From assembly GCA_947589675.1 (NCBI GenBank), contig CANQCI010000012.1, forward strand, positions 1-43,415: a stretch of 43,415 nucleotides of DNA, written 5' to 3'. The notes beneath the pieces were generated by a model, which worked only from the letters and a program-made list of their open reading frames with translations, made no database searches and was not told the DNA's origin. Shown here piece by piece: positions 1 to 43,415 of this stretch (position 1 is its first letter; the number at the start of each line of letters is the position of its first letter). The stretch is from an uncultured Bacilli bacterium. Its GTDB lineage: Bacteria; Bacillota_I; Bacilli_A; RF39; UBA660. The translations under genes and the position numbers were made by a program.

Positions 1-30
1 TAAAATTTTTCTTAAAAAAGTTATATAATT

Positions 31-60
31 AAAGGAAAAGATAGATTTATTCATCTATCT
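31..60 (-). terminator. Terminator after the first gene
   Basis: Perfect 8-bp inverted repeat (arms 39-46 and 53-60, AGATAGAT/ATCTATCT, 6-nt loop) overlaps the stop codon of the minus-strand gene. On that strand it is followed by a T-rich run, as expected for intrinsic termination. Confidence 0.65.
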
Positions 61-2042
61 CTTGACTGAACTGTAACCTCGATAATATAAGGATTATTTC
101 TTGTTCCATCCCCACTTACATATATACTATCCGCACTAATATAAAAACTAGGTCTAATGTTATATTCGTAACCATCAATAGTTTGGGTATTAACATTACC
201 TTTATTTAAATAGTAGGCTTTATTTAAAGACTCAGCATCCCGAGTTATTAACCATTCACTTCCACTGGTGGTAAGATAACTTTCATTATCAGCCAAGCTT
301 TCTTCATAATCAGTTAAATCCATTAAACCAATTTTTTGGTTTACTTCTAAATCACTTTTGCTACAAGCCCTTAGACTTGCATCACTTGGACAATATACCT
401 CTTTTTCTTTAACTAAAGTTTTATCTAACTTTATCCCTCCGACATACCAAGAGCTAGATAAAATTTTTGCTTGCCATGATGCTTCCAAGCTATTTAAAAA
501 GGTGGTATTTAAAAGGTTAGCCACGGTATTATCTTGCCATTTATTAGTACCCTCCCCATATTTAGTTAAACCATAGCTGGTAGCTTTAATTAATTTAATT
601 TGTTTATCACTAATACTTATTATCCGGTATAAATAAGTTTCATCATTTGCACAATTATTAGCACCAAAACAAATATAATTAGCTGGATTTTTCCCTGTAT
701 AACGATATAAATTATTATTTAATTCTTGATTAATACTAGTTAAGATATGGGTAGCTAAAGTTGGTTTCGTGGCATCAGGTGTAGGCACAGCTTGCGTGGT
801 ATCAGCAACTCGATACGGATCTAAAACACTACCGGTTCCCCCAACATAACTTACCTCACTTTTTAAATAAAAGGTTGGTCTAATAGCCCTAGTAATTTTA
901 CTTACTTCGCCACTTTGAACATTACCTGATGCATCAAGGTAAAAACTAGATGTTGCTCCATTTTTATCACGGCTAATTGTCCATTCCGAAACACCCTTAT
1001 ATAACCAATTATTATTTATATTTAAATCATTATTATAGTTATCCATTGTATTTACCCAATTTTTAGGACTACTAGCATAAGCATAATCACTTATGTACAT
1101 AAAGGCTACTGGTTTATTAATAGTTGTCACATTAGCATCACTTAATAAACCCATTTCATTATTATAAACTTTTTGAGCATTTTGCTTAATATCATTTATC
1201 CCTTGAATATAATAAATATTATTATCTATTTTTTCTTGCCAAAAACTAGCAAACTTTTTGAGATAAGAAGAAGCCATATCGCCATTTAATAAAGTGTAAA
1301 AACTACTAGCACTAAAAAAGTTAGATACATTATTAGCACTACCACTAAAATAAAACATCGCTACATCTTTATCATTAGCCCTTATTACTTGTTCTTCTTT
1401 AACTCCCAATTCTTCTCCTGTTGCATACTCAGCCTTAATTAATTTTACCCGACCAGCAAAGACGCCAATTATCCGATATAAATTTTCATTCGGGCAAACA
1501 AGTTCATCACTTCCAAAGCAAACATAATTATCGGGATTAGCTCCCGTATACCGATAGCTACCATCTTTAGCATCATCCGCAATTTCGTCATTATCAACAT
1601 CAATTGTTCCATTATGAAAAATCAAATTAGTGCCATCAGCTTTTTTGGCAATTTGACACGCTAAAGAAAAATCATCACAGGTTTCATGATAAGCTTCAAT
1701 TAAATCAAAATAAACATAACAGCGATCATTTTTGCTAGCTTCTAGTTCAACACTTTTGGTAACATCATTATATGATAATTTTCCCCCATTTTCACATTTA
1801 CTAAGAGTTTCATTAAATCGATAATTATTACTAGGAAATATGGTTGAATCATTTAATTCATATTCACCACTATTAACGGATTTTTCAAAAAGTAAAGATA
1901 ATACTTTGCTATTATTATCCTTTTTAGTACTTATTAAAACACTATTATTAGCCTCTGAATTATTTATAATACAGAAAACCATAACGAATATAAATGTTGC
2001 TATAGCTAGGAAACAAAACCAGTATTTTTTCTTTATTTTCAT
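51..2042 (-). CDS. Secreted two-repeat surface protein, function unknown
   Basis: About 663 residues. A short basic N-terminus and one hydrophobic segment (about residues 7-27) suggest a signal anchor, so the rest should face outward. The body holds two diverged copies of one unit. Each contains a YRYTG-x-NP-x-NY-x-CFG motif, then YRII and VKLIKA, and ends in RP-(T/S)-FY and a Y-V-x-G-x-G-x-x-x-x-PY motif. The unit spans roughly residues 120-415 and 430-660. Paired cysteines in each unit could form disulfides outside the cell. The ATG at 2042 is preferred because AAGGGTG lies 6-8 nt upstream; an in-frame GTG at 2051 overlaps that site. I recognise no characterised family. A role in surface contact is inference only. 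Confidence 0.8.
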   Translation of the reverse strand: MKIKKKYWFCFLAIATFIFVMVFCIINNSEANNSVLISTKKDNNSKVLSLLFEKSVNSGEYELNDSTIFPSNNYRFNETLSKCENGGKLSYNDVTKSVELEASKNDRCYVYFDLIEAYHETCDDFSLACQIAKKADGTNLIFHNGTIDVDNDEIADDAKDGSYRYTGANPDNYVCFGSDELVCPNENLYRIIGVFAGRVKLIKAEYATGEELGVKEEQVIRANDKDVAMFYFSGSANNVSNFFSASSFYTLLNGDMASSYLKKFASFWQEKIDNNIYYIQGINDIKQNAQKVYNNEMGLLSDANVTTINKPVAFMYISDYAYASSPKNWVNTMDNYNNDLNINNNWLYKGVSEWTISRDKNGATSSFYLDASGNVQSGEVSKITRAIRPTFYLKSEVSYVGGTGSVLDPYRVADTTQAVPTPDATKPTLATHILTSINQELNNNLYRYTGKNPANYICFGANNCANDETYLYRIISISDKQIKLIKATSYGLTKYGEGTNKWQDNTVANLLNTTFLNSLEASWQAKILSSSWYVGGIKLDKTLVKEKEVYCPSDASLRACSKSDLEVNQKIGLMDLTDYEESLADNESYLTTSGSEWLITRDAESLNKAYYLNKGNVNTQTIDGYEYNIRPSFYISADSIYVSGDGTRNNPYIIEVTVQSRDR
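61..77 (-). repeat. 17-bp module shared with the right end
   Basis: GTTACAGTTCAGTCAAG on the minus strand encodes the C-terminal V-T-V-Q-S-R of the first gene. The identical 17 bases recur on the plus strand at 43343-43359, again read as VTVQSR and again followed by a hairpin terminator. Function unknown. Confidence 0.7.
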
Positions 2043-2205
2043 CTCCAACACCCTTTATATTACTTTTTTATTATACACCGAAAGTATATGATTAAGCAAG
2101 AGCCAATTAAGGCTTGAAGGTTCTTAAAAATAAAATAAAAATAAAATAACTTTAATCATTTTTATAAAATAAATGTAACAAGTTTGTTATTTATATAAAT
2201 TTTAG

Positions 2206-2246
2206 AAAATCAAAAAAGGAGCAATGCTTTAATTATATTACTCCTT
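2206..2246 (-). terminator. Terminator of the rbgA-topA operon
   Basis: Arms 2216-2225 and 2237-2246 form a 10-bp stem with one wobble pair, immediately downstream of topA. A T-run follows on the minus strand. Confidence 0.75.
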
Positions 2247-2255
2247 AATACTAAT

Positions 2256-4286
2256 TTATTTTTCTTCTTCGCTACATTTAACACAAATAACTTCATCATT
2301 TTTGGTAACTAATAATTCCCCACACTTGGGGCATATTTCCCCAGTTGGTTTATACCATAAAGCATAATTACATTTTGGATAATTATTACAACCATAAAAC
2401 AATTTACCTTTTTTAGTTTTTCGTTCGACCATTTTGCCAGTTTTGCACTTTGGACAAGCACAAACTTCAACTACTTCTTTTTTTTCTTTTTTAATATATT
2501 TGCAAGTTGGATAATTGCCACAAGCAACAAATTCGCCATATTTACCTTTGCGAATGACTAAGTCGCCCCCACATTCAGGACAAACTTCGCCCGTAGTTTC
2601 AGCTGGCTTTTTTTCCATTTCGGTAAAAGCTTTTTGAACTAAAGGTTCAAAATCATCATAAAAATCATGTAAAACCTTAATATTATCTTCTTTAGCCTCC
2701 GCAATTAAATCCAAATCTTTTTCCATATTAGCCGTATATTCAACATTAACAATTCCACTAAAAAATTCTTGTAATTTATCAGTCGTTTCAATCCCAATGT
2801 CGGTTGGTTCAAACTTTTTATCTTTTAAAATAACATAACCTCGGTCTTTGATGGTACCTACAATTGTTGCGTAGGTAGATGGACGACCAATACCTAAACT
2901 TTCTAATTCTTTAATTAAACTACTTTCAGTATATCTTGGAGCTGGTTTAGTAAAATGTTGAATTTTATCAATTTTATTTGCCGTAATAGTATCTGATTTA
3001 TAGTTTTTAAAATCAGGTAACATAACATCTTCACTATCTTCATATTCTTGATAAACTTTTAAATATCCATCAAAAATTAAAACACTACCCGTTGCTTTAA
3101 AAGTATAACCATTATTTTCTAAAATTACAGTTGTCGCTAAAGTTTTGGCATCATGCATTAAACTAGCTAAAGCTCTCGCATAAATAAATTTGTAAAGTTT
3201 ATATTCATCATTACTTAGATAAGCTTTAACACTTTCAGGAGTCCGATTAATACTAGTCGGTCTTATCCCTTCATGAGCATCTTGAATGTTTTCATTCTTC
3301 TTGGCTTTTTTAACATAACCAACATAATCTTCTCCATATTTATTTTTAATATAGCCAAAAGCTTCACTAACAAAAGCATCACTAATTCTCGTACTATCCG
3401 TACGCATATAAGTAATTAACCCAACAGTTTCATTACCAAGATCAATACCTTCATATAACTTTTGAGCTATTTGCATAGTTTTTGATGGAGCAAAATTTAA
3501 CTTATTGGATGCCGCTTGTTGTAAAGTTGAAGTACGGAAAACTTCTTTAGCACTCTTATTTTTTTCTTTTTCGGTTACGGATTCAATTTTAAAGGAACGG
3601 GTTAATTTATCTAAAATTTCATTAGCTTCCTCTTCATTTTTAATCTTAACTTCTTTACCATGATATTTTTCTAATAAAGCTTTAAACTCTTCAAAGTCCG
3701 CTTCAATTGTCCAGTACTCCTCAGGCACAAAAGCTCTAATTTCTTTTTCCCGGTCAACTATTAATTTTAAAGCTACACTTTGCACCCGACCGGCAGATTT
3801 TCCGCCAGTTTTGCGTTGCATTAATTTACTTAATCTAAAACCAATTATTCGGTCTAAAATTCGTCTGGTTTCCCCACTTTTAACTAAATTAAGATCTATT
3901 TTTCCAGGATTATTGATAGCATTTAATACTACATCTTTCGTTATTTCGTTAAAAACAACTCGCTTATATTTCTCATTAGGAATTTTTAATTCATCATAAA
4001 TATGCCAAGAAATGGTTTCTCCTTCTCGGTCAGGGTCGGTTGCTAAATAAACAGTATCTGCTTCTTTAACACTTTTCTTTAAAGCATTAACATCTTTAGT
4101 TTTTCCCTTAATTATTACATAATTCGGTTGAAAATTATTTTCCACATCAACCCCTAAACCATATTTGCCAGTTGTTGCTAAATCCCGAATATGTCCTTTA
4201 CTAGAAATAACTTTATAGTCACTTCCTAAATATTTTTCAATTGTCTTACACTTAGCTGGTGATTCCACAATCACTAAATTTTTCAT
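2256..4286 (-). CDS. topA: DNA topoisomerase I (type IA)
   Basis: 676 residues, close to the length of the Bacillus enzyme. It relaxes negatively supercoiled DNA through a 5'-phosphotyrosine intermediate. The TOPRIM domain opens with VIVESPAK (residues 5-12) and carries DPDREGE (about 84-90). The active-site tyrosine lies in ITYMRTDS (about residue 293). The C-terminus has three zinc-ribbon modules: CPECGG...CGNYPTC, CPKCKTG...CNNYPKC, and a final CPKC...CVKC. The start codon overlaps the stop of the upstream LtaS-like gene by 4 bp (ATGA), so the two are translationally coupled. In Bacillus the gene just before topA is dprA; here an LtaS-like gene takes that place. Confidence 0.97.
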   Translation of the reverse strand: MKNLVIVESPAKCKTIEKYLGSDYKVISSKGHIRDLATTGKYGLGVDVENNFQPNYVIIKGKTKDVNALKKSVKEADTVYLATDPDREGETISWHIYDELKIPNEKYKRVVFNEITKDVVLNAINNPGKIDLNLVKSGETRRILDRIIGFRLSKLMQRKTGGKSAGRVQSVALKLIVDREKEIRAFVPEEYWTIEADFEEFKALLEKYHGKEVKIKNEEEANEILDKLTRSFKIESVTEKEKNKSAKEVFRTSTLQQAASNKLNFAPSKTMQIAQKLYEGIDLGNETVGLITYMRTDSTRISDAFVSEAFGYIKNKYGEDYVGYVKKAKKNENIQDAHEGIRPTSINRTPESVKAYLSNDEYKLYKFIYARALASLMHDAKTLATTVILENNGYTFKATGSVLIFDGYLKVYQEYEDSEDVMLPDFKNYKSDTITANKIDKIQHFTKPAPRYTESSLIKELESLGIGRPSTYATIVGTIKDRGYVILKDKKFEPTDIGIETTDKLQEFFSGIVNVEYTANMEKDLDLIAEAKEDNIKVLHDFYDDFEPLVQKAFTEMEKKPAETTGEVCPECGGDLVIRKGKYGEFVACGNYPTCKYIKKEKKEVVEVCACPKCKTGKMVERKTKKGKLFYGCNNYPKCNYALWYKPTGEICPKCGELLVTKNDEVICVKCSEEEK

Positions 4287-6331
4287 TCTTCCTCCTCAGG
4301 TATTCTTGCCGCTAAAGTTTCATCATTTAAAACATCTTCTTTAGCTTGATCTAAATAAGCAAAATAATTATTTTTAATAATCATACTGCTTATTTGCATT
4401 TTTGATGCAATTTGGGCATTAATATTTTTGATTTCCCCCTGTGACATATCATTTTGTGAAGAAATTACTTCACTAGTTTTAGCATTATAATAAGTACTTT
4501 TATTTTTCCAAGAACCATCCGCATAGGCAACAACATTAAAATAATCCGGACTAAAAATATCACTACCCATATATAATCTTGGATCATAATTTAAATCAAA
4601 TAAATTAGCTAAAGTTGGTGTAATATTAACATAAGAAGTATACATATCATAACTCTTAGCTTCTAACTCACTATTATAAATAACAAATGGGGTTCTTTCC
4701 ACTTCATAATTATCTAAGTCATAAGTTAATACATTATTAATTGTTTCATTACTTAAACCATATGGATAATGATCCCCAAACATGACAATAACAGTATCAT
4801 CAAGAATTTTGGCTTTTTCTAAGCGATCAAGTAAAATTCCTAAGGCATTATCTAAAGTCTTTAACTTAGACATATATCTTTGTAAATCCATTGGATAATC
4901 AGTATCTTCAAAATATTCTAAATATTTATCCCCTTCGGTACTGGAAACCTTATAAGGTTGATGGGAAGAAACACTCGTAAGCCATAGCATAAATGGTTCT
5001 TTCGGATCATCTAAAGTAATATCCATGGCTACTTTCATAAAATCTTCATCACTTGCCCATTCCCGGTAAACACTCGAATAATCTATTCCTAAATCTTCGA
5101 CTCCATAATATTTACCACTACCTAAATTTTTATGAATAGTCCGGCGATAGTAATAGTTTTCCGTATAATCATGCATACTACTAGTTTTATAATTAGCTCG
5201 ATTAAATAAATTAAATAAAGAGGTACTATAGGTATTATCTTTATAAACATTGGCTGTACAATTATTATAAATAGAATATAAACCAGTCATTGCACTAAAT
5301 TCATTATTTCCTGTTGAACAACTATTTCTTGGACTGTAATTATTCGTAAAATGCCATCCTTCACTATACATCTTATAAAAGTTTGGATAATATTCTTCAT
5401 TTATAAAAATATCATTGACGCTTTCCATCATAATAACAATTAAATTTTTATCTTTAAATAAACCAGTATAATCATTATAATCTGTAATACTATTATTTAT
5501 TAAATAATTATTAATAGTTTTATAAGTAGAATCTTTTTCTTTACTTATTACTTCTTCCCAAGTACTATCATCAAATGAACGACTAGTCTTATGTTTTACT
5601 TGATTAGCATAAACAACCGGAATATCTTCTAAACCCGTATATAATGTTTTTATATCTAATAAGCCAAAACCTAAAATACCAAAATTATCAACCGCGGTAC
5701 TAGGAACACTCGGACTTTTAAATAAATCAATGGTTTTAATCATTTGTAAATCATCTTGCATAAAGTCCACAGTTAGAGATTTATAATATAAAAAGCCACT
5801 TAAGCCCACGAAAAAAACTGTCATTATCGTTTTAATCACGGTTTCATAACGTCCCTTTTTTAAAACAAATTTTTTATCGCCTTTATAGTTTAAATGTTTA
5901 TCGATAAATATATAATAAAGACATATTAGCAAAAAAGGAATAAACATAAAATAATATTTAGGATAAAATGAACCAAAAAATTCGCGGACATAATCCGTTA
6001 CTGCTCCTAGTTGACTAGAAGTATTAAATGACATATAAACTCCAATAAAGTTATTAAAACCTAATTGTAAAAAAGCATAGATACTAAAAAATAAACTACA
6101 TAAAATAATTAATATTTTATTACTTATTTTTCCTAAAAAAGAAGCTAAGTAAGCAATAATTAAAGCTAATACATTAGCCCCTAAAAGGATTCTTAATAAT
6201 GATGTATCAAATACTTGTACCCCACTTATAAATCTAAATAATATTTCTATTATCATTATATAGATTAATAATAAAGAATAATTTTTAAACATTTTACTTG
6301 TTAGAAATCTTTTCATTTTGTTCGTTTTCAA
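4283..6331 (-). CDS. LtaS-like membrane phosphoglycerol transferase / sulfatase-fold enzyme
   Basis: 682 residues with about five N-terminal membrane helices, then an extracellular alkaline-phosphatase-fold domain. Metal-site motifs match the LtaS family: LIVIMMES (about residue 295), a nucleophile-type Thr in CSTGNNEF, and VIVMFGDHYPYG. Family members polymerise glycerol phosphate from phosphatidylglycerol or modify envelope glycolipids; the exact substrate cannot be told from sequence. The start is a TTG: AAGGAG sits about 4 nt before it, while the next ATG (6316) is 19 nt from that site. It overlaps rnhB by 38 bp and topA by 4 bp. This is one of two LtaS-like genes in the window and sits where dprA is common in Bacilli. 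Confidence 0.85.
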   Translation of the reverse strand: MKTNKMKRFLTSKMFKNYSLLLIYIMIIEILFRFISGVQVFDTSLLRILLGANVLALIIAYLASFLGKISNKILIILCSLFFSIYAFLQLGFNNFIGVYMSFNTSSQLGAVTDYVREFFGSFYPKYYFMFIPFLLICLYYIFIDKHLNYKGDKKFVLKKGRYETVIKTIMTVFFVGLSGFLYYKSLTVDFMQDDLQMIKTIDLFKSPSVPSTAVDNFGILGFGLLDIKTLYTGLEDIPVVYANQVKHKTSRSFDDSTWEEVISKEKDSTYKTINNYLINNSITDYNDYTGLFKDKNLIVIMMESVNDIFINEEYYPNFYKMYSEGWHFTNNYSPRNSCSTGNNEFSAMTGLYSIYNNCTANVYKDNTYSTSLFNLFNRANYKTSSMHDYTENYYYRRTIHKNLGSGKYYGVEDLGIDYSSVYREWASDEDFMKVAMDITLDDPKEPFMLWLTSVSSHQPYKVSSTEGDKYLEYFEDTDYPMDLQRYMSKLKTLDNALGILLDRLEKAKILDDTVIVMFGDHYPYGLSNETINNVLTYDLDNYEVERTPFVIYNSELEAKSYDMYTSYVNITPTLANLFDLNYDPRLYMGSDIFSPDYFNVVAYADGSWKNKSTYYNAKTSEVISSQNDMSQGEIKNINAQIASKMQISSMIIKNNYFAYLDQAKEDVLNDETLAARIPEEEE

Positions 6332-6929
6332 CTATCTCCTTCACTGGTTTATAACTAAACCTATAATTATCTAATATACCATACTTTGCCATATTTTCAA
6401 GATGTTTTTTAGTTGGATATCCTTTATGATCTTTAAAACCATACATGGGATATTTTTGATCGAGCTCATACATCAGATGATCTCGTGTAACTTTGGCTAA
6501 CACACTAGCTGCTGCGATGGTAATACTTTTGGCATCCCCATGAATAATGGGTAAAACATTGGGACGATTAAGTTTCATGGCATCAGTGATTATATAATCA
6601 GGTTTAACTTTTAAGTTATCAAGAGCTATATTCATAGCTAAACGTGATGCTTCTAAAATATTAATTTCATCAATAGTTTTAGCATCGACAATCCCAATAC
6701 CATAACTTATAGCTTCTTTTTTAATAATTTCAAAAAATTTTTCTCGTTTCTTTTCACTTAATTTTTTCGAATCATCTAACCCCGGCAAACTATAATTTTT
6801 AGGAAGGATTACTGCAGCAGCCACCACTGGTCCCACTAAAGGGCCTCTTCCGGCTTCATCAGTCCCGGCAATTAATTCATAACCTTGGGCATATAAATTT
6901 GTTTCATATTCTAATAATCGTTTTTCCAT
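6294..6929 (-). CDS. rnhB: Ribonuclease HII
   Basis: 211 residues. It cleaves RNA in RNA-DNA hybrids and at single ribonucleotides in DNA. The signature GTDEAGRGPLVGPVV (residues 22-36) carries the catalytic Asp-Glu pair (24, 25). A further acidic residue lies in ITDAMKL and another near the VTRDHLM segment. It overlaps the rbgA end by 19 bp and the LtaS-like start by 38 bp, consistent with one transcript. The rbgA-rnhB pairing is conserved in Bacilli. Confidence 0.96.
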   Translation of the reverse strand: MEKRLLEYETNLYAQGYELIAGTDEAGRGPLVGPVVAAAVILPKNYSLPGLDDSKKLSEKKREKFFEIIKKEAISYGIGIVDAKTIDEINILEASRLAMNIALDNLKVKPDYIITDAMKLNRPNVLPIIHGDAKSITIAAASVLAKVTRDHLMYELDQKYPMYGFKDHKGYPTKKHLENMAKYGILDNYRFSYKPVKEIVENEQNEKISNK

Positions 6930-7780
6930 AAATCATATGTAACCTTCTTTATAGCACCACTTACGACATCATTATAAAGACGCCAAGAAACTTTTTCATA
7001 ATCAGTTTCCCCCTTTTTAACACATCCCATTTTTTGTGCCATTAAATCCATTATAACAATTGGATTTTTATTTTCAACCCTAATTTGATATTTTTCTTCT
7101 AAAATTTGGGGATAATAATTTTTTAAAAAAGCTACTAAATATCCACCAATATCGGTTATATTTAAAATATCGGCTTTAATTGCCGCAGTACTTGCTAAAG
7201 CTAAAGCTTCTTCATTATCCACGATTTTTGGCCATAAAACCCCTGGTGTATCTAAAAGCGTTATTCCTTTGCCTGTTTTAAGCCAAGTTAAATTTTTAGT
7301 TACCCCAGGTTTATTAGCACATATTGCTACCTTTTTTCCGACTAAAGCATTAATTAAACTACTCTTTCCTACATTAGGAATACCCACTACTAAGACTTTG
7401 ATTTCTTTTTCTTTTAAACCCTTAGCCATTCTTTTTTCATTTATTCCTGTCATTAATTCTTTAGTTTCATTAACTAATATATTAATATCTTTATAATTTT
7501 TAGTATCTAATAAAATAACTTTATAATTTAATTTTTCATAATATTTAACCCATTTATTAGTGGCTTTTAAATCACATAAATCTTTTTTCGTCATAATTAA
7601 AATTCTAGGCTTATCAGGATTTAAATAATTATCAATATCTTTTAATTTACTAGACGCTGGTAACCTAGCATCAATTAACTCATATACAACATCCACTAAT
7701 TTACTATATTCTTGAATTTCCCTTTTCGTTTTAGCCATATGCCCTGGGTACCAGTTAATATTTGTTTTATTTTCATTCAT
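6911..7780 (-). CDS. rbgA: Ribosome biogenesis GTPase RbgA (YlqF)
   Basis: 289 residues. A circularly permuted GTPase needed for late assembly of the 50S subunit. The N-terminal family signature WYPGHMAKTKREI is at residues 10-22. The G motifs appear in permuted order: TKKD (G4), then GIPNVGKSSLIN (G1) and DTPGVLWPK (G3). The C-terminal helical region binds rRNA in known homologues. Its start overlaps the end of the upstream BRO-N gene by 8 bp, so this essential gene may be co-translated with an accessory gene. Confidence 0.97.
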   Translation of the reverse strand: MNENKTNINWYPGHMAKTKREIQEYSKLVDVVYELIDARLPASSKLKDIDNYLNPDKPRILIMTKKDLCDLKATNKWVKYYEKLNYKVILLDTKNYKDINILVNETKELMTGINEKRMAKGLKEKEIKVLVVGIPNVGKSSLINALVGKKVAICANKPGVTKNLTWLKTGKGITLLDTPGVLWPKIVDNEEALALASTAAIKADILNITDIGGYLVAFLKNYYPQILEEKYQIRVENKNPIVIMDLMAQKMGCVKKGETDYEKVSWRLYNDVVSGAIKKVTYDLWKNDY

Positions 7781-8642
7781 TTTTATCGCCTACTTTTTCT
7801 TCAATTAATTTTTCATTATCTATATATTTATAATTTAAGGAGTTATCTGCGGTTACTACTGCTCTACCTAATTCTTTTTCTAAATTATCTCTTGTTATTT
7901 TAGCTATATTTCCACCTCGCTTAGCAATTTCTTTATTTTGCTTTAAACCATAAGGCTTATGTTCTTTTGCAAGCTCACGAGTAGCATTTTCACCTAAATC
8001 AGTAAGGGCTACTTCTAAATCTGTCATATTATCTCTTAAAGATTCTTTTCTAAGTTCTTTAAATTTCTTGTATTCATTAGCTTTCATACCAGACCATGAT
8101 TTATATATTTCATTTGTTAAAATTCCATATTCATAATCTTTAGTAATTCCCCTTTCTTTCCAAACATCAGTTAATTTAAACCTATCAACTATTCCAGATA
8201 GTCTGGCTTTAATCCATTTATCATCATATCCCCGCTTACGATAATATTCTACTGCTCTATTAATTGCAATTTCAGGATCAAACACCTCATCAATTCTTTC
8301 ACTTCCTAAATTTGCCAACCACATTTTAAAAGGTTCTGCTTTATTTGATGGAACTGATTCAATTAATCTTAAAATTCCCTTAGTATCTAATACATCGGTG
8401 TTATAAAATTTTCCATCTTTGGCTTTTAATTTCAGTTGACTACAAAATGTAGTCAACTCAGATCCTTCTTTTTTCAATCTTAGCTTTAATACAGACCAAT
8501 ATTTTCTAGCATCGCTACTATCAGTTAATGCATTTATAACATCAACAACACTAAAGTAATATTCTTCTTTTTCATCATCCCAAATACTTCTTATTTCCTT
8601 ACCATCAAAAAGATTTGAAATTGTTTCTACTTTATTATTCAA
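7773..8642 (-). CDS. BRO-N domain protein (phage antirepressor-like)
   Basis: About 289 residues. The N-terminal third resembles the BRO-N domain of phage antirepressors and baculovirus BRO proteins: WDDEKEEYYFSVVDVINAL, ARKYWSVLKLRL, then YNTDVLDTKGILRLIESVPS and AEPFKMWLANLG. These domains bind DNA. The C-terminal part (about 130-289) is a charged, probably helical region often seen with such BRO-N proteins; its function is unknown to me. A TTG at 8642 is preferred because AGGTG lies 6 nt upstream; a GTG at 8651 would overlap that site. A perfect 11-bp inverted repeat lies around codon 66. The gene runs directly into rbgA with overlapping stop and start. Confidence 0.75.
   Translation of the reverse strand: MNNKVETISNLFDGKEIRSIWDDEKEEYYFSVVDVINALTDSSDARKYWSVLKLRLKKEGSELTTFCSQLKLKAKDGKFYNTDVLDTKGILRLIESVPSNKAEPFKMWLANLGSERIDEVFDPEIAINRAVEYYRKRGYDDKWIKARLSGIVDRFKLTDVWKERGITKDYEYGILTNEIYKSWSGMKANEYKKFKELRKESLRDNMTDLEVALTDLGENATRELAKEHKPYGLKQNKEIAKRGGNIAKITRDNLEKELGRAVVTADNSLNYKYIDNEKLIEEKVGDKNE
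8434..8458. repeat. Gene-internal palindrome in the BRO-N gene
   Basis: Perfect 11-bp arms (AGTTGACTACA at 8434-8444 and its complement at 8448-8458) around a 3-nt centre, centred about 196 nt after the start codon. It encodes the segment just before YNTDVLD. One of five such gene-internal palindromes in this island. Confidence 0.95.
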
Positions 8643-8701
8643 AAATAACACCTACTTTCTTTTTTAATATCGTAATCATCTTTTCAATTTATCACATAAA
8701 T

Positions 8702-8867
8702 TTATTTATATTTAAAGTATTCCCCAAGGTAATTTGGTAACAAGCTTTTGCCATTTTCATCATTAGCACATTCTTCATAAAACATTCTCATTGTACTTAT
8801 ATTTCTACCCAAAAAAGCCTTTCATATTTGGAAATGTTAATTTCAATTCTTGAGAAACTTGTTTTTC
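8702..8867 (-). pseudogene. Remnant resembling the DUF1016 (YhcG-type) N-terminal domain
   Basis: The minus strand encodes VSQELKLTFPNMKGF in one frame. After a frameshift near 8820 it continues in another frame as LGRNISTMRMFYEEC, ending KYK-stop at 8702. The pattern 'LS-x-x-L, FP-x-MKGF, R-N-x-x-x-MR-x-FY' is like the N-terminal domain of YhcG/DUF1016 PDDEXK nucleases. No start codon or nuclease domain remains. Assignment is by motif memory, not a search. Confidence 0.5.
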
Positions 8868-9129
8868 TCAATCCAAAATATAACATAATTAGATTACATT
8901 GCCTTAAACCATGTACTTTTTATATCTTCTTTTATTTCATTAAAACTTTAGTTAAATAATCTTCTGTGTTTTATCAAAAACCAAAAATTCTTTTCCTTAC
9001 CAGTTTGTTCTTTTAAATTATATTTATTAAATTAGATCTCAAATTAATTATATATTTAAATATCATAAATCTCAAATGTATATTTTAATGAAGTTAAATA
9101 TCATCAATCCGTTAATGTTGTTATTTTCT

Positions 9130-9231
9130 TCAATTAAATTTTCTATTACATAATTTGGTCGTCACTGCCGACCAAATTGGATAGAACACATAAAATCTTC
9201 GCATTTTTCCTATACTAACAAAAAAAGTACC
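9130..9231 (-). pseudogene. Second YhcG/DUF1016-like fragment
   Basis: A 33-codon stretch on the minus strand reads GTFFVSIGKMRRFYVFYP, then IWSAVTTKL, then stops. The MRRFY-x-x-YP pattern resembles the end of the first helical block of DUF1016 N-terminal domains. It contains a 27-bp palindrome at 9152-9178. Only a fragment remains. Confidence 0.4.
9152..9178. repeat. Palindrome in the decayed region
   Basis: Arms AATTTGGTCG (9152-9161) and CGACCAAATT (9169-9178) pair perfectly over 10 bp around a 7-nt centre, 2 more bp of which can pair. It lies within the YhcG-like fragment and matches the architecture of the gene-internal palindromes nearby, but not their sequence. Confidence 0.9.
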
Positions 9232-9356
9232 AAGTTTTGAACTAGTAAAAATTATTTACTAGTTGACGATTCATTCAGTTCACAACTATTGTTATCATTA
9301 TGTTAATTAATTCATCATTTGTTTTTCATAAATTATAAAGTCCATTTACTTTATTT

Positions 9357-10379
9357 TCATTCATTATTATCTATATCATTTAATATTTTAGCATTTTCTA
9401 AAAACCTATCAAAATCCGAAACTAATAATGTATCTTGCTTTTTTCTAAACTTATCATATTTTTTATATGCAAGTTCTTGTGCCACCTTATGAGAAATTTT
9501 TCCAGAGTTATGTAAAATTTCCCTTCCATTAAATTGTAAGAAAGCATTAAGTTTTTCTATCCAATCACTCATTGTCATTGCATTATGATTTTCAGCTTGC
9601 AACTCAGCATAATCTAAATACATTGTAACAATTCTATTTAAATCTTTTAATTCTTTTTCCGTTAAATAATTTTTAGCAATATCTACGTCATATCTATAAA
9701 TTGGGCCTTTTGGAGATTCAGTCCAATTAGTAAGTCCCATGTTTTCCTTATTAGAATCTACCCGATTATATATAATTTCAGCAGCTGTATTGCCTGTTAC
9801 AGCATAATGTAATTTATTTTGAACTGTCTTAAAAAATTTTTTGGTAATTTCCGAATCCTTATCATAATCAATACTACAAGATGCATAAATATCTGTTATT
9901 TTTTGATAAAATCTCCTTTCACTGGAACGAATATTTCTAATTCTTTCTAAAAGTCTTTCAAAATAATCTTCACCAAAAATATAATTTGGATTTTTTAATC
10001 TTTCATCATCCATTACAAATCCCGTAATTAAATATTCTCTTAATACTTTAGTTGCCCATATTCTAAAATGTGTTGCTCTTTTAGAATTTACTCGATAACC
10101 AACGGCAATAATCATATCTAAATTATATATTTTTGCCTTTCTCCCACCAGAACTTTCGTCGGAAATTCCGACAGAAGTATCTTCACTAAGTTCACCACTA
10201 TTTAAAATATTATTAATATGTTCTGTTATAGTACTTCTAGAAACTCCAAATAATTCAGCTAGTAAATTTTGCGTTAACCAAATATCATTGTTAATTATAA
10301 GTACACTTACCTTAACATCATTATTGTCATCCTTATATATTAAAAAATCATGATTTGTAACTTGTAATTTATTTTTCAT
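9357..10379 (-). CDS. RhuM-family protein 1
   Basis: 340 residues. Virulence-RhuM-type protein: N-terminal winged-helix-like segment (DIWLTQNLLAELFGVSRSTITEHINNI, about residues 32-60), then YNLDMIIAVGYRVNSKRATHFRIWATKVLREY. The conserved helical C-terminal half includes SERRFYQKITDIYA, FFKTVQNKLHYAV, TAAEIIYNR, GLTNW and YDVDIAKNYL. RhuM proteins are common in accessory islands beside restriction and antiphage genes; their molecular function is not established. AAGGAAA about 5 nt before the ATG supports the start. A 27-bp imperfect palindrome is centred 214 nt into the gene. It is the most downstream of three tandem RhuM paralogues. Confidence 0.85.
   Translation of the reverse strand: MKNKLQVTNHDFLIYKDDNNDVKVSVLIINNDIWLTQNLLAELFGVSRSTITEHINNILNSGELSEDTSVGISDESSGGRKAKIYNLDMIIAVGYRVNSKRATHFRIWATKVLREYLITGFVMDDERLKNPNYIFGEDYFERLLERIRNIRSSERRFYQKITDIYASCSIDYDKDSEITKKFFKTVQNKLHYAVTGNTAAEIIYNRVDSNKENMGLTNWTESPKGPIYRYDVDIAKNYLTEKELKDLNRIVTMYLDYAELQAENHNAMTMSDWIEKLNAFLQFNGREILHNSGKISHKVAQELAYKKYDKFRKKQDTLLVSDFDRFLENAKILNDIDNNE
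10152..10178. repeat. Gene-internal palindrome in RhuM 1
   Basis: Core arms GTCGGAA/TTCCGAC (10158-10164 and 10166-10172) around one central base. A 2-nt mismatch on each side is followed by outer arms ACTT/AAGT. Centred at 10165, 214 nt after the start. It encodes the TSVGISDES segment. Confidence 0.93.
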
Positions 10380-10428
10380 TATCTTTTCCTTTCGTTTACT
10401 TATAATCTATTAAGGTATTAAATGTATA

Positions 10429-11469
10429 TTATTCATTTTTATTACTACAACTTTTACTTTCTTCAATTAATAAATCAAAATCTGATTTATATAATTTATC
10501 TTGTTTTATTCTATACTTTTCAAATTCTGTTAAAGCTTTATCACAGGCAATTTCATGGGATATTTTTCCGGCATCTTTTAAAATATCTCTATCATCGGCC
10601 AGTAAAAATTTATCTATTCTGGTTGCCCAATCTTCCATGGTCATTGGTATATGTCTACGGGCTCTGTTTTCGGCTATTTCTAAAAAAGCACTAACAATTC
10701 CCTCTAAATCTTGAATTTCTTCCTTGGTTAAATAATTTTTAGCAATAATAACATCTGATGCCATTATTTTGCCATTGGGAGAATTTCGCCATGAAGTTAA
10801 GCCCATATGTTCTTTTCGGGCATCAACTCTATCATATATTATTTCGGCTGCCGTTTGTTTAGAAACAGCATAGTGCATTTTATTCTGAACTTTTTTAAAA
10901 AAATCAATAGACATAGGCGATTTAGAATCATAATCAATGCTTGTTGCATATATATCAGTTACTTTTTGATAAAATCTTCTTTCCGACAATCTTATTTCTC
11001 TTATTTCTTCAAGCAATTTTTCAAAATAATCTTTATCGATGAATGAGCCATTTTTCATTCTTTCTTTATCCAAGACATAACCCTGGATGGTAAAAGTCTT
11101 TAAAACATTAGTAGCCCACCTTCTAAATTGAGTAGCACGAATTGAATTTACTCGATAACCCACGGAAATAATGGCATCTAAATTATAAAATTCAACATTT
11201 CTTTTAACATTTCTATTTCCCTCTTTTTGAACTAATTCCATTTTGGAATAAGTTGAATCTTTATCTAATTCTTTCTCATTATATATATTTATAAGGTGCT
11301 TGGCTATTGCCGGTTGTTCAACCGCAAATAACTCAGCCATCGCCTTTTGCGTCATCCAAAGAGTTTCATTTTCATATCTTACTTGAATACCATTATCTTT
11401 TTCCTGTACTTTAAAAATAATAAACTCCTCAGTACTACTTCTTATCATTAAATCTTTTATTTTCCTCAT
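10429..11469 (-). CDS. RhuM-family protein 2
   Basis: 346 residues, paralogous to its neighbours on both sides. It has TLWMTQKAMAELFAVEQPAIAKHL near residues 33-56 and then FYNLDAIISVGYRVNSIRAT. The C-terminal part shows SERRFYQKVTDIYA, FFKKVQNKMHYAV, TAAEIIYDR, GLTSWRNSP and IAKNYLTKEE. Between domains it keeps VQKEGNRNVKR, where the other two copies read differently. The start is uncertain: AGGAG lies directly against this ATG, and no better-placed start was found. A palindrome is centred 227 nt into the gene. Gaps of 27 nt and 49 nt to its neighbours suggest one transcript. Confidence 0.85.
   Translation of the reverse strand: MRKIKDLMIRSSTEEFIIFKVQEKDNGIQVRYENETLWMTQKAMAELFAVEQPAIAKHLINIYNEKELDKDSTYSKMELVQKEGNRNVKRNVEFYNLDAIISVGYRVNSIRATQFRRWATNVLKTFTIQGYVLDKERMKNGSFIDKDYFEKLLEEIREIRLSERRFYQKVTDIYATSIDYDSKSPMSIDFFKKVQNKMHYAVSKQTAAEIIYDRVDARKEHMGLTSWRNSPNGKIMASDVIIAKNYLTKEEIQDLEGIVSAFLEIAENRARRHIPMTMEDWATRIDKFLLADDRDILKDAGKISHEIACDKALTEFEKYRIKQDKLYKSDFDLLIEESKSCSNKNE
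11230..11254. repeat. Gene-internal palindrome in RhuM 2
   Basis: Arms AACTAATTCCA (11230-11240) and TGGAATAAGTT (11244-11254) pair over 11 bp with one mismatch and a 3-nt centre. Centred at 11242. It encodes TYSKMELV. Confidence 0.9.
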
Positions 11470-11496
11470 CTCCTTTACTACATTTTTCTAGTATCA

Positions 11497-12507
11497 TTAA
11501 TTACTATTTTCTTTAAGGTATTTATTGTAAAATTCATCCATTGAAGATATATATTTTTGATCTTGAATTACCCGATATTTTTCATATTCACGCCAAGCTT
11601 TATCCATCGCTTCTTTATGAGTTATTTTCCCCGAATGAGTCAAAATATTTTTTTCTCTAAATTTTAATAATTTATCTGTTGCTTTAATCCAATCATTCAT
11701 AGTCATAACAGTATGCTCGTATGCCATATCCTCCGCATAATCTAAAAAAGCTATTGTTAAACGATTTAATTTCTTTAACTCTTCTTCCGTTAAATAGTTT
11801 TTAGCAATAGAAACATCATACTTATATATTAATCCATCCGGACTTTTTTGCCAATTCGTAAGCCCCATATGCTCCTTATTAGCATTAGCTCTTTCATAGA
11901 TTAGTTCTGCAGCAGTATGACCACTTATGGCATAATGGAGTTTATTTTGAACTATTTTAAAAAACATATAGGCCTCCTCATTTTGGGGATTATAATCTGA
12001 TGATGTGGCAATAAATAAATCCGTGATTTTTTGATAAGCCATTCTTTCACTTACTCTAATAGTTTTAATTCTTTCTAATAATTCATCAAAATACTTTGTA
12101 CTAAATTTGTTCCCATTTATAAATCGCTCATCATTTAAAGCAAAACCTTTTATCATATATTCTTTTAGTATTTTAGTTGCCCATATTCTAAATTCTGTTG
12201 CTTTTTTAGAATTTATGCGATAACCAACCGCAATAATAGCATCTAAATTATATATTTTTGTTTTATAATTTTTTCCATCCGCGGCAGTTACCGAGGAATC
12301 CTCGACAACTGATTTTTCATCAAGTTCATTAGATTTAAAGATATTTTTTAAATGTAATGAAATATTATCGGTTGAACAATCAAAAACTTTAGCCATTCCT
12401 TTTTGCGTAAGCCATAAAGTTTCATCTTTATAAATAGCATCAACCACTATCTTACCATCTTTATTTTTATATATTAATAAATCATTTTGTTCTTCTAATT
12501 TTTGCAT
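11497..12507 (-). CDS. RhuM-family protein 3
   Basis: 336 residues and the first RhuM gene in transcription order. N-terminal winged-helix-like segment TLWLTQKGMAKVFDCSTDNISLHL (about residues 30-53). Then VTAADGKNYKTKIYNLDAIIAVGYRINSKKATEFRIWAT, followed by SERMAYQKITDLFIATSSDYNP, FFKIVQNKLHYAI and TAAELIYERANANKEHMGLTNW. GGAAGTGA with 5 nt spacing supports the ATG. A 27-bp palindrome is centred 209 nt into the gene. It lies downstream of dinD after a 185-nt gap that holds another palindrome. Confidence 0.87.
   Translation of the reverse strand: MQKLEEQNDLLIYKNKDGKIVVDAIYKDETLWLTQKGMAKVFDCSTDNISLHLKNIFKSNELDEKSVVEDSSVTAADGKNYKTKIYNLDAIIAVGYRINSKKATEFRIWATKILKEYMIKGFALNDERFINGNKFSTKYFDELLERIKTIRVSERMAYQKITDLFIATSSDYNPQNEEAYMFFKIVQNKLHYAISGHTAAELIYERANANKEHMGLTNWQKSPDGLIYKYDVSIAKNYLTEEELKKLNRLTIAFLDYAEDMAYEHTVMTMNDWIKATDKLLKFREKNILTHSGKITHKEAMDKAWREYEKYRVIQDQKYISSMDEFYNKYLKENSN
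12285..12311. repeat. Gene-internal palindrome in RhuM 3
   Basis: Core arms CGAGGA/TCCTCG (12292-12297 and 12299-12304) around one base, a 2-nt mismatch each side, then outer arms CAGTT/AACTG. This is the same architecture as in RhuM 1 with a different sequence. Centred at 12298. Confidence 0.93.
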
Positions 12508-12590
12508 TTAAATCACTTCCAATCTATATTTTTCTAAAATTAGTTTGATGTTTATTTTATTTTCATTGTGTTAGTTTTCTATCCTTTTTC

Positions 12591-12616
12591 TAAACCCGTC
12601 GTATTCGACGGATTTA
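12591..12616. repeat. Palindrome in the dinD-RhuM 3 gap
   Basis: Arms TAAACCCGTCG (12591-12601) and CGACGGATTTA (12606-12616) pair over 11 bp with one mismatch and a 4-nt loop. On the minus strand it sits in a short open stretch reading KSVEYDGFRKRIEN-stop, possibly debris of another member gene. No T-run follows, so it is not an obvious terminator. Confidence 0.85.
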
Positions 12617-12692
12617 AAATTTTGATTATAAATTGGTTTTATTTTTTCTATAAATTATTTAACATCTTCAAGCTTTCTTTGAATCTTATTTT

Positions 12693-13514
12693 CTAATCTT
12701 TTTCAAGTTCTTTTAAACTTTTTTCAGGAGTTGGCATATCCTCAGGAAGCATTCCCCCGATATCTTGAATGGCTTTTCTTACCTTCTTCCCCACTTCATA
12801 ATGAACAGCCTTAGCATTATTTTCACCTTGGACATTATCTTTAATTAATCTTTGTTTCGTTTGATTTATTCTAAATAAATTAGCCACTAATTCATCTTCA
12901 TTCATATTATCAAGTATATCTTCTCTATAACGTAGGTTCTTTCTTTTAAAAATATCGTCAGCCGTTTCACCATTATATAATCCCTTATAACCAGCATTAT
13001 GAAATTCTGCCATATTTTTAACTCCTGCTGATGAAGCGACTTTTTGCAGAGTATAATTGCCTTGTCTAGTTAGCTTTCTTTGAAAAAATCTTTTTTCATC
13101 TTCCGATAAAGATTCGTATTCTTGTTCAGTAATTTCTTGTTTTCTTGTTTGAACAGCAAAATAAGTTTGCCCTAAAGCAACAACTTCTTTATTAGGATCA
13201 GCATTTTGTACTATTAAATAGCATACATACCTAGATAACTTGTAATCTTTAATAAATTCTTCTTTTCCTTTGCCAGTTTTGATTGGCTTGTTGACTTCAA
13301 CAAGCCAATCATTCCCATCCGCAATACTGTTATTGGCAGATATAATCGCTTTATCTATCACTTTTTTAAAATTTCGCCATTCTTTATAATCTAATGCTTT
13401 TTGTAACTCCCGAGCATACCAATATTCATTTCCGTATTCATCAAAATGTTTTATGTCTTCAAATGTATTATGTACTGTTTTATTTATAATTTCTTTTTCT
13501 TGGGTATTTACCAC
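12693..13514 (-). CDS. dinD: DNA damage-inducible protein D homologue
   Basis: About 273 residues, the length of E. coli DinD, and similar from end to end: W-(Y/S)-ARELQK-LDY, LSRYVCYLIVQNADP, GQTYFAVQTRKQE, SEDEKRFFQR, NAGYKGLYNGE, LVANLFRINQTKQRL, HYEVGKKVRKAIQDIGGMLPEDMPTPEKS. In E. coli DinD is an SOS-induced protein reported to inhibit RecA strand exchange; I see no clear LexA box here. GTG at 13514 is preferred: AAGGAAGTG lies 6 nt upstream, whereas the GTG at 13521-13523 overlaps that site. A perfect 15-bp inverted repeat lies about 218 nt into the gene. The N-terminal half has the look of a BRO-type fold (inference). Confidence 0.9.
   Translation of the reverse strand: MVNTQEKEIINKTVHNTFEDIKHFDEYGNEYWYARELQKALDYKEWRNFKKVIDKAIISANNSIADGNDWLVEVNKPIKTGKGKEEFIKDYKLSRYVCYLIVQNADPNKEVVALGQTYFAVQTRKQEITEQEYESLSEDEKRFFQRKLTRQGNYTLQKVASSAGVKNMAEFHNAGYKGLYNGETADDIFKRKNLRYREDILDNMNEDELVANLFRINQTKQRLIKDNVQGENNAKAVHYEVGKKVRKAIQDIGGMLPEDMPTPEKSLKELEKD
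13280..13311. repeat. Gene-internal palindrome in dinD
   Basis: Perfect 15-bp arms (TGATTGGCTTGTTGA at 13280-13294 and its complement at 13297-13311) around a 2-nt centre, the strongest of the set. It encodes NDWLVEVNKPIK, just before KDYKLSRYVCY. Confidence 0.97.
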
Positions 13515-13538
13515 AAAAATCACTTCCTTTCATAAAAA

Positions 13539-14207
13539 TTATTTATGTTTTCTTTTTTTCCCTGATTTTAAGATTTTAAAATTGGGATAGGCTTCTTTAA
13601 TATGCCGATAAAAAATTGAATTTTTTTCAATCCATTTTAAAACATTTTTGCGAATTTTTTCTGTATCATCTCGCTTTTGGAATTTAATATTATCTTTAAT
13701 TTTGCTCATTACATTAAAAGATATAATATTATCAGTTACATAAACTATTAATAAAATAATAGCCAAAATAAGTTGCGTATTTTCAGGAATTATAGTAATT
13801 AACTTAACTAATAAGGGATTTAAAAAATAATAACAAAATGTTCCGAGGATTCCAAATGGCACCATTGTTTCAAGACAAATTCGGCCATTTATGTTGTATT
13901 TTCGGTTCGAATAATCCCACCATCTGGCATGAAATATTTTTTCCATTAAATAAGAAGTTAAATATTCTAAAAGCGAGCATATTAAAATAGATTTTAAAAA
14001 AACACTTAAAACATCTTTAGCATTAGAACCAATTAAAATTAAGATACCTAAAACTCCATACCCATAAATAGGACAATAAGGGCCAATTAAAAAACCACGA
14101 TTAACAAACTTTTTAGTTAATATTATATTTCTTATTACTTCCATCGCCCAGCCTAAAAAAGAATAAATCATGAACAATAAAAAAAACACAATAAGCTCTT
14201 TACTCAT
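13539..14207 (-). CDS. CmpB-type multi-pass membrane protein (putative ABC transporter type IV)
   Basis: 222 residues with about five hydrophobic segments. It matches the family annotated as putative ABC-transporter type IV (ABC_trans_CmpB): YSFLGWAMEVIRN, VNRGFLIGPYCPIYGYG, LEYLTSYLMEKIFHARWWDYSN, NINGRICLE, VPFGILG. The transport function is only a family label; no ATPase gene is adjacent. The tail after residue 180 is basic and cytoplasmic. It reads toward dinD with a short gap and no clear terminator. Confidence 0.8.
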   Translation of the reverse strand: MSKELIVFFLLFMIYSFLGWAMEVIRNIILTKKFVNRGFLIGPYCPIYGYGVLGILILIGSNAKDVLSVFLKSILICSLLEYLTSYLMEKIFHARWWDYSNRKYNINGRICLETMVPFGILGTFCYYFLNPLLVKLITIIPENTQLILAIILLIVYVTDNIISFNVMSKIKDNIKFQKRDDTEKIRKNVLKWIEKNSIFYRHIKEAYPNFKILKSGKKRKHK

Positions 14208-14251
14208 TAAATACCACTTCTTTCCTAAGTTTACTACCTACATTCATTTTA

Positions 14252-14285
14252 TCATAAAAAAGAAAGATTACCTAGAACCTTTCTT
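14252..14285 (-). terminator. Terminator after the bile salt hydrolase gene
   Basis: Arms AAGAAAG/CTTTCTT (14260-14266 and 14279-14285) with a 12-nt loop, followed on the minus strand by TTTTTTATG. It overlaps the stop codon. Confidence 0.65.
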
Positions 14286-15258
14286 AATTTTGTCTATATA
14301 TTTGTTGCCCTTTAATTAAATTATAATTTATTAATTTACTACTATCTAAATTTTCTTTGGTCATATCAACCGCAGTTATTTGGCTATTTTCATAAGTTTG
14401 ATAATAATAAATTCCTTTATCTAAATTCGCACAAGAACTATAAATAGTTATTTCGTATAAATCTTTGCCCATATGCACGCAACCTCTTTGTTGATAAACC
14501 GAACCAAGAATGTGAAAAAATTGGCTAATGCTTTCTGATTCATCACTTCCTGATAGGGAGTTCATTTTAGTAAATGTAGCTTTAACAAACCTAGACATTG
14601 ATGATAAATCCCCTGGCAAACCTAAACCACCCATCCCGCGGCTATAAGCATCAAGATTTAATTTAGAAGCAAAAGTATTCTCAGGAGTTTCAATTGATAA
14701 ATGCCGATAATTATTTAAATTAAATAAGTGAATATCAAAAGTCGGATTATTAGTTAAAACCCCCATAGGATTATCATATATTTTCAAACCCTCTTTAACC
14801 CATTCAACTGTAAGGGAGCTTTCTTTATCAGCGATTAACCAGTGCAAAGGCGAAACTGGTAAGGCATCACTAAAATTTAAATTAATCAGATTCATTTTGG
14901 CAAGTAACTCTTTAACCTCGGCAATATTACGGCATTGGGATAAGATCCAAGGAATAAATTCAAAAGGAGCTACATTATCTTTCACCGGATTTTCTTCTTG
15001 ATAAACCGCATTACCTGGAAAATTTAACCCCGCCATTCCTAAGCCACATTCATTAATAGCATCATAGTAAAGGGGATACTCATCAGCAACATAGGCCATG
15101 CCAATCATCGCATAATGATTATTCATTAACCCCATTTTCCGGAAATTAAATGGAAAATTACGAGGTGTTATGGTTACCGTTTCTTGATAAGAATACTCTA
15201 AATCTAAGTTTCTCCCAAAATAATGATCTTTAGTTTGATATGTAATTGCTGTACACAT
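14284..15258 (-). CDS. bsh: Choloylglycine hydrolase family protein, probable bile salt hydrolase
   Basis: 324 residues, the usual length. An Ntn-hydrolase that cleaves the amide bond of conjugated bile salts (or of penicillin V in relatives). The catalytic Cys2 follows Met1 directly (MCTAI) and becomes the N-terminal nucleophile after Met removal. Other expected residues are present: Arg16 and Asp19 in FGRNLD, Asn79 in AGLNFPG, Asn170/171 in LTNNPTF, and Arg223 in MSRFVKATF. AAAGGGTG at 8 nt supports the start. The conserved active site favours bile salts, but penicillin V acylase cannot be excluded. No signal peptide, so cytoplasmic. A small membrane-protein gene lies just upstream. Confidence 0.9.
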   Translation of the reverse strand: MCTAITYQTKDHYFGRNLDLEYSYQETVTITPRNFPFNFRKMGLMNNHYAMIGMAYVADEYPLYYDAINECGLGMAGLNFPGNAVYQEENPVKDNVAPFEFIPWILSQCRNIAEVKELLAKMNLINLNFSDALPVSPLHWLIADKESSLTVEWVKEGLKIYDNPMGVLTNNPTFDIHLFNLNNYRHLSIETPENTFASKLNLDAYSRGMGGLGLPGDLSSMSRFVKATFTKMNSLSGSDESESISQFFHILGSVYQQRGCVHMGKDLYEITIYSSCANLDKGIYYYQTYENSQITAVDMTKENLDSSKLINYNLIKGQQIYRQN

Positions 15259-15276
15259 AATTTCTTCACCCTTTCT

Positions 15277-15609
15277 TTATTTACTCAAATTACAGACATT
15301 ATCATATAAGTTATATAAATATTGGACTCCGTTTTCTAAACGAAAATAATGAATTATATAACAGACTAAAAAACAAAGTAAAAAGAAAGCTGGTAAAATA
15401 AATAAAACGGAAAGAGCAATTAATATTAAAAATACTAACAGCATTAAAGCATAAAATAAAGTTACCAATAAATGAATTAACCGTTCATGTTGAAAAAACT
15501 TAATTTTAATTAACATTTCTTCCTTTTTCGCTTGTATTTCTTTTTGATTATGTTTTTTCTTTAAAAATAATTCGATTTCATCAATATAATCATATAAATA
15601 TTTTTTCAT
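15277..15609 (-). CDS. Small membrane protein, unknown
   Basis: 110 residues. The N-terminal third is charged and probably coiled (KKKHNQKEIQAKKEEML). A long hydrophobic stretch (about 45-87) fits two membrane helices in hairpin arrangement, and the end is short and soluble. I do not recognise the family. It lies 18 nt upstream of the bile salt hydrolase gene on the same strand, so they are probably co-transcribed. Confidence 0.6.
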   Translation of the reverse strand: MKKYLYDYIDEIELFLKKKHNQKEIQAKKEEMLIKIKFFQHERLIHLLVTLFYALMLLVFLILIALSVLFILPAFFLLCFLVCYIIHYFRLENGVQYLYNLYDNVCNLSK

Positions 15610-15684
15610 TATCCCTCAATCCTTATACTTTGTTTAATTATATCATTTTTATAGGTGAAAAAAAAGTTATTCTTTTCTTAAAAT

Positions 15685-15713
15685 TTGACAAGTGATGGAG
15701 ATTTCGTTAAAAT
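15685..15713 (+). promoter_or_regulatory. Sigma-A promoter of the transglutaminase-like gene
   Basis: TTGACA (15685-15690), a 17-nt spacer and TAAAAT (15708-15713). Transcription would start about 15 nt before the ATG, leaving just enough leader for the AGGTGA site. Confidence 0.8.
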
Positions 15714-15734
15714 AAGCCCTTACAGGTGATATCC

Positions 15735-17006
15735 ATGGATTTTGAAATTTATCTTAATTTTAAGCATGATAAATATTATGATCTTGATTTTGAAGAAAAA
15801 GTTATTCCGTTATGTTTTTATTCTTATCCCGAATTAGAAAAATTTTTTTTAGAAGATTACTTTCACTTCCATGACTTTTTTAAAATAGAAGATTATGATA
15901 AAAAAGAGCAAAAATTATTATTTAAACTAGAGAAAAAAATAAACAATCATATTCCCGAATTTCATGAGTACTTAAAAAGTTTAAAATTAACTATTTTAAA
16001 TATTCAAAATCCCCAAGACCTAACTTTAATACCTCCCTATTTTTCTATGGTTATTGATTTAGATAATAGATCAATAAAAGAAGTTTTAGAATTTATAAAT
16101 AATCCTTCTTTAAAATCAAATTATTTATTTTTAGATAAATATAATGATATTGAACCAGTAGATAAAGAGGTATTAAATTATACCTATACTTGTATCGAAA
16201 ATATTAGTAATTTTTATAAGCAATTTAATCTTTCTCCTGCAGAATTAGTTTTCTGTTTTTATGATTATGTGCGAAATCATATTTATCGCCTTTATCATGG
16301 GGAAAACAAAGCTATTGGGCGTGATTTAAACAAAATCGTCGATGCTAAATATTATAAATATCGAGTTTGTGGAGGTTATGTTAATTTCTTTGGAGCTCTT
16401 TTAGAAGAAGTGGGAATTAAAAACGAATACATTGGTTGGAATAGTGATAAAACCTATGGGCATGCATCAACTTTAGTTTATTTAAATGATGCCAAATATA
16501 ATATTCGCTCACCCCTAGCTTTTGATTTAACTTGGGATGCGAAAAAAAATAATTTCGACCAAAATTTTATTAATAATTGTCAATTTGCTTTTTTACCTTT
16601 AGAAATAGAAAAAAGTATTAAATACCAAGAAAAACAAAATTATTATTTAGATCGTAATAGTACTTGGTATAATTTTGAAAAATATTATCATTTACTGCAA
16701 AAATTTGTCCAAAGGGATGATCCTAACATAATGCAAAAAAGAGCAATCGAATTATTTATTAAAGAAGCTCAAAAAATATACCATAATTTAGGAATTACTT
16801 TAAAGACTGACAAGCTTCTTTATAATGTTGAAGAAGCAAAAGCAATTTATCAAAATTTAACCGGCTTAGTAAACAAAATCAATCCAGCAACTTTTAAATT
16901 ATTATGTACGAATGTTGATAAAATTGAAAAAGAAATTAATGCTTTATATCATCATTCCAAGCGAATTGAAAAATTAATAGCTAGCAACTTGGCACTTAAA
17001 AAGTAA
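15735..17006 (+). CDS. Transglutaminase-like protein
   Basis: 423 residues and the largest plus-strand gene. The centre carries a transglutaminase-like catalytic core: Cys in YRVCGGYVNFFGALLEEVGI (Cys212), His in TYGHASTLVYL (His243) and Asp in FDLTWD (Asp264). Such domains act as peptidases, amidases or cross-linking enzymes; the substrate is unknown. There is no signal peptide or membrane segment, so a cytoplasmic role is likely. The C-terminal 110 residues are helical and charged. The ATG at 15735 follows AGGTGA at a good distance; an in-frame GTG at 15726 lies inside that site and is rejected. It has its own consensus-like promoter and a terminator shared with the converging SPFH gene. 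Confidence 0.8.
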   Translation: MDFEIYLNFKHDKYYDLDFEEKVIPLCFYSYPELEKFFLEDYFHFHDFFKIEDYDKKEQKLLFKLEKKINNHIPEFHEYLKSLKLTILNIQNPQDLTLIPPYFSMVIDLDNRSIKEVLEFINNPSLKSNYLFLDKYNDIEPVDKEVLNYTYTCIENISNFYKQFNLSPAELVFCFYDYVRNHIYRLYHGENKAIGRDLNKIVDAKYYKYRVCGGYVNFFGALLEEVGIKNEYIGWNSDKTYGHASTLVYLNDAKYNIRSPLAFDLTWDAKKNNFDQNFINNCQFAFLPLEIEKSIKYQEKQNYYLDRNSTWYNFEKYYHLLQKFVQRDDPNIMQKRAIELFIKEAQKIYHNLGITLKTDKLLYNVEEAKAIYQNLTGLVNKINPATFKLLCTNVDKIEKEINALYHHSKRIEKLIASNLALKK

Positions 17007-17030
17007 TTAACAGCAAGGCTAATTACTTTT
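16999..17030. terminator. Bidirectional terminator between converging genes
   Basis: Perfect 11-bp arms AAAAGTAATTA (16999-17009) and complement (17020-17030), 10-nt loop, T-rich on both sides. It overlaps the stop codons of both flanking genes. Confidence 0.8.
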
Positions 17031-17916
17031 CATTTTTATCATGCATAACTTCTTTTAGAGTTGTACCAAAAGTCGCTATATTTTGTAATTCGGCCGGAAG
17101 AATTATTTTAGTTGATTCCCCTTCTGCCATTTTGGCTAAAGTTTCATAGCTTTTTAACTTTAAAACTGAGGCATCTGCTCCCGCTTCTTTTAAAAGACGT
17201 ATACCATCAGCTTCGGCTTGTTTAATTTTAAGTAAGGCTTCGGCTTCCCCTTCGGCAATCCGTACCTTGCTTTCTTTTTGAGCCTCTGCTCGAAGAATAG
17301 CACTTTCTTTTTCCCCTTCGGCAATTAAAATACTACTTTTCTTTTCACCCTCAGCTTGCAATATTTTTTCTCTTCGTTCTCTTTCCGCCCGCATTTGTTT
17401 TTCCATGGCTTCTTGAATATCCCGTGGCGGAATAATATTTTTAACTTCCACCCGATTAACTTTAATTCCCCATGGATCAGTTGCTTCATCCAAAATTGAA
17501 CGCATCTTCGTATTAATAATATCCCGACTAGTTAAAGTTTGATCTAATTCTAATTCACCAATAATATTCCGAAGTGTCGTCGCTGTCAAATTTTCAATGG
17601 CACTTATAGGGTATTCAACTCCATAAGTATATAATTTAGGGTCAGTTATTTGAAAATAAACAACTGTATCAATTTGCATGGTAACATTATCTTTGGTAAT
17701 AACTGGTTGAGGAGCAAAATCTTTAACTATTTCTTTTAAAGTTACCCGATTAGCAATCATATCCACAAAAGGAAACTTAAAATGGATCCCATTCTTCCAA
17801 GTTGTATAATAAGAACCTAATCTTTCAATAACAAAACTCTTCGCTTGAGGAACAATCTTAATATTAGGAATTATTAATACTAAAGCTAAAACAAATATAA
17901 CAAACAACAATTTCAT
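17023..17916 (-). CDS. SPFH/Band 7 (slipin/stomatin-like) membrane scaffold
   Basis: 297 residues. One N-terminal membrane segment (residues 1-18), then the SPFH domain (about 20-180: IERLGSYYTTWKNGIHFKFPFVD, TKDNVTMQIDTVVYFQITDP, LRNIIGELELDQTLTSRD). A long coiled region follows, with repeated EGEKES/AEGE-type heptads. Slipins form oligomeric rings or arcs that organise membrane microdomains and work with NfeD proteins. AGGTGA before the ATG supports the start. The nfeD-type gene lies 2 nt upstream in the same operon, the usual pairing. Confidence 0.93.
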   Translation of the reverse strand: MKLLFVIFVLALVLIIPNIKIVPQAKSFVIERLGSYYTTWKNGIHFKFPFVDMIANRVTLKEIVKDFAPQPVITKDNVTMQIDTVVYFQITDPKLYTYGVEYPISAIENLTATTLRNIIGELELDQTLTSRDIINTKMRSILDEATDPWGIKVNRVEVKNIIPPRDIQEAMEKQMRAERERREKILQAEGEKKSSILIAEGEKESAILRAEAQKESKVRIAEGEAEALLKIKQAEADGIRLLKEAGADASVLKLKSYETLAKMAEGESTKIILPAELQNIATFGTTLKEVMHDKNEK

Positions 17917-17918
17917 CT

Positions 17919-18341
17919 TTACTCACCTACTTTCTCCACAATTAACTTAACACCTTCAATTTTTAAAATTGTTACTTCTTCACCAACTTTAATGGTTTTA
18001 TCACTCACCGCACTCCACTTTTTGCCATCAACTTTAACTTCGCCAACTTGATGCTTTTTGATTTCTTCCGTAACAATTCCCCTCATCCCAACGACTCGGT
18101 CTAAATTTGTCTTTTCATTTTTACCTTGTAATAATTTGGTAAAAACAGGGCGAGTTGTAAATAACAAGATAACCCCGAGAATAATAAAAACCGTCGTTTC
18201 GATGACAACATTATTCACAAAAATGGCTATTAGCAAGGTAACAATCCCACTTATGACAAACCAAATAGTAAGCAAATTTACGGTCGCTACCTCAATAATT
18301 GTTAAAACAATTATCAAAACTAACCAAAAAATCCAATCCAT
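17919..18341 (-). CDS. NfeD-like membrane protein
   Basis: 140 residues. Three or so membrane helices (about 3-75), then a cytoplasmic OB-fold (about 85-140: VVGMRGIVTEEI, VGEVKVDGKKWSAVSD, VGEEVTILKIEGVKLIVEK). This is the short NfeD type without a protease domain. Paired with the following SPFH gene, it probably regulates or anchors that scaffold. GGAG with 8-nt spacing marks the ATG at 18341 as the start; the in-frame ATG at 18362 has no ribosome binding site. Confidence 0.9.
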   Translation of the reverse strand: MDWIFWLVLIIVLTIIEVATVNLLTIWFVISGIVTLLIAIFVNNVVIETTVFIILGVILLFTTRPVFTKLLQGKNEKTNLDRVVGMRGIVTEEIKKHQVGEVKVDGKKWSAVSDKTIKVGEEVTILKIEGVKLIVEKVGE

Positions 18342-18374
18342 AATGCCAACTCCTAAGCTCATTATATCGCATTT

Positions 18375-18845
18375 TTATTTTCTCGACAATATAACTTTAG
18401 TTAAATATATGCCAATTGGGACTAAAAAATCGATAACTAAAGTTCCTAAACAAAATAAACCAATATCCTTTTTAAAAAAATAAATTATCACTGGTATCAT
18501 TCCCATAATAAAACTAACTAAATAATAAACTTTTTCTTTTTGATACTTTAGACTTTTTAAATTATATTTTTCATCTAATTCATAAAAGATAAATACTAAA
18601 GAAGTAAACATAAAAACTAAATATAAATAATTAGTAACTGCTTCATTATGAAAATTTTTATATACTAAAAAAGTTAATAAAAAGAAAATACTATCTAACC
18701 GAAATAAATAAAAAATATCTTGTTTAAAATACTTTAACTTATATTTTTCCATATTCTTATTCTTACGTAAAATCTCACGTTTAACCAAAAAAATATAATA
18801 AATAAGCCAAACAATTATTCCTAATTTAACAATTATATTAGTCAT
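18375..18845 (-). CDS. Multi-pass membrane protein, unknown
   Basis: 156 residues with four to five predicted membrane helices and basic loops. No family recognised. The ATG at 18845 overlaps the end of queH by 8 bp and has GGTG about 8 nt upstream; a GTG at 18869 is less likely. It follows queH and precedes the nfeD-like gene. Confidence 0.65.
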   Translation of the reverse strand: MTNIIVKLGIIVWLIYYIFLVKREILRKNKNMEKYKLKYFKQDIFYLFRLDSIFFLLTFLVYKNFHNEAVTNYLYLVFMFTSLVFIFYELDEKYNLKSLKYQKEKVYYLVSFIMGMIPVIIYFFKKDIGLFCLGTLVIDFLVPIGIYLTKVILSRK

Positions 18846-19428
18846 TTTTAACACCATATAAACAACCACAGTAGTTTTGCCGATATAAATTGGCTTCTTT
18901 AGCTAAAATAATACTTCTTTGATAACCATTTTCTTTTTTAAAATCACTATATAAATATTTTATTTGATATTCTTCTTCTAACTCTTTTCCTATTTCATTT
19001 ATCATTAAACTATTTTTATGAGAACTTACAGTAAGGGTTGTCCCAAAATATTCAAAATTATTTTCCCGAGCTTTCAAAGCGGTTTTTAATAACCGAAGAT
19101 GAATACATTTTTGACACCGACTTCCCCCTTCTTTTTCTTTCTCTAAGCCTTTAACTTCATCATGAAAAAATTCATTTTCATAAACACTATCAATTATTTT
19201 AATATCAGGATACTTTGTTTTTAAATACCTAATTTGTTCTTGTTTTCTTTTTTCATACTCCGCCACGGGTTCAATATTGGGATTATAATAATAAACTGTT
19301 ATATTAAAAAAAGGAGCTAATATTTCTAAACAAGTTGTACTACAAGGAGCACAACAGCTATGTAATAGTAAAGTTGGCTTATAATCTAAACTAGCTATTA
19401 ACTCCTTTAATTTATTGTGGTAATTCAT
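18838..19428 (-). CDS. queH: Epoxyqueuosine reductase QueH
   Basis: 196 residues. It performs the last step of queuosine synthesis, reducing epoxyqueuosine in tRNA. Family motifs in order: LLLHSCCAPCS, YYNPNIEPVAEYEKRK, SRCQKCIHLRL, FGTTLTVSSHKN, and DFKKENGYQRS with LYRQNYCGC. The cysteine set fits its iron-sulfur and disulfide chemistry. The start at 19428 has GGGGGAG 4 nt upstream. Longer frames that reach back into ftsQ do not align with the family. It overlaps the end of ftsQ by 17 bp. No other queuosine genes are in the window. Confidence 0.93.
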   Translation of the reverse strand: MNYHNKLKELIASLDYKPTLLLHSCCAPCSTTCLEILAPFFNITVYYYNPNIEPVAEYEKRKQEQIRYLKTKYPDIKIIDSVYENEFFHDEVKGLEKEKEGGSRCQKCIHLRLLKTALKARENNFEYFGTTLTVSSHKNSLMINEIGKELEEEYQIKYLYSDFKKENGYQRSIILAKEANLYRQNYCGCLYGVKND

Positions 19429-20242
19429 TTTCTCCCCCTCCCTCAACCGTGGTATCTGGCAATGTTTCTGGAGCCACCTCTGGATTAACTGATGCATCAG
19501 GTAAAACATCCCCAGGAACTTCTTGACTTTTATTTTCAGCTTCAAATGTCCGGAATAAAATGCGAGGACGATTACCATCTAAATAAAAAGTTCCCTTAAC
19601 ACTTTCCCCAATGGTATTATATAACTTTTGATAAGAATTTAATTTTTGAAAATTAGCTATATTAATAAAAATCCGATTACCATCATTCATTCTTAAAATA
19701 AACCGATTTTCATCAATAGTTATCCCATTTTTAATATCCGGACTATATTCTATCTCACTAATTAAAGCAATAATATTTTCATCAATAGCACTTAATTTTT
19801 TATTTAAATCTTTGGCTATATCACTTGGGGTATAATTGATTAAAGTTGGTACCCCTAAAACCTCTGATCGGGCTACTTCCTTATTATTGGCTAAAACATA
19901 TTTCGCTGTGCCACTATTATAAAATAAAACCTTTTCTTCTTCAATATCTATTTCAATTCGACCCTTTAAATTTTTCTTAACTGTTACTTCGTGAACTAAA
20001 GGATTTTTTAAAACATTTTTCTTAATAGCATGGGTAGTTGTCAGTAAAAAAGAAGCATTATCTTTTAAATTTAAACTAGCAATAACTTCATCAGTTGATA
20101 ATATTCCTTGATCATTAACTACAATATTATTAATAGGTATAGTTAAAATATAGTAACCTATTAATACCATTACTAGTCCTAAACCCAAGATAATAAAAAC
20201 GCCTTGGAGCTTTAATTTCCTTTTAACTTTTTTACTTTCCAT
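19412..20242 (-). CDS. ftsQ: Cell division protein FtsQ/DivIB
   Basis: 276 residues. A short basic cytoplasmic N-terminus, one membrane helix (about 13-33), a POTRA domain (about 34-105: INNIVVNDQGILSTDEVIASL, HEVTVKKNLKGRIEIDIEE) and the FtsQ beta domain (about 110-225: NGITIDENRFILRMNDGNRIFI). It links early and late divisome proteins and binds FtsL/FtsB. The last 50 residues are acidic and proline-rich, probably disordered. It follows murB by 6 nt, the usual murG-murB-ftsQ order of Bacilli. Confidence 0.9.
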   Translation of the reverse strand: MESKKVKRKLKLQGVFIILGLGLVMVLIGYYILTIPINNIVVNDQGILSTDEVIASLNLKDNASFLLTTTHAIKKNVLKNPLVHEVTVKKNLKGRIEIDIEEEKVLFYNSGTAKYVLANNKEVARSEVLGVPTLINYTPSDIAKDLNKKLSAIDENIIALISEIEYSPDIKNGITIDENRFILRMNDGNRIFINIANFQKLNSYQKLYNTIGESVKGTFYLDGNRPRILFRTFEAENKSQEVPGDVLPDASVNPEVAPETLPDTTVEGGGENELPQ

Positions 20243-20248
20243 ATTTCT

Positions 20249-21118
20249 TCACCAATTAACGATTACTTGTTCTAATTCTAATTCTACTTTCTTTTCCTTT
20301 TTTACTTTTTCTTCTATATATTTAATTAAATTTTTAATATCTTTACTTGTCGCTTTTTCTTTATTAATAATAAAGTTGGCATGCTTTTTACTTACCATTG
20401 CTCCATTGATGCTAAAACCCTTAAGTCCCACTTCATCAATTAATTTACCTGCACTATCCCCATCAGGATTTTTAAAAACTGACCCAGCATTATAAGTATC
20501 TAAAGGTTGAGTCTCTTTTCTTTTTTGTAAATTACTTTGCATTATTTTTTTAGCTTCCAAAACATCCCCTTTAACTAATTTAAATTTAGCTTCCAAAATA
20601 ATTACTTTGGTCTTTTTAAATTCTGTTTTACGATAACCATATTTTATATCTTTTTTCTTTTTCTTAATTATTCCTTTTGCAAAATCATAATAAGTTACTT
20701 CTTCTAAATACTTAAAAATATCCACCTTATTACATCCCGCATTACCAACAATGGCTCCACCTAAAGTTCCTGGTATTCCTACCAAAGGAGTGAGGCTTAC
20801 ATACCCCCGAGCTAAAGTAGCTTGAATAAATTTTCCTAAATTAATACCCGCTTCAACCCTAAAGATATCATTATCTTCTATAATTTCTTGATAATTACTT
20901 AAGATAATAATGGCACCCTCAAAGTCTTCATCAGGCAAAATAACATTAGAACCCCCACCTAGAATATACCAAGGAATATTTTCCTTATTTAAAAACGTAA
21001 TTAAACTAGGTAATTTATGGGCATAAGGCTTAATTAAATACTTGGCATGTCCCCCGATATGATAAGTATTATAATCTTTTAAAGAAACATTTTCATAAAT
21101 TTCCCCATATTCTTTCAT
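20249..21118 (-). CDS. murB: UDP-N-acetylenolpyruvoylglucosamine reductase
   Basis: 289 residues. It reduces UDP-GlcNAc-enolpyruvate to UDP-MurNAc, an early peptidoglycan step, using FAD and NADPH. FAD-domain motifs: YHIGGHAKYLI, WYILGGGSNVILPD, VGIPGTLGGAIVGNAG. The catalytic region has NAGSVFKNPDGDSAGKLIDEVGLKG and the late motif SKKHANFIIN. The start overlaps the murG stop by 4 bp. Confidence 0.96.
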   Translation of the reverse strand: MKEYGEIYENVSLKDYNTYHIGGHAKYLIKPYAHKLPSLITFLNKENIPWYILGGGSNVILPDEDFEGAIIILSNYQEIIEDNDIFRVEAGINLGKFIQATLARGYVSLTPLVGIPGTLGGAIVGNAGCNKVDIFKYLEEVTYYDFAKGIIKKKKKDIKYGYRKTEFKKTKVIILEAKFKLVKGDVLEAKKIMQSNLQKRKETQPLDTYNAGSVFKNPDGDSAGKLIDEVGLKGFSINGAMVSKKHANFIINKEKATSKDIKNLIKYIEEKVKKEKKVELELEQVIVNW

Positions 21119-22197
21119 GATATTAATTTCCTTACTTCTTCATAGATTATCGTTGCTGCCGATTTATTACTTATTTTATCTAAATTATTTTGCATTTCCT
21201 TTAATTTATTTTCATGATTTAATAACTCATTGATGGTAATTTGGAGCATTCCCGCATTAAGATTTTTTTCTTCAATCATCTCCGCGACTTGCATATTAAC
21301 TAAATCTAAGGCATTATAATATTGATGATTGTTAGCGACATACGGACTAGGAATTAAAATACTAGGCTTTTTTAAAGCTAAAATCTCACTAATCGTAGAA
21401 GCTCCTGCCCTTGAGATAATTAAATCGGTATCTTGAAATAACCCTGCTAAATTATCTAAATAAGGAATAATGCGAACATTACTTGGAAACTTATCATTTT
21501 TAACAAAATCATCATAATAATTTTTACCAGTTATATATAAAACTTGATAATCTTCTTCACCAATTATTTTTAAAAAGGCTTTAAACTTTTCATTTAAAGT
21601 TACACTCCCTAACGACCCTGCCACAATCACAATTAGCCGTTTATTTTTTTTAAATCCTAGACTTTCTTTACTAATTTTTTTAACACTTAAAGCCCGATCA
21701 CCGCAAGGATTTCCTGTATAGACTATTTTTTTGGCTAAAGGAAAATAACTTTCGGAGTTTTTAAATGAAATCCCGACTAAATCCACGATTTTGGATAACC
21801 AAACATTTGATTTGCCTGGAACGCTATTTTGTTCATGAATGAATGTTTTAATTCCGAGCTTTTTAGCTGCCTTAATAACTGGATAAGTAACATAGCCACC
21901 CACCCCAATTACAACATCAGGCTTAAATTTTTGCATAATATTCAAGCACTTTTTATTGGCTTTTCTAATTAAAAAAACATTTTTAATATCTCTAAATACA
22001 TTAGTTTTACTAAAACCATATATTTCTAATTCTTCATATTTAATTCCTTCTTTAGGAATAATTTCTTTTTCCATCCGATTATGGGTTCCAATATAAAGAC
22101 AATCAAAATTATTATCTAATTGTGCAAATTTTTTAATAATACTTAACGCTGGATAAATATGTCCCCCTGTACCACCGGCCGAAATAATTATTTTCAT
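21115..22197 (-). CDS. murG: Lipid II synthase (GlcNAc transferase) MurG
   Basis: 360 residues. It transfers GlcNAc from UDP-GlcNAc to lipid I at the inner face of the membrane. GT-B fold signatures: ISAGGTGGHIYPALSI near the start, VIGVGGYVTYP, IHEQNSVPGKSN, then VAGSLGSVTLNEKF, ISRAGASTISEILALKKPSILIPSP and NHQYYNAL. The ATG at 22197 has AAGGGTG 6 nt upstream; an in-frame GTG at 22206 lies within that site. It is the first gene of murG-murB-ftsQ-queH. Confidence 0.96.
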   Translation of the reverse strand: MKIIISAGGTGGHIYPALSIIKKFAQLDNNFDCLYIGTHNRMEKEIIPKEGIKYEELEIYGFSKTNVFRDIKNVFLIRKANKKCLNIMQKFKPDVVIGVGGYVTYPVIKAAKKLGIKTFIHEQNSVPGKSNVWLSKIVDLVGISFKNSESYFPLAKKIVYTGNPCGDRALSVKKISKESLGFKKNKRLIVIVAGSLGSVTLNEKFKAFLKIIGEEDYQVLYITGKNYYDDFVKNDKFPSNVRIIPYLDNLAGLFQDTDLIISRAGASTISEILALKKPSILIPSPYVANNHQYYNALDLVNMQVAEMIEEKNLNAGMLQITINELLNHENKLKEMQNNLDKISNKSAATIIYEEVRKLIS

Positions 22198-22226
22198 CTT
22201 CTTCACCCTTTAATTTATTATACAAT

Positions 22227-22263
22227 AAAAACTACCTATTTTAGTACAAAATAAGTAGTTTTT
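22227..22263. terminator. Strong hairpin between murG and the LtaS-like gene
   Basis: 16-bp stem with one mismatch (22227-22242 and 22248-22263) and a 5-nt loop, with T-runs on both sides. It probably ends the minus-strand transcript from the LtaS-like gene at 22378. Confidence 0.75.
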
Positions 22264-22377
22264 GTTTTTTATTTTACACTATATAACGATACGAAATGGA
22301 TAAAATTTTGTTGTACAAAGAGGGTTCAGTAACAAACAGTCTACTAAATTTATTTCGACACATTATAATCCCTATAT

Positions 22378-24258
22378 TTATTTAATATCTATATATCGAT
22401 AAAAATCTTTTTCTAATATTAAACGAGAATAATGATATTTTTGATAAATTATTTGTTTTAAGTCAGGAATATAATTATCATCTATATTTTTACCAGAATA
22501 ATATTCAGCTAATTCATTATATCTTCCCATATCAGTAATAAAGCTCCGATCAGAAAAGATTATCAAATCACTATTATCCGCCATCACATCTCGTCCCATT
22601 AAAAGTCTAGAATCAAAATCTAATCCCCATAGATTAAAGATAGTGGGTAAAACATCTAAAGAACTACAATACTTTAAATTTTCATCAGGTTTTAATTTAG
22701 GATTATAAATAATAAAAGGCATACGATATTTTTCAAATGTTTCATCTAATTCTTTTTCACTTATTTCTTGCATTTCCTCGAAACTTAAGCCATAGGGATA
22801 ATGATCGCCAGTTAAAATAATAACTGTATCATTTAATTTACCATGTTCTTTTAACTCTTTAATTAACTCTTTTAAAGCTTTATCAAGTTCAATTTGACTA
22901 GCTAAATAAGCTTTCGCTTTATAGGAATAATTTAATTTTTTTACTTTATTCCAGTTTTTCTTAACTATCGCATTGTCTTGTTCATATTCTCTATGTCCAC
23001 TCATGGTTACATAATAAGCTAAAAATTTATCTTCTGTTAAAAAATCCCCAACTGTTGCTTTAATCATCTCATAATCACTTGCTGGATAACTTTTACAATC
23101 CATTCTTTTTTCTAAACCATTACCACAAGCTAAATAACTATCATAGCCCATAACTTTTAAATAATCATTTCTTTTATAATAATCATATTTATAATTATGA
23201 TAAGCAAAAGCTTTATAGCCAATATTTTTTAACATATTAGCTAAAGAATACGGATATATATTTTTATGAATAGCTTCCATACTCCACTTGCCATCCGCCG
23301 GAATAAGACTTGTATCCAGCATATACTCACTATCTGATGTTCCCACTGGAAATAAGGGAGCATAATAATTATTCAGAGTAAAACCTTCATTTTGTAATTT
23401 ATATAAAGTCGGGGTTAAATCTTTTCTAATAGCCATCGGACTAAAAGATTCGGCAATAATAAAGATAATATTTTTATTTTTAAAAATACCTGTATATTCA
23501 TTCTTTTTACTTGGTTTAGTACTCATTAAATAATCATATATTTCTTTTATATCTTTATCATTTGTTTTTATATTTAAGTTATCTACATTATATTCTTCTT
23601 TATTATATACTTTATTCTCATTAGTAAAAGATATACTTTTTTCTTGAAAATTAGTTAGCAATCTTTCTAAATCTAATCTTACTGTGGTAAATAAACCAAA
23701 ATTTTTAATACTTTCATTATTATTTATAATTTTAAAATATAAATTTTTCGGAGAATAAATATAATCATCTTGAGAAACATTTATTAATAATATTGATCCT
23801 CCATATAATAGGAAAAGAATAATTAATTGTTTAATAAATAACTTTTTTCCTATTTTAACAAAGGATATATTTTTAGAAAAATATTTAATTAATAAACATA
23901 TTAAGATTACAAAAATAATTAATAAATAGTTTTTTAAAATAGTATTAAGTATAGCTTTACTAAATTTAAAAGCTTGATAAGCCTTAGTAAGACTTCTAAT
24001 ACTTAAAATATTAGTAAACATTTTATAATATATGACATAAATACAAAATAAACTAATAAGAAAAATAATACTAAGATAATAAATTATTTTATTTATTTTT
24101 TTAGAAAATATACTAGTAATTAGATTCAAAAAGATAGATATTTGCCCCGTGAAAAGAATAAGGAATAGATAATTAGGTATTATTTTTACAGTAAAAAGAA
24201 TAAATAATATTTCTAAAATACTAATTAATATAAATGTATATGTTAATTTATTTTTCAT
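22378..24258 (-). CDS. Second LtaS-like membrane phosphoglycerol transferase / sulfatase-fold enzyme
   Basis: 626 residues with about five N-terminal membrane helices (to about residue 185) and an extracellular alkaline-phosphatase-like domain. Motifs: IIFIIAESFSPMAI, the nucleophile Thr in VGTSDSEYMLDTSL, and VIILTGDHYPYG. This copy is closer to canonical LtaS at the nucleophile (GTSDSEY) than the one at 4283. It probably builds or modifies a polyglycerolphosphate-type envelope polymer. The start lies 2 nt after the stop of the HINT-tailed protein gene, with no clear binding site of its own, so translation is probably coupled to it. Confidence 0.85.
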   Translation of the reverse strand: MKNKLTYTFILISILEILFILFTVKIIPNYLFLILFTGQISIFLNLITSIFSKKINKIIYYLSIIFLISLFCIYVIYYKMFTNILSIRSLTKAYQAFKFSKAILNTILKNYLLIIFVILICLLIKYFSKNISFVKIGKKLFIKQLIILFLLYGGSILLINVSQDDYIYSPKNLYFKIINNNESIKNFGLFTTVRLDLERLLTNFQEKSISFTNENKVYNKEEYNVDNLNIKTNDKDIKEIYDYLMSTKPSKKNEYTGIFKNKNIIFIIAESFSPMAIRKDLTPTLYKLQNEGFTLNNYYAPLFPVGTSDSEYMLDTSLIPADGKWSMEAIHKNIYPYSLANMLKNIGYKAFAYHNYKYDYYKRNDYLKVMGYDSYLACGNGLEKRMDCKSYPASDYEMIKATVGDFLTEDKFLAYYVTMSGHREYEQDNAIVKKNWNKVKKLNYSYKAKAYLASQIELDKALKELIKELKEHGKLNDTVIILTGDHYPYGLSFEEMQEISEKELDETFEKYRMPFIIYNPKLKPDENLKYCSSLDVLPTIFNLWGLDFDSRLLMGRDVMADNSDLIIFSDRSFITDMGRYNELAEYYSGKNIDDNYIPDLKQIIYQKYHYSRLILEKDFYRYIDIK

Positions 24259-24260
24259 TT

Positions 24261-26480
24261 TTAAGATATATTATGAACTAATAGTTCATTTTCGCTAACT
24301 AAATAATTATGATTATCCTCAATGGATAAATTATATACTTTTACTGGCTCCGTTAATTTTTTTAGGTTTATTTTTATAATTTTTTGACTGCTTATATTAC
24401 TTTCATTAATCAAATAATCACCCTCTTTTAAATTATAAGCTCTAACCCAACCTTTATCAACGACATAAAAGCGATGCTTAGGAGTAGCTTTTATTACTTC
24501 ATTACCCACAGTTATTTCATATAATTCATCTGTTTCATTAACTACTGTTTTTAGTACTTTTTTAAGTTCTTTTTTACCTGTTAATTCTGATACTGACCAT
24601 ACTTTTTCACCAACTTTAATATCCTCGATATTTTTAAATCCAGATTCAGCTAAAATTTTAGTGCCCGCAACAAAACAACAAACTTCAACATCTTTAGTAA
24701 TAAAAGCTATATTACCAGCATTATCTCTAGTTTCTATCTTTAAAGTATACTGACTAAATAATTGAAGACAGTCAAATATTACATCACCAGTATTATTGCT
24801 GGAATATAAAATAAAATTAGTACTAGAACCTGTTTCTTTATAATATATATCATAAGAACCAATATAATTACTACCACCAGTATCATTTATAATAACATTA
24901 CTAACTTTAATAGTATAATCACCAGAAGCAGATTGCATATAATAAGCATTATCTATATCATATGATGTAATTGTTGGAGCTATATTATCTAATTTAATAT
25001 TATAACTAGAACTTGATGTCGAAGTTATATCTTGATATTTAATCCGAAATTGATAATTAACATTTTGACTTTGCGTTATATTAAAAGTAGCATTACAATC
25101 CACCCAAGTAGAACCATTGGTCGTATATTGATAGGTTATTCCTAGATTTTCTAAATCACTACTTAAATATACTTTTATATTTTTATTAGTCCATGTTCCT
25201 GGATTATAATTACTCTCAATATTATTTTCAATAGTTTTTAAAGTAACACTTGGAGGATTAATTACTTTGGTAGAGATATTTTTTGAATATGGAGCCGAGG
25301 TAAAATGATTATCATCTTCAACATAAACTTTTATATGATATTCGGTTGAATGAGTTAAATTATTAAAGGTATAACTAGGACTAGTACTTTCTTCATAGCT
25401 TTCCCCATTATTAATACTATAATAATATTTAATTATTTCTTTACCATTTCCTAAAGTTGAATCAACATTGATTGTTATACTAGTAAAGGTACTTGTATAA
25501 TCTTCTTTTATGGTAACTGTTGGTCTTGCATATTCATCAGTTTTTACTAAAGCTTCCACGGTATTACTTGCCATATATTCTTTATCAACAACATATCCAT
25601 AGATTTTATAATTAGTATTTTCTTCTAAACCAGTAAAAGTATATGTAGCACTATCCGTTTTAATATAATCTTTTTCATTTAATAATGCTATATTACTAGT
25701 ATTCATAATTCCAGTTGCTTCACTATCATTTAACTTTTCAATGCCAAAATAATAGTCTTTTATTTCTTGAGTTCCTTTTTTATAATCTAGCGTAGCTGTG
25801 ATGGAATTATAAGTATTTTGCGTATTATTTATCACATTGGCTTCTGATAACTTGTAGGTATCTTCCTCAGCCGTTGTTATTAACAATTTTCCTGTAAAAG
25901 TTTTCCCTGCATTCTTTATTTGATCCTCATTTAAATTTATCAAGGTTACTTCTAATTCCCATTCTTGGGTTAAAGCTTCTGTGCTATTTTCAACTTTAAT
26001 CTCATAATTACTAGCTATTTTATAAGTATTAGTTCTAGTTGTTATATCATAATAATTATTTTCTAACGCTCTTAATTCTTTTATATCATTAACATAATTA
26101 TTGGTAGGATCTTTTACTCTTATAGTTAATTCAGGTGTATTCTCATTTACTGAATATGCAAAATCATTATTTTCAATTACTAAATAAACATTATAATGTT
26201 CGATTGCACTATTCGTCGCATTATTAGCTTTCAATGTGGCACTTACCTTAGCTTTAGATACTATATTTTCTTTTCCCTTGGCAAAGTTTTCTTGATTAGC
26301 ATTTATAACTACTTTCCCATCATTAGCAAATTGAAGAGAATCCGTGGTTCCAGCTCCGACTTCAATTTGAGCACTTCCACCTGTTCCCTTTTGGGCAGTG
26401 AAGTAGGCATAGGTCGCACCAATCATAACTAATATAAGAATTATTATCGTAAAAAAAACTATTTTCTTTTTATCTTGCAT
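24261..26480 (-). CDS. SipW-type secreted protein with FN3-like repeats and C-terminal HINT domain (copy A)
   Basis: 739 residues. The signal/anchor segment is the SipW-cognate type (VMIGATYAYFTAQ, residues 20-32). A TasA/camelysin-like beta domain follows (about 35-200), then fibronectin-III-like or Ig-like repeats (about 205-595). The last 139 residues are a HINT domain: Cys1 in CFVAGTKIL, block B ATPKHRFYV, and a terminal NYLVSENELLVHN followed only by Ile-Ser. HINT domains self-cleave by an N-to-S acyl shift; here no toxin or extein follows. GGAG at 7 nt supports the ATG. Copy B is the next gene upstream and is nearly identical through the middle. The LtaS-like gene follows after 2 nt. 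Confidence 0.85.
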   Translation of the reverse strand: MQDKKKIVFFTIIILILVMIGATYAYFTAQKGTGGSAQIEVGAGTTDSLQFANDGKVVINANQENFAKGKENIVSKAKVSATLKANNATNSAIEHYNVYLVIENNDFAYSVNENTPELTIRVKDPTNNYVNDIKELRALENNYYDITTRTNTYKIASNYEIKVENSTEALTQEWELEVTLINLNEDQIKNAGKTFTGKLLITTAEEDTYKLSEANVINNTQNTYNSITATLDYKKGTQEIKDYYFGIEKLNDSEATGIMNTSNIALLNEKDYIKTDSATYTFTGLEENTNYKIYGYVVDKEYMASNTVEALVKTDEYARPTVTIKEDYTSTFTSITINVDSTLGNGKEIIKYYYSINNGESYEESTSPSYTFNNLTHSTEYHIKVYVEDDNHFTSAPYSKNISTKVINPPSVTLKTIENNIESNYNPGTWTNKNIKVYLSSDLENLGITYQYTTNGSTWVDCNATFNITQSQNVNYQFRIKYQDITSTSSSSYNIKLDNIAPTITSYDIDNAYYMQSASGDYTIKVSNVIINDTGGSNYIGSYDIYYKETGSSTNFILYSSNNTGDVIFDCLQLFSQYTLKIETRDNAGNIAFITKDVEVCCFVAGTKILAESGFKNIEDIKVGEKVWSVSELTGKKELKKVLKTVVNETDELYEITVGNEVIKATPKHRFYVVDKGWVRAYNLKEGDYLINESNISSQKIIKINLKKLTEPVKVYNLSIEDNHNYLVSENELLVHNIS
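25045..26348. repeat. 1304-bp direct repeat, copy A
   Basis: Line-by-line comparison with 27391-28694 shows no difference, including synonymous positions. It covers most of the TasA-like domain through the FN3-like repeats. Sequence diverges sharply on both sides. Confidence 0.9.
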
Positions 26481-26514
26481 ATATTATCAACTCCATTATT
26501 AAATAACTAAGATA

Positions 26515-26542
26515 CTATACGTTTTACATATAAATTAGCAAA
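26515..26542 (-). promoter_or_regulatory. Candidate promoter of copy A
   Basis: On the minus strand TTGCTA, a 16-nt spacer and TATAGT lie about 35 nt before the start of copy A. A reasonable but not strong sigma-A match. Confidence 0.4.
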
Positions 26543-26595
26543 AAAGAAATAAAATTCAGTTAATTTTCAACATTCTTTGTTAAATTTAAAAGAGA

Positions 26596-26616
26596 TGAAA
26601 AATAATAAATTATTTT
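26596..26616 (-). terminator. Weak candidate terminator after copy B
   Basis: Arms AAAATAA/TTATTTT with a 4-nt loop just downstream of the copy B stop. All A-T, so weak. Confidence 0.35.
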
Positions 26617-26621
26617 AACTT

Positions 26622-28835
26622 TTAAGACCAATTCAGGTTATGAACTAATAATTCATTTTCACTTACTAAATAATTATGATTATCTTTTATTCTTAAGTTA
26701 TATACTTTAATATTTTTTAAACCAGTTTGGTGATTTATTTTTTTTATTTTACTTTCCTTTTGATTACTACTTACCAAAACATCACCCTCTTTTAAATTAT
26801 AAGCTCTAATCCAACCTTTATCAATGACATAAAAACGATGTTTAGGAGTAGCTTTTATTACTTCACTACCCACAGTTATTTCATATAATTCATCCGTTTC
26901 ATTTACTACCGCTTCTTCAACCTCTTTTAGTTCTTTTTCTCCACTTATTTCTGAAATTGTCCAAACCATATCACCAGCTTTTATATCTTCAATATTTTTA
27001 CTACCTGTTTTGGTTAAAACTTTTGTCCCAGCAACAAAGCAAGAAGTTTCAACATCTTTTGTAACAAAGGCAATATTACCAGCATTATCTTTAACTTCTA
27101 CTTTTATAGTATACTTTTCAAACGTTTCTAATAGGCTATGGTAGGAGGTATCCGTATTTTTATCAGATAATAATGTATAATTATCAGCTGAGTTTACTTT
27201 TTTATAATAAACTGCATAATAGCCAGTATAATTACTTCCCCCTTGGTCAGTTACACTAATATTGGATATAACTATATCAGCAGAAGCACCATAAGACTCA
27301 ATATTATATGATGTAATTGTTGGAGCTATATTATCTAATTTAATATTATAAACTGAGGAAGATATAGAAGTCATGTTTTGATATTTAACTCGAAATTGAT
27401 AATTAACATTTTGACTTTGCGTTATATTAAAAGTAGCATTACAATCCACCCAAGTAGAACCATTGGTCGTATATTGATAGGTTATTCCTAGATTTTCTAA
27501 ATCACTACTTAAATATACTTTTATATTTTTATTAGTCCATGTTCCTGGATTATAATTACTCTCAATATTATTTTCAATAGTTTTTAAAGTAACACTTGGA
27601 GGATTAATTACTTTGGTAGAGATATTTTTTGAATATGGAGCCGAGGTAAAATGATTATCATCTTCAACATAAACTTTTATATGATATTCGGTTGAATGAG
27701 TTAAATTATTAAAGGTATAACTAGGACTAGTACTTTCTTCATAGCTTTCCCCATTATTAATACTATAATAATATTTAATTATTTCTTTACCATTTCCTAA
27801 AGTTGAATCAACATTGATTGTTATACTAGTAAAGGTACTTGTATAATCTTCTTTTATGGTAACTGTTGGTCTTGCATATTCATCAGTTTTTACTAAAGCT
27901 TCCACGGTATTACTTGCCATATATTCTTTATCAACAACATATCCATAGATTTTATAATTAGTATTTTCTTCTAAACCAGTAAAAGTATATGTAGCACTAT
28001 CCGTTTTAATATAATCTTTTTCATTTAATAATGCTATATTACTAGTATTCATAATTCCAGTTGCTTCACTATCATTTAACTTTTCAATGCCAAAATAATA
28101 GTCTTTTATTTCTTGAGTTCCTTTTTTATAATCTAGCGTAGCTGTGATGGAATTATAAGTATTTTGCGTATTATTTATCACATTGGCTTCTGATAACTTG
28201 TAGGTATCTTCCTCAGCCGTTGTTATTAACAATTTTCCTGTAAAAGTTTTCCCTGCATTCTTTATTTGATCCTCATTTAAATTTATCAAGGTTACTTCTA
28301 ATTCCCATTCTTGGGTTAAAGCTTCTGTGCTATTTTCAACTTTAATCTCATAATTACTAGCTATTTTATAAGTATTAGTTCTAGTTGTTATATCATAATA
28401 ATTATTTTCTAACGCTCTTAATTCTTTTATATCATTAACATAATTATTGGTAGGATCTTTTACTCTTATAGTTAATTCAGGTGTATTCTCATTTACTGAA
28501 TATGCAAAATCATTATTTTCAATTACTAAATAAACATTATAATGTTCGATTGCACTATTCGTCGCATTATTAGCTTTCAATGTGGCACTTACCTTAGCTT
28601 TAGATACTATATTTTCTTTTCCCTTGGCAAAGTTTTCTTGATTAGCATTTATAACTACTTTCCCATCATTAGCAAATTGAAGAGAATCCGTGGTACCAGC
28701 CCCAACTTCAATTTGAGCACTTCCACCTGTTCCCTTTTGGGCGGCAAAATAGGCATAGGTCGCACCGATTACCACTAAAAGAAGTGAAAGCAACGCTAAA
28801 CCAAGCATTCTTTTATTTTTTTTAGTTTTATCCAT
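26622..28835 (-). CDS. SipW-type secreted protein with FN3-like repeats and C-terminal HINT domain (copy B)
   Basis: About 737 residues with the same layout as copy A: SipW-cognate signal (VVIGATYAYFAAQ), TasA-like domain, FN3-like repeats, HINT domain (SCFVAGTKVL, ATPKHRFYV, ELLVHN) and a four-residue tail LNWS. It differs from copy A in the signal region, in the repeat just before the HINT domain, and inside HINT, but not in the 1304-bp middle block. The start is uncertain. ATG 28835 has GAGG 12 nt upstream and fits the promoter below; ATG 28847 has GAGG directly against it. The frame continues upstream through a poly-Phe stretch encoded by the homopolymer, which is promoter, not protein. 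Confidence 0.82.
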   Translation of the reverse strand: MDKTKKNKRMLGLALLSLLLVVIGATYAYFAAQKGTGGSAQIEVGAGTTDSLQFANDGKVVINANQENFAKGKENIVSKAKVSATLKANNATNSAIEHYNVYLVIENNDFAYSVNENTPELTIRVKDPTNNYVNDIKELRALENNYYDITTRTNTYKIASNYEIKVENSTEALTQEWELEVTLINLNEDQIKNAGKTFTGKLLITTAEEDTYKLSEANVINNTQNTYNSITATLDYKKGTQEIKDYYFGIEKLNDSEATGIMNTSNIALLNEKDYIKTDSATYTFTGLEENTNYKIYGYVVDKEYMASNTVEALVKTDEYARPTVTIKEDYTSTFTSITINVDSTLGNGKEIIKYYYSINNGESYEESTSPSYTFNNLTHSTEYHIKVYVEDDNHFTSAPYSKNISTKVINPPSVTLKTIENNIESNYNPGTWTNKNIKVYLSSDLENLGITYQYTTNGSTWVDCNATFNITQSQNVNYQFRVKYQNMTSISSSVYNIKLDNIAPTITSYNIESYGASADIVISNISVTDQGGSNYTGYYAVYYKKVNSADNYTLLSDKNTDTSYHSLLETFEKYTIKVEVKDNAGNIAFVTKDVETSCFVAGTKVLTKTGSKNIEDIKAGDMVWTISEISGEKELKEVEEAVVNETDELYEITVGSEVIKATPKHRFYVIDKGWIRAYNLKEGDVLVSSNQKESKIKKINHQTGLKNIKVYNLRIKDNHNYLVSENELLVHNLNWS
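27391..28694. repeat. 1304-bp direct repeat, copy B
   Basis: Counterpart of 25045-26348, offset by 2346 bp. Identity breaks at 28695 on the signal-peptide side and before 27391 on the HINT side. Confidence 0.9.
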
Positions 28836-28861
28836 CTTTTCATACATCCTCAATTTTTCCC

Positions 28862-28889
28862 ATACTATCAAAAAAAAAAAAAAAGTCAA
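28862..28889 (-). promoter_or_regulatory. Promoter of copy B with a 15-base homopolymer in its spacer
   Basis: On the minus strand TTGACT (28889-28884), a 16-nt spacer and TAGTAT (28867-28862). Fourteen of the 16 spacer bases are T, part of a run of 15 (plus-strand A, 28870-28884). Slippage in the run would change the spacer length and so promoter strength. Confidence 0.6.
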
Positions 28890-28907
28890 GCAAACATACG
28901 TTTGCTT
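28888..28907 (-). promoter_or_regulatory. Inverted repeat overlapping the -35 of copy B
   Basis: Perfect 8-bp arms AAGCAAAC/GTTTGCTT with a 4-nt centre. It touches the -35 box, so it could be an operator. With the following T-run it also looks like a terminator; sequence alone does not decide. Confidence 0.5.
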
Positions 28908-28940
28908 TAAGAGTTTTAAATTATATCTTTTTTTTATTTA

Positions 28941-28976
28941 ATCAAAAAAACAAGTGAGTTTTCCTATCACTTGTTT
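28941..28976 (-). terminator. Terminator of the ruvA-pilin operon
   Basis: Perfect 10-bp arms AAACAAGTGA/TCACTTGTTT (28948-28957 and 28967-28976), 9-nt loop, followed by seven T on the minus strand. Confidence 0.85.
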
Positions 28977-29010
28977 AAACTTTTCTTTATCATAATCTAT
29001 TCTAGCAACT

Positions 29011-29433
29011 TTAACAACCCGCTTTGGGAATAAATTCAGCATAAACTTCATTATTTTCTAAATAAACTCTCACTTGGGCATCATTAGCCTTATAGCAATT
29101 ATGAGATTCTTCATAATTTTTATTAACTATAATTTTATTACCATAATCATCTTTCTCTTTACTATTTATATACTTGCGATCTAATAATGTTTGAACAGAG
29201 ATTATCATACAATTAGCTTGTGAGCCACAGTAATTTTGTTTTAAAACAATTAAATTATCTTGCCCAAATGCTTTAGCCCGATTAGTTATTAAACTGACCT
29301 CACTATTCCACATATCTTTTTTTATCTGAGCCTGAATCCCATTAACACTATAAGCCCCAATGGTGGTAATAACAGAAATTAAAACCAAAACTGCCAATAA
29401 TTCAATTAAAGTAAAACCCTTTTTATCTAACAT
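29011..29433 (-). CDS. Type IV pilin-like protein (prepilin-type N-terminus)
   Basis: 140 residues. The N-terminus KKGFTLIELLAVLVLISVI is the class III prepilin signal: cleavage after Gly6, a Phe at +1 for methylation and a Glu at +5. It then forms a long hydrophobic helix. The C-terminal globular part has four cysteines (CGSQANC, the later NCYK and the terminal GC) that could pair. No prepilin peptidase, pilus ATPase or other pilin lies in the window. It follows ruvA by 8 nt and ends at a strong terminator. Confidence 0.8.
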   Translation of the reverse strand: MLDKKGFTLIELLAVLVLISVITTIGAYSVNGIQAQIKKDMWNSEVSLITNRAKAFGQDNLIVLKQNYCGSQANCMIISVQTLLDRKYINSKEKDDYGNKIIVNKNYEESHNCYKANDAQVRVYLENNEVYAEFIPKAGC

Positions 29434-29441
29434 AAATAACC

Positions 29442-29999
29442 CTACTTTAGTAATAATTTTAAAGCTTCTTTAACTTGGTTTTCTAAAGTTTCACTACTAT
29501 TAACTTGAGGAATAATCTTTTTAATTTCACTTGTCTTATAACCTAAAGCACTTAAAGTCTCAATTAAATCATCCGTTTCATTGTTATCCACAATACCATT
29601 CGTCTCAATATCAATTTTACCTTTTAAATCCAAGATTATTTGCCGAGCTAACTTTTCGCCAATCTTGGGAAACTTTGTTAAATATAAAATATTTTCTCTA
29701 TCAATTGCATCAATAATTCCGGAAATGGAACCGGTTGCTAAAATTGGTAAAGCCATCTTGGCTCCCAAACCTTTAACACTAATTAACTTAATAAATAATG
29801 CATATTGTTCTTTTTCTTTAAAACCATATAAAGTATATTCATCCTCAGCAATTTTACTATAAACATAAACTTTATATTCATTATTTACTTCATAACTAAA
29901 AGGGTTAGGCACATATATGCGATAACCAATATTATTTACTTCAATCGTAATATTATTACTTTCAATATCCGTAACTATTCCTTTAAAATATGTATACAT
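29442..29999 (-). CDS. ruvA: Holliday junction DNA helicase subunit RuvA
   Basis: 185 residues. RuvA binds the four-way junction and loads RuvB for branch migration. N-terminal OB-fold (MYTYFKGIVTDI, NNIGYRIYVPNP), two helix-hairpin-helix motifs (ISVKGLGAKMALPIL, TKFPKIGEKLARQIILDLKGK) and a C-terminal RuvB-binding domain (about 140-185: DLIETLSALGYKTSEIKKI). AGGAGG at 4 nt supports the start. ruvB, normally the next gene, is absent here; a pilin gene takes that position. Confidence 0.95.
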   Translation of the reverse strand: MYTYFKGIVTDIESNNITIEVNNIGYRIYVPNPFSYEVNNEYKVYVYSKIAEDEYTLYGFKEKEQYALFIKLISVKGLGAKMALPILATGSISGIIDAIDRENILYLTKFPKIGEKLARQIILDLKGKIDIETNGIVDNNETDDLIETLSALGYKTSEIKKIIPQVNSSETLENQVKEALKLLLK

Positions 30000-30007
30000 A
30001 AAACCTC

Positions 30008-30619
30008 CTATGATATATCTTTGGCTAAAACCGCTCCAGCAAAATTTTGATTAGCAACTTCATTCCCGGCTAATTCATCTACCCACATATATAATAAATA
30101 GTCTTCACTGGTATTAGAAGCAAGATTACCACTATAAATGTTATAGATGGTTGACGGACTTTCTCCTAAACTAGTTTTAATTTGCGTAAGTTCAAAATCT
30201 TGAAAATCTTCCTCGGCATTACGTCTATTTCCTAAATTATCCATGATAATAACTTCATGGGTATCTTTATTTAAAATAGCATACTTAATAAAGATAGGAT
30301 TAAGAGGTGATGAAACGGGCATATTACCTAAATAAAGATTATAAGATGAGCCATCCTCACAATAACTTTCCAACCGAAATTCGTAAGGTGTTAAATTTTG
30401 CATAGCTGCATTAGCACTCATGGGTGCCGTATTATCTAAATTAATCTTCGTCCCTGTTTCTTTTAAAACAATCTTGGCACAACTATTTAAAGTTATCTCG
30501 GTCGTACTATCACCAGTTTCCGCCTGTTTTAAAAAGGCTCTTGTAACTCCCAAAGTTAAACATAAAGCGATTAATAAAGCTAAAACAACCAAAGTTACAA
30601 TCCTTGTTCTCCCTTTCAT
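30008..30619 (-). CDS. Secreted protein with SipW-like signal, unknown
   Basis: 203 residues. The N-terminal hydrophobic segment (about 8-28) ends in GVTRAFLKQAETGDS, resembling the SipW-cognate class, followed by a beta-rich domain. Two cysteines (NSCAKIVL, ESYCEDGSS) could form an extracellular disulfide. It is not closely similar to the HINT-tailed proteins. It is the first gene of an operon with ruvA and the pilin, with 8-nt gaps. A hairpin of AAAATAAT/ATTATTTT lies just upstream (30642-30660). Confidence 0.65.
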   Translation of the reverse strand: MKGRTRIVTLVVLALLIALCLTLGVTRAFLKQAETGDSTTEITLNSCAKIVLKETGTKINLDNTAPMSANAAMQNLTPYEFRLESYCEDGSSYNLYLGNMPVSSPLNPIFIKYAILNKDTHEVIIMDNLGNRRNAEEDFQDFELTQIKTSLGESPSTIYNIYSGNLASNTSEDYLLYMWVDELAGNEVANQNFAGAVLAKDIS

Positions 30620-30727
30620 TCTTTATCACACCTTTATCAATAAAATAATATCATTATTTTCCCCCTTTCGCAAGATTTAACCCTAATTTTTCTCTCCCCT
30701 TTAACATATAATTTTCTAGGTGAAAAA

Positions 30728-31066
30728 ATGTATTTAAAAATTAATAATAAAATAATTCCTATTAAGATTGCTAATACTTTAAAAGAAAAATTAATCGGCT
30801 TAAGTATGCAAAAAAATATTAAATATGGTCTAATAATTCCTAACTGTAATCATATTCATACGTTTTTAATGACCGAAAGTATTGATGTTCTTTTCTTAAA
30901 TCAAAATAATAAAGTATTATATAAATATCAAAATATGTTACCAGGACGAACCTTTAAAGTAAATGAAGATATTAAAAAAACTAAAGTTTTAGAATTACCC
31001 CAAAACTCTAGTCAATCTTTAAAAATAGGTGATATTTTAATTTTTGAAAGTGAACATATAATCTAA
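30728..31066 (+). CDS. DUF192 family protein
   Basis: 112 residues. DUF192 (COG1430) pattern: an early K-LIGLSMQ segment, then HTFLM-x-x-SIDVLFL-N-x-x-x-VLYKYQNMLPG and VLELPQNSSQSLKIGDILIF. A small beta-barrel family of unknown biochemical role, often secreted, but here without a signal peptide. AGGTGA before the ATG supports the start. Its last 30 nt overlap the end of the converging obg gene. Confidence 0.8.
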   Translation: MYLKINNKIIPIKIANTLKEKLIGLSMQKNIKYGLIIPNCNHIHTFLMTESIDVLFLNQNNKVLYKYQNMLPGRTFKVNEDIKKTKVLELPQNSSQSLKIGDILIFESEHII

Positions 31067-32302
31067 TATTTGCACATCATCCCCGGGCTTAGCTCCTTTT
31101 TTTTCTAAAGCTTCTTCAATACCCATGCCTTTAAATTTGCGAGCAAATCTTTCTACTCCCTCCGGTTCTTCAAAACGAGTCATTAATAAAAGTTTTTCAA
31201 TATTTTTCCCCTTAACAACCCAAACATCGCCATCTTTACTAATTTCAAAATCATTATCATCATTATATTTATATATTTTAAAATCACTATCGGTATATAA
31301 AACCTCATCAGGAATATCAGCAAGAATGGTAGCTAACCCTTCAATCATATGGGTTAAAGCTTCGTTATCTAACCAATTAACTGGATAAATTATTTTTTCG
31401 GGATACTTTTCTTGAAAACGTTTTAAATTAGCTTGAGCATCCGGTAAATCCATTTTATTAGCCACAATTACTTCTTTTTTATTTTGTAATTTTACCGAAT
31501 ACTTGGCTATTTCCTTTCTAATTATTTCGTAATCTTCTATTGGATCTCGTCCTTCACTAGCTCCCATGTCAATAACATGAGCTAAAATTTTCGTCCGAAG
31601 AGCATGCCGCAAAAATTCTAAACCTAAACCGACACCAGTACTAGCTCCTTCAATTAAACCTGGCAAATCAGCCATAACAAATCTTCGTTCATCTTTTAAT
31701 TTTACTACCCCCAAATTAGGCGATAATGTCGTAAAATGGTAAGAAGCAATCTTAGGTTTTGAGGCACTAATCAAAGATAAAATGGTACTTTTACCAACAC
31801 TTGGCATGCCAATTAAACCTACATCAGCTAACACTTTTAATTCTAAGCGAATATTTTTTTCTTCGCCTGGTTCACCCTTTTCACTAAATTTGGGAGCTGG
31901 AGCATCATGGGTGGCAAAAGCTTTATTACCTCTTCCTCCCCGACCACCTTTCGCTGCGATAAATTCTTCGTTATCTTGGGTTAAATCGGCTAAAACCTCG
32001 TTCGTATCGGCATCAATTATCGTTGTCCCCTCGGGAATGCGAATAATAATATCTTCTTGGTTAGCCCCATATTTATTACTACCTTTACCATTTTCCCCCT
32101 TAGTTCCCTTAATAATTTTTTTATAACTTAAATCAACTAAAGTCTTAAGATTTTTATCTACTTTAAAAATAATACTAGCCCCACGACCACCATTACCACC
32201 ATCAGGGCCACCTAAAGGAACACACCATTCCCGGCGAAAAGAAGTACATCCATCGCCACCAGCCCCGGCAATTAATTTGACGGTTAAGACATCTACAAAC
32301 AT
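31037..32302 (-). CDS. obg: GTPase Obg (CgtA)
   Basis: 421 residues. Ribosome-associated GTPase of 50S assembly and stress signalling. The glycine-rich OBG fold is at about 1-155 (AGAGGDGCTSFRREWCVPLGGPDGG). The G domain follows (GMPSVGKSTILS for G1, DLPGLIEGA for G3, ANKMDLPDA for G4), then the C-terminal OCT domain (about 340-421). The ATG at 32302 has GGTGA at 5 nt; the longer frame to 32314 overlaps that site. Its 3' end overlaps the DUF192 gene on the other strand by 30 bp. Confidence 0.97.
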   Translation of the reverse strand: MFVDVLTVKLIAGAGGDGCTSFRREWCVPLGGPDGGNGGRGASIIFKVDKNLKTLVDLSYKKIIKGTKGENGKGSNKYGANQEDIIIRIPEGTTIIDADTNEVLADLTQDNEEFIAAKGGRGGRGNKAFATHDAPAPKFSEKGEPGEEKNIRLELKVLADVGLIGMPSVGKSTILSLISASKPKIASYHFTTLSPNLGVVKLKDERRFVMADLPGLIEGASTGVGLGLEFLRHALRTKILAHVIDMGASEGRDPIEDYEIIRKEIAKYSVKLQNKKEVIVANKMDLPDAQANLKRFQEKYPEKIIYPVNWLDNEALTHMIEGLATILADIPDEVLYTDSDFKIYKYNDDNDFEISKDGDVWVVKGKNIEKLLLMTRFEEPEGVERFARKFKGMGIEEALEKKGAKPGDDVQILDYMFTFKN

Positions 32303-32330
32303 TGAAATCACCACGTTTAGTATACCAAAA

Positions 32331-32361
32331 AAGCGAAAAAAAAGAAACGCTCTGGTTTCTT
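32331..32361 (-). terminator. Terminator of tig
   Basis: Arms AAGAAAC/GTTTCTT (32342-32348 and 32355-32361), 6-nt loop, then a T-run on the minus strand. It overlaps the tig stop codon. Confidence 0.7.
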
Positions 32362-33607
32362 ATTCATTACTTTCTTGTAAAATTTCTAATGCCCGATGCA
32401 TCTTCATATCGTATTTAACAACATCCATTGAGCCAAATTCAGCTATTAATTCTTCTACCGTTATACCATAACCCTCAGCCATTTCTTCGGCTCTTTTCTT
32501 AACTTCTTTTTCAGGGAAATCAACTTTTTCTTGATCAGCTATTGCTTCAATTAAATAACGATATTTTACTCTTTTTAAAGCTTCTGGTTCCATTTCTTTA
32601 TGTAATTTTTCTTCACTAGTTCCAGTTACTTCATAATATTTATTTATATCTAATCCTTGCATTTTTAAATCATATGCATATTGATCAAGCATTCTGTGAA
32701 CTTCGGCATCAATTATTTCTGGATTAATGTCAATTTTAACATTTTTAGCTGCCGCTTCTAAACATTCATCAAGGAATTTATCATTAACTTCATGTCCTTT
32801 TTGATGTTCAATATCTTCTTTTACTTTTTTTCTAAATTCTTCTTCCGTTTTAATATCATCATAACCTAAATCTTCAAAAAATTCTTGATCAATTTCTGGT
32901 AAAACTCTCGTTTTAATTTCATTTACTTTAACTTTAAATGTTACATCTTTATTTTTTAATTCTTCTAAATAATTTTCTGGGAATTTTAATTTAAGTTCTT
33001 TTTCTTCGCCAGTTTTAAGTCCTATTAAACCTTCTTCAAAACCAGGAATAAAAGAATGACTACCTATTTCTAAAGGATAATTTTCACCTTTACCACCATC
33101 TAAAGCCTTGCCATCAACATAACCATCAAAATCAATAACCGCAATATCCCCATCAGCTATAGCTCCATTTTCTTTTAAAACTACATCAGCTAAATGTTGA
33201 CGTAAATGATTAATTTGTTCTTCAATTTCCTTATCACTAACTTTTACTTTTTCTTTTTTAACTCCTAAATTTTTATAATTACCTAATTCAATTTCTGGTT
33301 TAGTAATTATCACAAATTTTAAAGCTACTTCATCTTTATTAATATTAGTAACATCAACTTTTGGTTCAACAACTGGTACTAACTTATTATCTTCTAAGAT
33401 TTTTTTATAAGCTATATTTATTGCTTCATCTATTGAATCCATATAAAGAGATTCTACTCCATAGTTTTTTAAAAATACTTCTTTAGGAGCTTTCCCTTTG
33501 CGAAACCCATCAATTGTCGTTTCTTTATTTTTCTTATTTAATGTTTTGTCTAAAATTTTTACCCATTCATCTGTTAATTTACTTTCAAATTCATGTACGT
33601 TTTTCAT
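32360..33607 (-). CDS. tig: Trigger factor (ribosome-associated chaperone)
   Basis: About 415 residues. N-terminal ribosome-binding domain with the GFRKGKAP signature (near residue 35). FKBP-type prolyl isomerase domain at about 150-235 (GDIAVIDFDGYVDG, HSFIPGFEEGLIGLKTGEEKEL). Helical C-terminal chaperone domain after that. Two adjacent ATGs follow GGAGG; the second (33607) has the better 7-nt spacing and the first would start at 33610. It lies upstream of obg with its own terminator between. Confidence 0.95.
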   Translation of the reverse strand: MKNVHEFESKLTDEWVKILDKTLNKKNKETTIDGFRKGKAPKEVFLKNYGVESLYMDSIDEAINIAYKKILEDNKLVPVVEPKVDVTNINKDEVALKFVIITKPEIELGNYKNLGVKKEKVKVSDKEIEEQINHLRQHLADVVLKENGAIADGDIAVIDFDGYVDGKALDGGKGENYPLEIGSHSFIPGFEEGLIGLKTGEEKELKLKFPENYLEELKNKDVTFKVKVNEIKTRVLPEIDQEFFEDLGYDDIKTEEEFRKKVKEDIEHQKGHEVNDKFLDECLEAAAKNVKIDINPEIIDAEVHRMLDQYAYDLKMQGLDINKYYEVTGTSEEKLHKEMEPEALKRVKYRYLIEAIADQEKVDFPEKEVKKRAEEMAEGYGITVEELIAEFGSMDVVKYDMKMHRALEILQESNE

Positions 33608-33663
33608 CATACTACCTCCAAATACCTCTTTATTATATTATAATTACTCAAAATAGGCAATAA

Positions 33664-33687
33664 GAAAAAAACAGTCTAAAACTGTTT
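33664..33687 (-). terminator. Terminator of greA
   Basis: Arms AAACAGT/ACTGTTT (33669-33675 and 33681-33687), 5-nt loop, T-run on the minus strand. It overlaps the greA stop codon. Confidence 0.8.
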
Positions 33688-34153
33688 AACTTATAGCTTC
33701 AATAGTAATATTATAACCCCCATTTGGACTATCAACATTAACTACATCACCAATTTTATGATTAAGTAAAGCAATCCCTAAAGGTGATTCATTTGAAATC
33801 TTATTATCAAAAGGGTCAGCTTCCATTGAACCAACAATTTTATATTCTTCTTCTTCGCCATCATCATATTTAATTTTGACATTAGAGCCTAAATTAACTT
33901 CGGACTTATTAGCATTATCAATTATTTCCGCATGTTCTAATTTAAATTCTAATTCACTAATTTTGGCTTCAATAATTGCTTGTTCATTCCGAGCTGCATC
34001 ATAATCTGCATTTTCGGATAAATCACCTAAAGCCCGAGCTTCTTGTAAAGCCTTAATGACCTCAGGACGCCGAACTGTTTTAAGTTCATTTAATTCTTCT
34101 TCCGCTTGGACATAACCTTCCGCGGTCATAATAAATTTTTGTTCTTTTTTCAT
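33686..34153 (-). CDS. greA: Transcription elongation factor GreA
   Basis: 155 residues. It stimulates transcript cleavage by backtracked RNA polymerase. The N-terminal coiled coil carries the acidic tip ARALGDLSENADYDAARNEQ. The C-terminal FKBP-like domain ends in PLGIALLNHKIGDVVNVDSPNGGY. AGGAG about 10 nt before the ATG. It lies downstream of the trhP genes as in Bacillus, where udk intervenes; udk is missing here. Confidence 0.96.
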   Translation of the reverse strand: MKKEQKFIMTAEGYVQAEEELNELKTVRRPEVIKALQEARALGDLSENADYDAARNEQAIIEAKISELEFKLEHAEIIDNANKSEVNLGSNVKIKYDDGEEEEYKIVGSMEADPFDNKISNESPLGIALLNHKIGDVVNVDSPNGGYNITIEAIS

Positions 34154-34196
34154 ATATTAAAATCTCCTCATAATCATATTACAGTCATCAATGATA

Positions 34197-35390
34197 CTAT
34201 AAAAAGTCCTTTTTGTCAAACATTTTTAAACGCATCATATAATTAGGTTTTAATTTATAATCGACCTTTAATTTTACAATCATCCTTGGATGTCTAGCAA
34301 CTCTTATTTCTTCATCAACATCATTATATATATTATGTATTGTTAAACTAAATGTTTCCAAATCATAACCAAAAAATTCGACAGTATCACCAACAGCAAA
34401 ATAATTACGTTGTTCAATTGTTGCCATCTTGTTTTTTTCATCATACTCAAGCACTAATCCTAAAAAGTCTTGATTAGACACTTCATCTCTTCCTAAAAAA
34501 TATTGTTCATTAACGCCTGGTAACTTATCATAAAATTGGGGCGTTGACTCCCGATTAGCACAGCGATTTAAAAGAGCTAAATAGTATTTTTCTTCCCCTT
34601 TTTTTAAAGTATTATTTAAGATTTTATCAATTAATAACCGATAAGTTAAAACGACTGTGGCAATATAATAAATAGAGCGCATTCTTCCCTCAATCTTAAA
34701 AGAATTAACCCCAATCTCGATTTCATCTTTAATAAAGGGAATCATATTTAAATCTTTTGGCGTAATAAAAAAATCTTGGTTACTATCCCCTAAATTAAAA
34801 TTCCAGCGACAAACTTGGGCACATCCCCCCCGATTCGAATCCCGATTAGTCATGTAATTTGATAAAACACACTTCCCCGAAAATGAGGTACACATTGCTC
34901 CATGAATAAAGGTTTCTATTTCAATACCGGTTTCATCTTTTATTCTTTTTATATCTTCTCGGCTAGCTTCCCTCGCTAAAACAATCCTTTTAACGCCCAG
35001 TTTTTGCCAAAAGCGTACTGCTCGAGCATTTAACACACTAGCTTGAGTCGATAAACAAATCGGTATATCTAATTTAAGTTCCTTAATTTTTTTAACCACG
35101 ACTATATCACTGGCAATTATGCCATCAACTTTAATTTCAGCTAAACTTTTTAAATAATCTTCTAAACCGTCTAAATCTTCGTCATGAAACACAATATTAA
35201 CGGCAACATAAACTAATTTCTGTTTTTCATGAGCATAGCTAACCGCTTCTTTTATTTCTTCTAAACTAAAATTTTTAGCATTAGCCCTTAAACTAAACTC
35301 ACTTCCCCCAATATAAACCGCATCAGCCCCATAAAGAATGGCAAACTTAAGTCTTTCTAAATCCCCAGCTGGAGCTAATAACTCAATCAT
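34197..35390 (-). CDS. trhP2: U32-family tRNA hydroxylation protein TrhP2 (YrrO-like)
   Basis: 397 residues. Peptidase U32 family protein. In Bacillus, YrrN/YrrO (TrhP1/TrhP2) are needed to hydroxylate wobble uridine 34. Motifs: ELLAPAGDLERLKFAILYGADAVYIGG, the U32 signature FIHGAMCTSFSGKCVLSNYM, NRGGCAQVCRW, and SFKIEGRMRSIYYIATVV. The conserved cysteines would hold an iron-sulfur cluster. Protease activity is not expected. The start overlaps trhP1 by 8 bp and lies just before trmR in gene order, which supports the modification role. Confidence 0.88.
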   Translation of the reverse strand: MIELLAPAGDLERLKFAILYGADAVYIGGSEFSLRANAKNFSLEEIKEAVSYAHEKQKLVYVAVNIVFHDEDLDGLEDYLKSLAEIKVDGIIASDIVVVKKIKELKLDIPICLSTQASVLNARAVRFWQKLGVKRIVLAREASREDIKRIKDETGIEIETFIHGAMCTSFSGKCVLSNYMTNRDSNRGGCAQVCRWNFNLGDSNQDFFITPKDLNMIPFIKDEIEIGVNSFKIEGRMRSIYYIATVVLTYRLLIDKILNNTLKKGEEKYYLALLNRCANRESTPQFYDKLPGVNEQYFLGRDEVSNQDFLGLVLEYDEKNKMATIEQRNYFAVGDTVEFFGYDLETFSLTIHNIYNDVDEEIRVARHPRMIVKLKVDYKLKPNYMMRLKMFDKKDFL

Positions 35391-36150
35391 TATTATTCCC
35401 CCTTACTTTAAAATACATTTTATCTTTTAAAAACATTTGATTATTATCTACTTCTACTTTATTTTCTAAAATTATTTTTAAAGCTTTATCACTAGGTATA
35501 TTAACTAAGTTATACCAAAAATATAAAACATTATCTAACTTTAATAATTCCAAAGCATTATAATATTTTCCCATATAAAAAATAGTTCCATATTCATTTT
35601 CTTTAATAATAAAAGGTTTATCTAAAATCGTAGCTTCTCTTTCTTTTAATAAATCTAAATTATAATACTTCGCATAATTACTTAGTAATAATCTTCTTGA
35701 ATACATTAATCTTTTTAAATCAAAAACCAGTAAACAAACTTTCTTCTTGGCATTTTTTACAATCTCGGTAATCTCTTCTTTTCTTAAATCACTTGATACC
35801 ACAACACTATCAACATAATCTAAATAGTAATTTATCGAAAGATGATTTAAAAGAAGATGATCTAAAATTAAAATTTTTTCTATCTTTAAATCAGCAATGA
35901 TTTCTAATATCCCTAAATCATCAAATAAAATCCCTTTTATATGACTTTCTTTTAATATTATTCTTAAAGTATCTAATTCCCCATCCGTTAAAATCCGATT
36001 TACTAAAACAAAATCATCAATCTCGGTAATTGGAAAAGTTAAATCATAACCAACACAAAATGATTGAAGAGGATAAACTAAAGTTATATCCTCTTTATTA
36101 CTTAATTCTGTAATTAATTTTTGATGTGTAACTGTAACTAACTTCTTCAT
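35383..36150 (-). CDS. trhP1: TrhP1-like U32-related protein (YrrN-like)
   Basis: 255 residues. It occupies the position of B. subtilis yrrN, between the O-methyltransferase and the U32 protein. The sequence fits a diverged barrel of the same family (DDFVLVNRILTDGELDTL, GILFDDLGILEIIADL, DSVVVSSDLRKEEI) but lacks the cysteine signature. It probably partners TrhP2. The ATG at 36150 overlaps the trmR stop (TAATG); a 12-nt longer frame to 36162 is possible. Confidence 0.72.
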   Translation of the reverse strand: MKKLVTVTHQKLITELSNKEDITLVYPLQSFCVGYDLTFPITEIDDFVLVNRILTDGELDTLRIILKESHIKGILFDDLGILEIIADLKIEKILILDHLLLNHLSINYYLDYVDSVVVSSDLRKEEITEIVKNAKKKVCLLVFDLKRLMYSRRLLLSNYAKYYNLDLLKEREATILDKPFIIKENEYGTIFYMGKYYNALELLKLDNVLYFWYNLVNIPSDKALKIILENKVEVDNNQMFLKDKMYFKVRGNNND

Positions 36151-36740
36151 TATTTTTTCCATGTACTTACGGATAAACCATCGCCAACATCATAAAACTT
36201 CGTATCAAATTCGGAATTATTCTTTAAAAAATCAACATAACTTTCAATCTTTTCGACTAAACTTTTTAAATTACCTTTATCTAATTTTGAAGATTCGCCT
36301 ACATAACCATGAAACTTAATATTATCAGTAATAATTGTCCCATTAGGATTTAAAAAATGCTTATACTTTTCAAAAAATTTAGTATATTGTCCCTTTGCCG
36401 CATCTATAAAAATTAAATCATATTTTAAATCATCACTTAAATTTAATTCTAAGGCATCTTGGAAAACAACCGTAATTTTCTTTTCCATTTCGCATTTTTT
36501 CACATTTTTTAAACATTCCATGTACCTAGTTTCATCTCGTTCAATTGTCGTAACGACTACATCTGGGGTACTAGATGCCATAAGAATAGCCGAATAGCCT
36601 ATCGCACTCCCAATTTCTAAGACACTTTTAATATTTTTCGCTTTTATATATTTCATTATAAAAGCAATCGATTTTTTTTCAATAATTGGAACATTATAAT
36701 CTATTGCATATTGTTCCATATCTAATATTGTTTGTTTCAA
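36150..36740 (-). CDS. trmR: tRNA 5-hydroxyuridine methyltransferase TrmR (YrrM-like)
   Basis: 196 residues. SAM-dependent O-methyltransferase of the COMT-like family. Motifs: SVLEIGSAIGYSAILMA (SAM loop), VVTTIERDETRY, LIFIDAAKGQYTKFFEKY, and TIITDNIKFHGYV (metal site Asp-Asn). In Bacillus TrmR methylates 5-hydroxyuridine to 5-methoxyuridine at the wobble position, the step after TrhP. The TTG at 36740 has AGGTGA at 5 nt; a GTG at 36749 overlaps that site. It starts 9 nt after the mltG stop. Confidence 0.88.
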   Translation of the reverse strand: MKQTILDMEQYAIDYNVPIIEKKSIAFIMKYIKAKNIKSVLEIGSAIGYSAILMASSTPDVVVTTIERDETRYMECLKNVKKCEMEKKITVVFQDALELNLSDDLKYDLIFIDAAKGQYTKFFEKYKHFLNPNGTIITDNIKFHGYVGESSKLDKGNLKSLVEKIESYVDFLKNNSEFDTKFYDVGDGLSVSTWKK

Positions 36741-36749
36741 TTTTATCAC

Positions 36750-37778
36750 CTAACCATATATTTCTTTAAATGTTTGAAATTCATTAAAATTATCTGTAAA
36801 ATGTACTTCTCCGGTTTTAATGTCGGCAAAAAAATACACATAATCTGTATCACTAGGATATAAAGCGGCATTGATACTACTCCTTGATGGGTTGCATATT
36901 GCTCCCACCGGCAACCCTAAAAAGCTTGTTAAACGGGTATTATAAGGATTACTATCGTTTAATTCCGCTTTCGTAATACTTTCCGTCATACTTTTTCGAG
37001 CCCCATAATAAGCGGTTACATCCATTCCTAAGCTCATATTCGTTGCTAATCTTTTATAAATAACTTGACTAACTTTACCTCGGTCACTTTCTTTAACCGC
37101 TTCTTTTTCAATAATTGAAGCAATTGTTAAGATATCATGAACACTATAACCACTTGCATTTATCTTATCTTGATAAGAATCTAAAATCCGTCCTGTTTCA
37201 TCTAACATTTTCGTAACCATATCATTTAAACTAGCATCTTTATAAAACTCATAAGTATTTGGATATAAATAACCTTCTAAATAGTAATAAACACTTTTAT
37301 TTAGTAATTCTTCATCTAAAAACCAATATTTCGTAATCAAAGGTTTTATAAACTCCGGATCATTTATTTCTTTTATTAATTCATCATAACTTTTCTTCGA
37401 TGCCTCTGCTATTTGTTTAACAAAAGTTTCTAAAGTATTTCCCTCTTTAAAAGTTATCTTAAAGGTATTATCCGCAACTCCCCCATTTTCTAACAAAGCT
37501 AATATTGCCTTTAAATCCATATTTCGATTTAAATCATATTTACCAGCTTTAATCGGTATTTTATGAAGTTTAATATATATTAAAGCCACACTTTCACTTT
37601 TAATCAAATTAGCTTTTTTTAAATTAGCCACAACTTTTTTCGTACTCGTTCCACTGTCAATAACAAAAGCTACTTCTTCACTTTTCTTACTAACACTAGA
37701 AAGATTTAAGTTATAACCAATAATTAACCCTGATAATATAACAACTATTACCCCAAGAAAAATCAATATTTTCTTCAT
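36750..37778 (-). CDS. mltG: Endolytic murein transglycosylase MltG
   Basis: 342 residues. One N-terminal membrane helix (about 3-22), then the YceG-like domain outside the membrane. The LysM-like part is near residues 40-120; the catalytic region holds the conserved Glu in LTIASIIEKEA, then SQVIYKRL, LGMDVTAYYG and NPYNTRLTSFLGLPVGAICNPS. It cuts nascent glycan strands and so ends peptidoglycan polymerisation. Gene order ireB-ruvX-DUF1292-mltG-trmR matches Bacillus. Confidence 0.95.
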   Translation of the reverse strand: MKKILIFLGVIVVILSGLIIGYNLNLSSVSKKSEEVAFVIDSGTSTKKVVANLKKANLIKSESVALIYIKLHKIPIKAGKYDLNRNMDLKAILALLENGGVADNTFKITFKEGNTLETFVKQIAEASKKSYDELIKEINDPEFIKPLITKYWFLDEELLNKSVYYYLEGYLYPNTYEFYKDASLNDMVTKMLDETGRILDSYQDKINASGYSVHDILTIASIIEKEAVKESDRGKVSQVIYKRLATNMSLGMDVTAYYGARKSMTESITKAELNDSNPYNTRLTSFLGLPVGAICNPSRSSINAALYPSDTDYVYFFADIKTGEVHFTDNFNEFQTFKEIYG

Positions 37779-37779
37779 T

Positions 37780-38046
37780 TTATTCTCCCATTTCTACATT
37801 CATTTTACTTTCTACTTGTAATAAAACACTATCTAATAATTCTAAAGTATATAAATCATCAATTGGTTCAAGAATTTGTTTTCCTTTATTTAAAGAATAC
37901 TTACCAGCATAAGCAACAATCTCCCCATCTTGATTTAATTCATCTTTAGTATAAACTATATATTTTTCTTCTTCAGTTTCCACTTTAAATAAGATTTTAT
38001 ATTCTTCTTTATCATCTTTTTTATCTATTACTAATTTATTTTTCAT
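37780..38046 (-). CDS. DUF1292 family protein (YrzB-like)
   Basis: 88 residues, acidic, beta-rich. It shows the DUF1292 pattern around YKILFKVETEEEKYIVYTKD and an acidic tail. It sits in its usual place between ruvX and mltG and overlaps the ruvX stop by 11 bp. Function unknown in any organism I know. Confidence 0.8.
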   Translation of the reverse strand: MKNKLVIDKKDDKEEYKILFKVETEEEKYIVYTKDELNQDGEIVAYAGKYSLNKGKQILEPIDDLYTLELLDSVLLQVESKMNVEMGE

Positions 38047-38455
38047 TTATGCCTCTTAAAAAATCTTCCAAAATAATATTAGCTGCCACAGCATCAATTT
38101 TATTTTGTTTATTAATTTTTTTATTACCAGTAGCAATTAAAATATTTTGGGCGGCGATGGTTGTGAGTCTTTCATCGTAAAGATGAATCTTCACCGGCAA
38201 ATAAGAAATAAGTTCTTTAAATTTTTGACTTCGCATGCTAGCAAAGCCTAAAGAATTATCCATATTTTTAGGTAACCCTAAGACCACGTCGGTAATTTCT
38301 TTTTCTTTAATTATCCTTTCTAATTCTTCTAAAACTTCTTCATATTTTTCTTTAGGAAATTTTAAAACTTTATAAGGACTTACAATCGTATTAGTTTTAT
38401 CACTTATGGCAATACCAAGAGAAGTAGTACCTAAATCTAAACCCAGATAACGCAT
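38036..38455 (-). CDS. ruvX: RuvX/YqgF family nuclease
   Basis: 139 residues, RNase H-like fold. Motifs: LGLDLGTTSLGIAISD (first Asp), VVLGLPKNMDNSLGFAS, IHLYDERLTT and IDAVAANIIL (last Asp). Called a putative pre-16S rRNA nuclease or Holliday junction resolvase; essential in several bacteria. It follows ireB by 2 nt. Confidence 0.93.
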   Translation of the reverse strand: MRYLGLDLGTTSLGIAISDKTNTIVSPYKVLKFPKEKYEEVLEELERIIKEKEITDVVLGLPKNMDNSLGFASMRSQKFKELISYLPVKIHLYDERLTTIAAQNILIATGNKKINKQNKIDAVAANIILEDFLRGINEK

Positions 38456-38457
38456 AT

Positions 38458-38700
38458 TTACTTACCAAGATAATTATTGATGATAGCCATTAAAATTTCA
38501 TCACGGTTAAACATGGTAATTTTCCGTCTCGAATTATTAAATGTAGTAATATATTTATCATCACCCGTAATTAAATAACCTACTAATTGACTTGTAGGAT
38601 TATAACCCTTAAATTTTAAGGCATCAACAACCTCTGATATCGTCAATAAAATTAATTCTTGGCGCATCTCTTGAACACTAAAGATTGTAGTTTTATCCAT
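38458..38700 (-). CDS. ireB: IreB family regulatory phosphoprotein (YrzL/UPF0297)
   Basis: 80 residues. Family pattern MDKTTIFSVQE near the start, then EVVDALKFKGYNPTSQLVGYLITGDDKYITTFNNSRRKI and a final RDEILMAIINNYLG. In Enterococcus the protein is phosphorylated near its N-terminus by the kinase IreK and affects cephalosporin resistance. The ATG at 38700 has AGGTGA at 5 nt; the longer frame to 38742 does not match the family. First gene of the ireB-mltG-trhP cluster. Confidence 0.92.
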   Translation of the reverse strand: MDKTTIFSVQEMRQELILLTISEVVDALKFKGYNPTSQLVGYLITGDDKYITTFNNSRRKITMFNRDEILMAIINNYLGK

Positions 38701-38771
38701 CCACATCACCTGTGTAACAAAGTTACAAGTTAATTCTAACATTTATTTTTCTTTTAGGCAACAAAATCACA

Positions 38772-38796
38772 TATAAAAAAAGTAGCAAAGCTACCC
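38772..38796 (-). terminator. Minus-strand terminator before ireB
   Basis: GTAGC/GCTAC arms (38782-38786 and 38790-38794), 3-nt loop, followed by seven or more T on the minus strand. It would stop transcripts coming from the methyltransferase side. Confidence 0.65.
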
Positions 38797-39127
38797 AAAA
38801 AAAAGAAAAGAAGTAGATAAGAAAACTTAAAAGAAAATTTTGTAGGAACTATTAATTTATAGAAAGGTTTGTAAAGAGTTAATGATACAAATAAATACTT
38901 ATTACTTCTTTTCTTCTTTAAGAATAGTCTTGTTTTTTGTCATTTTGATGTTTTTTATGTGTTGCTTTTGTGAAGTTTTTTAATAACCCAGTCCTTTAAC
39001 TACTGATATAATAACAATTTTAAAAACCATTAAAGAAAAGCTGTTATGATTTATTTAACTAAATGAAAATAATTTGAAAATTTTTTGTAATATGTTATTT
39101 TTAGGACATTTATATAAAAATTAACTA
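38797..39127. other. AT-rich intergenic region
   Basis: About 330 nt with no recognised gene. It holds a possible 33-codon plus-strand frame (38882-38983) and otherwise runs of A and T. Confidence 0.5.
38882..38983 (+). CDS. Possible 33-residue hydrophobic peptide
   Basis: ATG with AAAGAG about 4 nt upstream, then a peptide rich in Phe, Leu, Ile and Val with two adjacent Cys (LFFVILMFFMCCFCEVF at the end). Such frames arise easily in T-rich DNA. It would fit a small membrane peptide, such as a type I toxin, but nothing else supports this. Confidence 0.15.
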   Translation: MIQINTYYFFSSLRIVLFFVILMFFMCCFCEVF

Positions 39128-39156
39128 TTTACAAATGCCTAATTATGGTGTAGTAT
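39128..39156 (+). promoter_or_regulatory. Promoter of tRNA-Leu
   Basis: TTTACA (39128-39133), 17-nt spacer, TAGTAT (39151-39156), about 40 nt before the mature tRNA. Confidence 0.5.
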
Positions 39157-39197
39157 TATATCGTGGGTTGGGATTTTACATCCTACAAAGATTAATT

Positions 39198-39282
39198 GCA
39201 GGCATGGCGGAATTGGTAGACGCGCTAGACTTAGGATCTAGTGGATTAATCCGTGGGGGTTCAAGTCCCTTTGCCTGCACCA
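39198..39282 (+). tRNA. tRNA-Leu (anticodon TAG)
   Basis: 85 nt including an encoded CCA. Acceptor GCAGGCA pairs with TGCCTGC. The anticodon loop CTTAGGA has TAG in a CTAGA/TCTAG stem. A long variable arm and the T-loop GTTCAAGTC mark a class II tRNA. A terminator follows. Confidence 0.96.
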
Positions 39283-39293
39283 ATTAAGCTAAA

Positions 39294-39319
39294 TTTCCCG
39301 TATTTACGGGATTTTTTTG
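39294..39319 (+). terminator. Terminator of tRNA-Leu
   Basis: TCCCGT/ACGGGA arms (39296-39301 and 39306-39311) with a 4-nt loop, followed by seven T. Confidence 0.85.
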
Positions 39320-39391
39320 ATTTAAAAATTTAGGTGTACTTACATCATTATAATTTTTGGCATTGTCATATTATGCATAGCCTTTAGTATA

Positions 39392-40402
39392 TTACTTTTC
39401 ATCACAAAGTCCCTCCAAACTACTTTTTATTTGTTCCGCTACAGCTTTAGCTAAATTAACGGGAACAGCATTGCCAATCATTTTATAGGCAGTAGCAATA
39501 TCATTATAATAAAAGATAAAATCATCAGGGAACGTTTGGATTCGAGCACATTCTCTTACAGATAGTCTTCTATATAAGTTCTCTTTCCTAGGTTCAAAAA
39601 TTCGTTTATTTTTTTCTATTTGAATCATTTTTGGGGCTTGAGGATGAATCGGGGCATGCCTTCCCCCAGCCTGGATAGTAAACGATGGTTCATCCCACTT
39701 TCTAACCCGGTTTCTAGACATATATATGGTTGAAAAAGAACCCACCATATATTCATGATTAGGAACTTTGCATTTTTCCCCGTTTGTTTTGTTTTTTTCG
39801 GTGGCAGGAATAGCCAAATCCTTCAAATCATATATAGCATCTTTTAACGTTGGTTTACATTCGAATGGTTCAGGAAAATCAAATTGAATTTTTAAATCTT
39901 TTCGAAAACCAACATAAAATACCCTTAATCTATCTTGAGGAACATTATAATCATTAGCATTTAAAAGTTTAATATGCATTTCATATCCTGCATTTTCAAA
40001 TAACTTAATAAAATTATTGACCGCTTCTTGATGTCTTTTAGACAACATTCCGGAAACATTTTCAGCCACAAAAAACTTGGGTCTTTTATCTTTTAAAATT
40101 CTAATAAAATCAAAAAACAATTGTCCCCTAGAATCGTTAATACCTTTTAATGAACCAGCTTCACTCCAACTTTGACAAGGAGGGCCACCAATAATTCCAT
40201 CACAATCAGGTAATTCACTTGAATCTATTTTTCTTATATCCCTATGATCTAAAGGCGTCTTGTGATTTTTTTCATATGTTTCCCAAATTGACTTATCAAA
40301 TTCATTAGCATATATTATATCAAATCCAGCTTTCTCAAATCCTAAATCCAATCCGCCTGCCCCAGCAAATAAACTTAATATCTTAAATTTTTTCTTTTCC
40401 AT
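39392..40402 (-). CDS. DNA cytosine-5 methyltransferase, M.HaeIII-like (probably GGCC)
   Basis: 336 residues, nearly the same length as M.HaeIII and similar to it throughout, including the target-recognition region. C5-methyltransferase motifs in order: [31 protein letters not shown] with catalytic Cys76, [64 protein letters not shown]. The target-recognition part ([22 protein letters not shown], then [17 protein letters not shown]) also follows M.HaeIII, so GGCC is the likely site. No restriction endonuclease gene is beside it, so it is an orphan in this window. It lies alone between two tRNA genes. Confidence 0.93.
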
Positions 40403-40479
40403 TTATAATTTCCCCTTACTGTTATCCAAGTATATTTACTTTAAATATTATATCATAGTAATAACAATTTTTAATTAAT

Positions 40480-40502
40480 AAAAAAATCCCTAAATTAAGG
40501 GA
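40480..40502 (-). terminator. Terminator of the tRNA-CAT gene
   Basis: TCCCT/AGGGA arms (40487-40491 and 40498-40502), followed by seven T on the minus strand. Confidence 0.7.
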
Positions 40503-40515
40503 ATTATTTATAAAA

Positions 40516-40592
40516 TGGTGGACCTCGTAGGACTCGAACCTACGACCGCCCGGTTATGAGCCGGATGCTCTAACCAACTGAGCTAGAGGTCC
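40516..40592 (-). tRNA. tRNA with anticodon CAT, probably tRNA-Ile2 (lysidine type)
   Basis: 77 nt including CCA. Acceptor GGACCTC pairs with GAGGTCC; the anticodon loop is CTCATAA. The body (D-arm AGCTCAGTTGGTTAGAGC, T-arm GTAGGTTCGAGTCCTAC) closely resembles Bacillus tRNA-Ile(CAT), whose C34 becomes lysidine. It does not resemble the elongator Met tRNA. The amino acid is inferred. Confidence 0.9.
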
Positions 40593-40648
40593 TTGACAAT
40601 ATTAATATTACCATAAACGTTAGATGGTTTCAAGAATAAACCCCTATT

Positions 40649-40686
40649 TTTTTTAATTATTAATTGAAAAATTAATAATTAAAAAA
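40649..40686. repeat. 38-bp A+T palindrome
   Basis: Perfect 17-bp arms (40649-40665 and 40670-40686) around GAAA; made only of A and T except the loop G. It abuts the terminator of the next gene and may help termination in either direction. Confidence 0.9.
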
Positions 40687-40707
40687 GGAAGCCCCCTGAA
40701 ACTTCCT
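40680..40707 (-). terminator. Terminator of the 40711 gene
   Basis: AGGAAG/CTTCCT arms (40686-40691 and 40702-40707), 10-nt loop, T-run on the minus strand. Confidence 0.75.
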
Positions 40708-40710
40708 CTC

Positions 40711-41133
40711 TTACTTATTATTTTCTAACATATTTAATAAGTCAATTTTAAACATATCTTTTGATGCATTAGCCTTTGATATCATTATCCCTTTATAAGT
40801 TGTTAATTCTGAGCGATGTCCTTCTAATAAGATATCAGATGGATTAATGGTTTCTAGAACGACAGTTTCATCCTTTTGATGAACAGTATAAACCAATTTA
40901 ATTTCCCCATGAATTTGAGCAAACATTTTATCACTTGGTAATTTTAATTCATATGTTTCTGTGCCATTCTTCTTATTTGCTGACACTAATTCGCCTAAAA
41001 ACTTTCCATTTCTTAAAGCTGGATAATATTCAAAATTTAATTTTTTAAAAGCAAGCATATTATATTTTTTTAATGCTCTCTCCAACTTTTTAAACTCATT
41101 TTCACAAATATAATCTAAAACATAACCCTTCAT
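40711..41133 (-). CDS. Small cytoplasmic protein, unknown
   Basis: 140 residues, mixed charged and hydrophobic, without signal peptide or membrane segment. The middle (about 45-115) looks beta-rich (GEIKLVYTVHQKDETVVLETINP). No family recognised. It is monocistronic: a full-consensus promoter is upstream, AGGGGG lies 8 nt before the ATG, and its own terminator follows. The strong promoter suggests high expression. Confidence 0.7.
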   Translation of the reverse strand: MKGYVLDYICENEFKKLERALKKYNMLAFKKLNFEYYPALRNGKFLGELVSANKKNGTETYELKLPSDKMFAQIHGEIKLVYTVHQKDETVVLETINPSDILLEGHRSELTTYKGIMISKANASKDMFKIDLLNMLENNK

Positions 41134-41167
41134 CTCAAAATCCCCCTATTTTTAAATGAACAATACC

Positions 41168-41196
41168 ATTATAGCACTTTTTATATTATATGTCAA
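41168..41196 (-). promoter_or_regulatory. Consensus sigma-A promoter
   Basis: On the minus strand TTGACA (41196-41191), exactly 17 nt, then TATAAT (41173-41168), matching the consensus at all twelve positions. It drives the gene at 40711. Confidence 0.9.
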
Positions 41197-41283
41197 GTTT
41201 GTGTAAATTTTATGCTGTATAGCGGTACTCCCACCATACTTATTAGTATACTCTCTTGACTTAAATTTGTCAAATAAAGCCAA

Positions 41284-41316
41284 ATAAAAAAACAAAAGTA
41301 TCATAATCTTTTGTTT
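41284..41316 (-). terminator. Terminator of the PfkB-Smr-TasA-like operon
   Basis: Perfect 9-bp arms AAACAAAAG/CTTTTGTTT (41290-41298 and 41308-41316) followed by a T-run on the minus strand. Confidence 0.8.
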
Positions 41317-41959
41317 ATAAAGCCTCTTTACTCATAATTACCTCTGTATTTATCGATTTTCCATAATTTGGTGATTGATCTGTAGTAAGGTTAATATAAG
41401 TTAAGGTAATAGTCCAATCTTGGATGGTTGCCGTATCAGAAGAATTAGAGCTTATCATATAAGCATTGGCAATAGGAATTAGGCCCTCATAAGTTGTCAC
41501 ATCAAAGCCATCCACCCCATAAGTTGTTGAATAAGATAAATTGGGAATATCTGTTACTTCTCTTCCTTCGGGATCAATAACACTTAAAATTACTTCCGGC
41601 GTATTTTCAACAGTTGAATAAATAAAACCATTATTTTTTAAATTTAAATAAATATAATAAGGATAACTAGCTTCATTAGTAGTACCATTGGCTTTTAAAG
41701 ATACTTGTGGTTTAGAAGTAACACTCAAATTATTACCTAATTCCGGTAAAGTCTTAGAAGTAGCTGCAATACTTAAAGCATCTCCAGGAATAAACTTTAA
41801 TTCATCAACAACATCACTAGATATACCCGCTGAATTTATAATGCCATTATTGTTTTCATCTAAAAAGGCAAAAGCCACATGAAATACTAACACAAAAGAT
41901 AAAGCAGCTATTAAAACAGCTAAATAAATCAAAATTCTTTTTTTGGCTATTCTTGTCAT
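41315..41959 (-). CDS. TasA/camelysin-like secreted protein with SipW-like signal
   Basis: 214 residues. One N-terminal hydrophobic segment (about 8-32) ending in AFAFLDENNNG, then a beta domain. Its middle matches the TasA-like domain of the HINT-tailed proteins: SLKANGTTNEA, YIYLNLKNNGFIYSTVENTPE, VIDPEGREVTDI, then QDWTITLTYINLTTDQ and NYGKSINTEVI. So it is a short relative without FN3-like repeats or HINT. TasA-type proteins form extracellular fibres in Bacillus; that role is inference here. AGGAG at 6 nt supports the start. Third gene of the operon after the PfkB and Smr genes. Confidence 0.75.
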   Translation of the reverse strand: MTRIAKKRILIYLAVLIAALSFVLVFHVAFAFLDENNNGIINSAGISSDVVDELKFIPGDALSIAATSKTLPELGNNLSVTSKPQVSLKANGTTNEASYPYYIYLNLKNNGFIYSTVENTPEVILSVIDPEGREVTDIPNLSYSTTYGVDGFDVTTYEGLIPIANAYMISSNSSDTATIQDWTITLTYINLTTDQSPNYGKSINTEVIMSKEAL

Positions 41960-41989
41960 TTACTGCTCCTCTCATTATAAGATTTAGTT

Positions 41990-42250
41990 TTATCTATCTT
42001 TTTCTTTTATTTCTACTAATGTTTCTCCTAAATTCCAATTATTTAATTTATATTCTTTAACATAAGGATTTTTCTTTAAAACTTTATGAACTTCCTTAGT
42101 TAAAATATTGGTACTCTTGCCATGAATAATAATTAAAGTCTTATTTTTTATTAAATAATTATCATAAATAAATTGATTTACTAAAACCCCCACCATACTT
42201 GTTGGTTCCCCATGCAAATCTAACTTTGGACTTTTACTGGTTACTAACAT
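41990..42250 (-). CDS. Stand-alone Smr domain protein
   Basis: 86 residues, essentially one Smr domain as found at the end of MutS2. LDLHGEPTSMVGVLVNQFI carries the LDLHG motif; the second motif, usually HG-x-G, reads IIHGKSTNIL, so the glycine is replaced by Ser. The end is WNLGETLVEI. Smr domains are nucleases or RNA/DNA-binding modules; the altered motif makes catalysis uncertain. No ribosome binding site is visible and the start overlaps the PfkB gene by 17 bp, so translation is probably coupled. Confidence 0.8.
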   Translation of the reverse strand: MLVTSKSPKLDLHGEPTSMVGVLVNQFIYDNYLIKNKTLIIIHGKSTNILTKEVHKVLKKNPYVKEYKLNNWNLGETLVEIKEKDR

Positions 42251-43250
42251 TTTGTTGTGGATTATTATTTACTGGGGCTTGGGGTGCTTGGGGATTAGGG
42301 TTAGTTCCACCGGCTTGGTTTGGATCTGGATTTGGTGGGGTATTTGCTTGTTGCTTTTTCGCATAATAATCTAAAACTTCGGATAAAGCTGGCATTGATA
42401 AACGAGAACCAACTTTTTCGACCGATAATCCACCAGCGATATTAGCTAAAGTCACTGTTTTTTCCATATCAAAACCATTAGCAATTCCATAAGTAAAAGC
42501 TCCATGGAAAATATCACCTGCTCCGGTAGTATCCTTAGCTTCCACCTTTAAACCAGGCATAATTCTAATTTCATTATTATAAACATATAATGCACCTTTA
42601 GCTTCTAAAGTTACGACAATATTAGCATTAGGATATTTAGCTTGTAGTTTAGAATAAACATCCACTAAAGTACCAGGACGATCAAAATCCATTTTAGCTC
42701 CCGTTACAGTTTCAGCAAATTCCTTAGAACAAACAATATAATTCATATATTTACAAAGTTCTAAAATTTCTTGAACAGGTCTTCCGGCATCAATAATCCG
42801 GATGGCATTAGGAAATTTACTAATCGCATTTTGCGTCGCTCCATAATCATGACCATCCGTAAATATTATATCGGGTGTAAAATCAAAATTAAATTTTTTA
42901 ATCGGAGCTAGATCACTTTCCAAGTTAAAAATCGTTCTTGAGCCATTACTTTTATTTATCAAAATAAAAGATAATGAAGTTGTTCTTTCATAAGTAGTTT
43001 CAATATAACTAGTTTGAACATTTACTCCTTGAAATTCTTTTTTAATTTTTTCGCCATAATCATCAGACCCGACAACCGTCGAAATCACAGTATCTATTCC
43101 CCATTTACCAAGTAAATAAGCCGCATTGCCGGCAGGGCCTCCTCCCGCTTTTACAGATTCTTGTAAACGATATTTAACATTTTCAATCGGATAATTATCA
43201 ATTGGGCAACTGATATCATAACTTGTATGACCAATACATAAAACTTTCAT
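42234..43250 (-). CDS. PfkB/ribokinase-family carbohydrate kinase with a Pro/Asn/Gln-rich tail
   Basis: 338 residues. The kinase core covers about 1-298. N-terminal signature region ESVKAGGGPAGNAAYLLGKWG; late signature DTTGAGDIFHGAFTYG with the catalytic Asp. The substrate (sugar or nucleoside) cannot be read from sequence. The last 39 residues are low-complexity (PPNPDPNQAGGTNPNPQAPQ and more), unusual for this family and probably disordered. First gene of an operon with the Smr and TasA-like genes. Confidence 0.88.
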   Translation of the reverse strand: MKVLCIGHTSYDISCPIDNYPIENVKYRLQESVKAGGGPAGNAAYLLGKWGIDTVISTVVGSDDYGEKIKKEFQGVNVQTSYIETTYERTTSLSFILINKSNGSRTIFNLESDLAPIKKFNFDFTPDIIFTDGHDYGATQNAISKFPNAIRIIDAGRPVQEILELCKYMNYIVCSKEFAETVTGAKMDFDRPGTLVDVYSKLQAKYPNANIVVTLEAKGALYVYNNEIRIMPGLKVEAKDTTGAGDIFHGAFTYGIANGFDMEKTVTLANIAGGLSVEKVGSRLSMPALSEVLDYYAKKQQANTPPNPDPNQAGGTNPNPQAPQAPVNNNPQQNVSNQ

Positions 43251-43342
43251 AAATTATTCATCTACTTTCTTACTTTACTTGTATATAATATCATAAATTT
43301 TAAAAATTTAATAGCCCTATCCAAGAAAATATTAATTCATAA

Positions 43343-43359
43343 GTTACAGTTCAGTCAAG
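43343..43359 (+). repeat. 17-bp module shared with the left end
   Basis: Inverted copy of 61-77. In the plus-strand frame it reads VTVQSR, then ALKNK and a stop, but an in-frame TAA sits directly before it, so no gene body is attached. Confidence 0.7.
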
Positions 43360-43371
43360 GGCACTGAAAAA

Positions 43372-43396
43372 TAAGTAAGGGTTACTTACTTTTTTT
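43372..43396 (+). terminator. Hairpin terminator at the right edge
   Basis: TAAGTAA/TTACTTA arms (43372-43378 and 43382-43388), 3-nt loop, followed by seven T on the plus strand. It begins at the stop codon of the VTVQSR remnant. On the minus strand it is also followed by a T-rich stretch. Confidence 0.6.
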
Positions 43397-43415
43397 CATA
43401 TTATAACAATTTGAT

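Follow-up and report, generated by a model that had tools for sequence, protein, structure and literature searches.

The best-documented cases of slippage in the promoter spacers of multigene surface-protein families come from mycoplasma pathogens. In Mycoplasma hyorhinis, the vlp lipoprotein genes have a poly-A tract in their promoters, where insertions and deletions of single bases turn transcription on and off (Citti and Wise 1995, as cited in PMC10502178). A control of the same kind, acting through a dinucleotide repeat in the promoter spacer, is described for vmm of Mycoplasma mycoides (Persson et al. 2002, as cited in PMC10502178). In Bifidobacterium breve, sortase-dependent pili are switched by slippage of intragenic G-tracts (PMC9187656).

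We analysed a window of 43,415 nucleotides, i.e., the whole stretch of DNA under study, from an uncultured bacterium of the Bacilli. In this window, a run of 15 T fills most of the promoter spacer upstream of a gene encoding a surface-type protein, which we call copy B. To judge from the sequence, this is very probably a slipped-strand phase-variable promoter of the Vlp type, belonging to a repertoire that extends over the genome. Like vlp, it has an A/T homopolymer in the promoters of a paralogous surface-protein family; switching was shown for vlp and is predicted here. Unlike the vlp products, the proteins are SipW-like or membrane-anchored, with C-termini that are PT-HINT, glycine-rich, DUF6273 or unclassified, and the host belongs to a Bacilli lineage outside the mycoplasmas that encodes MutS and has at least 14 such promoters, a subset of them with a LexA-like box. 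The likeness to vmm lies in the control of surface-protein transcription by spacer length, whereas vmm is a single gene and its repeat is dinucleotidic. The B. breve pili are also surface structures of a gut commensal switched by replication slippage, but their G-tract is inside the gene and not in a promoter spacer. We found no paper on poly-T promoter switches in this lineage, in a literature search of incomplete coverage.

Architecture of the copy B promoter

The minus strand upstream of copy B reads TTAAAGCAAACGTATGTTTGCTTGAC-T15-GATAGTATGGGAAAAATTGAGGATGTATGAAAAG-ATG. The original prediction had set TTGACT and TAGTAT around a 16-nt spacer with 14 bases from a run of 15 T, and direct reading of the minus strand gives exactly this arrangement: the -35 hexamer TTGACT (28889-28884), the T15 homopolymer proposed as slippage tract (28884-28870), a spacer made of 14 T and GA (28883-28868), and the -10 hexamer TAGTAT (28867-28862). 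A TG directly 5' of TAGTAT yields an extended -10 of the type TGnTAnnnT (TGATAGTAT). Both sides of the tract are kept among paralogs, CTTGA(C) on the 5' side in most of them and GATAGTATG on the 3' side in many. Further downstream, the ribosome-binding site GAGG (28851-28848, minus strand) is part of a block common to the paralogs (ATTGAGGGTG) and precedes the most likely start of copy B, the ATG at 28835-28833. Transcription is predicted to start around 28856-28854, with a leader of about 20 nt, which would leave the T tract untranscribed from the copy B promoter. The start given in the list of open reading frames, a TTG at 28889, falls within the -35 and is an unlikely one. A translational switch was considered, as the tract can be read in the frame of copy B from this TTG, and was rejected given the position of the TTG and the conserved GAGG and ATG downstream.

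The 8-bp inverted repeat that had been predicted to overlap the -35 is present at 28907-28888 of the minus strand (AAGCAAACGTATGTTTGCTT, i.e., AAGCAAAC-GTAT-GTTTGCTT) and covers the first two bases of the hexamer. Its combination with the tract could be read in a different way, as the hairpin and T residues of an intrinsic terminator, or of an attenuator, that belongs to the operon upstream, and not as a promoter. The repeat does fold as RNA (-9.0 kcal/mol, z -2.9), it is followed by GAC and T15, and a terminator scanner flags the site. Yet the upstream pilin-like gene is already ended by an intrinsic terminator of its own at 28976-28941 of the minus strand (a stem at 28976-28948 followed by T7; fold of -9.7 kcal/mol, z -2.0). 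The hairpin is also not kept at sister promoters (0 at C8 and -2.4 kcal/mol at C55) where TTGA(C), the T tract and GATAGTATG are kept, and 15 to 30 T are far above what a terminator needs. We thus regard a terminator or attenuator as very unlikely. Since the pilin-like gene has its own terminator, copy B begins a separate transcription unit.

Copy B and its family

Copy B (26622-28835, minus strand) encodes a protein with an N-terminal GATYAYFAAQ, a central fn3-like region and a C-terminal PT-HINT domain. Its tandem paralog, copy A (24261-26480, minus strand), has no poly-T tract upstream. The two copies have in common a block of 1304 bp that is exactly identical, which indicates that they were duplicated recently or underwent gene conversion. 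Each has a PT-HINT/intein-like domain at its end, and they differ in their N-terminal signal segments, in their C-terminal regions and in their promoters.

The family comprises 56 ORFs in the genome (tblastn), with a common SipW-like N-terminal region (GATYAYF) and C-termini that vary between PT-HINT, DUF6273, glycine-rich and none recognised. The model of the SipW-dependent signal class, TIGR04088, matches neither copy A nor copy B, and the family protein of C55 scores 17.3 bits against a cut-off of 19. The N-terminus of copy B (MDKTKKNKRMLGLALLSLLLVVIGATYAYFAAQ) has no cysteine, and it thus lacks the type of lipoprotein signal peptide, with a lipobox cysteine, of the M. hyorhinis Vlp lipoproteins.

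Long T tracts are not a chance feature of the genome

The bare match to -35 and -10 hexamers at copy B is unremarkable, as the region is full of such pairs (103 found vs 90 ± 9 in shuffles). We then counted the A/T runs over 1.4346 of the 1.4574 Mb (98%) of this 27%-GC genome. There are 360 runs of length 8, 23 of length 9, two of length 10 and one of length 11, none of length 12 to 14 in the 1.4346 Mb read, and 17 of length 15 to 20, among which is the T15 of copy B. Markov models of order 2, 5 and 8 predict 1.7, 0.7 and 0.3 runs of at least 15, respectively. The bimodal distribution, with 17 long runs where 0.3-1.7 are expected, implies that T15 is not due to chance. The locus thus resembles a Vlp-type contingency locus in three respects: a mononucleotide tract of slip-prone length lies between the -35 and the -10 (T15 in a 16-nt spacer), this tract is far above the genomic background, and the same tract is found at several members of a surface family (14 loci and two cut by contig ends).

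The positions of the long runs are strongly biased. Fourteen of the 17 lie directly 5' of members of the copy B family. In all of these the coding strand carries the T, and most fit the frame CTTGA(C)-T(n)-GATAGTATG or a form of it that has a different -10 (AGTAAAATG, AGTATAATC, GGTATATTT, GATAATATT). Another two (C41, C43) have the same flank on their 5' side and are truncated where their contigs end, and one (C30:18327) is 5' of an unrelated gene. The tract of C29 has no recognisable -35. Another seven family members are at the starts of contigs that begin exactly at this promoter, which fits the expectation that assemblies break at such tracts.

The lengths of the spacers fit promoter function. 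Where a -35 is recognisable, the pure tracts of this genome make spacers of 15-20 nt, and in the three paralogs with interrupted tracts (C13, TTTCCCGCTTTTTTTGA; C43, TTTTCTCCTTTTTTTAG; C23, TTTTAGTGTTTTTTTGG) the spacer is invariably of 17 nt. A paralog with T8, and thus a 9-nt spacer, is presumably off. The tracts measure T8 and T15-T20 in this genome and reach T30 in the genus, these being consensus assembly calls that may be off by one or two, at loci that may have been cross-joined at the tracts. For a mycoplasma in a metagenome, such counting from reads has been done before (PMC5476646).

These lengths bear on the idea that the T tract is a static element, a bent or rigid A-tract that tunes the promoter and is held at constant length by selection. 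The conserved position of the tract across paralogs and species would agree with it, but length is precisely the most variable trait, and near-identical promoters of paralogs differ by two T (T18 at C52:3189, T20 at C54:3044). Besides, the absence of runs of 12-14 elsewhere in the genome indicates that long runs are otherwise avoided, and the persistence of interrupted versions at a 17-nt spacer indicates that a pure tract is not needed for the promoter. A static role therefore seems highly improbable. An assembly artefact, in which the length or presence of the homopolymer is invented at collapsed repeats, would account for the many contigs ending at tracts, the flank common to C29 and C30 and the implausible T61 at a contig end in one relative, but we give it hardly any credence, because assemblies made separately from further samples, rabbit and goat among them, have the same module at different genes, and the copy B locus is internal to its 43-kb contig, with a palindrome flank that is unique in the genome.

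Some loci may bear marks of rearrangement. The T17 tracts at C29:657 and C30:18327 have a common upstream flank of 76 bp and different genes downstream, possibly by misassembly or by recombination at the tract. At C48:1780-2010, 5' of a tyrosine recombinase gene, the front of a promoter with LexA box and CTTGAC-T5 breaks off and gives way to different sequence; this could be a trace of recombination at these promoters. Searching for a viral or mobile source of the promoter gave no match among 2.9 million viral contigs.

Poly-T promoters are spread across the genus

We found the pattern TTGNN-T13-N{0,15}-RTANWAT in 19 of 30 genomes of the genus, and the more specific T15-N{0,6}-GATAGTATG in 9 of 30, with no match for the reversed controls of either. 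The 57 spacers counted in the genus peak at 17-18 nt. The usual -10 differs by species (TATAAT in G010, TAAAAT in G020, TAGTAT in G000 and G019), which suggests that whole repertoires vary together. Of 19 genes read behind the tracts of relatives, 18 encode an N-terminal membrane or signal segment, a crude criterion that is satisfied by 562 of the 1293 genes of this genome. The exception is the gene of ribosomal protein L13 in G029 (L230), behind TTGAC-T16-CATATAAT, where a slippage promoter would hardly be expected. In relatives within the genus, we also observed a second, apparently unrelated family of membrane-anchored proteins (with a motif like TNMLTMMLETEAG) behind poly-T promoters (L129, L188, L206, L209, L211, L214-L216, L226 and L227).

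In a search of 84,980 species genomes, nearly all occurrences of T12-GATAGTATGS are in metagenome assemblies of uncultured Bacilli, several from rabbit and goat gut. The sole match outside Bacilli, an Elusimicrobium with T13, was treated as chance. Among 288 genomes of the order, the module is restricted to this genus. The original prediction of a slippage switch in the promoter spacer thus gains support from the presence of the module at many paralogs with 15-20 T, from the non-repetitive versions of 17 nt and from the spread in the genus.

A probable LexA operator beside the -35

In Bacilli, the LexA (SOS) box is CGAAC-N4-GTTCG. The genome encodes LexA (C21:6853-7044, 74.8 bits), and the core of the inverted repeat upstream of copy B (AAACGTATGTTT, AAAC-GTAT-GTTT, at 28903-28892 of the minus strand) is the exact reverse complement of AAACATACGTTT in the promoter of lexA itself (AAACATACGTTTGAC). 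Most of the lexA promoters that we read in the genus have AAAC-N4-GTTT-GAC, and an AAAC-N4-GTTT box also accompanies the Y-family polymerase gene of this genome (C41:2809). The copy B promoter thus has beside it a palindrome that matches the LexA box of the lineage, AAAC-GTAT-GTTT against AAAC-N4-GTTT. The repeat at 28907-28888 had been proposed as an operator, and this match makes it probably a LexA operator.

The box is not confined to copy B. Palindromes of the form RAAC-N4-GTTY, with variable N4 and at the same distance from the -35, are found at the family promoters of C8, C13, C20 and C55, at the contig end of C49 and at the truncated promoter of C48, the one of C20 being canonical (CGAACATATGTTCG). 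Most poly-T promoters lack a LexA-like box, and the boxed copies share ancestry. The family member of C13 (L069), which combines a LexA-like box with an interrupted spacer of 17 nt, is directly downstream of recA. The palindrome abutting the -35 is in line with the LexA/SOS regulon of Bacilli. As a candidate member of that regulon, a gene that encodes a surface protein and has a slippage tract would be out of the ordinary.

Most of the other poly-T promoters have, in place of a LexA-like box, TGTCAA/TGTAAA repeats 5' of the -35 (family promoters of C4, C7, C8, C34, C38, C41, C52, C54), and some of these have TGTCAATTTACA or GTGTAAATTTACAC near the start. These elements are perhaps sites of another regulator.

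A model for the switch and its meaning

Replication slips frequently at mononucleotide tracts this long, and the spacers preferred by sigma-70-type promoters are of 17 ± 1 nt. From these properties and the precedent of vlp, we infer slippage switching of copy B. RNA polymerase would use TTGACT and (TG)ATAGTAT around the spacer made by T15, and slipped-strand mispairing in replication would add or remove T, so that the spacer ranges over about 14-20 nt. The promoter would be strong with a spacer of about 17 nt (T16 at copy B) and weak or off at lengths more distant from it; the spacer of 16 nt in the assembly is presumably one T below the optimum, and the expression of copy B would change when T15 becomes T14, T16 or T17. 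Variation in length from cell to cell would then set expression and produce a mixed population with different surface proteins. Slippage rates may be lower than in mycoplasmas, since MutS is present in the genome.

In the subset of promoters where the LexA-type operator abuts the -35, copy B included, expression may need both a permissive tract and the release of LexA upon DNA damage. One can imagine a switch with two inputs, where the poly-T spacer would pick the family members that a cell can express and LexA would hold some of these promoters shut until DNA is damaged, in which case stress would open the gate and could also speed up changes in the tracts through error-prone repair synthesis. 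We put this forward tentatively, at somewhat less than even chances.

An uncultured genus of animal-gut Bacilli appears to use the same principle as the mycoplasmas on a large scale, one genome having at least 14 of these putative switches. If functional, the LexA box would tie phase variation of the surface to DNA damage, a connection for which we found no precedent in the literature searched. As far as the sequence can tell, the copy B promoter is part of a genus-wide repertoire of slippage-controlled promoters of surface proteins, some of them probably under the control of LexA. Such a repertoire would imply that the surface of these commensals is continuously diversified, perhaps under pressure from the immune system or from phages.
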